A stretch of 44,752 nucleotides of DNA from a virus: IMG/VR virus record IMGVR_UViG_3300046472_000096, positions 1 to 44,752 of that record; one strand, given 5' to 3'. The notes under the pieces were generated by a model, which was given only the letters and a program-made list of their open reading frames with translations, searched no databases and was not told where the DNA came from. The position numbers and the translations under genes were made by a program. Numbering within the stretch: the stretch's first letter is position 1; each line of letters starts with the position of its first letter. Shown in pieces: positions 1-44,752 of the stretch.

Positions 1-127
1 GTCGTGCGCATCAGCACGCTGGCGGCGTCGATGATCAGCATGTCGTCCATGATCTTGCGCGTGAACTCGCTGCGATTCTGTTCAGGGTTTGGGAACTCGA
101 TCAGCGCGGTGAGGTCCTGCAGGATCT
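1..127. repeat. Left copy of 127-bp terminal direct repeat (circular contig overlap)
   Basis: Bases 1-127 are identical to 44626-44752. The repeat lies inside the portal gene, and the reading frame continues perfectly through the join (2277 nt, 759 codons). A length of exactly 127 matches a common maximum assembler k-mer, so this is most likely an overlap left when a circular or circularly permuted genome was assembled. A real terminal repeat cannot be excluded from sequence alone. Confidence 0.9.
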
Positions 128-515
128 TCTGATCGGGTTTTCGCTTCGCGTATTCCTTCGACGTTTCGCCTGGCCGTCGACGCAGTCGGATATTGACGGG
201 CATCCGACAGACCTGATCCTTCACGTTTTCGATGATGACGCGCACCATGTCGTACATGGACGCCTCACGCAGCTGCCCCGCTTTCAGCGGTTCATTGGCG
301 CGAGGGGTGAAGATCAGATTCTGCCCGGGAGGGAATTGAATGCCGCGCGGTTGCGTTCCCTCGGGCGCGATCGGGCGCACGGGCTGCAGGGGACCGAACC
401 AGTCCGACGTCTCGACGCCGCGAATGTCGTTCTGCGGAGCTTGGAACAATTGCGTCAGCGCCGCTGCAAGTGGACCCATGGGTTTGATCGACAGTGACGT
501 CTGCGCTCGACTCAT
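1..515 (-). CDS. Portal protein-MuF fusion, N-terminal part (continues at 44625)
   Basis: This is the first 171 codons of the portal gene, cut by the contig edge; the rest is at 42864-44752. Joined across the circle the product is 758 aa. The portal forms the dodecameric DNA gate at one capsid vertex and docks the terminase. The start is ATG at 515-513. An in-frame TAA lies four codons upstream with no other start between. There is no Shine-Dalgarno sequence. A TATAAC hexamer (minus strand, 529-524) ends 8 nt before the ATG, the same geometry as at the divergent promoters near 9500, so a leaderless transcript is possible but the -35 region is poor. The gene follows terL and a small zinc-ribbon membrane protein, the usual packaging-to-head order. 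Confidence 0.85.
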   Translation of the reverse strand, partial: MSRAQTSLSIKPMGPLAAALTQLFQAPQNDIRGVETSDWFGPLQPVRPIAPEGTQPRGIQFPPGQNLIFTPRANEPLKAGQLREASMYDMVRVIIENVKDQVCRMPVNIRLRRRPGETSKEYAKRKPDQKILQDLTALIEFPNPEQNRSEFTRKIMDDMLIIDAASVLMRT

Positions 516-550
516 GATCGAGAGTTATAACACGGGCGGAAAAATTCGCC

Positions 551-874
551 TCAGATAGAATCTTTCTTCGGTGGGTCTGCTTTCCACCATCGATCTGATT
601 TCGCGACGCACTCTTCGAGCCAGGTCGCTTCGCAGATCGTGCACGTGTGCTGCACGTAGGGACGTTCGCCCAGATTCTGATCTGCCAGCCCCTTCACCAT
701 CTTCAGCTTGCCCTGCCAATTCCCGCACGCGGGGCACTTCGCGTTCACGTTCACAAACGGGCCGCGGCGGTAGCTTTCGATGCGTGGTTTCCAGTGGTAG
801 AACCACGTGATCAGCAGCAGCGCGACGAGGGTGATGATCAGCACGCCGAGATAGATCCACATTGAACGATTCAT
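551..874 (-). CDS. Small membrane protein with zinc ribbon
   Basis: 107 aa. Residues about 5-25 form one transmembrane segment (a run of I, L, V and A after a short N-terminus). Next come a basic stretch and a zinc ribbon: CPACG at about 47-51, then CTIC and a further Cys at about 77-88. The C-terminus is rich in W, K and D. Its start overlaps the terL stop by 4 bp (ATGA), so the two are translationally coupled. I do not recognise the family. Its place between terL and portal suggests a role in packaging or head assembly at the membrane. It is notable that its neighbour TerL also ends in a zinc ribbon. Confidence 0.75.
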   Translation of the reverse strand: MNRSMWIYLGVLIITLVALLLITWFYHWKPRIESYRRGPFVNVNAKCPACGNWQGKLKMVKGLADQNLGERPYVQHTCTICEATWLEECVAKSDRWWKADPPKKDSI

Positions 875-2589
875 TTATTGAGGTCCCTTCTGCTGAAGCC
901 AGGTTGAATGACGGGGCCACCCCACTGATGACCGCACGCGTTACATTTCCACGTGCCGGCGATGCGCACGATCATCGTCGCTGCGCATTGTGGGCAGGCC
1001 TTTGTCTGAGTGTTCGTCACGGGTTTCTGCAGCGTAGACGTCTGCACTTTGACCAGATCGTTCGACGTGTCTGCAGCTGCTGGGGGTGTCGCTGCTGTTT
1101 GCGGGGGTTGTCCGTTCGCGGCGGCTGCCAGTGATTTCATATAGTCGACCAGTGTCATCGTCAGCGTTAACTTTCGAATCTGCGCGAGTGCCTGCGTGCA
1201 CGCATCGACGTCGTCGTCGTGCGTCGCGTTCGGGAATCCCGCGTGCTGTTCTATGAAGTCGTGCACCCAGCCCACGGGCACCAGCACGCCCTGATCATTG
1301 CGTCGGCCTGGCAGGTAGACATTGTGCGCTTCGACTTCGCCCGATACGGCATACGCTCGGGAGATCTTCCCACCCTCGGGTTCGACGGGCACCATCCCAG
1401 AGATCTCAGCCTTCATGTCGTCGATGACTGCGGTGCCGTTGGCTTTGTCTTCGATGAACTTGCGATAACTCTTTGGGTGTTTGGCAGACATGGTGCGCAC
1501 TGCCTGCTTTGTTGCACCAAACGACATTCGATCATTGACGCGATCGATCAGATACTTGTTCGCCCCTTTATAACCCCAGACCTGCCCCGACACAAAATCG
1601 GAGGTCTTCGTGTCTTTGAACGCGCAGTCCCAGCTCTGGATCTGCTCTGTCAATTCTGGCGGTACTGCTGCGTCGTAGAATCGCCAGTCGTCTCGTTTGA
1701 AGATATTGCCGCCGATGGGTGAGGGGCGCCCCTGATACAAAGCTGCCCACTGCGCAGAGCTGATCAGCCCGCCGTCGCGAATCGCGAGAAGCGACTCCAG
1801 ACTGAAACGTTCGACGCTGAGCGGATCCCCCGCCTTGCGATGTGGTTCGTCGACTTCAGCGATCGCAGGGAAGTTCACGACTTTCCATCGCCCCTTCTCT
1901 CGATCGATCAGTCGACCGATGATGTCGTCAGAGTGCCAGCGTGTCGCCATCACGATCACGCCCCCGCCTTCCTGCACGCGTGTCATGACTGTCGTCGCCA
2001 GCCAGTTCCAACTTCCTTCGCGAATCGTTTCGCTTTGCGCCTCGAGGTCGTCTTTCAGCGGGTCGTCGACGATCACGATATCGGCCGGGTTACCAGTGAG
2101 GGATCCCCCGCGGCCGACAGCGCGATAGCTGCCAGCCTTGCCGACGATCGTGAAGAAGTCGCTGCGACGTTTCTCTGCAGCGCTCTTCGCGTTCAGAGCC
2201 AGGATGCGGGTCTTCGGGAACAGTCGGGAGTACTCCTCGGAGTCGATGACCTTCTGCACGTCAGTCGAGAAGCTCTCAGCAAGATCTGACGCGTATGCAG
2301 TGCCGACGATGCGCCAGTCGGGATTCTTACCGAACGCGTATGCGGGCATCCGTCGACTGGTGAGTTCAGACTTGCCGTGCTGGGGTGGCGCTGAAAGAAT
2401 CAGCCGCGGTGCACGTTTCGCAAGGACGTCTTCGATGAACTGATCGAGAGCTGCTCCGACTTCGCGATGGAACCATCCGGCCTGGTAGTTCGACTTTGTG
2501 GTGAGGGTGAAGTCGACAAGATCACGACGGGCGAGTTCGTCATTGATCTCCTGCAGCGTCGCGTCTTCGAGCCTTCTCGACGATCGCAC
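871..2589 (-). CDS. terL: Terminase large subunit (TerL) with C-terminal zinc ribbon
   Basis: ATP-driven packaging motor and genome-cutting nuclease. Counting from the furthest upstream in-frame ATG (2772), Walker A is SAPPQHGKSE (about 127-136), Walker B is DIVIVDDP (about 231-238), and a motif III-like VIVMATRWH follows (about 272-280). The RNase H-fold nuclease has D382 in SWDCAFKD, E441/D442 and the DDDVDA cluster near 519-524. The last ~45 residues carry a zinc ribbon (CPQC, CNACGH), which most TerL proteins lack. The ORF is open to 2772, but that would overlap the small-terminase gene by 233 bp with a low-complexity N-terminus. I prefer GTG at 2589, just before the conserved ELARRDLVDF segment. 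The exact start is uncertain. Confidence 0.93.
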   Translation of the reverse strand: MRSSRRLEDATLQEINDELARRDLVDFTLTTKSNYQAGWFHREVGAALDQFIEDVLAKRAPRLILSAPPQHGKSELTSRRMPAYAFGKNPDWRIVGTAYASDLAESFSTDVQKVIDSEEYSRLFPKTRILALNAKSAAEKRRSDFFTIVGKAGSYRAVGRGGSLTGNPADIVIVDDPLKDDLEAQSETIREGSWNWLATTVMTRVQEGGGVIVMATRWHSDDIIGRLIDREKGRWKVVNFPAIAEVDEPHRKAGDPLSVERFSLESLLAIRDGGLISSAQWAALYQGRPSPIGGNIFKRDDWRFYDAAVPPELTEQIQSWDCAFKDTKTSDFVSGQVWGYKGANKYLIDRVNDRMSFGATKQAVRTMSAKHPKSYRKFIEDKANGTAVIDDMKAEISGMVPVEPEGGKISRAYAVSGEVEAHNVYLPGRRNDQGVLVPVGWVHDFIEQHAGFPNATHDDDVDACTQALAQIRKLTLTMTLVDYMKSLAAAANGQPPQTAATPPAAADTSNDLVKVQTSTLQKPVTNTQTKACPQCAATMIVRIAGTWKCNACGHQWGGPVIQPGFSRRDLNK

Positions 2590-2962
2590 GGTACGCGAGG
2601 AGTTCTTCTTTGCTGAGCTTGCTGAGGTCGATGCTGTCTGCGATTGTTCGGATCGGTTCGCCACCTTCGACGCCGCTGAGTTCGATGCGCTGGGTCGCTT
2701 TGCCCTCGATCGCTTCTCTGATTTCGGTGGCGTTACCGTGTCGTCCTTTGGCGGCGTTGAAGAATTGACCATAGGCTACTGCATCTGCCCATGTTGCTTT
2801 CTCGCCCAGCTGCAGCACTTCGCGAATCTTTTTCGGCACACGGCGCCGCCCAAGCAGCATGTATGCCTCAGTGATCGGTCGACGTTTCGGTCGACCCCCG
2901 GGGTTGCCTGACTTTCCCTTTGTGAACGGTTTAAGATTCGCTTTCTGCTTCTCATTGGGCAT
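2540..2962 (-). CDS. Putative terminase small subunit (DUF5681-like)
   Basis: 140 aa. The N-terminus has the GKSGNPGGRPK signature (about residues 15-25) of DUF5681-type proteins, which often sit directly before phage terminase large subunits. A helical, charged C-terminus follows. Small terminases recognise phage DNA and start packaging. The start overlaps the Mom-like gene stop by 11 bp and the end overlaps terL, so all three belong to one operon. The small-terminase role is inferred from the signature plus position. Confidence 0.8.
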   Translation of the reverse strand: MPNEKQKANLKPFTKGKSGNPGGRPKRRPITEAYMLLGRRRVPKKIREVLQLGEKATWADAVAYGQFFNAAKGRHGNATEIREAIEGKATQRIELSGVEGGEPIRTIADSIDLSKLSKEELLAYRAIVEKARRRDAAGDQ

Positions 2963-3668
2963 CGGAGTTTTGGAGCGTGGGGGTCGGTGCTAACCCGCCC
3001 TTTCCCGACTGGTCGTCGGGCGTGTCGTCGGTATCACTTCCCACGCGCTTTGGGTACGGTCTGCTGAGTGGCTGCAATTGCTTTCGCATGTCATCGTCGA
3101 GGGGCATCAGATAGCGATACTTCCCCGGGAGTTCCACGATTCTACACTCGTCGGGCTTGGGCACCACCCTGTATCGGCCGTATTGCTTTCGAACTCCAGT
3201 CGGTGACACCTGACGATTGTGCAGCATCTTGCCATCGGGTCGCACGTATTGCTTCGTGGGCGCTGACTGTCCGCAGAAGATCCAGTTCGTCGCCTGGTAG
3301 ATTCCGCCGTGATGCCCGTGCGATGGATCCGCAAACGAAATGACGAGACGCATCCCCGGCGACTGCTTCTTCAAAAACGTCAGCGCGATCCTGATGATCT
3401 TCGACACGGGCGTCACGTGCTTCGTCAGGGCGATGCGCGTCAGCTCACAGCCTTCAGTCTGCGCGAGTCGATAGGGGTTCAGCAGACTCGGGCTGGCACC
3501 TCGAGAGAAGATCACAGCGCCGATGAAGTCGCCATTCTCCCAGACGCCGATCATGTTATGCGGGGGTGGTGGGATCGATTTCGAATAATGCCACTGCCGG
3601 CAGGCATACGCTGCAGCTTCGTGGCTGCACCAGTCGAGTCGCAGTGTCGGTTTACTTTGTGAACTCAT
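2952..3668 (-). CDS. Mom-like DNA adenine hypermodification protein
   Basis: 238 aa from ATG 3668; the frame stays open upstream to 3740, which would overlap the previous gene more. The body matches my knowledge of the Mom family of phage Mu, a GNAT-fold protein that turns adenine into N6-(carbamoylmethyl)adenine. Visible signs are QWHYSKSIPPPPHNMIGVWE near the N-terminus, then GAVIFSRGAS, ELTRIALTKHVTPVSK, the SFADPSHGHHGGIYQATNW block, and a Pro/Asp-rich tail. No Com-like translational activator is evident. It is overlapped by a ParB-like gene upstream and the small terminase downstream, so it is made together with the packaging genes, as expected for protection of DNA about to be packaged. 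Family assignment is by eye. Confidence 0.8.
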   Translation of the reverse strand: MSSQSKPTLRLDWCSHEAAAYACRQWHYSKSIPPPPHNMIGVWENGDFIGAVIFSRGASPSLLNPYRLAQTEGCELTRIALTKHVTPVSKIIRIALTFLKKQSPGMRLVISFADPSHGHHGGIYQATNWIFCGQSAPTKQYVRPDGKMLHNRQVSPTGVRKQYGRYRVVPKPDECRIVELPGKYRYLMPLDDDMRKQLQPLSRPYPKRVGSDTDDTPDDQSGKGGLAPTPTLQNSDAQ

Positions 3669-4143
3669 GACCACACTTCGGGCACGTGATGGGGGTCTGC
3701 TGATCGAGACGTCCCTGCGCTTCAGCATCAGCGGGCCCAAACTTTGGGGGCTGGAATGTCATCAGCTCTTCAGGACCAAACCCTGTCAGATCCATGTCGA
3801 ACGCGTCGACGTTCAGTTCTTTCAGCAGCTGCCCGAGCTGCTCTCTGTCCCACGTGCCGCCCTGTTTGTTCAGTGCGATGTTGAGGGCCTTCTCTTCGCG
3901 ATCGCTGAGATCGACAGTCGAGACTTCGACGTCAGTGTCGCCGCGTGCTTCGAGAATCGAAAGTCGCTGATGACCTCCCACCAGGTTGCCTGATCGTTTG
4001 TTCCAGATGATCGGTTCGACCATGCCGAACGTGTCGATCGCTTTCTTCAGTCGTTTGTATTCAGGGTCGGCGGGTTTCAGCAGAACGCGGGGGTTGTACT
4101 TCGCTCGTTTGATGGTGGCGATCGGGATCCGTTCGATGTTCAT
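3652..4143 (-). CDS. ParB/Srx-like nuclease-domain protein
   Basis: 163 aa. The N-terminal ParB-like domain shows YNPRVLL (about 16-22), GMVEPIIWN, and the signature GNLVGGHQRL (about 52-61). A short C-terminal CPKCGHEF resembles half a zinc knuckle. Stand-alone proteins of this type are common beside phage terminases and DNA-modification genes; family members are nucleotide-binding or nicking, but no activity can be assigned here. The ATG has no Shine-Dalgarno sequence and directly follows the T-rich tail of a terminator-like hairpin. Its 3' end overlaps the Mom-like gene by 17 bp, which suggests a joint modification function. Confidence 0.8.
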   Translation of the reverse strand: MNIERIPIATIKRAKYNPRVLLKPADPEYKRLKKAIDTFGMVEPIIWNKRSGNLVGGHQRLSILEARGDTDVEVSTVDLSDREEKALNIALNKQGGTWDREQLGQLLKELNVDAFDMDLTGFGPEELMTFQPPKFGPADAEAQGRLDQQTPITCPKCGHEFTK

Positions 4144-4164
4144 AGGGAAAAATAGGGAAAAAGA

Positions 4165-4196
4165 GGGACGGCGAGGGATCGACCCTCAACCGTCCC
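4165..4196 (-). terminator. Rho-independent terminator-like hairpin
   Basis: On the minus strand GGGACGG (4171-4165 complement) and its partner at 4190-4196 form a 7-bp outer stem. A nested GAGGG/CCCTC stem lies inside (4173-4187). A T-rich tract follows (complement of about 4145-4164). It lies between the stop of the 4205-4969 gene and the start of the ParB-like gene, so it could end or attenuate the upstream operon before the modification/packaging genes. Confidence 0.65.
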
Positions 4197-4204
4197 CCCG
4201 ATGG

Positions 4205-4969
4205 TTACGCGTTCGGATCGGGCGTCACGGTGAACTGCGCAGTCTGAGCTGCACCAGTCGCTGGCGTGACGACGACGTCGACAGTCACATCAGTCGCACC
4301 CGGGGACGATCCCACAGGGACGATGAACGTGACAGAGGTGTCGCTCCAGCTCGTCACCTGCGCGGGGGCGCCGCTGACAGTGACAGCGCCGGGGGCTGCA
4401 CCGAAGCCAGCGCCGGACGCGATGACAGTCGTGCCATCGAACCCAGACGTGGGCATCAGCGACAGCGCCGGGGGCGGGGTCGTGGTGTTCGCGACGACGG
4501 CAGCTTTCAGCTTGTCGCTTTCTGCCTTCATGTTCGCGATCAGTCCGCTGAGCGCACCCAGCTGCTGCGGGGTTGCACCTGCGGCGACGCCGGCATCGTG
4601 AGCTTGCTGCAGCAGCACGGGCACGCCGTCGATGAAAGCGATCGCAGAGTCGATGATCGACGTCTGCGCTGTGACTGTTTCAGTCAGATCGGTCAGGGCC
4701 TGGTCCAGTGGGCTCTTCATACTTGGATTCTCCGGATGTGAAGTGCTGAACGCTGCAGTCTGCTTCCCTGCATTCGCCAGCGAGGTTTGTAGTTTGATCG
4801 TTGAACGGGACAGCAAATGGTCGAGCAGCTGCAATTGTTCGACCTGTGCGGATCGCACGTGGTCTGCAGCTGGCTTCGCGTCAGTGTGAATATGCACGTT
4901 GACGGTGATGTCTTTCAAGAGATTGTGAAGCGCGTCGCTGGTTTCTTTCCTCATTTCGTCATGCTCCAC
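4205..4969 (-). CDS. IPT/TIG (Ig-like) domain protein
   Basis: 254 aa. Residues 1-83 are helical with a Leu-rich stretch (about 40-65). Residues 84-165 are again helical (SAIAFIDG, GATPQQLGAL, MKAESDKLKAAV). After a TTTPPPALSL linker, residues about 172-254 form an IPT/TIG beta domain (SGFDGTTVIASGAGFG, SDTSVTFIVP, ATDVTVDVVV). An internal ATG at 4720 has a GGAGA element 8-9 nt before it and begins a segment resembling stand-alone phage proteins, so two products may be made. The IPT domain suggests virion-surface or extracellular carbohydrate binding (inference). Followed by a terminator. Confidence 0.7.
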   Translation of the reverse strand: MEHDEMRKETSDALHNLLKDITVNVHIHTDAKPAADHVRSAQVEQLQLLDHLLSRSTIKLQTSLANAGKQTAAFSTSHPENPSMKSPLDQALTDLTETVTAQTSIIDSAIAFIDGVPVLLQQAHDAGVAAGATPQQLGALSGLIANMKAESDKLKAAVVANTTTPPPALSLMPTSGFDGTTVIASGAGFGAAPGAVTVSGAPAQVTSWSDTSVTFIVPVGSSPGATDVTVDVVVTPATGAAQTAQFTVTPDPNA

Positions 4970-5511
4970 GTGCGCACGGCGCAGTGCTTCGCAGCGTCAC
5001 AGACTGAGAGTCGCATCGTGTGAATCCCCGCGGCGATCGTCGTCGAGTTCCAGCGAACGTAGAACGATGGGGGCAGCACGTCGATCGAATTGCCGAACGG
5101 GGTTGCCAGGCGCCCGTCGACCTCGAGCTTCCCTGAAACGACGCCCACGTTATCTGACGCTGTGACTGTCATCGCAAGACCCGCTGTGGCAGCGACGAGC
5201 TTGACTGCGCCTGTCGTGATATCGACGTTCGCAGAGTTCGTGACGCTGGTGATGACGGGATCGATCGTGTCGCTGAGTGCGGGATTGTTGCCGACGAACA
5301 CATCGAAGTGCGGCGACGGGATCGGTGTGAACTTGAACGTGACGGGCGCACCCGCTGCGTCTGTCGGGTTGCAGACGTATGCAACATCGTGATCGGGGAA
5401 CGTTGTCGGGGGCTGCTGCAGACTGTACATCACTGACGCGCCCAGACAGATCGCAGTCAGCACCATCAGCATCACGTAGAGGAACGTGTGTTTCTCGATG
5501 AACTTGTTCAT
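4951..5511 (-). CDS. Membrane-anchored or secreted Ig-like protein
   Basis: 186 aa. Residues about 10-31 form a signal anchor or uncleaved signal peptide (LYVMLMVLTAICLGASVMY after K/H residues). The rest is a beta-rich Ig-like fold with the TVTASDNVGVVSGKLEVDG pattern seen in bacterial Ig-type domains, and two Cys pairs. It overlaps both neighbours by a few bases. A periplasmic or surface role is likely; superinfection exclusion or cell-wall contact are possibilities, not shown. No function assigned. Confidence 0.65.
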   Translation of the reverse strand: MNKFIEKHTFLYVMLMVLTAICLGASVMYSLQQPPTTFPDHDVAYVCNPTDAAGAPVTFKFTPIPSPHFDVFVGNNPALSDTIDPVITSVTNSANVDITTGAVKLVAATAGLAMTVTASDNVGVVSGKLEVDGRLATPFGNSIDVLPPSFYVRWNSTTIAAGIHTMRLSVCDAAKHCAVRTWSMTK

Positions 5512-5726
5512 GGGTTCTCCTTCTTCAGTTTGTCGACTTTGAGCTTCGCAGCCAGAACGTGAACATCAGCGACGCTGGCAAAGACGTTGCTGACGCGCTG
5601 TGCAATTTCGAACACCCCGATTGTCGGGTTGTTCGCGTGCGCCATCCCCAGCAGTCTCGACAGCAGCCGCCATTGCTTGCCTGTCATGCCGTGGGGTTTT
5701 CGCTTTACGGTTTCTTCGGTGGCCAT
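5508..5726 (-). CDS. Small hypothetical protein
   Basis: 72 aa from ATG 5726, starting MATEETVKRK. The reading frame stays open further upstream, but that part runs over the neighbouring gene and is low in complexity, so the shorter start is preferred. It is helical and basic, with GKQWRLLSRLLG in the middle and a Lys-rich C-terminus. The stop overlaps the next gene by 4 bp. I do not recognise the family. Confidence 0.55.
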   Translation of the reverse strand: MATEETVKRKPHGMTGKQWRLLSRLLGMAHANNPTIGVFEIAQRVSNVFASVADVHVLAAKLKVDKLKKENP

Positions 5727-5923
5727 TCGCTCATTGGGTGCAGCGTGTCTGTCGGCAGCGGTGGCTGCGGGGTCGACGGCTGCACTGTGCTGGGCGTTGG
5801 TGGCCCTGTGTTGATCGGGATCGTGAACTGCATCCCCTGCAGCTTGTCGAGATCGACGCAGCTCGTCTCTGTCGCTGGCTGCAGCAATAACAATCCGATA
5901 ATTATGCAATTCTTATTGATCAC
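5705..5923 (-). CDS. Small exported proline-rich protein
   Basis: 72 aa. An N-terminal hydrophobic segment (about 6-15, CIIIGLLLLQ) follows one Lys. Residues about 40-72 are very rich in P, T and S. A Cys at 22 exists but there is no convincing lipobox. Proline-rich small exported proteins occur as outer-membrane spanins (Rz1-like), but this gene is far from the lysis genes at 22686-23540, so that role is only one possibility. It overlaps the resolvase stop by 4 bp. Confidence 0.55.
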   Translation of the reverse strand: MINKNCIIIGLLLLQPATETSCVDLDKLQGMQFTIPINTGPPTPSTVQPSTPQPPLPTDTLHPMSEWPPKKP

Positions 5924-6543
5924 GCTGCCCCTCGTCTCTTCTTCTCAGGTTTCACTTTCGGATGCAGAATCGCCTGCACGACGTCGTACTGAAATTTTGG
6001 CAATCCTACCATGCCCCCAGGCCGCGCCATCGCGACGCCGAGCTTCGCAAGACCGAACGCGTCTGCCATGTTGTCGTCGCTGAAGTCGACGTCCCATCGT
6101 TTGAAGCACTCTTTGATCATGATGTTCTTGTCAGCGTGCCCGTCGCCGGTGACGAACTTCTTCAGCTGCGTGGGTGGCACCTCGAGCGGGGTCAAGCCAG
6201 CTTTGCGCAGATGGTATCGAATGATCCCGCCCAGCTCACGCAGCGACGTTCCCCACGCGGTACCGGAATCGAACGAGTAACCCTCGATGGTGACCTGGTG
6301 GCAGTGCATCGCGTATCCCATCACCGCGTTCAGGATCATCTGCCAGCGACCCATGTCGTCGCTGGGTACAGGGCTGATCAGCAGCCCCTGATAGAAATCG
6401 CCGGACGCGAGTCGCTTCTCGATGCGAGGGAAAGCCAGCGCGTGCACCCCGCCGCCGCTGAGCAGCTTCAGCTGCGCGACGTCCTCGACGATCATCGCAA
6501 GGCCCGTGCCGTTGATCGACAGATCGATGCCCAGAACGTTCAT
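5920..6543 (-). CDS. RuvC-like Holliday junction resolvase
   Basis: 207 aa, the length expected for phage RuvC-type resolvases. The RNase H-fold acid residues are visible: D7 in LGIDLSINGTG, E87 in VTIEGYSF, and the pair in DDNMADAFGLAKLG (about 155-168). It cuts four-way junctions and branches so the genome can be packaged. It sits in the leftward operon after replication genes and is coupled by ATGA to the upstream small gene. With the nuclease and ATPase genes on the plus strand it suggests recombination-dependent replication or processing. Confidence 0.85.
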   Translation of the reverse strand: MNVLGIDLSINGTGLAMIVEDVAQLKLLSGGGVHALAFPRIEKRLASGDFYQGLLISPVPSDDMGRWQMILNAVMGYAMHCHQVTIEGYSFDSGTAWGTSLRELGGIIRYHLRKAGLTPLEVPPTQLKKFVTGDGHADKNIMIKECFKRWDVDFSDDNMADAFGLAKLGVAMARPGGMVGLPKFQYDVVQAILHPKVKPEKKRRGAA

Positions 6544-6761
6544 TTGAAATTACCCCAACCGCCAGATGCCTTCTTCTGCGCTTCCTGCTGCTCGTCGCGA
6601 ATCTCTCGACGCACTTCAGCAGCGACAGTTTCAGCTGCAGTTTCCCACGCGTGCAGCTGGACGGCCGGCAGCTCGTCGAACGGGGTGAACGGGATCGTCG
6701 GCACTGCCGCCTGGCGTTCGCGCTTGTAGGCGTCGTAGCAGATGCGTGCGAGTCGCGTCAT
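6540..6761 (-). CDS. Small hypothetical protein
   Basis: 73 aa. The N-terminus is basic (CYDAYKRERQ), a Pro-rich centre (PTIPFTPFDELP) follows, and then an amphipathic helix rich in Ala, Glu and Arg. It ends GGWGNFK. Both ends overlap neighbours by 4 bp (ATGA), which supports real translation. No family recognised; it lies between resolvase and initiator genes, so a DNA-metabolism accessory role is plausible. Confidence 0.6.
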   Translation of the reverse strand: MTRLARICYDAYKRERQAAVPTIPFTPFDELPAVQLHAWETAAETVAAEVRREIRDEQQEAQKKASGGWGNFK

Positions 6762-7030
6762 GACACCTGCCCTGCTGCAGGTCCGCGCATCGCGTCGACG
6801 ATCGCGATCTCACGTCGCAGCTTGGCGTTCGATTCAACCAGCTGCTGATGATTTCGTTCAGCTTCGCACAGATACGTTTCAGCCAGGCGCCCGTGCACGC
6901 GGTAGAGCATCAGCACAGCGTCGTGTTCGAGGTTCGCTTCGAGAATGAGGGCAGCGACCAGCTTCGTCGCGTCATAAAGCGCGTCGACCAGATCGTCACC
7001 TGAGGGGTGCAGTTGGCTGTAGATCTTCAT
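6758..7030 (-). CDS. Small helical hypothetical protein
   Basis: 90 aa from ATG 7030, which has AAAGGAC about 9 nt upstream; the longer in-frame start (7168) would run over the neighbouring gene. Almost entirely helical: DALYDATKLVAALILEANLE, then a coiled-coil-like QQLVESNAKLRREIAIVDAM. It overlaps its neighbours by 4 bp on each side. No family recognised. Confidence 0.6.
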   Translation of the reverse strand: MKIYSQLHPSGDDLVDALYDATKLVAALILEANLEHDAVLMLYRVHGRLAETYLCEAERNHQQLVESNAKLRREIAIVDAMRGPAAGQVS

Positions 7031-7278
7031 CGGAGTCTGTCCTTTCGTTGCATGAGTTCGCCGCGGCGGGTGAGTTCGTAGAGTTTCAGGGTGCGTGCGC
7101 ACTTGCCGCCCTGACGGTTCGCGACTTTCGCGAGAGACGTCGCCTGCCCAGTGTGGGTGAGGATCCACATTCCGATCTGAACTTTGCGGGGTTCGATCTT
7201 CAGTTCTTCAGCCAGCTCCCTGACAGTGCCAGGTCCTTCGCTCAGAGCTTTGCGGAGCTTCTTCGAGATCCCCGTCAC
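7027..7278 (-). CDS. Small winged-helix DNA-binding protein
   Basis: 83 aa. The pattern KALSEGPGTVRELAEELKIE, then KVQIGMWILTHTGQ and a basic wing ending in KLYELTRRGE, is that of a winged helix-turn-helix like those of Rrf2- or MarR-type folds. It is translationally coupled to the initiator upstream (4-bp overlap) and probably modulates replication or leftward transcription. Function inferred from fold signs only. Confidence 0.65.
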   Translation of the reverse strand: MTGISKKLRKALSEGPGTVRELAEELKIEPRKVQIGMWILTHTGQATSLAKVANRQGGKCARTLKLYELTRRGELMQRKDRLR

Positions 7279-8051
7279 TTTTTCGCACTCTCTGTTCTCA
7301 GTGAAAAAACTTCACCAGCAACGAATCTGAGGGGCGAATCGTGGGCGAGTTTCAAAGCAGAACGCATAAGTCCCACGTGTTCAGGTTCAGACCACCAGTC
7401 GACGAAGTACTGATTCGGCGTTCGAATCTCCCACGGGTTCCGTCTGAGGGGGTGAATGGGAAGGAACCAAGTCAGGAACGTCTGCTTCTGCAGGGTGCCT
7501 TCCAGCTCGATTCTGACCTGTTCCCAGATGCGATCGAGTTCAGCTGCTTCGAGAGCGATGTCGTGATAATCGTCAAAGGAAAAAAGGGCAGAAGTCTCAG
7601 CCGGGGGTAGGTTCTTCCCATTGGGTTCTGAAGGGTTAATGGAGCATGTGACACTGTGACCTGTGGAAATCGCTGACTTGTCACTTGGACAGGTGACACC
7701 CTGACACATGGGGGCAGGTGACTCTGTGTCACATGGACCGTGTGACTTTGTGGCACTTGGTGGCACCAGATGCAGGATGTAAATGTTCTGCTCGAATCGC
7801 CCTTGGGTTGCTGGCTCTCGACGGGTTGAAATCAGACCCAGATCGACGAGCAGTTTGAGGGATCGAATGACGGTTCGTCTGTTCAGGCTGGTGATCTCTG
7901 AAAGGGTCGACTGCATCGGCCAGCATTCTTCCTGGCCTTCTGGGGTTCCGCGCGGGTGGCTGGCGTAGTTGGCGAGTGCGATCAGGGTCAATTTCGCTGA
8001 CGGGTTTTCGATGTAGGTGCTGAATGCCCAGTTGAGGGCTTTGATACTCAA
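7275..8051 (-). CDS. Replication initiator: HTH plus DnaA domain-I-like protein
   Basis: 258 aa from TTG 8051, chosen because AGAGGA lies 6 nt before it and the product then begins LSIKALNWAF; the frame stays open to 8105. Residues about 5-90 are a helix-turn-helix of the phage replication-protein type (LIALANYAS, STLSEITSLNRRTVIRSLKLLVDLGLI). Residues about 95-165 are a Cys/Ser/Thr-rich linker encoded by repeat DNA. Residues about 173-248 match DnaA domain I: WEQVRIELEG, FLTWFLPI, TPNQYFVDWW, PLRFVAGE. DnaA domain I contacts DnaB helicase and DiaA/HU in bacteria, so this protein may bind its own origin and recruit the host helicase. No phage helicase or primase is encoded. Confidence 0.75.
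   Translation of the reverse strand: MSIKALNWAFSTYIENPSAKLTLIALANYASHPRGTPEGQEECWPMQSTLSEITSLNRRTVIRSLKLLVDLGLISTRREPATQGRFEQNIYILHLVPPSATKSHGPCDTESPAPMCQGVTCPSDKSAISTGHSVTCSINPSEPNGKNLPPAETSALFSFDDYHDIALEAAELDRIWEQVRIELEGTLQKQTFLTWFLPIHPLRRNPWEIRTPNQYFVDWWSEPEHVGLMRSALKLAHDSPLRFVAGEVFSLRTESAKK
7648..7746. repeat. Iteron-like GTGAC/GTCAC cluster, candidate replication origin
   Basis: Within 99 bp, GTGAC starts at 7648, 7656, 7693, 7718 and 7742, and its complement GTCAC at 7680 and 7728. The last three direct copies are spaced 25 and 24 bp. Two inverted pairs are visible: GTGAC-N5-GTCAC (7718-7732) and TGTCAC-N8-GTGACA (7679-7698). The cluster falls in the linker between the two domains of the initiator, the position of the lambda origin inside gene O. 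Chance would give well under one copy. Origin function is inferred. Confidence 0.55.
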
Positions 8052-8098
8052 TGCTGATCCTCTCCCCGTGCTGATCCAGATTTCAAAAGGGGTGCTGG

Positions 8099-8149
8099 CG
8101 GGCACATGCCCGGATCAGCGGTGAGCTTCTATCGAGGGGCGACCTCGAT
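8099..8149. other. Two hairpins in the leader of the initiator gene
   Basis: The stretch 8052-8301 lacks a convincing gene. It holds CGGGC-ACAT-GCCCG (8099-8112) and ATCGAGG-GGCGA-CCTCGAT (8131-8149). They lie upstream of the TTG start at 8051 and downstream of the gene ending at 8302. They may be a terminator for that gene or a leader structure controlling the initiator. No clear T tract follows either one. Confidence 0.4.
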
Positions 8150-8301
8150 ATCGGCCCGCCAGCAGAGCCGACAAATTACGCCGCTGATTCTGGGTCGTCA
8201 ATGGGAAAGTTCCGCGATCAATGCCAGACGAGTGTAGACAGCAGGTGGCACTTTGCAGACACGATGACGTGCGTGCAATTCCGCAAAGTGGTAGCCAGGC
8301 G

Positions 8302-8556
8302 TCAGCGATCGGGTGGTCGAGACGTGAAGAACGGGGATCGTGGGCTGCCCCGATACCACTCCGGGTTTCGTTCCTGAGCGCGTGCCATCATGTCGTCGTA
8401 GTACTGCAGCGCTTTGATGTGCTTCGCGTTCGCGATCGCTTCCCTGATCGACCTGGCGATGGCACACGCTGCTTCTGGTTCATCGCCGCAGTCATCGCAG
8501 TCTGCCCAGTGCGCCAGCAGATCTGCTTCGAGTTTCGTGACGTCAGTCTCAGTCAT
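8302..8556 (-). CDS. Small acidic hypothetical protein
   Basis: 84 aa. GAGGAG lies about 8 nt before the ATG. The N-terminal half is acidic with a CDDCGDEPEAAC stretch that could hold a metal; the second half is a helix (IREAIANAKHIKALQYYDDMM) and a basic Pro/Ser-rich tail. It overlaps the gene before it by 8 bp. No family recognised. Confidence 0.6.
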   Translation of the reverse strand: MTETDVTKLEADLLAHWADCDDCGDEPEAACAIARSIREAIANAKHIKALQYYDDMMARAQERNPEWYRGSPRSPFFTSRPPDR

Positions 8557-8755
8557 GGAGTTTCTCCTCGTTGTAGGGTTCGACGGTCATGTAGACAGAC
8601 CCGCAATGCCGGCAGATCTGCACCACGTACATTTCAGATCGATCGCGAGAGGGGATCCGCTGCGGGTGCATCGGTCCGGAGACGTCGACCAGCTCGATCG
8701 GTTCGTGTGGCCCCCGGCCGTGTCGATGCGCATGGCAGAAGTTCGCGACGATCAT
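8549..8755 (-). CDS. Small Cys/His protein
   Basis: 68 aa from ATG 8755, which overlaps the stop of the upstream gene (ATGA). It carries FCHAHRHGRG near the N-terminus and ICRHCGSVYM near the C-terminus, suggesting one zinc site. The frame is open much further upstream, but that part shadows the neighbouring gene. No family recognised. Confidence 0.55.
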   Translation of the reverse strand: MIVANFCHAHRHGRGPHEPIELVDVSGPMHPQRIPSRDRSEMYVVQICRHCGSVYMTVEPYNEEKLHD

Positions 8756-9015
8756 GAGTTCTTCTCCTTCTGGGAGAGGGCCAGCAGCTGGTGCGGAATG
8801 AAGACGCGCTTGCCGTCTTTGTCGAACGTCCACCAGCGTGCTTCGCCGGGGTTGATGTTGTTCGCCTCGAGATACGGGCGAATCGCTTCGAATCGTTTGT
8901 GACCCTTGCACGCCTGACAGGGTCCGGGGTGGCGCCCGTTGATATCTTCCACCAGGCAGAACATGCAGGTGCAGCTGTGGGTGTTGTCGCAGTGCCAGCA
9001 GAGCCACTCAGTCAT
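8752..9015 (-). CDS. Small zinc-binding protein
   Basis: 87 aa. The first 40 residues hold eight Cys: WLCWHCD, CTCMFC and PCQACKG, so one or two zinc sites are likely. The second half is mixed (ARWWTFDKDGKRVFIPHQLL). Coupled by a 4-bp overlap to the next gene. Probably a nucleic-acid-binding accessory protein; the function is unknown. Confidence 0.65.
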   Translation of the reverse strand: MTEWLCWHCDNTHSCTCMFCLVEDINGRHPGPCQACKGHKRFEAIRPYLEANNINPGEARWWTFDKDGKRVFIPHQLLALSQKEKNS

Positions 9016-9127
9016 GGCGTCGCGCTTCGCGCTTCAGTTTGTTGCGCTGCTTTTTGGTGAGCTTGTCGACTTCGATCTTCACCAGCTGCCCGTCGCGCCC
9101 GACCATGTGGCGGGATCCGTCGCGCAT
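9008..9127 (-). CDS. Possible small basic protein (start unclear)
   Basis: The frame ending at 9008 is open up to 9466, but its upstream half lies over the ribbon-helix-helix gene in another frame, and no ATG, GTG or TTG occurs between 9127 and 9355. From ATG 9127 it would be 39 aa and very basic (KKQRNKLKREARRHD). The stop overlaps the next gene by 8 bp, as real neighbours do here. Either the short form is used, or the two frames are both coding, or it is a shadow. Confidence 0.35.
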   Translation of the reverse strand: MRDGSRHMVGRDGQLVKIEVDKLTKKQRNKLKREARRHD

Positions 9128-9264
9128 GTGGTACGGGCTGCCCGGCAGGAACTCGGTGATGACGTGCGCTGTCGCGACCCGCGATCGGGGTCTGGTTTTG
9201 TACGCGGGAATTCTCTTGTGCAGTCGCGACAGATCAAACGGCAGGGGCTGATCTGCAGGGACCG

Positions 9265-9429
9265 TCAGAGGTCCGCTTGCTTCGATGGGAAGTTCAGCTG
9301 CTGGATCACATATTGCGTCAGCGTCTCGCAGCCCATCGCCTTTGCTTTCTTCTTCCATCGTTCGAGGTCCTTCTTGTCGACTCTGATATTGAGGTTCGCG
9401 TCCTTCACGAATCGCGTGATCTTTTTCAT
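9265..9429 (-). CDS. Ribbon-helix-helix transcription regulator
   Basis: 54 aa from ATG 9429 (a GTG at 9447 is possible). The pattern is that of a small RHH/Arc-CopG protein: strand ANLNIRV, helix KDLERWKKKAKAMG, then TLTQYVIQQLNF. These dimers bind short palindromes. It is the first leftward gene of the divergent switch, and its start codon lies just below a 12-bp inverted repeat that contains both -35 boxes, so it probably regulates itself and the rightward arm. No Shine-Dalgarno sequence precedes it. Confidence 0.7.
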   Translation of the reverse strand: MKKITRFVKDANLNIRVDKKDLERWKKKAKAMGCETLTQYVIQQLNFPSKQADL

Positions 9430-9437
9430 GGGCGTGC

Positions 9438-9522
9438 AGTCTTGCACTTTGAAAGTCGAGTGTCAATATCGCTGATGTGTAACAGGTTATTGTGTTGACA
9501 CTCGACCATGCGCGGCTAGAAT
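9438..9522. promoter_or_regulatory. Divergent promoters sharing a 12-bp inverted-repeat operator
   Basis: GTCGAGTGTCAA (9455-9466) and TTGACACTCGAC (9495-9506) are a perfect 12-bp inverted repeat 28 bp apart. Each arm contains TTGACA. Rightward: TTGACA 9495-9500, 16-bp spacer, TAGAAT 9517-9522, and the ATG only 9 nt later at 9532. Leftward: TTGACA 9466-9461, 17-bp spacer, a weak AAGACT 9443-9438, and an ATG 8 nt later at 9429. Both transcripts would be leaderless or nearly so. An operator covering both -35 boxes would let one repressor control both arms. Confidence 0.75.
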
Positions 9523-9531
9523 GTTCTGCCT

Positions 9532-9903
9532 ATGCCAAACGAATCGAGAACACCCACCCTGAAGACCCTCAGTGCAGAGTTCGACGACTACAAAGTTCCT
9601 CACAAGTATCGCGGCGGCATTGTCCGCTATGTGATCGACGGCGTGCTGCCTGGCAGCTTTCTGCGTGCCGTGTTCGCGAATGACTTCGTCGCTGCTGCCA
9701 TTCGCTGCGACGACGAGACGTTCATCGCGGATATGCGATCGCTGGCCCGCTGGGTCTTCAATGAATGCCCAATGGATCGCTGGGGCGATAACGCGAGTGT
9801 CGCCGCTTGGGTGGTGAAGAAAGAACACGAACGCGCAAAGCAGCACGATGCCGATCACGGGCCCGATGGCGACGCGACCACCCCCGGCTTCTTCACGAAA
9901 TGA
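9532..9903 (+). CDS. Phage hypothetical protein, first gene of rightward arm
   Basis: 123 aa. The central KYRGGIVRYVIDGVLPGSFLRAVFANDF motif region is one I have often seen in phage early proteins of unknown function. The second half has WVFNECPMDRWGDNASVAAW and a polar tail. It starts 9 nt after a -10 box with no Shine-Dalgarno sequence. The stop overlaps the nuclease start (ATGA at 9900), so it heads the recombination operon. Confidence 0.7.
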   Translation: MPNESRTPTLKTLSAEFDDYKVPHKYRGGIVRYVIDGVLPGSFLRAVFANDFVAAAIRCDDETFIADMRSLARWVFNECPMDRWGDNASVAAWVVKKEHERAKQHDADHGPDGDATTPGFFTK

Positions 9904-10826
9904 ACGACGAGCAGCCGATCATCACGCCCGTCGTGTTCGATATCATCCCGGCCGGATCCGCTGGCAGCGGGTTCACGGGTGAGGAACCGATCGGCGGATA
10001 CACTCCGCGCCGGCGGCCGCAGTTGCATATCTCCGGACTCGATACGCTGTGGGGATGTGGCGAACGTTTTTATCGCATCTACATCGTGAAGGAACGCAGC
10101 GACGCCAGTGTCGCGATGATCGTCGGCCTGGCTGTCGACAAAGCGGTCAACGAGAACCTCGAGAACAAAATGGATACGGGCGACTTGCTCGACGTCGACG
10201 AGGTCCGCGCGATCGCTGCAGACACCTTTGAAATCGAATGGAGCCTGAAGACGATCGTCTATCGACACCACGAATGGGTGAGGGGTGAAGCGATCGTCAA
10301 GGCGGAAGCCAAAGAGAAAGCGATCCGACTCGCAGCGCTCCACCATGAAGCGATCGCGCCGGGGATCAATCCGACTCATGTGCAGCGCAGCTGGGCGATC
10401 GAGATCCCGGGGATGCCGTTTGACCTTGTCGGCACGATCGATATACAGGAGGGGCGTCGATCGATCCGAGACACGAAGTCAGCAGAGAAGTCCCCGAACG
10501 GCAACATCGCAGACGTCAGCGATCAGCTGACTGCTTACGACCTCGCAGTTCTCACCATCGATGGTTTCCAGGTCGAGAAATTGAAACTGGATTATCTGAT
10601 CAACAACAAGGTCGCTGTAGCGAAGACGCTGGAGTCGACCCGTAACGCAGACGATCATCGCGTCTTTATGAACCGCGTGGAAAACGCGGCAGAGGTGATC
10701 GGGAAGGGAGCATTCACGCCCGCACGACCCGCAGACTGGATCTGCAGCCGCGACTTCTGTGGCTTTGCTGACAGCTGCCGCTATTTCAAAAAACCCAAGA
10801 GCATCGTAATTCAACAAGGAGAGTAG
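9900..10826 (+). CDS. PD-(D/E)XK nuclease with Cas4/AddB-type Fe-S cysteines
   Basis: 308 aa from ATG 9900. The nuclease core is visible as LVGTIDIQEG followed by IRDTKSAEKSP (D...DxK), with a QLTAYDLAV helix after it (QxxxY motif). One Cys lies near the N-terminus in LWGCGERFYR and three near the C-terminus in ICSRDFCGFADSC. This spacing is that of the 4Fe-4S cluster holding Cas4/AddB/RecB-like exonucleases together. Such enzymes resect DNA ends. The next two genes are a candidate annealing protein and an SMC-like ATPase. The frame is open upstream to 9807 but the ATGA overlap favours 9900. Confidence 0.85.
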   Translation: MNDEQPIITPVVFDIIPAGSAGSGFTGEEPIGGYTPRRRPQLHISGLDTLWGCGERFYRIYIVKERSDASVAMIVGLAVDKAVNENLENKMDTGDLLDVDEVRAIAADTFEIEWSLKTIVYRHHEWVRGEAIVKAEAKEKAIRLAALHHEAIAPGINPTHVQRSWAIEIPGMPFDLVGTIDIQEGRRSIRDTKSAEKSPNGNIADVSDQLTAYDLAVLTIDGFQVEKLKLDYLINNKVAVAKTLESTRNADDHRVFMNRVENAAEVIGKGAFTPARPADWICSRDFCGFADSCRYFKKPKSIVIQQGE

Positions 10827-10828
10827 TT

Positions 10829-12163
10829 ATGTCGAGTTCACAAGAGACGAGTTTGATCAGTTCGCGAACCGATATGTCGATCGAGCTGACGCAGACGTCT
10901 GCAATCGCAGAAAAACAATTCGAGATTCAATCCGCGATCATGGTCGCAAAGAAGTTCCCACGCAATGAGGACCAGTGCTTCGCGAAGCTGATGACGAGCT
11001 GCGCCCGGCCGTCGTTTGCTGAAGAGGCCAGCTACAGTTTCAAACGTGGCAGAAAGAAGAACGACAAGGGCGACTGGGTCGACAATTTCGTCGAGGGGCC
11101 CAGCGTCAATCTCGCACGCGAAGCAGGGCGCATCTGGGGCAATGTCCGCTGGGGTCTGGATATCATTCGCGACGAGCCAGGTATTCCCTCGCCAGATGGG
11201 AAGACTGACGCGATCGGGGGCAGACGTGGGATCCGCGGCTGGGCGTGGGACATGGAGACGAACACGAAGATCTCCGCTGAAGCAGAGTTTCTCAAACTGA
11301 TCCAGCGCAAGGAACGTGAAGAGGGTGGCGGCTATAAGAAAGACGCGAAGACCCTCTGGGTGATTCCAGACGAGCGTGATCTGCGTGAGCTGACAAACAG
11401 ACAGGGCGCCTTTCTCGTTCGTAACTGCATCCTGCAGGTGCTGCCGAAAGATCTGATCGAGGATGCACGATCGCGCTGCACAGCGACGCTGCAGAAGGAC
11501 GCCAAAGACGATCCAGTCGCCGCGCGTCGAAAGATCATCATCGCGTTTCAGGACGTCAGCGTCAGCCCCGAAATGCTGGAGACGTATCTCCGGCACCCTC
11601 TCGATCAGACCAGCCCCGTCGAACTCGTCGAGCTGCGCAAGATCTACAAGTCGATCGTCGACGGCAATGCACGCTGGGCAGAGTTCGTCGAATCCCCTGA
11701 CGAACGCGCTGAACGCGAGAAGGGCAAAGTCGACATGGATAAGCTGAAGCAGTCGACTGAACAGAACCGTGGGCACGATGACCATCAGCTGAACCAGCTG
11801 AAGACTGACGACAAGAAAGACGAGACGAAGAACGAACCCGAAAAAGGCGCCCCGCTGCCCCAGACCCCAGCAGAGATCGAAGCAGCTGCAGCAGCTGCGA
11901 CAGCAGCGACAAAAACGCAGACGGGTGATACAACCTCCGACCTCTCGCAGCTCCCAAAGGGCCTCGAGATCACAGATCCCGAAGCACTCTGCACCGAACC
12001 GCAGTTTGATTATCTGGGCACCGCCAGGCTCAAACACGATATCGATCCCAGCGTGTGGACGAAATGGGTGCGGGGTAAGTTCGACATTCGCGGAACGTCC
12101 AAGCTGCAGCAGAAGCACTTCTTCACTGCGCTGGCGTTCATCACCAACGGAGGTAAAGAGTAA
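10829..12163 (+). CDS. Candidate recombination (single-strand annealing) protein
   Basis: 444 aa; GGAGAG stands about 5-8 nt before the ATG. The conserved-looking core (about 25-260) has SFAEEASYSFKRGRK, VEGPSVNLAREAGRIWGN, GIRGWAWDMETNT and RELTNRQGAFLVRNC. A charged, Ala-rich linker follows (about 295-375). The C-terminal region (EPQFDYLGTARLKHDID to the end) resembles the small helical tails of phage annealases. I know similar proteins only as unnamed phage proteins. Its place between an Fe-S nuclease and a RecF/SMC-like ATPase suggests RecT/Erf-like work, which is inference. Confidence 0.6.
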   Translation: MSSSQETSLISSRTDMSIELTQTSAIAEKQFEIQSAIMVAKKFPRNEDQCFAKLMTSCARPSFAEEASYSFKRGRKKNDKGDWVDNFVEGPSVNLAREAGRIWGNVRWGLDIIRDEPGIPSPDGKTDAIGGRRGIRGWAWDMETNTKISAEAEFLKLIQRKEREEGGGYKKDAKTLWVIPDERDLRELTNRQGAFLVRNCILQVLPKDLIEDARSRCTATLQKDAKDDPVAARRKIIIAFQDVSVSPEMLETYLRHPLDQTSPVELVELRKIYKSIVDGNARWAEFVESPDERAEREKGKVDMDKLKQSTEQNRGHDDHQLNQLKTDDKKDETKNEPEKGAPLPQTPAEIEAAAAAATAATKTQTGDTTSDLSQLPKGLEITDPEALCTEPQFDYLGTARLKHDIDPSVWTKWVRGKFDIRGTSKLQQKHFFTALAFITNGGKE

Positions 12164-13509
12164 TGGCACAGAAAAAATTTCGCGTCAGTCTGATTAAGTT
12201 CCACAACGTCATGGGCCTCGTCGACGCAGAGGTCAAGCCGGGGGCGCTGACGTTGATCGACGGCAAGAACGGGCTGGGCAAGACCAGCCACATCGAGGGG
12301 ATCAAAGCGACTCTCGGCAAGGGTCATAAAGCGACCCTTGTCCGCGAGGGCAAAGAGCAGGGCGACTGCGTCATCGTCCTCGACGATGGTGATGGGACGC
12401 CCCTGAACGTCAGCGCCACGTTCAGGAAAGACGAGACGAAGCGACAGATCGGGTATGAGGGGCAGTCGCCAATGTCGCGCACTGCTGAAGTCATCGCGGG
12501 GCTGCGCAATGAGTTCACGCTGTTCCCCACTTCGTTTCTGACGAAGGACAAAGATCAGCGCATGGATCTGTTTCTGTCTGCGATCCCGTTGAAGGTGACG
12601 AAAGACCAGGTCGCGGAAATGTTGAAGCTCTGCCCCAATGGGAAGCTGATCGATATCGATCGGCACGCGTTCAAGGTCATCACTGAGATCGAGAAGAGCA
12701 TCTACGACGAACGCACGCGACTGAACGCAGTCGTGACGAACAATCGAAAGACAGCAGCGACGATGACTGCTGCACTCCCTCCGGAAGCGAAAGAGGGTGA
12801 GACTGCAGCTGCAGCGCTGGTAGAGATCCGCGCCGGCATCGAAACACTCGATGGCGCATTTCAGAAAGCTCAGACTGAAATGGCAGCGAACCGCGACAGG
12901 ACGATCGCTGCAGCTCAGAAAGATTTCGATGACGCCGTCGCGAAAGCCAGAGAGAAGAAAGACCTCGCTGTCGCTGAATCGCGTCAGGACTACGACGACG
13001 CCCGCGGTGACCTGGTGAAGAAGCACGAAGCTGAACGCACGGTGATGATGCAGCGTGCAGCGACTGAATCAGCCAAAGCTGAAACGTTCGTTCGATCTGC
13101 TGAGAGTCGAAAGCTGATCGCGACGTTGACCGCTGAAGCAGATCAGACGCAGCTGATCGCTGACGCGATGACTGTCGCACTCGACGAGAAGCTGCGCGAC
13201 GTGCGCACGGGCCTCGTCGACCAGTGTCCGATCAAAGGCGTGACGATCAAAGAACGCGATATCTACGTCAAGAATGCAGAGGGCCAGGAAATACCCTTTG
13301 ACGCTGTGAACACGCGGGAGCGGATCCGCGTCGCGACTGATCTCTGTCTGCTGCACGCTGGGCCGCTGCCCCTTGTGCTGATGGATGGGGCTGAAGCTCT
13401 CGATCAGGAATCGCTTGACGAGCTGCGTGACGCGATGGAAGCACGCGGGGCGCAGTGCATCGCGACGCGGGTGACAGACGACGAGACGATAAAGATCCAC
13501 CGACACTGA
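12163..13509 (+). CDS. SMC/RecF-like ATPase
   Basis: 448 aa. Walker A is DGKNGLGKTS (about 33-42) after a KFHNVMGLVDAEVKPG strand pair typical of RecF/SMC/Rad50 N-termini. Residues about 190-330 are a charged coiled coil (AKAREKKDLAVAESRQDYDD). The C-terminal lobe has LVLMDGAEALDQESLDEL; here Gly follows the Walker B Asp where Glu is usual, with Glu two further on, so hydrolysis may be altered. No clear zinc hook CxxC is seen. It overlaps the upstream gene and probably handles DNA ends with the nuclease, like a small SbcC. Confidence 0.8.
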   Translation: MAQKKFRVSLIKFHNVMGLVDAEVKPGALTLIDGKNGLGKTSHIEGIKATLGKGHKATLVREGKEQGDCVIVLDDGDGTPLNVSATFRKDETKRQIGYEGQSPMSRTAEVIAGLRNEFTLFPTSFLTKDKDQRMDLFLSAIPLKVTKDQVAEMLKLCPNGKLIDIDRHAFKVITEIEKSIYDERTRLNAVVTNNRKTAATMTAALPPEAKEGETAAAALVEIRAGIETLDGAFQKAQTEMAANRDRTIAAAQKDFDDAVAKAREKKDLAVAESRQDYDDARGDLVKKHEAERTVMMQRAATESAKAETFVRSAESRKLIATLTAEADQTQLIADAMTVALDEKLRDVRTGLVDQCPIKGVTIKERDIYVKNAEGQEIPFDAVNTRERIRVATDLCLLHAGPLPLVLMDGAEALDQESLDELRDAMEARGAQCIATRVTDDETIKIHRH

Positions 13510-13519
13510 GGGGGCAGCA

Positions 13520-13708
13520 ATGGATGTTCAGACGCAAGATCTGCTTTTGAAAGTGGTCGACTTCATATCGAAGATCGAACACGGGAAAATCCAGACGAGT
13601 CGATCAGTTCAGATCGAAGCTGCTCAGCTAAATCAGGATATCAATGACCGTTTGGAGCAGCAGCGACAGAGCGAAGAAGACGCTGACAATGCTGCTGCCT
13701 GTCAATAA
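13520..13708 (+). CDS. Small helical hypothetical protein
   Basis: 62 aa preceded by GGGGGCAG. Helical and charged throughout (LLLKVVDFISKIEHGKI, then a Gln/Glu/Asp-rich end). No family recognised. It closes the recombination block; a hairpin and long stem follow it before the next gene. Confidence 0.5.
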   Translation: MDVQTQDLLLKVVDFISKIEHGKIQTSRSVQIEAAQLNQDINDRLEQQRQSEEDADNAAACQ

Positions 13709-13731
13709 TTGCTGCACGCGCAGCGATCGGT

Positions 13732-13846
13732 GCCAGTGACGTTCACTGGCGAATGGCTCTGGGGGCGTGACTAACAACCGAAAGGGGAATTTAGCGTGCG
13801 AAGCGACTCGCCCCCAGAGTTTAACCCGAGAACACGACAATGCTGA
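13732..13846 (+). promoter_or_regulatory. Structured leader with a possible 16-codon leader peptide
   Basis: GCCAGTGA-CGT-TCACTGGC (13732-13750) is an 8-bp hairpin. CTCTGGGGGCG (13757-13767) pairs perfectly with 13809-13819 (11 bp). In the loop, AAAGGGG stands 8 nt before GTG 13796, which opens a 16-codon frame ending TGA 13844-13846, overlapping the next gene's ATG (13840). Translating the peptide would open the long stem and couple to the next gene. This looks like an attenuator or leader, though a simple terminator is also possible. Confidence 0.45.
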
Positions 13847-14187
13847 CACCGGAAGAACAAGACTGGGCCTATGAAGCAGTGAAGCTGGTGCGCGAGATCC
13901 AGCTGCGACTCGACGGTGGCGCGGAATTCAAACGACGCGGCCGCTCTGATCCTTCAGGGTTCTTCGTCGACCAGAAGGAACGTGTCGAACGATACAAGAC
14001 GAACGTCAGGATGACCAGCGGCCAGATGGTGTGGCTGCGCGATATCGCAAAGACAGGGCTGATCGGCGGGATCATTCGCAAGAAAGATCGCGTCAATGTC
14101 AGCGACAGCTGTGCTGAGGGTGATCACGTCGACTGTTACGATCGAATCTGTGCGTGCGAATGCCATAGTAAAAAGCAGGTCGCATGA
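13840..14187 (+). CDS. Hypothetical protein with C-terminal Cys motif
   Basis: 115 aa. The N-terminal two thirds are helical (EEQDWAYEAVKLVREIQLRL, RMTSGQMVWLRDIAKTG). The C-terminus has DSCAEGDHVDCYDRICACECH, five Cys plus His, probably one zinc site. It is overlapped by the possible leader peptide upstream and by the next gene downstream (ATGA). No family recognised. Confidence 0.6.
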   Translation: MLTPEEQDWAYEAVKLVREIQLRLDGGAEFKRRGRSDPSGFFVDQKERVERYKTNVRMTSGQMVWLRDIAKTGLIGGIIRKKDRVNVSDSCAEGDHVDCYDRICACECHSKKQVA

Positions 14188-14459
14188 CCGATCACACGAA
14201 GCGACTCTGGGACCAATATCGCCGGACGTTCGTTCCCCTCGGAATGGATCCGCGCCTGGCGGAACTGATTCGCCGCGCGTACTTTTTCGGGGCGAAAGAT
14301 CACCTCGACTATCTGAGCAAACATTACACGGGCGGCAACATGCCCAACGAAGCAGATCTGCAGATGGGGAAAGAGATTCACGACGAGCTGCGTGAATTCG
14401 CCCGCGAAGTATTCCCGATGCTGATGGCTGATCGTCAGCGCAAACACCGAATCAATTGA
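14184..14459 (+). CDS. Small hypothetical protein
   Basis: 91 aa. Mainly helical: RLWDQYRRTFVPLGMDP, IRRAYFFGAKDHLDYLSK, then GKEIHDELREFAREVFPML and a basic end. Many phages encode short proteins with the RAFYAGA-type helix seen here, without known function. It overlaps the previous gene by 4 bp. Confidence 0.6.
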   Translation: MTDHTKRLWDQYRRTFVPLGMDPRLAELIRRAYFFGAKDHLDYLSKHYTGGNMPNEADLQMGKEIHDELREFAREVFPMLMADRQRKHRIN

Positions 14460-14469
14460 AAGGAGAACC

Positions 14470-14691
14470 ATGCCCAAGACCCGCGTGATCACTGTCCGAT
14501 GGAACGATCGCTGCAAACGATGCGGGGGCACGATCATGAAAGACTCTGAGGCCCGATACGACGACGCAGCGAAGAAGATCTACCACAACAACAAACAGTG
14601 CCCGCCACCTGATGAACCTGAAACTCTATTTCCGGATCCGAAAGCAGTCGGCCTTGCCGACACGCTGGGATTCGACAAACCAAAGGACTAG
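14470..14691 (+). CDS. Small zinc-ribbon-like protein
   Basis: 73 aa; AAAGGAGAACC precedes the ATG. It has CKRCGGTIMKDSEARYD and then a single Cys in NKQCPPPDEP, a short metal-site pattern of PARP-finger-like or zinc-ribbon proteins. The C-terminus is acidic and Pro-rich. No function assigned; it precedes the ParB-like gene by 5 bp. Confidence 0.6.
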   Translation: MPKTRVITVRWNDRCKRCGGTIMKDSEARYDDAAKKIYHNNKQCPPPDEPETLFPDPKAVGLADTLGFDKPKD

Positions 14692-14696
14692 AAACT

Positions 14697-16421
14697 ATGA
14701 CGACGACCACTCAACCACGCATTGACAGCGGCAAATACTTCCCCGCGATTCTGCTGACGCAGATCGAACCATCGAAGACGAACCCCCGGAAACATTTCGA
14801 TAAGGGCGAGATCGAAGAACTGGCAAAGAGCATCATCGAAAAGGGCGTGCTGCAGCCGATTGTTCTGCGTCCGCATCCGAAAGCGACAAAGACAGTCCTG
14901 TTCGAGATCGTCGCTGGTGAGAAACGATATCGCGCCACAGCCAGCGCTGCGATCGCGACGATCCCGGCGATGGTGCGCGACCTGGACGACAAAGCTGTCC
15001 TCGAGATTCAGCTGATCGAGAACCTGCAGCGCAGTGATGTGCACGAACTCGAAGAAGCGCACGGGTACCGGCGACTGATCAAAGAAGCGAAATATGACGT
15101 CGCGACGCTGGCGAATCGCGTCGGCAAGTCTGACGAATACATCTACGCGAGAATGAAGCTGCTGGCACTCGACAAGGACCTGCAGGATATGTTTCTGAAG
15201 AACGAGATCACTGCAGGGCACGCTGTTCTGTTAGCCAGGTTGCCGAAAGAAAGCCAGATGATGGCAGCGAAGCAGCTCTACCAGAGCAAGTGGAACGACG
15301 TCGCCGGCACGCAGACAAAAGACCTAATCAGCGTGCGCGATCTCGGGTACTTCATTCAGCGACAGATCCAGATGGATCTGGGCAAAGCTCCCTTCGATAT
15401 CAGTGATGAAAAACTGGTGAAGGCCGCTGGTGCATGTGGCGACTGTCCCAAACGAACGGGCGCGTCGACGCAATTGTTCCCTGAAGTCAAAGGGCACGAC
15501 CTCTGTCTCGATCGCGCTTGCTACGCGAAGAAGCTGGCAGCGTTCGTCGAGCAGCAGGTACAGGAAAACGGCGCCGTACGCATCACCGATAAGTATCAGT
15601 CGACACCAGTCAAAGGGCTCTACTACACCGGTTACACCAGTGAGGTGAAGAAAGGCAGCTGCGTCAATACTGTCGACGGGATCCACGTCGACGGGCATCT
15701 GATGGGGAAGGTCATTCTCGTCTGCGTGACGGAGGGCTGCAAAGTTCATGGGCGACGTCAGGGAGGCATGTCGGGATCCCAGCGATCGCTGTCGACACCG
15801 AAAGAGCGCTTTGAAACGACGAAGCGCAACATCGACGAGAAAGTTCGTGACGAGGTGCGCGACAAGATCTATAAGGCAGCGATCGAACGAATCGAACTGC
15901 TGGGCTCTGATCTGCCCAAGCTGACGAAGAGGGCAGCGCTGACGATGATCCTGCGCATGGTCTACAACCGCGCCGACTCGACTGCCAGAGCTGCTCTGAC
16001 TGAAGAGCTGAAGCTGCCCAAGGCGCAATACTCGAAAGGCGCTGACGTGGCCACTGTGCTGAAATACGCGACGAAGCTCGACCTGCCCCGGCTGCAGGGT
16101 TTCATCATTCGCGTGGGTCTGCGCGATCTGTCGCTGGGTTTCAGCGGGTCATGGTCGAGCGGTAAGAACTCCGTCGACGAAGAGCTGAAGACGATCGCGA
16201 CAGAGTACGGCGCGAAAGTCTCTGCGCTGATGGCTGAAGCGACGACGCTGAAAGCAGAGAAGCTCAACAAGGCCAAGGCGCGACTGGCTGCAGCGATCGA
16301 GAAAGGCAAACCCAAACCGAAGAAGACCGGCAAACCTGAACCAGTGAAGACGGGCAAACCATCGCAGACGTCTACAAAGCAGAAGCCACCCGTCGACACT
16401 GACGAAGAGGAGGATGACTAA
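14697..16421 (+). CDS. Large ParB/RepB/Spo0J-family protein without ParA
   Basis: 574 aa. The ParB N domain (about 15-105) shows NPRKHF, LQPIVLRP, IVAGEKRYRATA and ENLQRSDVHELEEA. A central HTH (about 110-200) has VATLANRVGKSDEYIYARMKLL and ITAGHAVLLARL. Next is a Cys segment (ACGDCPKRTGAS and DLCLDRACYAKKL, about 243-283), then a long helical C-terminus ending in Lys/Pro-rich repeats (KPKPKKTGKPEPVKTGKP) and an acidic tip. In partition systems ParB is a CTPase clamp loaded at parS. Here no ParA gene is visible, so it may regulate transcription or nucleoid structure. The Cys insert is also seen in phage and plasmid relatives. Confidence 0.85.
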   Translation: MTTTTQPRIDSGKYFPAILLTQIEPSKTNPRKHFDKGEIEELAKSIIEKGVLQPIVLRPHPKATKTVLFEIVAGEKRYRATASAAIATIPAMVRDLDDKAVLEIQLIENLQRSDVHELEEAHGYRRLIKEAKYDVATLANRVGKSDEYIYARMKLLALDKDLQDMFLKNEITAGHAVLLARLPKESQMMAAKQLYQSKWNDVAGTQTKDLISVRDLGYFIQRQIQMDLGKAPFDISDEKLVKAAGACGDCPKRTGASTQLFPEVKGHDLCLDRACYAKKLAAFVEQQVQENGAVRITDKYQSTPVKGLYYTGYTSEVKKGSCVNTVDGIHVDGHLMGKVILVCVTEGCKVHGRRQGGMSGSQRSLSTPKERFETTKRNIDEKVRDEVRDKIYKAAIERIELLGSDLPKLTKRAALTMILRMVYNRADSTARAALTEELKLPKAQYSKGADVATVLKYATKLDLPRLQGFIIRVGLRDLSLGFSGSWSSGKNSVDEELKTIATEYGAKVSALMAEATTLKAEKLNKAKARLAAAIEKGKPKPKKTGKPEPVKTGKPSQTSTKQKPPVDTDEEEDD

Positions 16422-16422
16422 G

Positions 16423-16707
16423 ATGCCCCTGACAGTGACGATCTATCAGAACGCAGAGGGCGCCTGGCCGGATATCGACCCCGCGCAAGTCGTCGGGGGT
16501 GAGCTGATCTCTGTGGCGTGCATTCACAAAGGGATCGACGACGGCACTCCGGCGCTGGCTCTGCGACTTGAACTCAATAACGGCGAGACTGCGATCGTGC
16601 AGACCAGTCTTGCCCTGATGCGAGGGGTGATCAAGGCCTTCGCGCATCACGACTCTGGTGACGAAGCAATCCTCGACACGAACCCACTGGGAGGCATCCC
16701 GCTATGA
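16423..16707 (+). CDS. Small hypothetical protein
   Basis: 94 aa from ATG 16423, which has GAGGAGG 9 nt upstream; an ATG at 16414 is too close to it. Beta-rich first half (MPLTVTIYQNAEG), VGGELISVACIHKGIDDG, then a helix. No family recognised. It overlaps the next gene by 4 bp. Confidence 0.6.
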   Translation: MPLTVTIYQNAEGAWPDIDPAQVVGGELISVACIHKGIDDGTPALALRLELNNGETAIVQTSLALMRGVIKAFAHHDSGDEAILDTNPLGGIPL

Positions 16708-16904
16708 ATCGAAAGATCACAGACAAACGGGATCCCATTGGGCAGCTGATGCGTGACGAACGCGCAGCGAAAGAGAAAGAAGCGACCTGCATCCGATGCG
16801 GGTGCACAGACTCCCACGCGTGCCCCGAGGGCTGCAGTTGGATCTGGGTCAATTACGACAGCGGCCGCGGGCTGTGTTCGCAGTGCCAGGTCGACGCGAT
16901 CTGA
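16704..16904 (+). CDS. Small Cys-rich zinc protein
   Basis: 66 aa. A charged helix is followed by CIRCGCTDSHACPEGCSW and a C-terminal CSQC. This cysteine pattern recurs in short phage proteins and as an insert in larger ones; a single zinc site is likely. Starts inside the end of the previous gene (ATGA). Confidence 0.65.
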   Translation: MNRKITDKRDPIGQLMRDERAAKEKEATCIRCGCTDSHACPEGCSWIWVNYDSGRGLCSQCQVDAI

Positions 16905-16946
16905 CAAGGTTCCCTTTTATTCATTTATTCATTAAGGAGTTCGACC

Positions 16947-17636
16947 ATGTTCAAGACCCCCAAAGTAAAGGCGTACCTGCAAGCTGCCAGCTGGCAGGGC
17001 AAAGAAGACGACCCGAAACAGAGGATGACGTTCTACGTCACGCCGATCAGCTTCGAGCTGGCTGAAGAAGTCTCACCGAAATTGGCTGACAGACTGTTCA
17101 GGAAAGACCCCAACACCAACAAGTGGATGCCAGCGCGTGAGCTGGGGAACGGTCGCTTCGATCTGGGCACGCTGCCGCTGCAGACGATGGAATGGCACCC
17201 TGCCGGCGAAGGCGTGCTGGAGTATGACGCGGGTGTTCTGGTGCAGGGCGTGACGATCACAGCGATCAGTGCGCTGCATCTGTTCGCAGACTCTGACGAC
17301 ACGACTCTCGCCATCGTCTGCGAAGTTCCCCTCGACGCGCACATCGTCGAGCTGGCGCGAAAGTACTATCGAAAATCGGTGTGGCTCACGATGGCAGATA
17401 TGCAGGCGCCCCTCTTCACTGAAGCGAATCAGGGCGTCGACGTCGCGAATGCGAAGTGTACCGAGTGCGGCAAGCCGTCGCGCTGGGTCGACTCTGAGAA
17501 AGACTTCTGGTGCATCGACCACCCGCGAATGGCGAGGGGCGAGATCCGTCTGATCTCACCCACTGAGACACCAGCACAAGCGCAGCAGCGACTGCTCGAC
17601 GAAGCGAAGTCAAAGACCTCTGAGACTGTGAACTGA
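16947..17636 (+). CDS. Hypothetical protein with C-terminal zinc knuckle
   Basis: 229 aa; AAGGAG lies 9 nt before the ATG. Beta-rich N-terminal domain (MTFYVTPISFELAEEVSPKL, GVTITAISALHLF). Near residues 170-195 comes CTECGKPSRW and FWCIDH, a small zinc site. The C-terminus is a Gln/Glu/Lys helix. No family recognised. The stop overlaps the next ATG (TGATGG). Confidence 0.65.
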   Translation: MFKTPKVKAYLQAASWQGKEDDPKQRMTFYVTPISFELAEEVSPKLADRLFRKDPNTNKWMPARELGNGRFDLGTLPLQTMEWHPAGEGVLEYDAGVLVQGVTITAISALHLFADSDDTTLAIVCEVPLDAHIVELARKYYRKSVWLTMADMQAPLFTEANQGVDVANAKCTECGKPSRWVDSEKDFWCIDHPRMARGEIRLISPTETPAQAQQRLLDEAKSKTSETVN

Positions 17637-17890
17637 TGGCTGGGCTGCTGAAATACATCGACCCTGCAGTGAAGGTGCGCTGCAGGGGTCGGTGCGGCCA
17701 GTGGAAAATCCCGCTGCACTTCTACAAGAACAAACAGACAGGGCGACTGTCGATCGACTGCAAGATCTGCCGACGTGCGAAGAACAGTGTGCGCACGATC
17801 CCCAACCTCGACGCTGGCGAATATCAACACGTTCAATCTGGATACGGCGGGCCGATGGTCAATCAGTTCGTCCGGAGGAGGAAACCGTAA
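17636..17890 (+). CDS. Small zinc-binding protein
   Basis: 84 aa. VRCRGRCGQWKIPLHFY and IDCKICRRAKN give four Cys spaced as in HNH-associated or recombinase zinc fingers (the filled-in pattern CxxxC...CxxC). No HNH catalytic His-Asn is visible. The stop overlaps the next start by one base. Function unknown. Confidence 0.6.
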   Translation: MAGLLKYIDPAVKVRCRGRCGQWKIPLHFYKNKQTGRLSIDCKICRRAKNSVRTIPNLDAGEYQHVQSGYGGPMVNQFVRRRKP

Positions 17891-18840
17891 TGCAGGAAAG
17901 TGGAATTCAATGGACTGATCTGACCTGGAATCCCGTCAGCGGCTGCAGCAAGATCTCGCCTGGCTGCAAGTTCTGTTATGCGAAGGCGCTGTTCGGTCGA
18001 CCCTATGGCGACAAGTGCGCGACGTGTGGGCATCAGGCAGCAAGTCATCGAACGACGGATGCAGGCCTGCGCGGGATCGAGCTGCCGTGTCACAAGCTGA
18101 TCGAGTTCGGCAAGCCGTGCAAGTGCCAGAAGTTCGTGCCCAGAGTCTTCGAAGATATCCGGCTGCACCCTGATCGACTGATGCAGCCATTCAAACACAA
18201 GCCAGCTCAGCGCGTGTTCGTGAATTCGATGTCGGATCTGTTTCACGAAGAGATCCCCTTCGACTACATCGACGAAGTGCTGGGCGTCACCCAAGCTGCA
18301 GCGCAGCACACGTATCAGATCCTGACGAAGCGCGACGATCGAATGCTGGAGTACTTCACCAGCTCGATCGAGGGCATGGTCGGGATCACGCGTGATGCGT
18401 TCGTCGAGGGCCAGGCCCAGAGTAAGTACTTCGAGAAGACTGGCGATCGATCTGTCGACGAATGGCTTGCTGTTCATTTCCCGCTGAAGAACGTGATCAT
18501 CGGTGTCAGCGTCGAAGACCAGCAACGAGCTGATCAGCGCTTCCCAAAGATCGTGAAGCTGGGCCAGATGGGATGGCGCACGATGATCAGCGCTGAACCG
18601 CTGCTGGGCCCCGTCGTGATCCCTGCAGACTATCTGGCGCTGGGTCCTCGAGCTTGGGTGATCGTCGGGGGCGAGAGCGGCCGCGGCTGTCGCTGGATGA
18701 ACGAGGCGTGGGCGATCGCGCTGCGTGATCAATGCACGCGTGCCGGCGTTCCGTTCTTCTTCAAACAATGGGGCGGCACCGACAACAAGACTGTCGGGCG
18801 AAAGCTCGACGGCCGCGAGTGGAACGAGTTTCCTGCATGA
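17890..18840 (+). CDS. DUF5131 (phage Gp37/Gp68-like) protein with zinc insert
   Basis: 316 aa. The N-terminus has the DUF5131 hallmark IQWTDLTWNPVSGCSKISPG with CKFCYA directly after, a radical-SAM-like Cys triad (Cx6Cx2C). The family end is also present: VIVGGESGRGCRWM, VPFFFKQWG. Between them, about residues 38-85, sits an extra Cys/His block (CATCGHQAASH, LPCHKL, CKCQKFVP), probably a separate zinc module. The enzymatic activity of the family is unknown; it is widespread in phages and defence islands. The next gene begins within its stop (ATGA at 18837), so the two likely act together. Confidence 0.8.
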   Translation: MQESGIQWTDLTWNPVSGCSKISPGCKFCYAKALFGRPYGDKCATCGHQAASHRTTDAGLRGIELPCHKLIEFGKPCKCQKFVPRVFEDIRLHPDRLMQPFKHKPAQRVFVNSMSDLFHEEIPFDYIDEVLGVTQAAAQHTYQILTKRDDRMLEYFTSSIEGMVGITRDAFVEGQAQSKYFEKTGDRSVDEWLAVHFPLKNVIIGVSVEDQQRADQRFPKIVKLGQMGWRTMISAEPLLGPVVIPADYLALGPRAWVIVGGESGRGCRWMNEAWAIALRDQCTRAGVPFFFKQWGGTDNKTVGRKLDGREWNEFPA

Positions 18841-19472
18841 AGCCACCGCGCGTCATTTATCGCGTCCGGATCCCTGAGTTCTTTCGCTTCGAAGACTGGG
18901 CACTGGAACGTGCCAAACCCCACCTTGCGAAGAACGATATGCGCGTCAGCAAGAAACACAGCAGCCATGAGATCAACCTGCTGGGCGTCGCTGCAGAGTA
19001 TGTCTGCTGGCGAATGATCGGGGGCTATTGGTACCGATACAGCAAGAGCGGCACCGATCCTGGCTGGGAGATTATCAAAAACGGGATCACGTTTCAGGTG
19101 AAGGGAAACCACTACGACGATGGATCTTTCTATATGGGCGAGAAGCTGAAAATGAAAGCAGACTACGGGCTGCTGGTGATCAAAGGGCCGGGGATCCATT
19201 ACAGCGTCGCAGGCATCATCAGCCGATCGAAGTATCACAGACTGCGCACTCTAAAGACGTGGGGAGGTCCTCCAGTGCTGGCTGTGACCCAAGATCAGAT
19301 GGACGACCCCCGGCCGTTCTTCCAGAAGTCTGCACCAGAGCTGCTCGGGAAAATGTCAGCGTGTGGTGATGACGACGACAATCCGTTCGACTGGGATCCA
19401 CACGACGACTTTGGTGACGTCGACAACATTCAACCGCCAGGCCAACTCACAGGGGAAGTTTATGAAGACTGA
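18837..19472 (+). CDS. Putative PD-(D/E)XK-fold nuclease-like protein
   Basis: 211 aa from ATG 18837. A helix with LLGVAAEYVCWRMIG (conserved-type Glu) is followed by DPGWEII and ITFQVKGNHYDDGS, then KADYGLLVIKG. The order Glu helix, Asp, strand with QVK looks like a PD-(D/E)XK fold with Gln in place of the usual acid, as in some restriction enzymes. The C-terminus is Asp-rich and disordered. It is coupled to the DUF5131 gene. The fold call is from pattern only; it may be inactive or something else. Confidence 0.5.
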   Translation: MKPPRVIYRVRIPEFFRFEDWALERAKPHLAKNDMRVSKKHSSHEINLLGVAAEYVCWRMIGGYWYRYSKSGTDPGWEIIKNGITFQVKGNHYDDGSFYMGEKLKMKADYGLLVIKGPGIHYSVAGIISRSKYHRLRTLKTWGGPPVLAVTQDQMDDPRPFFQKSAPELLGKMSACGDDDDNPFDWDPHDDFGDVDNIQPPGQLTGEVYED

Positions 19473-19821
19473 GACACCGACACCAGACTGGACCGCACTC
19501 GATCGACAGTTCACAGAAGAGAAGCGCATCGCGATGGCGAAGGTGAACAAGAACCGCAGCTGGTATCGGATGGTGTCACGCGCTGCAGGCCAGGCGTTCG
19601 ACGCGATCGCTGCAGAACTGAAGAAGGAATCCGACACGACGCTGCTCGTCGCTTACGAAAACCTCGACAAGATCGACTCCATAAACTCGTGGTGGTTCCT
19701 TGAGAACATGCGCACGCAGATCGGCAGCATCATCTACAACGAGCTGCACGAACGCGGCTATAAAAACGTCTGGGTAAACGGCGCCGCAACGAAGCAATGG
19801 GAGAAACGTCGTAGCCGTTGA
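19462..19821 (+). CDS. Small helical hypothetical protein
   Basis: 119 aa from ATG 19462 (AGGGGAAG upstream; the frame is open to 19363, inside the previous gene). Helical, with KVNKNRSWYRMVSRAAGQAF, LVAYENLDKID and a basic end (WEKRRSR). It overlaps the end of the previous gene by 11 bp. No family recognised. Confidence 0.55.
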   Translation: MKTETPTPDWTALDRQFTEEKRIAMAKVNKNRSWYRMVSRAAGQAFDAIAAELKKESDTTLLVAYENLDKIDSINSWWFLENMRTQIGSIIYNELHERGYKNVWVNGAATKQWEKRRSR

Positions 19822-19852
19822 CAGCGCAACGGCACCATCGGAGGATCAGCTC

Positions 19853-20053
19853 ATGGACAACACAGAGCTGATCGAAAACGTCGCCCCCGCCATCATCGAA
19901 CGCGTCAATGCAGCTGCGCTGCACGACTGGGTTCGCGTCATGACCCTCACCAATAAAGAGCTGCTGCAGCTGGTAGTAGCACCAGTGCCAGGTCAAAAGC
20001 TCTGCGGGATCACGCTGAAACCTACTGATTCCAGTGCAATTAAAACCCGGTAA
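19853..20053 (+). CDS. Small hypothetical protein
   Basis: 66 aa with GGAGG 8-9 nt before the ATG. Helical N-terminal half (ELIENVAPAIIERVNAAALH). No Cys motif and no family recognised. A weak AAACCC/GGGTTT hairpin (20043-20064) overlaps its end and may stop transcription. Confidence 0.5.
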   Translation: MDNTELIENVAPAIIERVNAAALHDWVRVMTLTNKELLQLVVAPVPGQKLCGITLKPTDSSAIKTR

Positions 20054-20130
20054 AAACAGGGTTTCGACCGTTGACCCTCGTTTGTCCCAGCTCTAAATTG
20101 GTGTCTGTTCAAGGAAGGAGACAGCAAGTC

Positions 20131-20334
20131 ATGAAGACAACGACGACGACTCACACGAAAGACAGCGACTGCACGATCGGGGAAGATCTCTGCTGCACAG
20201 TCTGCGGCGTCTCGCACGGGGCACCCTGCTACGAATGCGAACAGACGGGCTTTCATGCTGACGACTGCTCACAGCTCGATCATTGCTGCGACGACGACTG
20301 TCGCTCAAACGGCTGCAGCGAACGTTTCAAATAA
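20131..20334 (+). CDS. Very Cys-rich small protein
   Basis: 67 aa from ATG 20131, preceded by AAGGAAGGAGA. Eleven Cys lie between residues 14 and 62 (CCTVCG, CYEC, DHCCDDDC, GC), with His and Asp between them, so two metal sites are likely. The N-terminus is a Thr run. It looks like a compact zinc or other metal-binding protein; no family recognised. Confidence 0.6.
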   Translation: MKTTTTTHTKDSDCTIGEDLCCTVCGVSHGAPCYECEQTGFHADDCSQLDHCCDDDCRSNGCSERFK

Positions 20335-20371
20335 CTGAAAGGGGAATTATGAAGACACTCGACGCGATCAT

Positions 20372-20421
20372 CTGGATCTGAACCGGTTAGGGAGTCGCGG
20401 GTTCAACTCCCGCGTCCGGCA
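20372..20421 (+). other. 3' half of a tRNA-Gln(CTG)-like sequence
   Basis: An anticodon-type arm CTGG-ATCTGAA-CCGG (20372-20386, loop with T33 and CTG) and a perfect T arm GCGGG-TTCAACT-CCCGC (20397-20413) are followed by GTCCGGC plus A (20414-20421), shaped like an acceptor 3' strand. No matching acceptor 5' strand or D arm exists upstream. Instead a Shine-Dalgarno sequence and a 10-codon ORF (ATG 20349) run into it. It may be a tRNA remnant, an attachment-site-like copy of a host tRNA, or a tRNA-mimic. No integrase is seen. Confidence 0.45.
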
Positions 20422-20477
20422 TCCCTCACAGTCGCTGCAATTTCGCAGCACAGTCGAGGGCGAAGGAGAACACGACA

Positions 20478-21614
20478 ATGCAATTGACACAGGCCTCTTC
20501 ACAATGGTCGACCCGCCCAGCTGATCAACGTTTCTGGACAGTCGAAGAACTTCACGCCGCAACACTCGCCCACAAAGAATCAGCCCGCACTGCGACAGTT
20601 TCGAACTCTGATCTGAGAGTCGAAGCAGTCGAGGATCAGATGCACCTTGTCGGGCGCACGGGCGTCCCGGCGATGCTGACGAGCTGGGCATTCAATCAGC
20701 TCTGCATGAGGGCACAGGCCCCTGCATCGTATCTGCGCGATCTGCCGACGACGCTGGCAGCTCAGAACCTGAACCACGGGCTGAAAGCGAACCTGCCAAA
20801 CCACAACGAGACGACGAGCGTGCTGCTGCATCAGAACGGCGGGTACTTTGCCCGCGCAGTGCTGTCTGAGAAGTACACGCGAATCTGGAATTCCGATATC
20901 ACCGAACGACTCGTCGACCTGCAGCAGCAGGGATGGACGACGCCGCCAGCGCGTCCGGCGAACGTCGACGACGACAACACTCGCATCTGCACAGCTGAAC
21001 AGGCCAAGCTGTCGCTGACAGTGCGCGAGGGTGACGTCATCGGCCCAGCGGGGTTGTATGCCAGCTTCGAAGATCTCTTTGCTTTCATGATTCACCCTGA
21101 ACGCGTCATCGACGACGGGTCGAAGGGTGGTCTGATGCGCGGGTTCTTCGTCTGGAACTCTGAAGTCGGGAAATCGAGCTGGGGCGTTATGAAGTTTCGA
21201 TTCCGAGGGGTGTGCGGGAATCACATCGTCTGGGATGCGAAAGACGTCTCTGAGATCAAAGTGCGACACGTCGGATCTGCTGACGATCGTGCGATGGATC
21301 AGCTGCGCGTTCAGCTGAAGAAGTACGCTGACGAAAGCGACAACGACGAGCAGCTGCGGGTCGACAAGGCGCGGGAGTTCATTCTCGCCCCCGACAGCAA
21401 GAAGCTGCTCGACTGGGTGTTCGAGAAGGGATTCCTGTCGAAGAAAGCGGCAGACGTTGCCCTGAAGAGCGTGCAGCCAGAAGTCGACGGGGACCCGCTG
21501 ACGGCGTGGGGATACGCTCAGGGCATCACACGCATGAGCCAGCTTGAACGCAATGCCGACAAGCGCGTCGCACTCGATCGCGCAGCGGGCAAGATCCTCG
21601 AAGTCGCGTTCTAA
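20478..21614 (+). CDS. DUF932 phage/plasmid-like protein
   Basis: 378 aa, the usual DUF932 length. Family signs: LTSWAFNQLCMRAQAPASYL, AVLSEKYTRIWNSDI, LFAFMIHPERVI, RGFFVWNSEVGKSSWG, and FRGVCGNHIVWDA. DUF932 proteins occur on phages and conjugative plasmids and have no settled function; a nucleic-acid role is often supposed. GAAGGAG precedes the ATG. A strong GC hairpin follows the stop. Confidence 0.8.
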   Translation: MQLTQASSQWSTRPADQRFWTVEELHAATLAHKESARTATVSNSDLRVEAVEDQMHLVGRTGVPAMLTSWAFNQLCMRAQAPASYLRDLPTTLAAQNLNHGLKANLPNHNETTSVLLHQNGGYFARAVLSEKYTRIWNSDITERLVDLQQQGWTTPPARPANVDDDNTRICTAEQAKLSLTVREGDVIGPAGLYASFEDLFAFMIHPERVIDDGSKGGLMRGFFVWNSEVGKSSWGVMKFRFRGVCGNHIVWDAKDVSEIKVRHVGSADDRAMDQLRVQLKKYADESDNDEQLRVDKAREFILAPDSKKLLDWVFEKGFLSKKAADVALKSVQPEVDGDPLTAWGYAQGITRMSQLERNADKRVALDRAAGKILEVAF

Positions 21615-21621
21615 TCGGGCC

Positions 21622-21641
21622 GGGGGGCAGCAATGCCCCCC
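21622..21641 (+). terminator. GC-rich hairpin with GCAA tetraloop
   Basis: GGGGGGCA-GCAA-TGCCCCCC is an 8-bp perfect stem with a GNRA tetraloop, 8 bp after the DUF932 stop. The downstream TCGTTCGTCCC is only moderately T-rich, so it may be a terminator, an attenuator or an mRNA 3' stabiliser. Confidence 0.5.
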
Positions 21642-21676
21642 TCGTTCGTCCCACTTCAAACCCAAGGAGAAAATCA

Positions 21677-21940
21677 ATGATCAACTGGAACGTTTCAAAG
21701 ACTGACGCCGCACTGATCCGCGCTGTCGTCGATCGTGCGATCGAGAAGAAGTTCTCGACGTCGCATCACAATCTGACGATGACCATCACCGCTTGCCACA
21801 TGAACGGGTGCCCGCTCAGACTGATCGAGCTGGCGAAGGCTGACGATTTCAATTTCGCGCACGACATTCTGGGCATCATTCGCCACATCGACGCCCGCAC
21901 GGGCCAGCTCGTCAATTTCGCACCGAGGTTTACACGATGA
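21677..21940 (+). CDS. Small hypothetical protein
   Basis: 87 aa with AAGGAG before the ATG. Helical (KTDAALIRAVVDRAIEKKF), then CHMNGCPLRLIELAKADDFNFAHDI. Similar short proteins are frequent near DUF932 genes in plasmids and phages, with no known role. It overlaps the next gene by 4 bp. Confidence 0.6.
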   Translation: MINWNVSKTDAALIRAVVDRAIEKKFSTSHHNLTMTITACHMNGCPLRLIELAKADDFNFAHDILGIIRHIDARTGQLVNFAPRFTR

Positions 21941-22203
21941 ACTACATCACTGAACACATTATGAAACTGCTGAAAGTCGATCAGACCCAAGCGCTGAAGA
22001 TCCAGAACCACATGGACTACATGTTTGAAATGAACTACAGCGAATGCAGCACGCGCACGCTGAACAATTGCATCAGGGGCGCAGCGAAGCAGCTCGAATG
22101 TCTGCACGAATTCGACACGACGATGATCGAGTCGCCCATGTGCATCTACTGCGGGGCGCCCCCGTCGAAAGCAGATCTGAAGGCGGCGGGCTATGGCGAT
22201 TGA
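21937..22203 (+). CDS. Small hypothetical protein
   Basis: 88 aa. Helical start (MKLLKVDQTQALKIQNHMDYM) and a C-terminal SPMCIYCGAPPSKADL, half a zinc knuckle. The end overlaps the next gene by 11 bp. No family recognised. Confidence 0.55.
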   Translation: MNYITEHIMKLLKVDQTQALKIQNHMDYMFEMNYSECSTRTLNNCIRGAAKQLECLHEFDTTMIESPMCIYCGAPPSKADLKAAGYGD

Positions 22204-22387
22204 CGCAGCAGCGCTGAAGCGCTGGGTCGACACGCTGAGCGACGACGCTGTCGTCTACATCGACGAAGGCGGGCTGACACTGTGCCAGCTCGAACTGGAT
22301 CCAGACGCGGATCCGGCTTTCGTGCCGTATCTCGAAGTGGGCGGGAACCCTGCAGAGGAGGCCAGCATCTATGACGAAAACGACTGA
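22193..22387 (+). CDS. Small acidic hypothetical protein
   Basis: 64 aa, strongly acidic (DTLSDDAVVYIDEGG, LDPDADPAF, EEASIYDEND). It overlaps genes on both sides, as expected in this packed operon. No family recognised; small acidic phage proteins sometimes mimic DNA or inhibit host proteins, but nothing here shows that. Confidence 0.5.
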   Translation: MAIDAAALKRWVDTLSDDAVVYIDEGGLTLCQLELDPDADPAFVPYLEVGGNPAEEASIYDEND

Positions 22388-22685
22388 TCACGAAACAGGG
22401 CGCGGCCGTCAGGTCAAGCGCGTGCTGCAGATCATCATCATGCTGTCAGGGCGTGCCTACACCCTCGAAGAGATCGCAGATCGTTTCGATGTGTCGCAGA
22501 AGACCATCAGGCGGGATATCAAAATGATCGAAGCTGTCGACGTGCCGATCTACCAGACTGAAGCGCAGCTGGATTCTGTGAAGTTTCGAAAGCTCTGGCG
22601 GGTGGATCCGAGGTGGGTGACGCGTCGTCTGCTGCCCGACAATCAGACTGCAGACGTCTACAGACGACGCCTGCAGCCTGTCTGA
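22371..22685 (+). CDS. DeoR-type helix-turn-helix regulator
   Basis: 104 aa. YTLEEIADRFDVSQKTIRRD followed by IKMIE (about 36-61) is a clear HTH of the DeoR/HTH_11 type, where two-step helices bind DNA as a wing-less core. The rest (VKFRKLWRVDPRWV) is unassigned. It is the last gene of the rightward arm; its TGA touches the stop codon of the opposing holin gene with no base between, so it might regulate late genes. Confidence 0.75.
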   Translation: MTKTTDHETGRGRQVKRVLQIIIMLSGRAYTLEEIADRFDVSQKTIRRDIKMIEAVDVPIYQTEAQLDSVKFRKLWRVDPRWVTRRLLPDNQTADVYRRRLQPV

Positions 22686-22880
22686 CTACTTCGCTACCTT
22701 CTCACCCTCCGGCGTGCGGGTGCCGCCAGTGACGTCCCCGTCTTTGGCGACACCCAGCCCGGCCGCTGCGATGATCGCAGACGACACTGCGACGACTTTA
22801 GGCGGCACTCCAAACAACGAACCCACCTGCGAGAGCAGAATCAAACCAGCAGCCAGCGACGTTTTCCAGTTCCCTTTCAT
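22686..22880 (-). CDS. Putative holin
   Basis: 64 aa. Short basic start (MKGNWK), one hydrophobic segment (about 8-25), PP, then a second one (about 28-44), and a polar charged tail. This two-segment small protein beside the endolysin gene fits a phage holin that permeabilises the inner membrane. It is the last gene of the leftward late operon. Assignment rests on size, topology and neighbour. Confidence 0.65.
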   Translation of the reverse strand: MKGNWKTSLAAGLILLSQVGSLFGVPPKVVAVSSAIIAAAGLGVAKDGDVTGGTRTPEGEKVAK

Positions 22881-22893
22881 GACTGACCCCTTC

Positions 22894-23322
22894 CTACGTT
22901 AACGGTCCCAGATATTCGAAGTGCCCTTTGTCTTTGCGCACCCCGTCGACCAGCACGCCCCACTTCAGCCCACAGGCGACGCCGATCATCCCAATTTGAT
23001 CCCAGATGGGATCTGTCGACGTCCAGTCGAGCTTGTCACCACCAGGCGCGATCGTGTACAGCTCGAAGGGTACGACGTCGATCGCGACTGACTTCATGTC
23101 TCGTTCAGGGGTCATCACGTGCTTCGATTCGAGGGTCCACGTGACTTGCTTCGATGCCGGCTGGCCGTCTGTTCGTCCGATCGCGTAGAGGTCTGCCTGT
23201 TCTTTCGGCGTGCGACCCGTGAACACGATCAGCACAAGGATCTGCGACTCGATCAGCCTGGCCAGGAAATCATTGAAGAACGGTCGAGCTTTCGGGTGGA
23301 TGTCGTCCAGTTTTCTGCTCAT
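22894..23322 (-). CDS. Endolysin, M15 (VanY/L-Ala-D-Glu type) peptidase
   Basis: 142 aa from ATG 23322. M15 signs: TGRTPKEQADLYAIGRT (substrate loop), SKH, AIDVVPF and a final KDKGHFEYLG with the catalytic HxE-type ending. The zinc-binding SxH and the AxD are separated by an unusually long loop (VMTPERDMKSV). It cleaves the peptide stem of peptidoglycan. It lies between a small membrane protein and the holin, forming a lysis cassette. Confidence 0.85.
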   Translation of the reverse strand: MSRKLDDIHPKARPFFNDFLARLIESQILVLIVFTGRTPKEQADLYAIGRTDGQPASKQVTWTLESKHVMTPERDMKSVAIDVVPFELYTIAPGGDKLDWTSTDPIWDQIGMIGVACGLKWGVLVDGVRKDKGHFEYLGPLT

Positions 23323-23540
23323 GGGTGTACCAGTCGATCGATGGTCGACTCCAGACGCTGCACGCGAAAGCTGACGCCTTCGAGTTTCTCTGTGACGCGT
23401 CCAGTCACGTAAGCGGCGCCGATGATGTTCACCAGCAGACTGATGATCAGAGTCCAGACCCACGGTGGAACTGAAATCGAATTGTCGCCCATGCGTCGGT
23501 GGTGATCAGTCGCTTCTAACGGATGAACTCTGGTCTGCAT
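23319..23540 (-). CDS. Small membrane/coiled-coil protein (spanin- or holin-like)
   Basis: 73 aa from ATG 23540, with GGGGAG about 10 nt upstream (ATG 23492 is a shorter option). A transmembrane segment (VWTLIISLLVNIIGAAYVTG) is followed by a coiled coil (VTEKLEGVSFRVQRLESTID). This single-span plus helix build fits an inner-membrane spanin or a second holin. It is coupled by 4 bp to the endolysin. Confidence 0.6.
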   Translation of the reverse strand: MQTRVHPLEATDHHRRMGDNSISVPPWVWTLIISLLVNIIGAAYVTGRVTEKLEGVSFRVQRLESTIDRLVHP

Positions 23541-23618
23541 TTTGTGTTTGTCTCCCCATGAAACCCGGCCGACTTTGGAGATCATCTTACAGGATCGAAT
23601 TGTCACCGCAAGGGTCAA

Positions 23619-26600
23619 TTAGGGGGCGATTGTCAAACCGGTGGGAGTAAAGGGATAGGCGACGCAGTCTGCAATGTTCTGGTTCCCTGCGCCGAACTGA
23701 TTGAACGCGACAAACTTCAAAAAGAGCATGACACCGATCAACGAGTCTTGCACGTCCATCTTCAGGATCCCCGTCGTGCTTTGACCAATGAATGCGAAGC
23801 GGCTGTCGATCGGGTGGTCGACGCCAACCCCCGCGGTTGGTGCGTCGTAGACGCTGCGTCGCAGCCCGTTTGTGGGATCCAGTTCATACAGGAACGACCC
23901 CGTCAGGTTCGCGACGTCGTAGGTCATCAGCTCATAAGGGATCGATCCAGCTCCCCCGTCGACCCAGCAGGGATAAACGAAATTATCTTTGTCTGCGACG
24001 TCGTAGCTGGCAAGTTCGCCGCGCGATTCTGACAGGTTCAGCTTCAGCGTGTTCGTGGTGTCAGGGTCTGCTGCTGCGGGCCAGTCTTGCGTCGTGACGC
24101 CAGTGACCCCGTTGCCCGTGATCGTGCCGAACAGAACATAACTGGATCCGCCATCTGTCGACACGTAGACTTGACAGCCCCCGTAGTTCACATCGGCATT
24201 GCTCACGATCGCCCACAGCTGATCAATCGTCGGGAACCCTGCCAGCTGCTTCACGGGTTCAAATAGCACTGGCGCATTGACGAGCGCCGGCACGACGTTG
24301 CGATCGGGAACGTACGGGTCGGGCTGTCCGACCTGGATCTCTTGCGGCGCGTTCACCGCGTACTGATATTCCTCGGCTTCGCAGTCGAGCGAGTAGGTTT
24401 CGTTTTCGATGACGCTCGTCAGTCGAACGGGTTGGTGATCGAGTCCGATCGTCGCATCTGTCAGCGTGACGAGATCCATCGCCTCGAGCAGCTGCCACTT
24501 TCCCTGCAGCGTGAACTTGAACGTATTGCGCAGATAGTTCTGTCGACGCACAGCGACACCGAGAACTGGCCTGGCGACTGCAACGTTCTGAATGCAGCGA
24601 ATGACTTTGGGGCTGGCTTTGCGCCCGCCGTAGATCGCAATCGTCGACTGCTCGGGCTGGGCTGTGGTCACATCGTTGTAGTCGCTGTCACGACTCGGGT
24701 GCTGGATCTGCAGCAGGTTCTCAGTATCGACTTGTGCGCGGCGGGTGATTTTGATCGTCGGCTGCCCCGGCGCCGCAATGAAGTCGTCAGGGATCAGATC
24801 GACGAGGGGGCCCGTCGACGTCGGCGCGTTATAGATCGCACCGTTGCCCACCGCTGAGACTTCGCTCCACGGCACACTCTTCAGACTGAACCCGCTCCAG
24901 ACTGGCGCTGCGTTCGCCGCCTGGTAGATATCATTCAACCAGTCGACAGCTTTGCGCTGCGAGTCCATCGTCAGGGATCCCATCAGGGAATTCGCGCGGC
25001 ACTGATCGCGCACCAGCAGCAGACTCTGCATGTCGAGGATATCGCCAACGGGTTTCGGCCAGCTGACGGGTGAACCGTTCGTGAAGATCTTGAACACCAG
25101 CGCCCAATTGCCCGTGAAGAACGGGTTCACGCTGAAGACATATTCGCCCGGGATCGTCACGACGCGATACATGCTGAAGATCCGGCCGACACCCACCATC
25201 AGGTTCTTCCAGTGCGTCGGCGGCTGAGCTGGCTGAATGCTGCCAGCTCCATCCATTGCGATCACGATCGCGACGATCAGACAGGGTTCCCCGGGGACGT
25301 TCGTCGCAAGGGCAGTACCGACAATCGGGCCATCGGTGCCCGTTGCTTCGACAGGGCCGCTCAGCGTATCGAGTCCGTTGATCTCCATGATCTGCACGTC
25401 GCTGTTCACATCGGACCCTGTGATCGTCAGCGTGTTGGCACCACCCACAAGACCTGGCCCCGCGTCTTCGACGTCCCAGCCAAGGGGTGAGCTGCCGAGG
25501 CCCGTGTAAGGGTTCCCTTGGCTGTCGGTGAAGACCATCGACGCGGTGCCGGAGTTTCGCGCAGCGACGATGATCGTCGAGTCTGTCGACGTCGGCAGAT
25601 CGAACTTGACCGTCGAGATCGTAATGTCGCTGGTGACCATCTTCTTCTGAATCGCGCCGGGGAAGTCGTAGCAGTTCAGCCCGTGATGGATCGAGGAGTA
25701 CTCTGGACCCGCGCCAGGCACTGACTGCGCCACCCCTTTGAAAATGTCTTCGATCATGTCGACGAAGTCGCAGTCGCCTCGAGAGTACAGCGGGAAAGCA
25801 CCGACGCATTCAGTCAGGATCGTCGGCAGCATCTGCGTCGAACCCATGTCGAGGTTCGGGGATCCCATCCCGGCATAGTCGGGATAAATGATCTGCTGGC
25901 TGCTGAACCCTGAGAACTCGGGCCCATTGCCCAGCTCAGACTCGAACGTCAGTCTGAGGTCGCTCATGGGGATCAAAGGTGAGCTGGGACCGTTGGTCTT
26001 TGCGAAATACAGCGTCAGAAGGCCTGCTGGAAGTGCGCCCAGTGTATTCAGTGTCAGATCGATCGTCGCCCCGCTGAACGGCACCCAGCGAAACACATAG
26101 GGGTAATGACGCCAGCCCCCGACATTCAGTCGATCGGGTCCGGCGAATGCAGCGTTCCAGAGGGGCACGTCTGTCGTCCCTGACAGGTGTCTGCCCCCCT
26201 GACTGCCGTAGTCCCTGAACGTCGTATTGAACGGGATCCGCAACGATGCGCCCAGCAGAAAATAGAAGTACGGGTTTGAGATCGTGAAGCTGCCCGTGCC
26301 CCCCGGCGTGATCGAAAACGATTCACTGCTGAAGCTCAGCCCCTGTTTGTTCCCTTGGTTCTGCCACATCTGCAGCACAGCCACCATGGGATTGTGACCG
26401 AGTAAGAAGTCGACGTTCTCGGCATACGTGGCTGGCCCGTTCTTCTTCACCTTCACGGTCTTGTTGCTGCCGCCAGCTTGTCGCAGGTTCGCTGCCCAGA
26501 TCAGCTGCGGGGTGGTCTTGGTGGTGCCGTAGACGACAGGGATGGTCGAACCGTAGACGGAACTCTGCGGGCTGATCCCGAGAGCGTAGGGGCGAATGCT

Positions 26601-26624
26601 GGCGTTATTGTGCTTTCCAAACAT
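23619..26624 (-). CDS. Large tail tip (host-specificity-type) protein
   Basis: 1001 aa. The N-terminus (about 1-60) has SSVYGSTIPVVYGTTKTTPQ as in phage tail-tip/central hub proteins. Middle regions are beta-rich (IVAARNSGTASMVF, RAQVDTENLLQIQHPSRDSD). The segment about 640-760 resembles gpJ/GTA-hub phage-tail folds, and the last ~200 residues look like fibronectin or Ig-like strands (CQVYVSTDGGSSYVLFG). It is the last tail gene, after the NlpC/P60 peptidase, and probably forms the receptor-contacting tip. The start ATG follows the tRNA by a hairpin. Confidence 0.75.
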   Translation of the reverse strand: MFGKHNNASIRPYALGISPQSSVYGSTIPVVYGTTKTTPQLIWAANLRQAGGSNKTVKVKKNGPATYAENVDFLLGHNPMVAVLQMWQNQGNKQGLSFSSESFSITPGGTGSFTISNPYFYFLLGASLRIPFNTTFRDYGSQGGRHLSGTTDVPLWNAAFAGPDRLNVGGWRHYPYVFRWVPFSGATIDLTLNTLGALPAGLLTLYFAKTNGPSSPLIPMSDLRLTFESELGNGPEFSGFSSQQIIYPDYAGMGSPNLDMGSTQMLPTILTECVGAFPLYSRGDCDFVDMIEDIFKGVAQSVPGAGPEYSSIHHGLNCYDFPGAIQKKMVTSDITISTVKFDLPTSTDSTIIVAARNSGTASMVFTDSQGNPYTGLGSSPLGWDVEDAGPGLVGGANTLTITGSDVNSDVQIMEINGLDTLSGPVEATGTDGPIVGTALATNVPGEPCLIVAIVIAMDGAGSIQPAQPPTHWKNLMVGVGRIFSMYRVVTIPGEYVFSVNPFFTGNWALVFKIFTNGSPVSWPKPVGDILDMQSLLLVRDQCRANSLMGSLTMDSQRKAVDWLNDIYQAANAAPVWSGFSLKSVPWSEVSAVGNGAIYNAPTSTGPLVDLIPDDFIAAPGQPTIKITRRAQVDTENLLQIQHPSRDSDYNDVTTAQPEQSTIAIYGGRKASPKVIRCIQNVAVARPVLGVAVRRQNYLRNTFKFTLQGKWQLLEAMDLVTLTDATIGLDHQPVRLTSVIENETYSLDCEAEEYQYAVNAPQEIQVGQPDPYVPDRNVVPALVNAPVLFEPVKQLAGFPTIDQLWAIVSNADVNYGGCQVYVSTDGGSSYVLFGTITGNGVTGVTTQDWPAAADPDTTNTLKLNLSESRGELASYDVADKDNFVYPCWVDGGAGSIPYELMTYDVANLTGSFLYELDPTNGLRRSVYDAPTAGVGVDHPIDSRFAFIGQSTTGILKMDVQDSLIGVMLFLKFVAFNQFGAGNQNIADCVAYPFTPTGLTIAP

Positions 26625-26629
26625 GAATG

Positions 26630-26645
26630 GTTGTTACCTAACAAC
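26630..26645 (-). other. Short hairpin between tRNA and tail tip gene
   Basis: GTTGTT-ACCT-AACAAC lies just 3' of the tRNA and 6 bp before the ATG of the tail tip gene (minus strand). It may mark tRNA 3' processing or cover the ribosome site of the next gene. Confidence 0.4.
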
Positions 26646-26647
26646 TA

Positions 26648-26720
26648 TTGCGCGGGTGGGATTCGAACCCACGGCCTATCGGTTATGAGCCGATCGAGCT
26701 GACCACTGCTCCACCGCGCG
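26648..26720 (-). tRNA. Initiator-like tRNA-fMet (CAT)
   Basis: 73 nt, full cloverleaf: acceptor CGCGCGG/CCGCGCA, D arm GAGC-AGTGGTCA-GCTC, anticodon arm ATCGG-CTCATAA-CCGAT with CAT, T arm GTGGG-TTCGAAT-CCCAC. Position 1 C faces A72 (unpaired), and the D stem has A11:U24. Both are hallmarks of bacterial initiator tRNA. Two of the three anticodon-stem G:C pairs are in the usual orientation (29 is C:G). A73 follows and CCA is not encoded. It sits inside the tail operon. Confidence 0.92.
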
Positions 26721-26740
26721 GCACCAAGTAGTACCTAAAC

Positions 26741-26758
26741 AGGGTCTATTTAGACCCT
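26741..26758 (-). terminator. Hairpin between tail gene and tRNA
   Basis: AGGGTCT-ATTT-AGACCCT, a 7-bp stem, begins 4 bp after the stop of the 26762-27307 gene on the minus strand and 20 bp before the tRNA. The following CTGTTTAGG has only a short T run. It could be a weak terminator or a processing site releasing the tRNA. Confidence 0.5.
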
Positions 26759-26761
26759 CGA

Positions 26762-27307
26762 TCAGAGACTGAGATCGATGATCCCATAGAAGACCTGGAT
26801 CAGCAGACTGTTTGCAGCATTGCCCCCGGTGAGGTTGCCAGAGCTGCCGTTGCTGTACTTCAGATACACAGCACCGTTGTCGGTGACTGTCGACAGATCC
26901 CCCGGGCCTGACGCTGCTGCGAATTGCAGATCGTAGTCTGCTGCAGATCCCAGCATCAAGTCGGGGGCGCCGATCGACAGAATCGAATTCGAAGAGTTCT
27001 GATATGCGATCGCCAGCAGCTGCGACATATCGAAATTGGTGTAGGCGCCATGGGAATCAAAGTGCGCGAACCCCAGCCACGGGACGATCTGCAGCCCATC
27101 GCCAGGCGCATCGATCAGTTTGATCGGCGTCGTCGGCAGCGCTTTGATCTGCGCGTTCGTGAGCTGCAGCTGCTTTAACTGAACCATGCGTTCAATGATC
27201 GACAGCGTCGCGTCGGGCAATGGTTCGCTGGCGACATTCGCGCCACCAAACACAGCAGTCTCCAGATTCTTCAATCGTCCCTGCAGGGAGATCAGATCGA
27301 TCGTCAT
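26762..27307 (-). CDS. Virion protein with adaptor N-terminus shared with 39130-39651
   Basis: 181 aa. Residues 1-30 (MTIDLISLQGRLKNLETAVFG, then GANVASEPLPD) are clearly related to the N-terminus of the protein at 39130-39651, while the rest differs: a short coiled coil (MVQLKQLQLTNAQIKALPT) and a beta domain (VPWLGFAHFDSHGAYTNFD, LIQVFYGIIDLSL). A common N-terminal peg with different C-terminal domains fits trimeric fibre or appendage proteins. It overlaps the peptidase gene by 4 bp. Confidence 0.65.
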   Translation of the reverse strand: MTIDLISLQGRLKNLETAVFGGANVASEPLPDATLSIIERMVQLKQLQLTNAQIKALPTTPIKLIDAPGDGLQIVPWLGFAHFDSHGAYTNFDMSQLLAIAYQNSSNSILSIGAPDLMLGSAADYDLQFAAASGPGDLSTVTDNGAVYLKYSNGSSGNLTGGNAANSLLIQVFYGIIDLSL

Positions 27308-27771
27308 TGGTTTCCTCCTGACGTTGGCATTACAAACGGGTCAAAGATGACACACTGCGTCCCTATCCACATCGGATCCAGAGACAGGTCGACTTCCATC
27401 ACGTGCGGTTTCACCGCGTGGATCCCCCGCGGCCATGCGGTGATTATCGCCCCGTGGTTGTAGACGTGGCTGCCGGCTGTCTTGCAGAGAATGATGTTCC
27501 CCGGTTGAGGGTCCAGCGATCGCGCCATCGTTCCTTCAGCGACGGCGCTGGCGTACCGCAGCATTCGCAGCATATAACGTTCGTCGGTGGTGTGGGCCCA
27601 CCAGTCAGTTGAGAAGACGCCGATCTCTTGTTCGGGCATCAGTCCCACGTCTCGCAGAATGCAGTACAAAAGCGATGCACAGTCGCAGCCCACCCCTTTG
27701 ATTTTGCCCCTCATCACGTAGGGCGTCAGGATCCATGTCTTTGCTTCGTCGACGAGCTGCTTTCTGTCCAT
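27304..27771 (-). CDS. Tail-tip NlpC/P60 peptidoglycan peptidase
   Basis: 155 aa. The catalytic Cys is C31 in GVGCDCASLLYC, and the His lies in AGSHVYNHGAIITAW (about 100-110). Such enzymes sit at the tail tip and cut a passage through the cell wall at infection, as GTA gp14 and lambda gpK do. The order DUF2460, DUF2163, NlpC/P60, tip protein is that of the gene transfer agent tail tip. Confidence 0.85.
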   Translation of the reverse strand: MDRKQLVDEAKTWILTPYVMRGKIKGVGCDCASLLYCILRDVGLMPEQEIGVFSTDWWAHTTDERYMLRMLRYASAVAEGTMARSLDPQPGNIILCKTAGSHVYNHGAIITAWPRGIHAVKPHVMEVDLSLDPMWIGTQCVIFDPFVMPTSGGNQ

Positions 27772-27783
27772 ATATCTTTTTTG

Positions 27784-28740
27784 TTATATCGCCGTCGACG
27801 GGCTGGGCACGTACGGGAACCCCCGGTACTGCCCGTCGCTCTGGTTCACGGGGAAAGCTGCAGACGCGTAACAGGTATCCACCCCGGCCGTTGGTACCCA
27901 TGGGAGAGGGGTGTACAGCACGATCTCGTTGATCGGGACGCTGAGGTCATCGACGGTTCGACGATTGATGTAGATTCCGCTCCAGACGCCTCCCAGCGTC
28001 GCTCCAACGCCACGATTGAACACCAGGAACCCCGCCCGCAGTCGATTGTCTGGGACGACGTTCAGGGGGTCGCTGGTGGATCCAAACGGGGTGGTCTGAC
28101 GCAGTCTCAGAGTCTGGGTGTTGGATCCGATCACGACGTCGAACTGCGGGACGATCGGGAACCCAGTCGGCGGCGTCGCGCCTTTGTACGCTGCCAGCGT
28201 GTTCGTCAGCTCGATCACGTTACTCGGGACAGTCAGATTGACGACGTCGAGAAAGCTGGTGACCTCGAACACGATCGCGCCGCTTTCGATCTCGACGTTC
28301 GACACGCGACCCCCAAAGAGTGCAGCAGCTCCAAACGTCGACGCGTCGCCGGGGGTGGGCATGAACGTCGTCCAGACCCTGACGGGCTGGTTGTCGAAGA
28401 GTCCCAGACGCGCCCGTTGATACGGGTTTGCCGTGTCTGCATTCTGTGTCGGGGGTCCGGGGTTTCTGGGCGCCCACGTCAGCTGCAGCGTCGTGACTTC
28501 GAAACCGATCTTAGACTCGACCTGGCCGCGCCGGATGACGTCTGGGCAGAACGTGCCCCAAAGGGGGTACCGCAGAGGGGTGTCCCAGTCTGTCAGCCAG
28601 ATCGATCGCGGGTCTTCGGGTTCACCGATCAGGATCAGGTTCGCGAGGGTGTAGCTGTGTCGATCGCAGAGCCAGTCCGCGACGAGCTGCGTCGTGTCGG
28701 ATCCGTCGCCGCCGATGACGGTGCGCATCAGTCCGTACAC
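27784..28740 (-). CDS. DUF2163-like tail hub protein
   Basis: 318 aa. Beta-rich; TVIGGDGSDTTQLVADWLCD, ESKIGFEVTTLQLTWAP and VEIESGAIVFEVTSFLDVV are in the style of DUF2163 (GTA gp13-like) hub proteins that bridge the distal tail ring and the tip. It lies between the DUF2460-like gene and the NlpC/P60 gene, exactly where GTA gp13 lies. Family assignment is supported as much by order as by sequence. Confidence 0.7.
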   Translation of the reverse strand: MYGLMRTVIGGDGSDTTQLVADWLCDRHSYTLANLILIGEPEDPRSIWLTDWDTPLRYPLWGTFCPDVIRRGQVESKIGFEVTTLQLTWAPRNPGPPTQNADTANPYQRARLGLFDNQPVRVWTTFMPTPGDASTFGAAALFGGRVSNVEIESGAIVFEVTSFLDVVNLTVPSNVIELTNTLAAYKGATPPTGFPIVPQFDVVIGSNTQTLRLRQTTPFGSTSDPLNVVPDNRLRAGFLVFNRGVGATLGGVWSGIYINRRTVDDLSVPINEIVLYTPLPWVPTAGVDTCYASAAFPVNQSDGQYRGFPYVPSPSTAI

Positions 28741-29468
28741 GCGATCTGCGGCCGGGACGTTCGCAGCTCCAGCTGCCCGCCACCATGACCACCGATCGTC
28801 CAGAGGTCTTCGAGGAACTTCTCGAAGTCTTGTTCGTCTGTGTTGAAGATCACACGAAAGTAAAACTGGAATTCTGCAGTGATGGGTTCAGTCGGTTCAG
28901 CTGCCCATTCCAGATACATGCCCGCCCACGATGCCCCCTGAATCGCGAACCCCGGGCCTTTGAGGGTGTAGTCGGTGTCTGCGATCTGTTCGACGCCGTT
29001 CGCGTAAACGACGAGAGTGCCGTCGACCAGATCGGTGATGTCTTCATAGAACTGGCCGCCAAGGTTGCGCTGCAGCGGGGTATAGAACAGGGTGCCATCA
29101 GTGAAGAGCTGCTGCTGCGCGAGAGTGTTCGGCGTGCTGTCAGGGTTCAAGCCAGGCCCCACAGTATTGTCGTCCGGATCCAGAAAGAGAAAGTCGTCCC
29201 ACTGCCCCGCATGACCAGCGAAGAAACCCATCAGCAGCTGCAGATCGGGATAGGTTCGACCCGCCAGCAGCTGGTTGTTGTACTGCCCGTTCGATGACGC
29301 GTACAGGTAATCGTAGAGCAGCGTCCACTTCCACATTGGGTTTTGCGCCTGGCGGATCCGCGTCTCGAATCCATTCGGCGCCGACTGGATCAGCGTCGAG
29401 AAGCGCGGAGCTTTGACGACGTTGAACTTCAGACCGCGAACGTCACTGGGATAAATGTCGTTGCTCAT
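28728..29468 (-). CDS. DUF2460-like distal tail protein
   Basis: 246 aa. Family signs: FNVVKAPRFSTLIQSAPNGFE near the start, WKWTLLYDYL, LMGFFAGHAGQWDDFLFLDP with DDNTVG next, then FYTPLQRNLGG and a YANGVEQ hairpin. DUF2460 (GTA gp12-like) proteins form the distal tail ring below the tape measure. It overlaps both neighbours by a few bases. Confidence 0.85.
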   Translation of the reverse strand: MSNDIYPSDVRGLKFNVVKAPRFSTLIQSAPNGFETRIRQAQNPMWKWTLLYDYLYASSNGQYNNQLLAGRTYPDLQLLMGFFAGHAGQWDDFLFLDPDDNTVGPGLNPDSTPNTLAQQQLFTDGTLFYTPLQRNLGGQFYEDITDLVDGTLVVYANGVEQIADTDYTLKGPGFAIQGASWAGMYLEWAAEPTEPITAEFQFYFRVIFNTDEQDFEKFLEDLWTIGGHGGGQLELRTSRPQIACTD

Positions 29469-31300
29469 GCTGACGGCAGTGCCCCTCGTCGCTGCTCTCG
29501 TTTGATGATCTTCACAATGTCTGCAGCGTTTCGTTTGTGATCGGCTGGACTACCAGCGCCGTGCGCATTGTAATTCAGATTGACGTCGCCAGATCTGGAA
29601 CCACCCCGCCCGCCCAGTATCGCTTGCTGGATCCCCGTCGACAGCCGCTCGTCGAGGACCATCTCTTTCTTGTGCAGCATGTGCATTCCCGTATTGGGAA
29701 CGATGCCCCCCTGATCGAACGAACCAAACGCAGCGACGCCGGCGAATGCGCCCGCGGCCGCGATCGGTGCGACGATGACGTCAGCTGGGAACGGCAGCGC
29801 TTTCATGACCGACGTGAACGCGTGCGCAGCTGCAGACTTTGCCTGCACCAGTATTCCCTTTTTCTCCAGCTCGATCCCGAGAGCGTGGTACAGGATCTGC
29901 TGCTCAGCCATTCGCGCCAGATTCTGAATTGCATTCGACGCGATTGAATTCCAGCTTTGCTCCAACGACTGTTTGATCGTTTCCTGGCCAGTCACCCAGC
30001 TCATCACATGCTGGTTGAAGTTCGCGTCGATCTGCTTCAGGTAGGTGTTGGCGACTTTCTGCTGCGCTGCGATCTCTGCCTGCTCCATCCGATAGATCTG
30101 GATCTTTCGACGTTCTGCTTCTTCACGCGCCTGAATGTCGCGGGCGATCTCTTCGTTGCGAACCTTGTCGAGCAGCGCGACCAGCTCGTCCTGTTCGTGC
30201 TTCTCTTTCTGCCGTTGGTCGCGATTGTACGCATCGATGATCCGACCCGACTCTTCGACTGCAGCAAAGCCACGTTTCAATCGATCTGCAGTCGCTGCTT
30301 CTTCGTCAGCGTTTACTTTTTGGATCGATGCCAGCAGCTCCTGCTGGTGTTTCAGATTCAGTTCTGCAGTGATCTCGTTGAACCGTTTCTCGATCGCAGC
30401 GCGTTCGTCGGCCGCTTTCTTTGCTTCTTCGATCTGCGCAGTGTTCTCTTCAGCCTTCACCTTGGGTTGGGTCTGCTGCTGGCTCTTTCGAATCGCGAGA
30501 TCGAGGGCGATATTCTTGTCCGTCGTTTTCTGGATCTCAGTCTGCAGCCTCTTCATTTCGTCAGAGGTGCCGGCGATGTGATTCGCGAACAGTCGCATCC
30601 CCGGGTTCAGCAGATCGCGCAGATGAAACCCTGACTGCTCCTCGAGTTCAGACAGTGTTTTCATATCGGCGGCGACTTTGACCTGGCCTGCGTGCAGCTC
30701 GTCGATGTTCTTCTGGGTTTCACTGACTTCGATCTGCAGCGCAGTCTTCTTCTCGTCGGATCCCGTTTTGCCAACAAGGTTCAGTTCCTGCTGGGCGCGG
30801 GCAGTTTCGCGGATCAGATCCAGATACTTTTGATTGATCTCGATCTGGTGTTCGTAGGCCTTCTTCGCAGTTTCGTCCCAGCCTGTGACCGATTCCTCGA
30901 TCTTGCGGAATGCCTCGGGGAGTTCCGCCAGGACCTGAATCAAACCGATGACGGCGACAGCAGAGAATGCAGCAGACAGGGCAGAACCCACAGCGGGCAT
31001 TTCGGCAACAAACCCTTGAACGAATCGCGGGATGTGGACGCCGATCTCTTCACCCAACCCGTGCAGGGCGTGCTTTGCTTCAGTGACAGAGTACTCAGCT
31101 TCTTCAGCTGCAGGGGCGATGCGTGCAAGGCCCCAGCTGATATCGCCCCCCATCTGACGACTGGCTTCCCCAGCTTCTTTGAAATGTCCGGAGATCTGCG
31201 AGGTGTGTTCTTCGACAGCAGCAGATGCCCGCTCCATCGTTGCAGGGATGATATCGCTGCCGTCGACGGCGATCCGAAGTCTAAGCACTCCATCGTTCAC
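29465..31300 (-). CDS. Tape measure protein
   Basis: 611 aa. N-terminal helical region, then a hydrophobic stretch (about 100-125, AVGSALSAAFSAVAVIGLIQ), a long charged coiled coil (about 150-430), and a C-terminal hydrophobic/Gly part (about 500-555). At about 1.5 A per residue it predicts a tail near 90 nm. It follows the two frameshifted chaperone ORFs, as in most siphophages. Confidence 0.85.
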   Translation of the reverse strand: MNDGVLRLRIAVDGSDIIPATMERASAAVEEHTSQISGHFKEAGEASRQMGGDISWGLARIAPAAEEAEYSVTEAKHALHGLGEEIGVHIPRFVQGFVAEMPAVGSALSAAFSAVAVIGLIQVLAELPEAFRKIEESVTGWDETAKKAYEHQIEINQKYLDLIRETARAQQELNLVGKTGSDEKKTALQIEVSETQKNIDELHAGQVKVAADMKTLSELEEQSGFHLRDLLNPGMRLFANHIAGTSDEMKRLQTEIQKTTDKNIALDLAIRKSQQQTQPKVKAEENTAQIEEAKKAADERAAIEKRFNEITAELNLKHQQELLASIQKVNADEEAATADRLKRGFAAVEESGRIIDAYNRDQRQKEKHEQDELVALLDKVRNEEIARDIQAREEAERRKIQIYRMEQAEIAAQQKVANTYLKQIDANFNQHVMSWVTGQETIKQSLEQSWNSIASNAIQNLARMAEQQILYHALGIELEKKGILVQAKSAAAHAFTSVMKALPFPADVIVAPIAAAGAFAGVAAFGSFDQGGIVPNTGMHMLHKKEMVLDERLSTGIQQAILGGRGGSRSGDVNLNYNAHGAGSPADHKRNAADIVKIIKREQRRGALPSA

Positions 31301-31527
31301 TTGGCGTTACTCCTCAGGAAGTTCTTTACTCCATCAGGCAGCTTTTTGAAAGGGACGACTGAGCCCTGCGCGACCATGCGCTGTTCGGTGGGTGTGAGTT
31401 CCGGCTTCGAAATGTTCCCCGTGGAACGTTTTGGTCCCACGATCCCGCTGACGGCAATGTGCACGGGCGGGAATCGGGACCAGTAGCTATCCAGTGACAG
31501 CACGTCAGGGAACTCCATCGCGTTCAC
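31297..31527 (-). CDS. Tail assembly chaperone, T-type frame (made by -1 frameshift)
   Basis: Shown from GTG 31527 (76 aa), but the frame is open from 31617 and its upstream part reads like protein (SFEDWIRDTRCCIVTALGWTFAEVNAMEFP), the usual start of a T domain. It is -1 relative to the ORF at 31554-31892 and shares 31554-31617 with it, in which CGGGGGAAAC (minus, 31612-31603) lies. The main product is thus probably a G-T fusion that holds the tape measure during tail assembly. Independent start at GTG is also possible. Confidence 0.7.
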   Translation of the reverse strand: MNAMEFPDVLSLDSYWSRFPPVHIAVSGIVGPKRSTGNISKPELTPTEQRMVAQGSVVPFKKLPDGVKNFLRSNAK

Positions 31528-31553
31528 TTCCGCGAACGTCCAGCCGAGAGCGG

Positions 31554-31892
31554 TTACGATGCAGCAGCGAGTGTCTCGGATCCAGTCTTCGAAGCTGCCG
31601 TCGTTTCCCCCGCGGTCTTACCAGTCTCTTCGACGGCGGCCAGGCCGCTGAAGGAAAGAATCTCCTTCTGCAGCCAGCCGACGACGATCAGATCGAGTTC
31701 CGGCCGGATCGTTTCATCCGTCCACGGTGTAGGCGGCGCCGCATTGTTCAAGCTGGTGACGATCAGATCGATCGTGCGCTGACGAGCGGTGACACCCTCA
31801 GCAGCTGGCTTTATGAAGTCTTCGCACTGCTGCAGGTTCAGGGGCGCGATCGTGAACTTCTGCCCGTCAAGTTCTACGACTTTCTTTCTCAT
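31554..31892 (-). CDS. Tail assembly chaperone, G-type frame
   Basis: 112 aa. MRKKVVELDGQKFTIAPLNL then QQCEDF and a helical core (RQRTIDLIVTSLNNA, ELDLIVVGWLQKEIL) match tail chaperones of many siphophages; the end is Ala/Ser/Thr/Glu-rich. The stop lies within the second frame, and a G-run at 31607-31611 offers a slip site for a -1 shift. It overlaps the major tail protein stop by 4 bp, and the tape measure gene comes after. Confidence 0.75.
   Translation of the reverse strand: MRKKVVELDGQKFTIAPLNLQQCEDFIKPAAEGVTARQRTIDLIVTSLNNAAPPTPWTDETIRPELDLIVVGWLQKEILSFSGLAAVEETGKTAGETTAASKTGSETLAAAS
31603..31612 (-). promoter_or_regulatory. Candidate -1 ribosomal frameshift site
   Basis: On the minus strand CGGGGGAAAC is read GCG GGG GAA ACG in the G frame. 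A Gly tRNA on GGG can re-pair after slipping back one base, giving GGA AAC in the T frame. The T frame is closed by TAA just upstream (31620-31618) and the G frame ends at 31554, so the shift must occur in this window. It is not a perfect X-XXY-YYZ heptamer. Confidence 0.5.
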
Positions 31893-32863
31893 GCGCTCAC
31901 CTGAAACCAGTCGAAGACAGAACCATCGGGGGCAGCGAAGGCCTCGAATTCGAAGTCGCTGATCAGGTACCCATCGCGCTTCATGGGTGCAGACATTTTC
32001 GACGCGCGGACCCTGTACAGCTTCATGCCGTTGGTGCCCTGATACGGCTGCGACAGGTACAGCTCGAAGACTGGCCCGAACCCTTGGATGTGGTTCTTCA
32101 CAGCCATCGTGCGACCCGCTGCAGAGCTGTAGGTGTAGCTGATCAGCACCAGCGCTGCAGCGTCTGCCGTGTTGAACTTGTAACGGCCGAGCGATTCGCT
32201 GACGGCATACTGCCCCGCTGCTGAGACTGTCGCTGTCTGATAGCTGATCAGCACGACGAAGGCGACGTCGGCTGCAGCGAACGTGTAAAGCCCAGTGGCT
32301 TCGTTGACGGAGTATTCGCCCGTGGCAGGGGACGATGGGACGCGGGTCATCGGTACGCCCAGATGCGTGACGCCGAGATCGCCCAAGAACGTCGCAGTGC
32401 CTGTGACAGTGATCTGAAACGGCGTCGTCGGTACCGTGTGGCTTTCGTCGCTCACCGTCGTCGGGGTCACACGTTCAAACGGCATCCCCGTTGCTTTGTA
32501 GATCACGCCCAAGTCTGCGAGAAAGTCGTCCGAGTTCGTCACATACAATTCGAACGGCGTCGCCGGCACGGTCTGCTCTTCGCGGTCTGCGATGATCTCG
32601 ATCCCCGAGCTGATCTCGTCGGCGTAAAACAGATTGTTGTAGGTGTCGATCTCGATGCGGCCGAAAGCAGCTTTCCCTTTGATCGTCATGTCGCTCGGTG
32701 CGACGTCTTCAGGGAATTTGTTCTGGCCGCGCAGCTCGACCAGCTTCTGATCCATGTCGAGACTGACGTCCTGAATGACGCCGAACTGCACTGGCGTCGA
32801 CGGGGTTGCAAGGTTGCCGGAGATCGGGCGCCCGAAGAGTCCACCGATACCAAATTGAAACAT
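31889..32863 (-). CDS. Major tail protein with internal duplications
   Basis: 324 aa. N-terminal and C-terminal parts (VSLDMDQKLVELRGQNKFPE; GYLISDFEFEAFAAPDGSVF) fit tail tube subunits. The centre holds two duplicated segments: about 97-132 and 142-174 (both TVPxTPF, FLxDLGV), and 182-208 and 217-243 (GxYxVxExxGxYxFxxADxAxxVLISY). These probably form an exposed add-on domain on the tube. It precedes the chaperones. Confidence 0.8.
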   Translation of the reverse strand: MFQFGIGGLFGRPISGNLATPSTPVQFGVIQDVSLDMDQKLVELRGQNKFPEDVAPSDMTIKGKAAFGRIEIDTYNNLFYADEISSGIEIIADREEQTVPATPFELYVTNSDDFLADLGVIYKATGMPFERVTPTTVSDESHTVPTTPFQITVTGTATFLGDLGVTHLGVPMTRVPSSPATGEYSVNEATGLYTFAAADVAFVVLISYQTATVSAAGQYAVSESLGRYKFNTADAAALVLISYTYSSAAGRTMAVKNHIQGFGPVFELYLSQPYQGTNGMKLYRVRASKMSAPMKRDGYLISDFEFEAFAAPDGSVFDWFQVSA

Positions 32864-32877
32864 GAGAACCTCCTAAT

Positions 32878-33321
32878 CTAAATTCCAGTCAGCGCACGGA
32901 TCGGAATCTCCAGCGCACATTGCGGATCCAATATACCTGAACCCATCGGGACTTCCCCTTCGATCCAGGCGTTTTCAACAAGGCCACCCAAAGTCTGTTT
33001 GTACCCTTTCGGCTGCTGCTGCAGCGCGTCGTTCACTGCTTTCATGCAGCGATTCAGCAGCGTCTGCGGCGGCGTCGTGCTGCCCTCGTCCGCTCTTGTG
33101 TACACCAAAACCATATAGTGCAGAACATATTTCGAAGGACCGAAGAGCTGATCCTGCGTGATCGTGAACCCAAGGGGCGCGAGAAACAGGGCGGGCTGCC
33201 CCTCGTTGCCAACCTGCGACCACGTGCGCGGCCGTCGACTGACAGTCTTGAACCCAAGGCCTTTGACGTTCGTCTCGATCAGCGTGAAGAGTGCGACTTC
33301 GATCGCTTCAGGATCAAACAT
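32878..33321 (-). CDS. Putative tail terminator protein
   Basis: 147 aa. FTLIETNVKGLGFKTVSRRP then QPALFLAPLG, a central YVLHYMVLVYTRAD strand pair and NAWIEGEVPMGSG. This alpha/beta plan and the position between the HK97 gp10-like and major tail genes fit a tail terminator (lambda gpU-like), which caps the tube and joins it to the head. Confidence 0.65.
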   Translation of the reverse strand: MFDPEAIEVALFTLIETNVKGLGFKTVSRRPRTWSQVGNEGQPALFLAPLGFTITQDQLFGPSKYVLHYMVLVYTRADEGSTTPPQTLLNRCMKAVNDALQQQPKGYKQTLGGLVENAWIEGEVPMGSGILDPQCALEIPIRALTGI

Positions 33322-33805
33322 TGCCCTGTGCCCCCTCGTTCATGGCTTGCTGCAGACCGATAGCGATCGATTCGCGCTGATCGTCGAGACTGGATCGCAT
33401 GAAGCTGCGCATCGGCAGCGGCGGGTGCAGCACGCGCTTTGCGAAGATCACGCGGCCCCCGATAACGAATCGAAGCGCTTTCCTGTTTGTCGGAACGATC
33501 GTGTAGGCGCGGTCTCCGCCGTATTCATGAATCGCACCATACCATGCCGGACCACCCCCGCCGAGGACTTCAGCGAAGAGGGTCGTCGACTGCACTGATG
33601 CTGGGATCAAACGAATCGAAGCTGAGAGTTTTCCGCTGCGGTGCTTTAAGACCTGGCCCTGCAGTTTGTCTGCGACGATGTGCGCCTGCAGCTTCGCGCC
33701 CAGAACGTTCATGCGATTGACGAGGATCTGAAGAACCTTGGGCCCCTTTGCCAGAAGAGCGGCCGCTGCTTCTCGATCTGTCCCATCGAAGGTTGCTTCA
33801 AACAA
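33314..33805 (-). CDS. HK97 gp10-like neck/tail completion protein
   Basis: 163 aa. N-terminal helices (AAALLAKGPKVLQILVNRMNVL), then HRSGKLSASIRL, PAWYGAIHEYGGD and HPPLPMRSFMRSSL, which are the conserved features of the HK97 gp10 family. It overlaps the connector gene and the tail terminator by 8 bp each, a standard neck order. Confidence 0.85.
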   Translation of the reverse strand: MFEATFDGTDREAAAALLAKGPKVLQILVNRMNVLGAKLQAHIVADKLQGQVLKHRSGKLSASIRLIPASVQSTTLFAEVLGGGGPAWYGAIHEYGGDRAYTIVPTNRKALRFVIGGRVIFAKRVLHPPLPMRSFMRSSLDDQRESIAIGLQQAMNEGAQGNV

Positions 33806-34424
33806 TGGCAGCCCTCGAATAATTGTTCATGACGCTGACCACGTCGGGCGGCAGCTCCCAGTCTCTGAACGTGATCGTGCCCGCCCCTGCTGCCATCGCC
33901 TGGCTGGATTGATCGATCCACTGTCGCCGCTTGTAGTTCACAGCGACCATGACTGTCGCTTTGTCTGCGATATCGAACGGGGTCTGATCGAACCCTGCCA
34001 TCGCGACGACGTGAATGTTCGACTGTCCACGGGTGAACCCACCATAACTGGCGCGAGTGCTGCCACCACTGCGAATCGAGATCGACTTCTTTGACGAGTC
34101 GATGAACCACCCGCGCACGCCGAACGTGGTCGACTCTGCGATCGGCACGCCGTTGACCTCGAGGAGCGTGATCGATTTCAGCGGGGTGTCTCTGCTGAAG
34201 AGTCGGGCGTTCCCGTTGCCGTCGTACCACTGATCCGAAACGACAGGGGTGACGAGGGGCGAGACGCCGGCGACGGCATTCTTTCCAGTCTTCCAGAGCC
34301 AATAAAAACTTGCGCTGGTGATGCAGCGCTGGATCTGCAGCTTCTCGTCGTCTGAAACATTGTTGGATCCCAGATAGCCGATGACTGCTGCGACAGTGGT
34401 GAGGTCGATCTTCGCTGTACTCAT
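33798..34424 (-). CDS. Putative head-tail connector (adaptor) protein
   Basis: 208 aa from ATG 34424 (the frame is open to 34514, into the next gene). Starts with a helical bundle as in gp6-type adaptors (LTTVAAVIGYLGSNNVSDDE, KLQIQRCITSASFYWLW), then a beta part (VTPVVSDQWYDGNGN) and a C-terminal helix (ATVMVAVNYKRRQWID). Adaptors sit below the portal ring. Confidence 0.7.
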   Translation of the reverse strand: MSTAKIDLTTVAAVIGYLGSNNVSDDEKLQIQRCITSASFYWLWKTGKNAVAGVSPLVTPVVSDQWYDGNGNARLFSRDTPLKSITLLEVNGVPIAESTTFGVRGWFIDSSKKSISIRSGGSTRASYGGFTRGQSNIHVVAMAGFDQTPFDIADKATVMVAVNYKRRQWIDQSSQAMAAGAGTITFRDWELPPDVVSVMNNYSRAAIV

Positions 34425-34449
34425 GGCGCTGAATAATACTCCCTTTTCA

Positions 34450-36450
34450 TCAGAGATTGACCACTGCGAAACTGACGATGCTGTCGGTGTCGATCGTGAT
34501 CGCAGACACGTCACCGATCAGCGTGTAGACGGCATTGTCTGGATCCGAGTCTGGAAAATGGACGTGATATGCAGCAGCGTACCCGTTTGTGGGATCCAGC
34601 CGATCGGCCTGGAACAAGATGTAATACATCGACGCGCCTGACAGCGTCGCGCTGGTGACACGCGCCGCGAACTCGATCGTCTGCGATGGCTGCGTCATGC
34701 CGATGCCTGCACCGAACGCGCCGAGCGTCGCCTGTATCGACTGGGTGACCATGTTCGAGGGGCAGCTGGTGGGTGTCGCCAGTGCTGCCTGTGTCGAGGC
34801 GGCTGCATTGTCCCAGTCTTGAAACTGATCGCTGACAATGTGGAACGGCGCATCAGTGGATCCGATCTGATCGAAATTGTAGTTCGCGCCCAGATCGTCA
34901 GAGTCTGCCCTGCTGAAATTGTCCGCGAAGTGGTACGCATCGCCCTCAATGATCAGCGTGCCCCAGCTGGCGATATCAGCGGGATTGACGACGCCCTGCG
35001 ATCCCTGATTGGTCAGACCTGCGCGGCCGCTACTGATCCACGTGGGATCTGTCGACGCGATATCTGCAGAGAACACAGTCACGCCATCGACTCGTATATA
35101 CAAGCGCGCACTGACGACGTCAGCGCAGTCACCGATTAAGAACCCGCCGCCCTCGTCGACCTGATTGATCGCGACGAAACGGTTCTGAGTGTCGAACGAT
35201 CCGACGAAGTCGAAGCGGAACGGTGGGCCAGGCGGCACGGGCAGCGCGTCGACGATCAGCGTCAGCCCGTCGACAGAGTGCATCGCGCACCCGTTGTTTC
35301 CGCTCAGAATGCTGCCGGTACCGACGAACGCGAACATCTGCATCGTCGGGGACCAGCCCACTGACGCGAGGCTGTAGTCGTTGGCTGGGAACGCAGGACT
35401 GGATCCCAATGTCCAGCTGAACCCGTCAGACGATCGCATCGTTCGATTGTCGACCCCTGATCGTGTCGTCGAACAGGCGACGAGCAGATTCAGCGTGTCA
35501 GAGTAAGCGACACCCGTCCAGACGTGGGTCGAGTCGGGCGTCGTTTGAATTGTGAATGCGGCGCCGTCTGTCGACGTCATCACCAGCCCTTGGGTACCCA
35601 CGACGACGAACATGCCCGTCGCACTCAGGAGGCCAGGCGGTACCCAGATGACCTGCCTGCAGCTCTGCGTCGTCACTGACGTCGTGATCGGAGTCCAGTT
35701 CACGCCATCAGGTGAGCTGTAGAGACAGACTGCAGTCGACGTCGATCGCGACGCGACAGCCAGCCCGAGGGTCGGGGACCATGCGACTGAATTGAACGTC
35801 GGCGTCCCACTGACAGGGCTGTTCTCTGTCCAGCTGATGCCATTGGCTGACGTGCGCGTTCGTCCGACCTGGCCCACGCCAATGAAGTAACCGAGAGACG
35901 GCGCCCATGCGATGCCGGGGGTCGCGCCGTTGGTGGCGCTGGTGTGCTGCGTCCACGTCAGACCATCTGTCGAGGTCGCTGTATTGTTCGCATTGCCACC
36001 AGCGACCATGATGCCCAGATCGGGCGAGAAGCAGAGCGTGTGGAATGACTGGCTGCCCAGAGTGTTGTCGTAGTCCCAGCTGACGTCATCGCAGCCCGTG
36101 ACAGGGGGTGGGATCGGGATCACATCGCCAAAGATGGTCTGCAGCCGATATCCATTTTCGCAGCACATGAATGCCGGCACCAGATTGTTGAAGAGAACCC
36201 CGGGGTCTGCGAATGCCTGATGACCTTCGAGAAGAACGCTGGTGTCCTGAAGAACGATGGGTGAGCCCGTGTGACCTGTTCCCGCGCGGCCGCTCAGCGT
36301 GACGTTCGCATCACCCGTGATCGACGGGGATCCGGGGCTGCCCGTTCCCGCAACTCCGGTGGGAGTTACATTCGCGGATCCCGTTTCGCTGGGTGACCCG
36401 GGTGAACCCGTCGCTGCGACGCCTGTGAGATTGACGCTAACGTCAGCCAT
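34450..36450 (-). CDS. Appendage protein: VxLTG repeats plus beta-propeller
   Basis: 666 aa. Residues 1-70 hold three or four copies of an about 20-residue repeat (VNLTGVAATGSPGS and variants). Residues about 125-400 contain BNR/sialidase-like blades (STDGLTWTQ, TSANGISWTE, SSPDGVNWTP, STDGAAFTIQ, SSDGFSWTL), which suggests a propeller that binds or cuts glycans. Residues about 490-666 start FSRADSDDLGANY and resemble the first domain of the neighbour at 36451-37668. It lies between capsid and connector genes, so it may be a head or neck appendage rather than a tail fibre. Confidence 0.7.
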   Translation of the reverse strand: MADVSVNLTGVAATGSPGSPSETGSANVTPTGVAGTGSPGSPSITGDANVTLSGRAGTGHTGSPIVLQDTSVLLEGHQAFADPGVLFNNLVPAFMCCENGYRLQTIFGDVIPIPPPVTGCDDVSWDYDNTLGSQSFHTLCFSPDLGIMVAGGNANNTATSTDGLTWTQHTSATNGATPGIAWAPSLGYFIGVGQVGRTRTSANGISWTENSPVSGTPTFNSVAWSPTLGLAVASRSTSTAVCLYSSPDGVNWTPITTSVTTQSCRQVIWVPPGLLSATGMFVVVGTQGLVMTSTDGAAFTIQTTPDSTHVWTGVAYSDTLNLLVACSTTRSGVDNRTMRSSDGFSWTLGSSPAFPANDYSLASVGWSPTMQMFAFVGTGSILSGNNGCAMHSVDGLTLIVDALPVPPGPPFRFDFVGSFDTQNRFVAINQVDEGGGFLIGDCADVVSARLYIRVDGVTVFSADIASTDPTWISSGRAGLTNQGSQGVVNPADIASWGTLIIEGDAYHFADNFSRADSDDLGANYNFDQIGSTDAPFHIVSDQFQDWDNAAASTQAALATPTSCPSNMVTQSIQATLGAFGAGIGMTQPSQTIEFAARVTSATLSGASMYYILFQADRLDPTNGYAAAYHVHFPDSDPDNAVYTLIGDVSAITIDTDSIVSFAVVNL

Positions 36451-37668
36451 TTAGTGAACACTCCCAGAGCCCCCGGATTCTGGAATCACTTCCCCAGAGG
36501 CCCCGCATTCTGGGACCACTTCGCCGCTGGCTGAGAATTCCAGCAGCACATGTCCGGAGGCATGTAGCGGTCGAGTGTACTTCGGGCCTGCGACAACGTC
36601 ACCCGCAAAGCTGACAGCTGCCACTCCCTCGAGGTCGACGTCGATATCGCTGAAGACGTCCAGATCGCCAGCAGCTGAAGCTGCTTCGATTCCCTCGAGG
36701 TCGACTTCGACATCCTGTTCGACTTGCAGGTCCCCGGGTGATGCGATCCCGGCCTGGCCGATCAGCGCGATCATTGCATCGCCCTCTTCAATCAGGAACC
36801 CCGGCGAACTTACGGCGCCGATTCCTGTGAGCGTGACGCTGACACTCGCATTGATCGAGAGCGATCCCGCTGCGCCGGTACCGGCGACACCCGTCAGCGT
36901 GAGGGTCGACGATCCCGTGATCGTGGGAGATCCAGCAGCACCTGTCGCTGCGACCCCAGTCGGCACAGGGTTTGCAGACGTCTGCACTGTGATCGATCCC
37001 GGCGAACCCGTGGCAGCCACGCCCGTGACATTGACCGTGACGTCGACGACGTCGGGCAGAATGTCCCCTCCGGACGCATCGTCCCATGTCGTCGTGTGCG
37101 CCTGGTTCGTCGTGAAGTTCGTGATGAAGGGATTGACGAAACCAGCTTTCCCCGATGCGATCGCTGAATCTGTCGCGCTGGCGAATGCGGCGCCGTTCTT
37201 CAGGCACGTGATCGATGTGCCGTTCGCACGCAGCTCCAGAATATCGTTGGCGGTGACAGTCAGTCCCGTCTGCAGGTTCGTGATGTTCGTCGGCGGGCCC
37301 GTGTTCAGATTCGAATTGACCAGCTTGACCAGACGCGCCCCAGAGCCACCGCTATTGGCTGGGAACAGGGCGTACCCCGTGAAGCTCGTCAGCGTCCCAG
37401 ATCCGCGCACGCAGATTCCATTGCTGGCGAGGTTCGATCCGTCGTTGTCGGAATACGTCAGGAACTTCGCCTTCATGTACTGGTTGTTGTTGAACGTCTC
37501 AGTGCGAAGAACGAACCCATCGCGAGGGGCGCTGGTACCGCCCTGCTGGAAGTAGGCGTTTGAAATGATCTGCACCGATCCCGCTGTAGCGACGGTCTGC
37601 GACCAGCCTGTCCCTATCGTGTTGGAATTGGCGCGATTGAAGTCGTCAGTGAAGAGCTGGGAATTCAC
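36451..37668 (-). CDS. Appendage protein: jelly-roll-like domain plus VxLTG repeats
   Basis: 405 aa. Residues about 6-195 begin DDFNRANSNTIGTGW and look like a concanavalin/LamG-type beta sandwich. Residues about 205-350 are tandem repeats of the type VxLTGVAATGxxGSx, the same as in the next gene; later copies drift to VDLEGIEAASAAG. The end is a Gly/Ser/Glu repeat (SGEVVPECGASGEVIPESG). It abuts the next gene directly (ATG after TAA). Confidence 0.65.
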   Translation of the reverse strand: MNSQLFTDDFNRANSNTIGTGWSQTVATAGSVQIISNAYFQQGGTSAPRDGFVLRTETFNNNQYMKAKFLTYSDNDGSNLASNGICVRGSGTLTSFTGYALFPANSGGSGARLVKLVNSNLNTGPPTNITNLQTGLTVTANDILELRANGTSITCLKNGAAFASATDSAIASGKAGFVNPFITNFTTNQAHTTTWDDASGGDILPDVVDVTVNVTGVAATGSPGSITVQTSANPVPTGVAATGAAGSPTITGSSTLTLTGVAGTGAAGSLSINASVSVTLTGIGAVSSPGFLIEEGDAMIALIGQAGIASPGDLQVEQDVEVDLEGIEAASAAGDLDVFSDIDVDLEGVAAVSFAGDVVAGPKYTRPLHASGHVLLEFSASGEVVPECGASGEVIPESGGSGSVH

Positions 37669-38006
37669 GCTGCTCTTTCTTCGACGATCGCGGGAATCTC
37701 CCAGTGCCCGAGGACCTGGAACGATCGCACAGCGTCGACGACCAGAACAAAGTCGCCCCCGATTTCAGGGTCGAACGTGCCGGGGATGTCGGCTTCATAG
37801 ATGCCGTCAGAATCAGTCACGTATTCGAGGGTGACATTGTCGAAGTCAGTAACCGGTGTGCCGGGGTCGATATCGGGGATGCTGATCGATCGCCCTGAGT
37901 AGAGCGTGGCTGTCACTGCTGTCGCATCATTGACGGGCTGCCCGTCTGCGTCAGTCAGCACCCAGCGAAACGTGAACGGGTTCAGGGCTGGAAATGTAAA
38001 GCTCAT
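37665..38006 (-). CDS. Ig-like virion protein
   Basis: 113 aa. Beta-rich: FTFRWVLTDADGQPVNDA, ATLYSGRSISIPDI, DGIYEADIPG, DFVLVVDAVR. This resembles the Ig-like N-domain of phage baseplate/appendage proteins, with the DSDGIYEA turn typical of them. It overlaps the gene after it by 4 bp. Probably part of the same surface appendage. Confidence 0.6.
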   Translation of the reverse strand: MSFTFPALNPFTFRWVLTDADGQPVNDATAVTATLYSGRSISIPDIDPGTPVTDFDNVTLEYVTDSDGIYEADIPGTFDPEIGGDFVLVVDAVRSFQVLGHWEIPAIVEERAA

Positions 38007-38015
38007 CAGTGCACC

Positions 38016-38210
38016 TCATCGCGGGGGTGGCGGCGGGATCATCATCGCGGGCGTGCCGATCTTCAGCGGCCGCGGCAGCGCTTTCAATCGTCCGGGGCTG
38101 GCTTTGCTCTCGACCCCAGACAACGAAACGCTGGCCCCCGCGGTAGGGGCCAGCGATCCAGAGTGGGACGTTCCAGCGACACCCGTCAGATTGACGGTGA
38201 CGTCAGCCAT
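38016..38210 (-). CDS. Small protein with the VxLTG repeat
   Basis: 64 aa. The first 40 residues (MADVTVNLTGVAG, SVSLSGVESKASPG) are two copies of the repeat seen in the two large appendage genes, and the start MADV-VNLTGVA matches that of 34450-36450. The C-terminus is basic and then Pro-rich (MIPPPPPR). It may be a small peg or a remnant of a larger repeat protein. Confidence 0.55.
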   Translation of the reverse strand: MADVTVNLTGVAGTSHSGSLAPTAGASVSLSGVESKASPGRLKALPRPLKIGTPAMMIPPPPPR

Positions 38211-38211
38211 C

Positions 38212-38757
38212 TTAGGCGATCCTGACGATCGCGTTCGAGGCGTCTGGTGTTGGGAAGACGATCGTGAAAGTGCCCGCTGTCGACGTCTTGTCAGCGCCGA
38301 AGTCGTTCACGATCACAGCCTTGTTCGACTTGCTGGAATTGTAGATCAGCGATCCGCGTGCGGTGATGGTCGCTGAAGTAAACGCCAGGTCACTGAAGTC
38401 GCAGAGTGCAGTCGTGCCTGACGCGACAGGGGTGACACTGGTGAGGGCGCCCCCGCCCGCAGAGTATGTGCCGCTGGCGCCGACTTCGTTTGTCGCAGAG
38501 TAAGCTGTCGTTGTGGCGTCCATTGTTGCAGACGACGTGTACAGCGCCAGCTTGAACGTGTCACCCGTCGACGCGGTGAAGTCGTGCGTCGCTGTCAGGA
38601 TCTGAACCTTGAACGACGTCACAAGTGCTGTGGTGATGGCCCAATGTCTCCGGATGCGATCGAAGAAGTCTTCGCAGCCGGCGACGATCATCGCCCAGAC
38701 AGCCACCATGAACACGACAAACCGAAGAGCGGCGGGAAATTGCAGTACAGATTCCAT
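38212..38757 (-). CDS. Virion-type protein with lipoprotein-like N-terminus
   Basis: 181 aa. AAGGAG stands 9 nt before ATG 38757, supporting this start. Residues 1-28 are hydrophobic and end VAGC, a lipobox. The rest (from about 41, AITTALVTSFK, FKLALYTSSATMDATTTAY, NEVGASGTYSAGG) matches a common phage structural protein that normally begins about there. So a signal-like segment seems fused to a virion protein, or a start further inside is used (e.g. ATG 38691). Confidence 0.6.
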   Translation of the reverse strand: MESVLQFPAALRFVVFMVAVWAMIVAGCEDFFDRIRRHWAITTALVTSFKVQILTATHDFTASTGDTFKLALYTSSATMDATTTAYSATNEVGASGTYSAGGGALTSVTPVASGTTALCDFSDLAFTSATITARGSLIYNSSKSNKAVIVNDFGADKTSTAGTFTIVFPTPDASNAIVRIA

Positions 38758-38769
38758 TTCGAATTCTCC

Positions 38770-39018
38770 TTAAACTTTGCCAGCGCTGCCGCTGATCGCA
38801 GCTGCGCTCAGAATGATGGTGCAGTCTTGACGGTAAAGGGATCCAGTTTGTCGATCGATGATTCGCTGCGTGAGGGAGGTAGAGCCGTCCGGCATACCCT
38901 CTGCGGTGATGACGCGTCGCATCGCCGGGGGCATCGGCATTGCGATCAGCTGATCTTTGGCATACTGCACCCGTTTGAAGTGCAGCCACATGCGCCGTAG
39001 ACGTTTAAGCAAACTCAC
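38770..39018 (-). CDS. Small basic hypothetical protein
   Basis: 82 aa. Basic helical start (LLKRLRRMWLHFKRVQYAKD), a Pro/Met-rich turn, then IIDRQTGSLYRQDCTIILSA. The C-terminal RQDCTxxxxxxAAxxGxAG pattern also ends the 42-aa product of the preceding gene. No family recognised. It overlaps that gene by 14 bp. Confidence 0.55.
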   Translation of the reverse strand: MSLLKRLRRMWLHFKRVQYAKDQLIAMPMPPAMRRVITAEGMPDGSTSLTQRIIDRQTGSLYRQDCTIILSAAAISGSAGKV

Positions 39019-39133
39019 CAGCTTTGCCCCCTGCTGCGACTCCTTCGACTTCGACGGTGCAGTCCTGTCGCACCGGTTCGGATTCAGAGGGGACGACCTG
39101 GCCGTCCCCTTCGTTTTCTAGTTCGTCGCTCAT
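39005..39133 (-). CDS. 42-aa acidic protein
   Basis: ATG 39133 overlaps the stop of the 39130-39651 gene (ATGA) and TAA lies at 39007-39005, inside the next gene. The product starts MSDELENEGDGQVVPSESE and ends with RQDCTVEVEGVAAGGKAG and two or three more residues. The tail resembles the C-terminus of the following 82-aa protein. Short but well placed in the operon. Function unknown. Confidence 0.5.
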   Translation of the reverse strand: MSDELENEGDGQVVPSESEPVRQDCTVEVEGVAAGGKAGEFA

Positions 39134-39651
39134 GCTGCTTCGAGAGTGTACGTCAGAATGACGTCGACTGCAGTCGCTGTCGCCAGTGACCCGCCAGTCT
39201 TACCGACGTTTATGTTCGTATTGACGTCGTTCAGCACGTTCGATGCGCCATCAGCCAGCACAGTGACGCTGCCCGTGTTCGGCTTGACGATCGTCGATCG
39301 TGTCAGCGCGGCGACAGCTGCAGTGATCAGTGCGACCCCTGACGCAGCCTGCGTGCCGTTCACTGTCACTGCTGTCGCTGTGGCAGCTGCGCCACCGATC
39401 GCGATCAGAGTGCAGTCGATCATTCGATATTTGAAGCCAGGAACTGCAGGCAGCAGCTCGACGCCGGCATTGATCTCTGACGTCGTGCAGCGTCGTCGGA
39501 TGTTGCGGACAATGACAGCGCTGTCTTCGATCGCAGTCACCTGATCGACCAGCCCGATATCGGGGACGTCGCCTGCGACATTGGGCCCACCGAAGAGGGT
39601 CGACTCAATGTTTTTGATCCGATCAGCGAAGGAAATCAATTCTGCAGTCAT
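39130..39651 (-). CDS. Virion appendage/decoration protein (paralogous N-terminus)
   Basis: 173 aa. Residues 1-30 (MTAELISFADRIKNIESTLF, GGPNVAGD) match the N-terminus of the tail-region protein at 26762-27307. A short coil follows, then a beta domain rich in Ala/Thr/Val (GFKYRMIDCTLIAIGGAAAT, AVDVILTYTLEAA). It lies right after the major capsid gene, so a capsid decoration or fibre role is likely. Confidence 0.65.
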   Translation of the reverse strand: MTAELISFADRIKNIESTLFGGPNVAGDVPDIGLVDQVTAIEDSAVIVRNIRRRCTTSEINAGVELLPAVPGFKYRMIDCTLIAIGGAAATATAVTVNGTQAASGVALITAAVAALTRSTIVKPNTGSVTVLADGASNVLNDVNTNINVGKTGGSLATATAVDVILTYTLEAA

Positions 39652-39671
39652 GGTGTGCCTCTCTAAGTTTC

Positions 39672-39745
39672 GGGGCGGGTGTGCTGTCCCCGCCCCTGCT
39701 CATGTGGGGCAGTCGCGATCCGATAAAGCTGGATCACGCTGCCCC
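39672..39745 (-). terminator. Two GC-rich hairpins after the capsid gene
   Basis: GGGGCGGG (39672-39679) pairs with 39689-39696, and GGGGCAG (39706-39712) pairs with CTGCCCC (39739-39745) with an inner GATCC/GGATC stem. They fill the gap between the capsid stop (39768) and the next gene (39651). No strong T tract follows. They may terminate part of the transcripts or protect the capsid mRNA 3' end, giving a step down in expression. Confidence 0.5.
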
Positions 39746-39767
39746 TCTCGTTGGTGTATGTCGACGT

Positions 39768-41486
39768 TTAGCTGTCAGCGCCTCCGATGCCCGTGCGCAC
39801 TCCGCAGATCCACGGGACGTTATGCGCAAGAACTTCATGGACGTAGGTGCCAAAGGTCCACTGTCGGGTCTGGAGCGGCCACTCAATTGAGTAGTAGTCG
39901 CGCTGTGTCAGCATCCCACGAACAAACGGCAGACGGCTGGACGGGTACGGATTGTCTGCAATGTCGTAGTAGATCGTCCCGGCCGGGATCATCGGATGGA
40001 TCCGCAGCGGGATCGCCTGGCCACCCAGCTGCGACATGGAGAACTTCGACTGGTATGCGCTCACGACAGCGCCGCCCAGAATGTTGTTCTGACTGTCGCG
40101 TGCGTAGTCGAAACGAAACGCGCCCGGGTTCCCACCGTTCGCCATGATGGTCTGATCGATGAAGACCTTCGCATCACTGGCGCACCAGATCGCGTTCGGT
40201 ACCGCCTGGAAATTGTCCCAGAAGTACTGCAGATCGGTGTCGATCTCTTCGATGCCATTCGCGCCGTCGCTGGTGAGGCTCGATCCTTCCATGTCGACCC
40301 AGCGCCCCTGAGCGGCAGCGTAGGAAAACAGGCCATTGAAGTCGCGGGTGTTGAAGCTGTGATCGGTACCGAAACCCGTGACAGCCGTCGCGTTCGCTGC
40401 CTGAGTTCCAGTCGTCGGATCTGCTTTCAGCGTGTAGTTCGGGAACTGCGTGATCGCGACAAGATGGTGATCTCCGATGACCATGTTGTCTGTCGCTTTG
40501 ATCGCGATATACCACGCATAAGCGAATGCGCCGATGACACCGTCGCAGGTGAACGTCACCCAGTGGTTCGTCGTTCCCGTCAGAACAGAGTTCGACACGG
40601 CGCTGATCGCGCTGGTGCCCGCGTTGATCGTGTCCTGCGATCCGTCCGCGTTGGTTCGGGTGTACTGGGTCTGCAGACCATCTGCCACTGTCGGCCGGGT
40701 CACATACCCATACTGGGCATTGTTCGGATATCCGAGAGCAGTGATCGCGACGCAGTAGGCGCTGACGTATCGCGCATCGGTGATGCCCACGCCCGCTGCG
40801 AGTGCAGCGACAGGGGTGTTCATCGTACCCAGAGCAAACCCGCCCTGAGAATTCGCGCTGCCGGCATTGCCGAACAACATGATCGACTCTTCCTGCAGGA
40901 ACAGTTCGTGCATCCCACGCAGATGTTCATCAGCCAGGTTATCGGTGTAACCCTCGCCAGCGAACTGCGATGTGAATGTCGCTGCGCGTTCGATGCCGAG
41001 TTCCTTGTACAGCGCCATGTAGTCGATCTCGTCGGGGATCACGCTGGCATTGCGCTGTCCTTCACTGACGCCCGCGTACACGGTCCCGAAGTTCCGCGTC
41101 GCTTTCCAGTGCGCGGCGGTACCGACGCCCGCATTGACGCGTCCCTCACGGGGCAGCATGTTGCGGAACGGGGTGTTCACCGGATAGATCAGGTATGCAG
41201 GTCCACGAAGATCGTAGAAATTGAACCCGATCGCGCTGGTGAACCCTGCGCTGGTGACGTCCTTCTGCAGCAGTCGCGCCTTGAACAGAGCTTTGGCATA
41301 CGCCATGCGCTGCCCCTTCTGCAGGTTTCCTTCCTGCTCAGTGACAGGAGGGTTGTCGCGGAAGGTCCGCATTTTCTCCAGCTCTGCCGGGGGCATCTTG
41401 CTGGCGAACTCTTTGTTGAAAGCGCTTTGCTCCTGCAGGTAGTTCGCATAAACCTGCTGGGGCAGAATGTTGGCAATGTTTCGCAT
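39768..41486 (-). CDS. Major capsid protein
   Basis: 572 aa. AAAGGAG stands 4-5 nt before the ATG, one of the strongest ribosome sites here. The N-terminal region (about 1-80) is helical, then FYDLRGPAYLIYPVNTPFRN and LPREGRVNAGVGTAAHW, EEIDTDLQYFWDNF, and IRIHPM-type strands (GQAIPLRIHPMIPAGTIYY), as in HK97-fold capsids of this portal/protease type. A Gly/Thr/Asn-rich part (about 280-400) may be a surface domain. Position after the protease and before decoration genes supports the call. Confidence 0.85.
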   Translation of the reverse strand: MRNIANILPQQVYANYLQEQSAFNKEFASKMPPAELEKMRTFRDNPPVTEQEGNLQKGQRMAYAKALFKARLLQKDVTSAGFTSAIGFNFYDLRGPAYLIYPVNTPFRNMLPREGRVNAGVGTAAHWKATRNFGTVYAGVSEGQRNASVIPDEIDYMALYKELGIERAATFTSQFAGEGYTDNLADEHLRGMHELFLQEESIMLFGNAGSANSQGGFALGTMNTPVAALAAGVGITDARYVSAYCVAITALGYPNNAQYGYVTRPTVADGLQTQYTRTNADGSQDTINAGTSAISAVSNSVLTGTTNHWVTFTCDGVIGAFAYAWYIAIKATDNMVIGDHHLVAITQFPNYTLKADPTTGTQAANATAVTGFGTDHSFNTRDFNGLFSYAAAQGRWVDMEGSSLTSDGANGIEEIDTDLQYFWDNFQAVPNAIWCASDAKVFIDQTIMANGGNPGAFRFDYARDSQNNILGGAVVSAYQSKFSMSQLGGQAIPLRIHPMIPAGTIYYDIADNPYPSSRLPFVRGMLTQRDYYSIEWPLQTRQWTFGTYVHEVLAHNVPWICGVRTGIGGADS

Positions 41487-41495
41487 GGTTCTCCT

Positions 41496-42665
41496 TTAGA
41501 AGCTCGACGCCTTCAGGTCGGACGGGTTGGACGTTTCAGCAGCTTTGGTGATCTGTTCACCAGGCCGCGGAACCAGTGTCAGTTTCGCTTTCGCTGCTTC
41601 AGCCTCAGCGACCGCTTTCGTGGCTGCAGTCTTGACGAGTTCATCGATCTCAGCCTGCGTGTACTGCTTCGATCCCTTCGCCAGCTCTGCTGCCTTGCGC
41701 AGCTCTTCAGCTGCAGCATCTGCTGCCAGTTTTTCTGCTGCGAGTTCTGTCGCAGTCTTCTCGACGACTTTCTTCGCGTCGCCCTCGTCTTCGTCGCCCA
41801 TCAGGGCCTTGCACATTTCCATTCCCTTGCCGAGATGGTCGTGCAGTGACTTCATGCTGGCTTTCGCCTTCGCCAATGTATCGGCGGATTTCTTGACCTT
41901 GGCCTCGAGTGCTTTGATCTCTTCAGGCGTCATGTTCTTAACTCCTTTTTCCAGTCCGGCGAGAAGCTCTTTCGATTCCTCGTCAGCCATTTCCATGAAG
42001 CACGCGACTGCATCACGCAGCAGCTGTGCCAACTTCTCGGGCATCGGTGAGTCGTCGCCTTCGTAGTCGCGTTCGTACAGCACATCGGTCTGCATCCACT
42101 TCAGCGACTCGATCAGTCGGGCCATGTCCTGCACGGTATACATGCCCTTTGCCAGCTTGCCCTTGGCCTGGCTCTTCAGTTTCGCAAAGTCGATCGTCAG
42201 CACATCAGCAGCGGGCGGCGCCGTGGGGGTGATCTTGCAGAGTTCAGTCGTGCCGTCTGCCTTCACATAGTCGTAGGTGGCTTCAGACAGGCAGGGGTTG
42301 TCGACGAGGGAGACTTCGGTAGGATCTGCTGTGTAATAAAGCACGCCGTTGTCACGCCACGTTTTCACGTAGGAACCGCCCTGCGAGAAACCCGTGTAGA
42401 CCCGTTCGACGACTTTGTTCCAGGCCACATCGTCGACGACTTTGAATGCCATGTGGATCGTCTTGGCTTTGTCGTCGAACTCGATCGACTTGCCGACGCC
42501 GACTGCAGAGAGCTGGTGCATTTCACGCAGCGGGCCGATCGACTTGCCGTCAGTGGCTTTGCTGAATCGTTCGTTGAGAGCTTTGTAGAACGGAGCGGTC
42601 GAGTCGTAGTCCATGACTTCGCCGTCCTGATCGGGGATCTGCGCAGTGACAAGCCCGTAGACCAT
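41496..42665 (-). CDS. Head maturation protease/scaffold (XkdF-like)
   Basis: 389 aa from ATG 42665. The N-terminal domain (about 1-135) is XkdF-like: VYGLVTAQIPDQDGEVMDYD, REMHQLSAVG, KVVERVYTGFSQGG and ADPTEVSLVDNP, with His and Ser at the usual catalytic places. The rest is a long acidic, Ala/Lys/Glu-rich helix, as in fused scaffolds. Codons upstream of ATG still look like the family's N-terminus (TPFTKVDEAQR), yet contain no ATG, GTG or TTG back to the TAA at 42728. A rare ATC start (42719) is possible. Confidence 0.75.
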   Translation of the reverse strand: MVYGLVTAQIPDQDGEVMDYDSTAPFYKALNERFSKATDGKSIGPLREMHQLSAVGVGKSIEFDDKAKTIHMAFKVVDDVAWNKVVERVYTGFSQGGSYVKTWRDNGVLYYTADPTEVSLVDNPCLSEATYDYVKADGTTELCKITPTAPPAADVLTIDFAKLKSQAKGKLAKGMYTVQDMARLIESLKWMQTDVLYERDYEGDDSPMPEKLAQLLRDAVACFMEMADEESKELLAGLEKGVKNMTPEEIKALEAKVKKSADTLAKAKASMKSLHDHLGKGMEMCKALMGDEDEGDAKKVVEKTATELAAEKLAADAAAEELRKAAELAKGSKQYTQAEIDELVKTAATKAVAEAEAAKAKLTLVPRPGEQITKAAETSNPSDLKASSF

Positions 42666-42750
42666 GCGCTGGGCTTCGTCGACCTTGGTGAAGGGAGTTT
42701 TTTTCTTTAGCTTTTTGATCGTCTTTTACGACGGTCGGCCCGAAAGAGCA

Positions 42751-42781
42751 GCGGCAACCACTCGATCGAGCCGGTTGCCGC
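42751..42781 (-). terminator. Strong hairpin between portal and protease genes
   Basis: GCGGCAACC (42751-42759) pairs with GGTTGCCGC (42773-42781), and CTCGATCGAG inside it is itself a palindrome. It lies in the about 200-bp space between the portal stop (42864) and the protease gene. TGCTCTTTCGG follows on the minus strand, only partly T-rich. It may terminate, attenuate or be an RNA processing site; the rest of the gap holds no convincing gene. Confidence 0.5.
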
Positions 42782-42863
42782 CGCCTCTATGCCAGAACTC
42801 ACTGAGACAAACCCAAGAACAATCGCACGATAAGGGCAGGGGTCGATCGTTTGCAAGGGAAAA

Positions 42864-44752
42864 TTATTCAGTGAACCCTGTCGCGACGACGACGCACTCG
42901 CAGCGTGGGTGAGCTGGCGGGTAAAGATTGCCACTGGGGAACAGGTGTCCGAACTCGACTTCGACGTCCTCGTTGTCTTCGCAGATGCACTCCTGCGTGT
43001 GATCTGCTGACAGGATCCATTTCAGTTTCGTCACGACGTTCGCCGCTTTCCAGACCTCGAAGTTCCCGCCGCTCTGGGCAAACTGGACTTCAGTCTTTGC
43101 GATCATCGTCGCCCGTGAATCGCTGAACGCGCCCGCGTCCCTGATCTTGTCGATGATCGTCTGCAGCGGAGTGTCGGTGTCGAACGCATCGCGCACGATC
43201 GTTCGGATCTCGTCTCTCGTCGACGAGCTGATCGCCCATTCTGCATTCGGGTTCTCGACGAGGGTGCCGTCCGCCTGGCGACGCATCCCGACCAGCTCCG
43301 CGCCGCGATCGTTTGCATACGTCTGCGCGACAGTGTTCGCTTCGTCGATCATTGCGGTGTCAGTGATGCCGGCGACGGTTGCGCCGTGATGAACTCCGCT
43401 TCGGCCCGCGTCGTTGAGGGATGCAGTGATGTCGTCGACGACGCTGGCGTATTCTGCAGCGATCGCTTTGTAGATCTCGTCAGCGACTTCCGCGGGGGTC
43501 TTCTCAGCTTTGACGAGGTGCTTCGCTTTGCGCGTCGCGTGCAGCTGCTGCTTCGCGAAGAGCTTCGTCAGGGTGTGATGTATCGCGCCTTTCGCGGCTG
43601 ATGACTGCACTGTCAGCTGCGAGGGGTCGATCGTAAACTTCCCACCCTTTACGAATTTTAGAGTTTTTTTTTGACTGTCGTCCGGAGGTTTGCCCCCACC
43701 GAAACCGCCAGGCGCCGGGGGTGGCATCGCGTCAGCTTTCGCTTTCGCACGTTTCACTTCTTCGTCAGCGCTGACTGGGATCGCGCCGGTCGCGGTGATG
43801 ATCAGCAGCATGTCTGCTTCAGCTTCAGGTCGCGGATCCAGCCCATCGTCTTCGCGGTTCTCGTTGATCGTGTGTTCACCCGTGCGCAGTTTGATCTCGT
43901 TGATCTGCGCCTGCTTCAGCGGGTCGACGTCAGTCTGCTCTTCGAACGCAGCTTCGTAGTCGAAGAACCCCAGCTTCTGCTGGATGATTCGATTCCAGAT
44001 CGCACCGCAGAGCCAGTCGAGCCACGGTTCAAGGCCTTCTTTCTCAGCGCTGGTGTCTGCCGACTCTGACGTCGCGCGGTTCATCATGCGCATGAGTCGC
44101 TGCGGTGACTGACCGAACGCGAAACACAGACAACGAATCACCAGGTCGTCGAACGGATCCGACAGCATTGCTTCTTTCGGGAACAGGATCTGATCCTTCC
44201 CTTCAGGCGCGAACCCTTGAATCATTCGCAGCTGCCGCTTCTTCGCGAGATCCCCTGCGAGATCACTGACCATCCACGCCTGCGCTTCAGCGATCAGATC
44301 GACGGGCACGCCCGGGGGCACGATCTGCAGCGCGTCGGGAATTGTTCCTGCTGTGTAGAACTGCAGCTGACTGTCGAGACGTTTCGACCCGACAGCGATC
44401 CAGTGAATCGCCTGTTCAACGGGGCTCATGCCATAGAGCCGATATGTTGGGACGTTGCGCGGGGCGTAGATCAGCTGTTCAGTCGTCAAGTTCACCATCG
44501 GGATCCCGTACCACAGCTGGGCATAGGCGGGTGATGGGGGCAGCGGGGTATAACCCTGCTCGTCGATGTAGCGCGTGATCGTCGCGCCGTCGATCGCACG
44601 CAGCTCGATCAGTTTGCCTGACGATGTCGTGCGCATCAGCACGCTGGCGGCGTCGATGATCAGCATGTCGTCCATGATCTTGCGCGTGAACTCGCTGCGA
44701 TTCTGTTCAGGGTTTGGGAACTCGATCAGCGCGGTGAGGTCCTGCAGGATCT
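42864..44752 (-). CDS. Portal protein-MuF fusion, main part (continues at window base 1)
   Basis: This is the rest of the portal gene; with bases 1-515 it makes 758 aa. The portal part (SPP1 gp6/HK97-like) has YAQLWYGIPMVNLTTEQLIY, SPVEQAIHWI, PGVPVDLIAEAQAW and CLCFAFGQSPQRLMRMMNR. A Pro/Gly-rich linker (PPPAPGGFGGGKPPDDSQKK) follows. The last ~170 residues are a MuF (Mu gpF/SPP1 gp7) head-morphogenesis domain: SRATMIAKTEVQFAQSGG, LKWILSADHTQECICED and a closing PPAHPRCECVV with metal-type Cys/His. Fusion of portal to MuF is known but not common. The gene ends before a hairpin. Confidence 0.88.
   Translation of the reverse strand, partial: ILQDLTALIEFPNPEQNRSEFTRKIMDDMLIIDAASVLMRTTSSGKLIELRAIDGATITRYIDEQGYTPLPPSPAYAQLWYGIPMVNLTTEQLIYAPRNVPTYRLYGMSPVEQAIHWIAVGSKRLDSQLQFYTAGTIPDALQIVPPGVPVDLIAEAQAWMVSDLAGDLAKKRQLRMIQGFAPEGKDQILFPKEAMLSDPFDDLVIRCLCFAFGQSPQRLMRMMNRATSESADTSAEKEGLEPWLDWLCGAIWNRIIQQKLGFFDYEAAFEEQTDVDPLKQAQINEIKLRTGEHTINENREDDGLDPRPEAEADMLLIITATGAIPVSADEEVKRAKAKADAMPPPAPGGFGGGKPPDDSQKKTLKFVKGGKFTIDPSQLTVQSSAAKGAIHHTLTKLFAKQQLHATRKAKHLVKAEKTPAEVADEIYKAIAAEYASVVDDITASLNDAGRSGVHHGATVAGITDTAMIDEANTVAQTYANDRGAELVGMRRQADGTLVENPNAEWAISSSTRDEIRTIVRDAFDTDTPLQTIIDKIRDAGAFSDSRATMIAKTEVQFAQSGGNFEVWKAANVVTKLKWILSADHTQECICEDNEDVEVEFGHLFPSGNLYPPAHPRCECVVVATGFTE
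44626..44752. repeat. Right copy of 127-bp terminal direct repeat
   Basis: Identical to bases 1-127; see that entry. The true circular unit is 44625 bp if the overlap is removed. Confidence 0.9.

What the first reader, a model, noticed from the sequence alone, without database searches (positions are those of the whole stretch)
7645..7750. Candidate replication origin: iterons inside the initiator gene
Seven copies of GTGAC or GTCAC lie in 99 bp, several 24-25 bp apart and in inverted pairs, all in the linker that separates the HTH and DnaA-I-like domains. This copies the lambda logic, where origin iterons lie within gene O, but with a different kind of initiator. The linker's odd Cys/Ser/Thr composition seems forced by the DNA repeats.
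Basis: partly seen in the sequence, partly recalled or inferred. Interest (0 to 1): 0.75.

Follow-up and report, generated by a model that had tools for sequence, protein, structure and literature searches.

The report
Phage origin iterons inside initiator gene
This uncultured phage carries what is very probably its DNA replication start site inside the gene for the protein that recognises it, as phage lambda does, but here the protein ends in a piece resembling the bacterial initiator DnaA, which may let it recruit the host's helicase directly.

Summary
The repeats are real, and they are DNA repeats rather than protein repeats. All seven GTGAC/GTCAC copies lie at 7648-7746. They resolve into four 20-25 bp imperfect palindromes at 24, 25 and 45 bp spacing, in the disordered linker of the minus-strand initiator gene (7275-8051, probable TTG start). 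A 3-unit matrix finds the held-out fourth unit as the next-best site in 44.7 kb. The linker exceeds every synonymous-codon shuffle.

Homologues decide the matter. A syntenic relative (L019) has seven 23-bp iterons at the same place with the same core but a different linker and C-terminus. Another (L035) has a different iteron there. Of 81 non-redundant HTH_36 "O-like" initiators, 71 carry 20-26 bp direct repeats at codons 75-145 (shuffles: 5.2), without codon phase, as annotated in lambda gene O. So this is most likely the phage's iteron origin.

The "different kind of initiator" is half right. The N-terminal winged helix belongs to the O-like assemblage. The unusual part is the C-terminal DnaA-domain-I-like module, also found on unrelated phage and plasmid-type initiators. 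The genome encodes no recognisable helicase or loader, so I infer direct recruitment of host DnaB. There is no GC-skew turn. Binding, origin activity and recruitment are untested.

The parts
7275..8051 (-). replication initiator gene, 258 aa, probable TTG start (MSIKALNWAF...); the listed 276-aa ORF starts further up at GTG 8105
   Evidence: HTH_36 E 5e-11, DnaA_N E 5e-5; PHROG 'replication initiation / O-like'; homologues begin MSIKALNWAF; by eye an SD-like GGGGAGAGG at 8059-8067
7761..8051 (-). N-terminal winged helix-turn-helix (aa 1-97), presumed iteron-binding domain
   Evidence: pLDDT 83-98, wHTH topology; Foldseek hits are winged-helix proteins, best E 1.4e-3
7578..7760 (-). disordered linker (aa 98-158) that carries the iteron array
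   Evidence: pLDDT mostly about 50; biased composition
7736..7760 (-). iteron 1 CCAAGTGCCACAAAGTCACACGGTC
   Evidence: used to build the matrix, 26.9 bits
7712..7736 (-). iteron 2 CCATGTGACACAGAGTCACCTGCCC (imperfect palindrome GTGACaCagaGTCAC)
   Evidence: used to build the matrix, 30.1 bits; 24 bp from iteron 1
7687..7711 (-). iteron 3 CCATGTGTCAGGGTGTCACCTGTCC
   Evidence: used to build the matrix, 27.9 bits; 25 bp from iteron 2
7680..7690 (-). half-iteron (GTGAC core), near the position of a missing unit
   Evidence: GTGAC at 7680-7684(-); iterons 3 and 4 are 45 bp apart
7642..7666 (-). iteron 4 CCACAGGTCACAGTGTCACATGCTC
   Evidence: held out of the matrix, 20.4 bits against 12.1 for the best site outside the array in the 44.7-kb record
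7395..7532 (-). C-terminal DnaA domain I-like module (aa 174-219)
   Evidence: PF11638 23.4 bits, just below the 24.6 cut-off; the PDB matches with E<0.05 are all DnaA, and with the L156 homologue the E. coli DnaA domain I matches at E 8e-5

Best explanation
7642-7760 is the initiator-binding (iteron) array of the phage's replication origin, embedded in the part of the initiator gene that encodes a disordered linker. The initiator's N-terminal winged helix binds the four palindromic GTGACA/TGTCAC iterons, probably as dimers, and bends and opens nearby DNA. The C-terminal DnaA domain I-like module, held out on the linker, then recruits the host replicative helicase DnaB, directly or with a host loader, in place of the lambda O C-terminus/P pair. 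Shown here: the DNA-level repeats, their position, their family-wide recurrence at the same place, the domain architecture, and the absence of a recognisable phage helicase or loader. Inferred: binding, origin opening and DnaB recruitment.
For: Repeats exceed protein-preserving shuffles and a held-out unit is recovered. L019 is syntenic with TerL 67% identical and has seven 23-bp iterons GGGACACnGnGTCACCAC in the same linker; L035 has a different iteron there. 71/81 non-redundant initiators have 20-26 bp direct repeats in codons 75-145 against 5.2 expected, distance peak at 22-23 with a harmonic at 45, no mod-3 preference, and 36-fold enrichment of GTGACA/TGTCAC in the linker. Lambda gene O has its annotated iterons at 20, 24 and 23 bp spacing at about codons 117-144 and is detected by the same script; they are described as O-dimer binding sites and origin (PMC5043065). 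The linker is predicted disordered. C-terminal DnaA_N is seen on at least eight other initiator-like proteins, seven of them above the Pfam cut-off, several with linker iterons. No lambda P, DnaC/IstB, DnaB or DciA family in the record. E. coli DnaA domain I binds DnaB through Glu21 and Phe46 (PMC5448010); the window has Tyr at the Phe46 position and most other modules have Phe.
Against: No GC-skew turn at the site and no conspicuously AT-rich stretch beside the array (local maximum 62% AT in 40 bp at 7275, about 330 bp from the array; genome maximum 72%). The DnaA_N match is just below Pfam's cut-off and could not be confirmed by a structure model. Glu21 is Thr here. Taken singly, many homologues' repeats do not exceed all shuffles (37/81 do by the strict per-gene test); the strength is in the aggregate. 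No experiment exists for any member with this architecture that I could find.
Confidence: 0.82

Rival explanations
1. The repeats are binding sites of the initiator that serve to autoregulate its gene or control copy number, while the strand-opening origin lies elsewhere.
For: Iterons in plasmids are used for control as well as initiation (established knowledge); no AT-rich element or skew turn sits beside the array.
Against: The array lies well inside the coding region, more than 285 bp downstream of the start codon, a poor place for an operator. The same placement recurs in 71/81 relatives and in lambda, where it is the origin (PMC5043065).
Confidence: 0.1
2. The repeats are a partition site (centromere) bound by the phage's ParB-like protein (14697-16421).
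For: The record encodes ParB-like proteins, and centromeres are also clustered inverted repeats.
Against: Iteron position follows the initiator linker across dozens of phages and prophages, and the iteron sequence changes together with the initiator (L035 against L019). ParB_N/HTH proteins of phages are often not partition proteins (general knowledge).
Confidence: 0.03
3. Chance or low-complexity coding sequence: a Ser/Thr/Pro/Cys linker whose codons happen to contain GTGAC.
For: Linkers drift freely; some other pentamers reach 7-8 per 100 bp by chance.
Against: Protein-preserving codon shuffles never reach the observed repetition, copies lie in all three frames, a held-out unit is recovered, and conservation of placement is far above chance.
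Confidence: 0.02
4. The iterons are the origin, but the C-terminal segment is not a DnaA domain I; it is an unrelated helical domain and the helicase is recruited some other way.
For: The Pfam score is just under the cut-off; the single-sequence fold of the C-terminus was low-confidence and all-helical, lacking the beta strands of domain I.
Against: Both PDB searches and Pfam point to DnaA domain I. Unrelated initiators carry clear C-terminal DnaA_N modules.
Confidence: 0.2

Closest known systems
Phage lambda ori within gene O (O protein, Phage_rep_O PF04492)
   Same: Array of about 20-bp iterons at 20-24 bp spacing inside the initiator gene, in the stretch coding for the linker after the N-terminal DNA-binding domain; N-terminal domain matches some of the same PHROG profiles (678, 345).
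   Different: Not Pfam PF04492 but HTH_36; no profile-profile match of the HTH_36 set to lambda O; different iteron sequence; C-terminus is DnaA-I-like; no P gene; no AT-rich stretch beside the iterons.
HTH_36 'replication initiation / O-like' proteins of phages (phrog_1032, 270, 8540, 391)
   Same: Same N-terminal domain; iterons at the same codons in 71 of 81 members surveyed; GTGACA/TGTCAC cores in about a quarter of them.
   Different: In a 41-member Pfam scan only the window protein has DnaA_N; others end in DnaT-like or other C-termini.
DnaA, domain I (PF11638)
   Same: Weak but consistent sequence similarity of the C-terminal module; Trp6 position kept, Phe46 is Tyr.
   Different: No AAA+ domain III or DnaA-box-binding domain IV; the module is C-terminal, not N-terminal; Glu21 position is Thr.
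Iteron plasmids (Rep_3 and similar)
   Same: Array of initiator-binding repeats at the origin.
   Different: [quoted passage not shown] no Rep_3 domain here.

Membership tests
HTH_36 O-like phage initiators | HTH_36 wHTH at the N-terminus | tested here: met
   PF13730 42.6 bits against cut-off 25
HTH_36 O-like phage initiators | match to PHROG replication-initiation families | tested here: met
   phrog_1032 E 9e-18, phrog_270 E 3e-14
HTH_36 O-like phage initiators | 20-26 bp direct repeats in the linker codons | tested here: met
   window 4 units; 71/81 of family
lambda O (Phage_rep_O, PF04492) | Phage_rep_O domain | tested here: not met
   lambda O matches PF04492 at E 6e-36; window protein does not; hhalign finds nothing; only indirect links through PHROGs 678/345
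lambda-type origin (mechanism) | iterons inside the initiator gene, in the linker | tested here: met
lambda-type origin (mechanism) | initiator binds the iterons | not testable with these tools
   needs band shift or footprint
lambda-type origin (mechanism) | AT-rich region adjacent to the iterons | tested here: not met
   no conspicuous AT-rich stretch beside the array
lambda-type origin (mechanism) | P-type helicase loader gene | tested here: not met
   no PF06992, IstB/DnaC, DnaB_C or DciA in the complete record
DnaA domain I | Pfam DnaA_N above cut-off | tested here: inconclusive
   23.4 bits against 24.6; PDB profile match to E. coli domain I E 8e-5 when combined with L156
DnaA domain I | DnaB-contact residues Glu21/Phe46 | tested here: inconclusive
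   Thr and Tyr at these positions
DnaA domain I | alpha/beta domain I fold | tested here: inconclusive
   models of the C-terminus low-confidence
DnaA (whole protein) | AAA+ and DnaA-box domains | tested here: not met
   absent in Pfam scan

The most novel reading that the evidence does not exclude
DnaA domain I is a portable helicase-recruiting module that phages and plasmids have fused repeatedly to the C-terminus of unrelated initiators (HTH_36, RepO-type wHTH, Phage_rep_org_N, Rep_3, DUF1376/DnaT-like, RP-C-like). In phages such as this one it replaces the O C-terminus plus P loader, giving a one-protein, loader-free iteron origin inside the initiator gene.
Probability: 0.4. Interest if true: 0.7.

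Novelty: new variant of a known kind. Interest (0 to 1): 0.52.

Why it matters
It points to a simple rule for finding replication origins in uncultured phages: look for 22-23 bp repeats at about codons 80-140 of HTH_36 O-like initiator genes. It also shows a recurrent fusion of the helicase-recruiting domain of the chromosomal initiator DnaA onto mobile-element initiators. If that module binds DnaB, it makes the question of what DnaA domain I does by itself in helicase loading directly testable in a small system.

Tried and rejected
GC-skew turn at the site: looked for, absent. Tandem Repeats Finder missed the array apart from a 2-copy 10-mer, because the units are diverged. Close relatives by the initiator alone: one partial hit; relatives came through TerL, RuvC and an HTH alignment. 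Close DnaA_N relatives in known phages or viral contigs: none convincing. A lambda P-like loader downstream of the L019 and L035 initiators: an overlapping ~200-aa ORF is there but matches no loader family, so I do not use it. Structure of the C-terminal module: low confidence, not used. A second copy of the initiator in the record: none. Papers on C-terminal DnaA_N in phage initiators: none found, but subscription journals are mostly not held. In one search an int8 overflow warning affected only a tie-break score.

Full report
What the window is. The record is an uncultured virus from IMG/VR with a 127-bp terminal direct repeat, so it is most likely a complete circle of 44,625 bp. The feature lies in a minus-strand ORF (7275-8105). 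Homologues begin MSIKALNWAF, which places the likely start at the TTG at 8051, 7 nt after an SD-like GGGGAGAGG (8059-8067, read). That gives a 258-aa protein.

Observation. Seven GTGAC/GTCAC lie at 7648-7746. The next densest 100 bp in the window holds four; 200 order-2 Markov genomes never exceeded five, although commoner pentamers can reach seven or eight. More telling tests: (i) with the amino-acid sequence held fixed and codons drawn from the phage's own usage, the linker expects 2.3 pentamers and 3.0 14-mer self-matches, against 7 and 45 observed, beyond all shuffles; (ii) the copies fall in all three frames; (iii) a matrix from three units (7736-7760, 7712-7736, 7687-7711) finds a held-out fourth (7642-7666) at 20.4 bits, while the best site outside the array scores 12.1. 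The unit is a 20-25 bp imperfect palindrome, roughly CCAtGTGaCAcaGtGTCACcTG. The spacings are 24, 25 and 45, with a half unit near the gap.

The protein. Pfam gives HTH_36 (E 5e-11) and DnaA_N (E 5e-5, 23.4 bits against a cut-off of 24.6); PHROGs give 'replication initiation / O-like' families. AlphaFold2 with 36 relatives models residues 1-97 as a confident winged helix and residues 98-158 as disorder, and fails on the C-terminus, for which the alignment holds no relatives. The array occupies codons 98-137. The linker is 51% Cys/Ser/Thr/His/Pro against 20% genome-wide, with 6% Cys against 0.9%.

Relatives. L019, a syntenic phage (TerL 67% identical, RuvC 50%), has an HTH_36 initiator with seven 23-bp iterons GGGACACnGnGTCACCAC in the linker. 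The core is shared with the window, while linker protein and C-terminus differ. L035 has GGTAGTTGCACCACGC repeats at the same place. I then collected HTH_36 O-like initiators from phage, plasmid, prophage and viral contigs by their N-terminus. Among 81 sharing less than about 70% identity, 71 have a direct 14-mer repeat (at most 3 mismatches) at 20-26 bp within codons 75-145, against 5.2 in shuffles. The distance histogram peaks at 22-23 (34 and 39 genes against about 3) with a harmonic at 45. The positional profile is concentrated in codons 81-140. Distances show no preference for multiples of three, so these are DNA repeats. GTGACA/TGTCAC is 36-fold denser in the linker than in the rest of the gene. 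By a stricter single-gene test 37 of 81 exceed every shuffle, so the aggregate is the strong evidence. Lambda gene O, fetched as a control, has annotated iterons at 20, 24 and 23 bp spacing at about codons 117-144, and the script recovers them. In lambda these bind O dimers and are the origin (PMC5043065).

The C-terminus. In a Pfam scan of 41 of these initiators only the window protein matches DnaA_N. Searching DnaA_N through 143 gamma- and 115 alphaproteobacterial genomes turned up, besides DnaA itself, other proteins with a C-terminal DnaA_N, fused to quite different initiator N-termini: a RepO-like wHTH (L156, sub-cut-off, with 23-bp iterons at perfect 23-bp spacing in the linker; L160 and L161, with repeats at 23 and 24 bp), Phage_rep_org_N (L159), Rep_3 (L162 by Pfam, L163 by similarity, no linker iterons), DUF1376 plus DnaT-like (L164) and an RP-C-like wHTH (L165). 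L156's N-terminus matches phage and plasmid proteins annotated replication protein O. This makes the weak window match credible by architecture: the PDB chains it matches with E<0.05 are DnaA alone, and with L156 the match to E. coli domain I reaches E 8e-5. In E. coli, domain I contacts DnaB through Glu21 and Phe46 (PMC5448010). Most of these modules keep Phe at the Phe46 position, and the window has Tyr; Glu21 is Thr in the window.

Mechanism. The phage record encodes no recognisable lambda P, DnaC/IstB, DnaB or DciA. The economical reading is that the initiator binds its own gene through the wHTH, and the tethered DnaA-I-like module brings host DnaB to the opened DNA. The repeat array, placement, conservation, architecture and absence of loader families are shown; binding, opening and recruitment are inferred.

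Against. No GC-skew turn at 7.6 kb. No conspicuous AT-rich stretch beside the array. The DnaA-I fold could not be confirmed. About one in eight homologues shows no repeat by my criterion; two of them (L001 and L136) are N-terminus-only ORFs, and L001 has GGGGTGACAG repeats downstream of the stop codon instead.

Comparison and novelty. The principle, origin iterons inside the initiator gene, is the lambda one and is known. The HTH_36 domain is not Pfam Phage_rep_O and shows no direct profile match to lambda O, although both match PHROGs 678, 345 and 391. It works like lambda's origin and belongs to the O-like assemblage, but it is not a Phage_rep_O member. What I did not find described is the C-terminal DnaA domain I on such initiators, with the caveat that only open-licence papers were searched. 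I therefore call it a new variant of a known kind.

Noticed in passing
L156:1488-2807(-), L159, L160, L161, L162, L163, L164, L165: C-terminal DnaA_N domains fused to unrelated phage or plasmid-type initiators in proteobacterial genomes, some with iterons in the linker; L156 has 23-bp iterons at perfect 23-bp spacing.
   Followed up: partly
L001:6010-6279 and 6410-6485: An HTH-only initiator ORF (89 aa) is followed by non-coding GGGGTGACAG-type repeats downstream, before a helicase gene: the array seems to have stayed after the linker and C-terminus were lost or split off.
   Followed up: partly
L066, L067, L070, L093: Very short HTH_36 proteins (120-150 aa) that end within or just after the repeat-bearing linker, with no C-terminal domain.
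   Followed up: no
L019:4841-5497 and L035:4967-5563: About 200-aa ORFs overlap the 3' end of the initiator gene in both relatives and are missing in the window; no family match to a helicase loader, but the position is that of lambda P.
   Followed up: partly
window 3652-4143(-) and 14697-16421(+): Two ParB_N-type proteins in one phage: a short one next to the terminase region and a 574-aa one with ParB HTH.
   Followed up: no
window 26648-26720(-): A tRNA-Met (CAT) gene between structural genes.
   Followed up: no
window 7027-7278(-): A small wHTH-like protein (83 aa) encoded directly after the initiator, its start overlapping the initiator's stop; possibly a partner or regulator.
   Followed up: no
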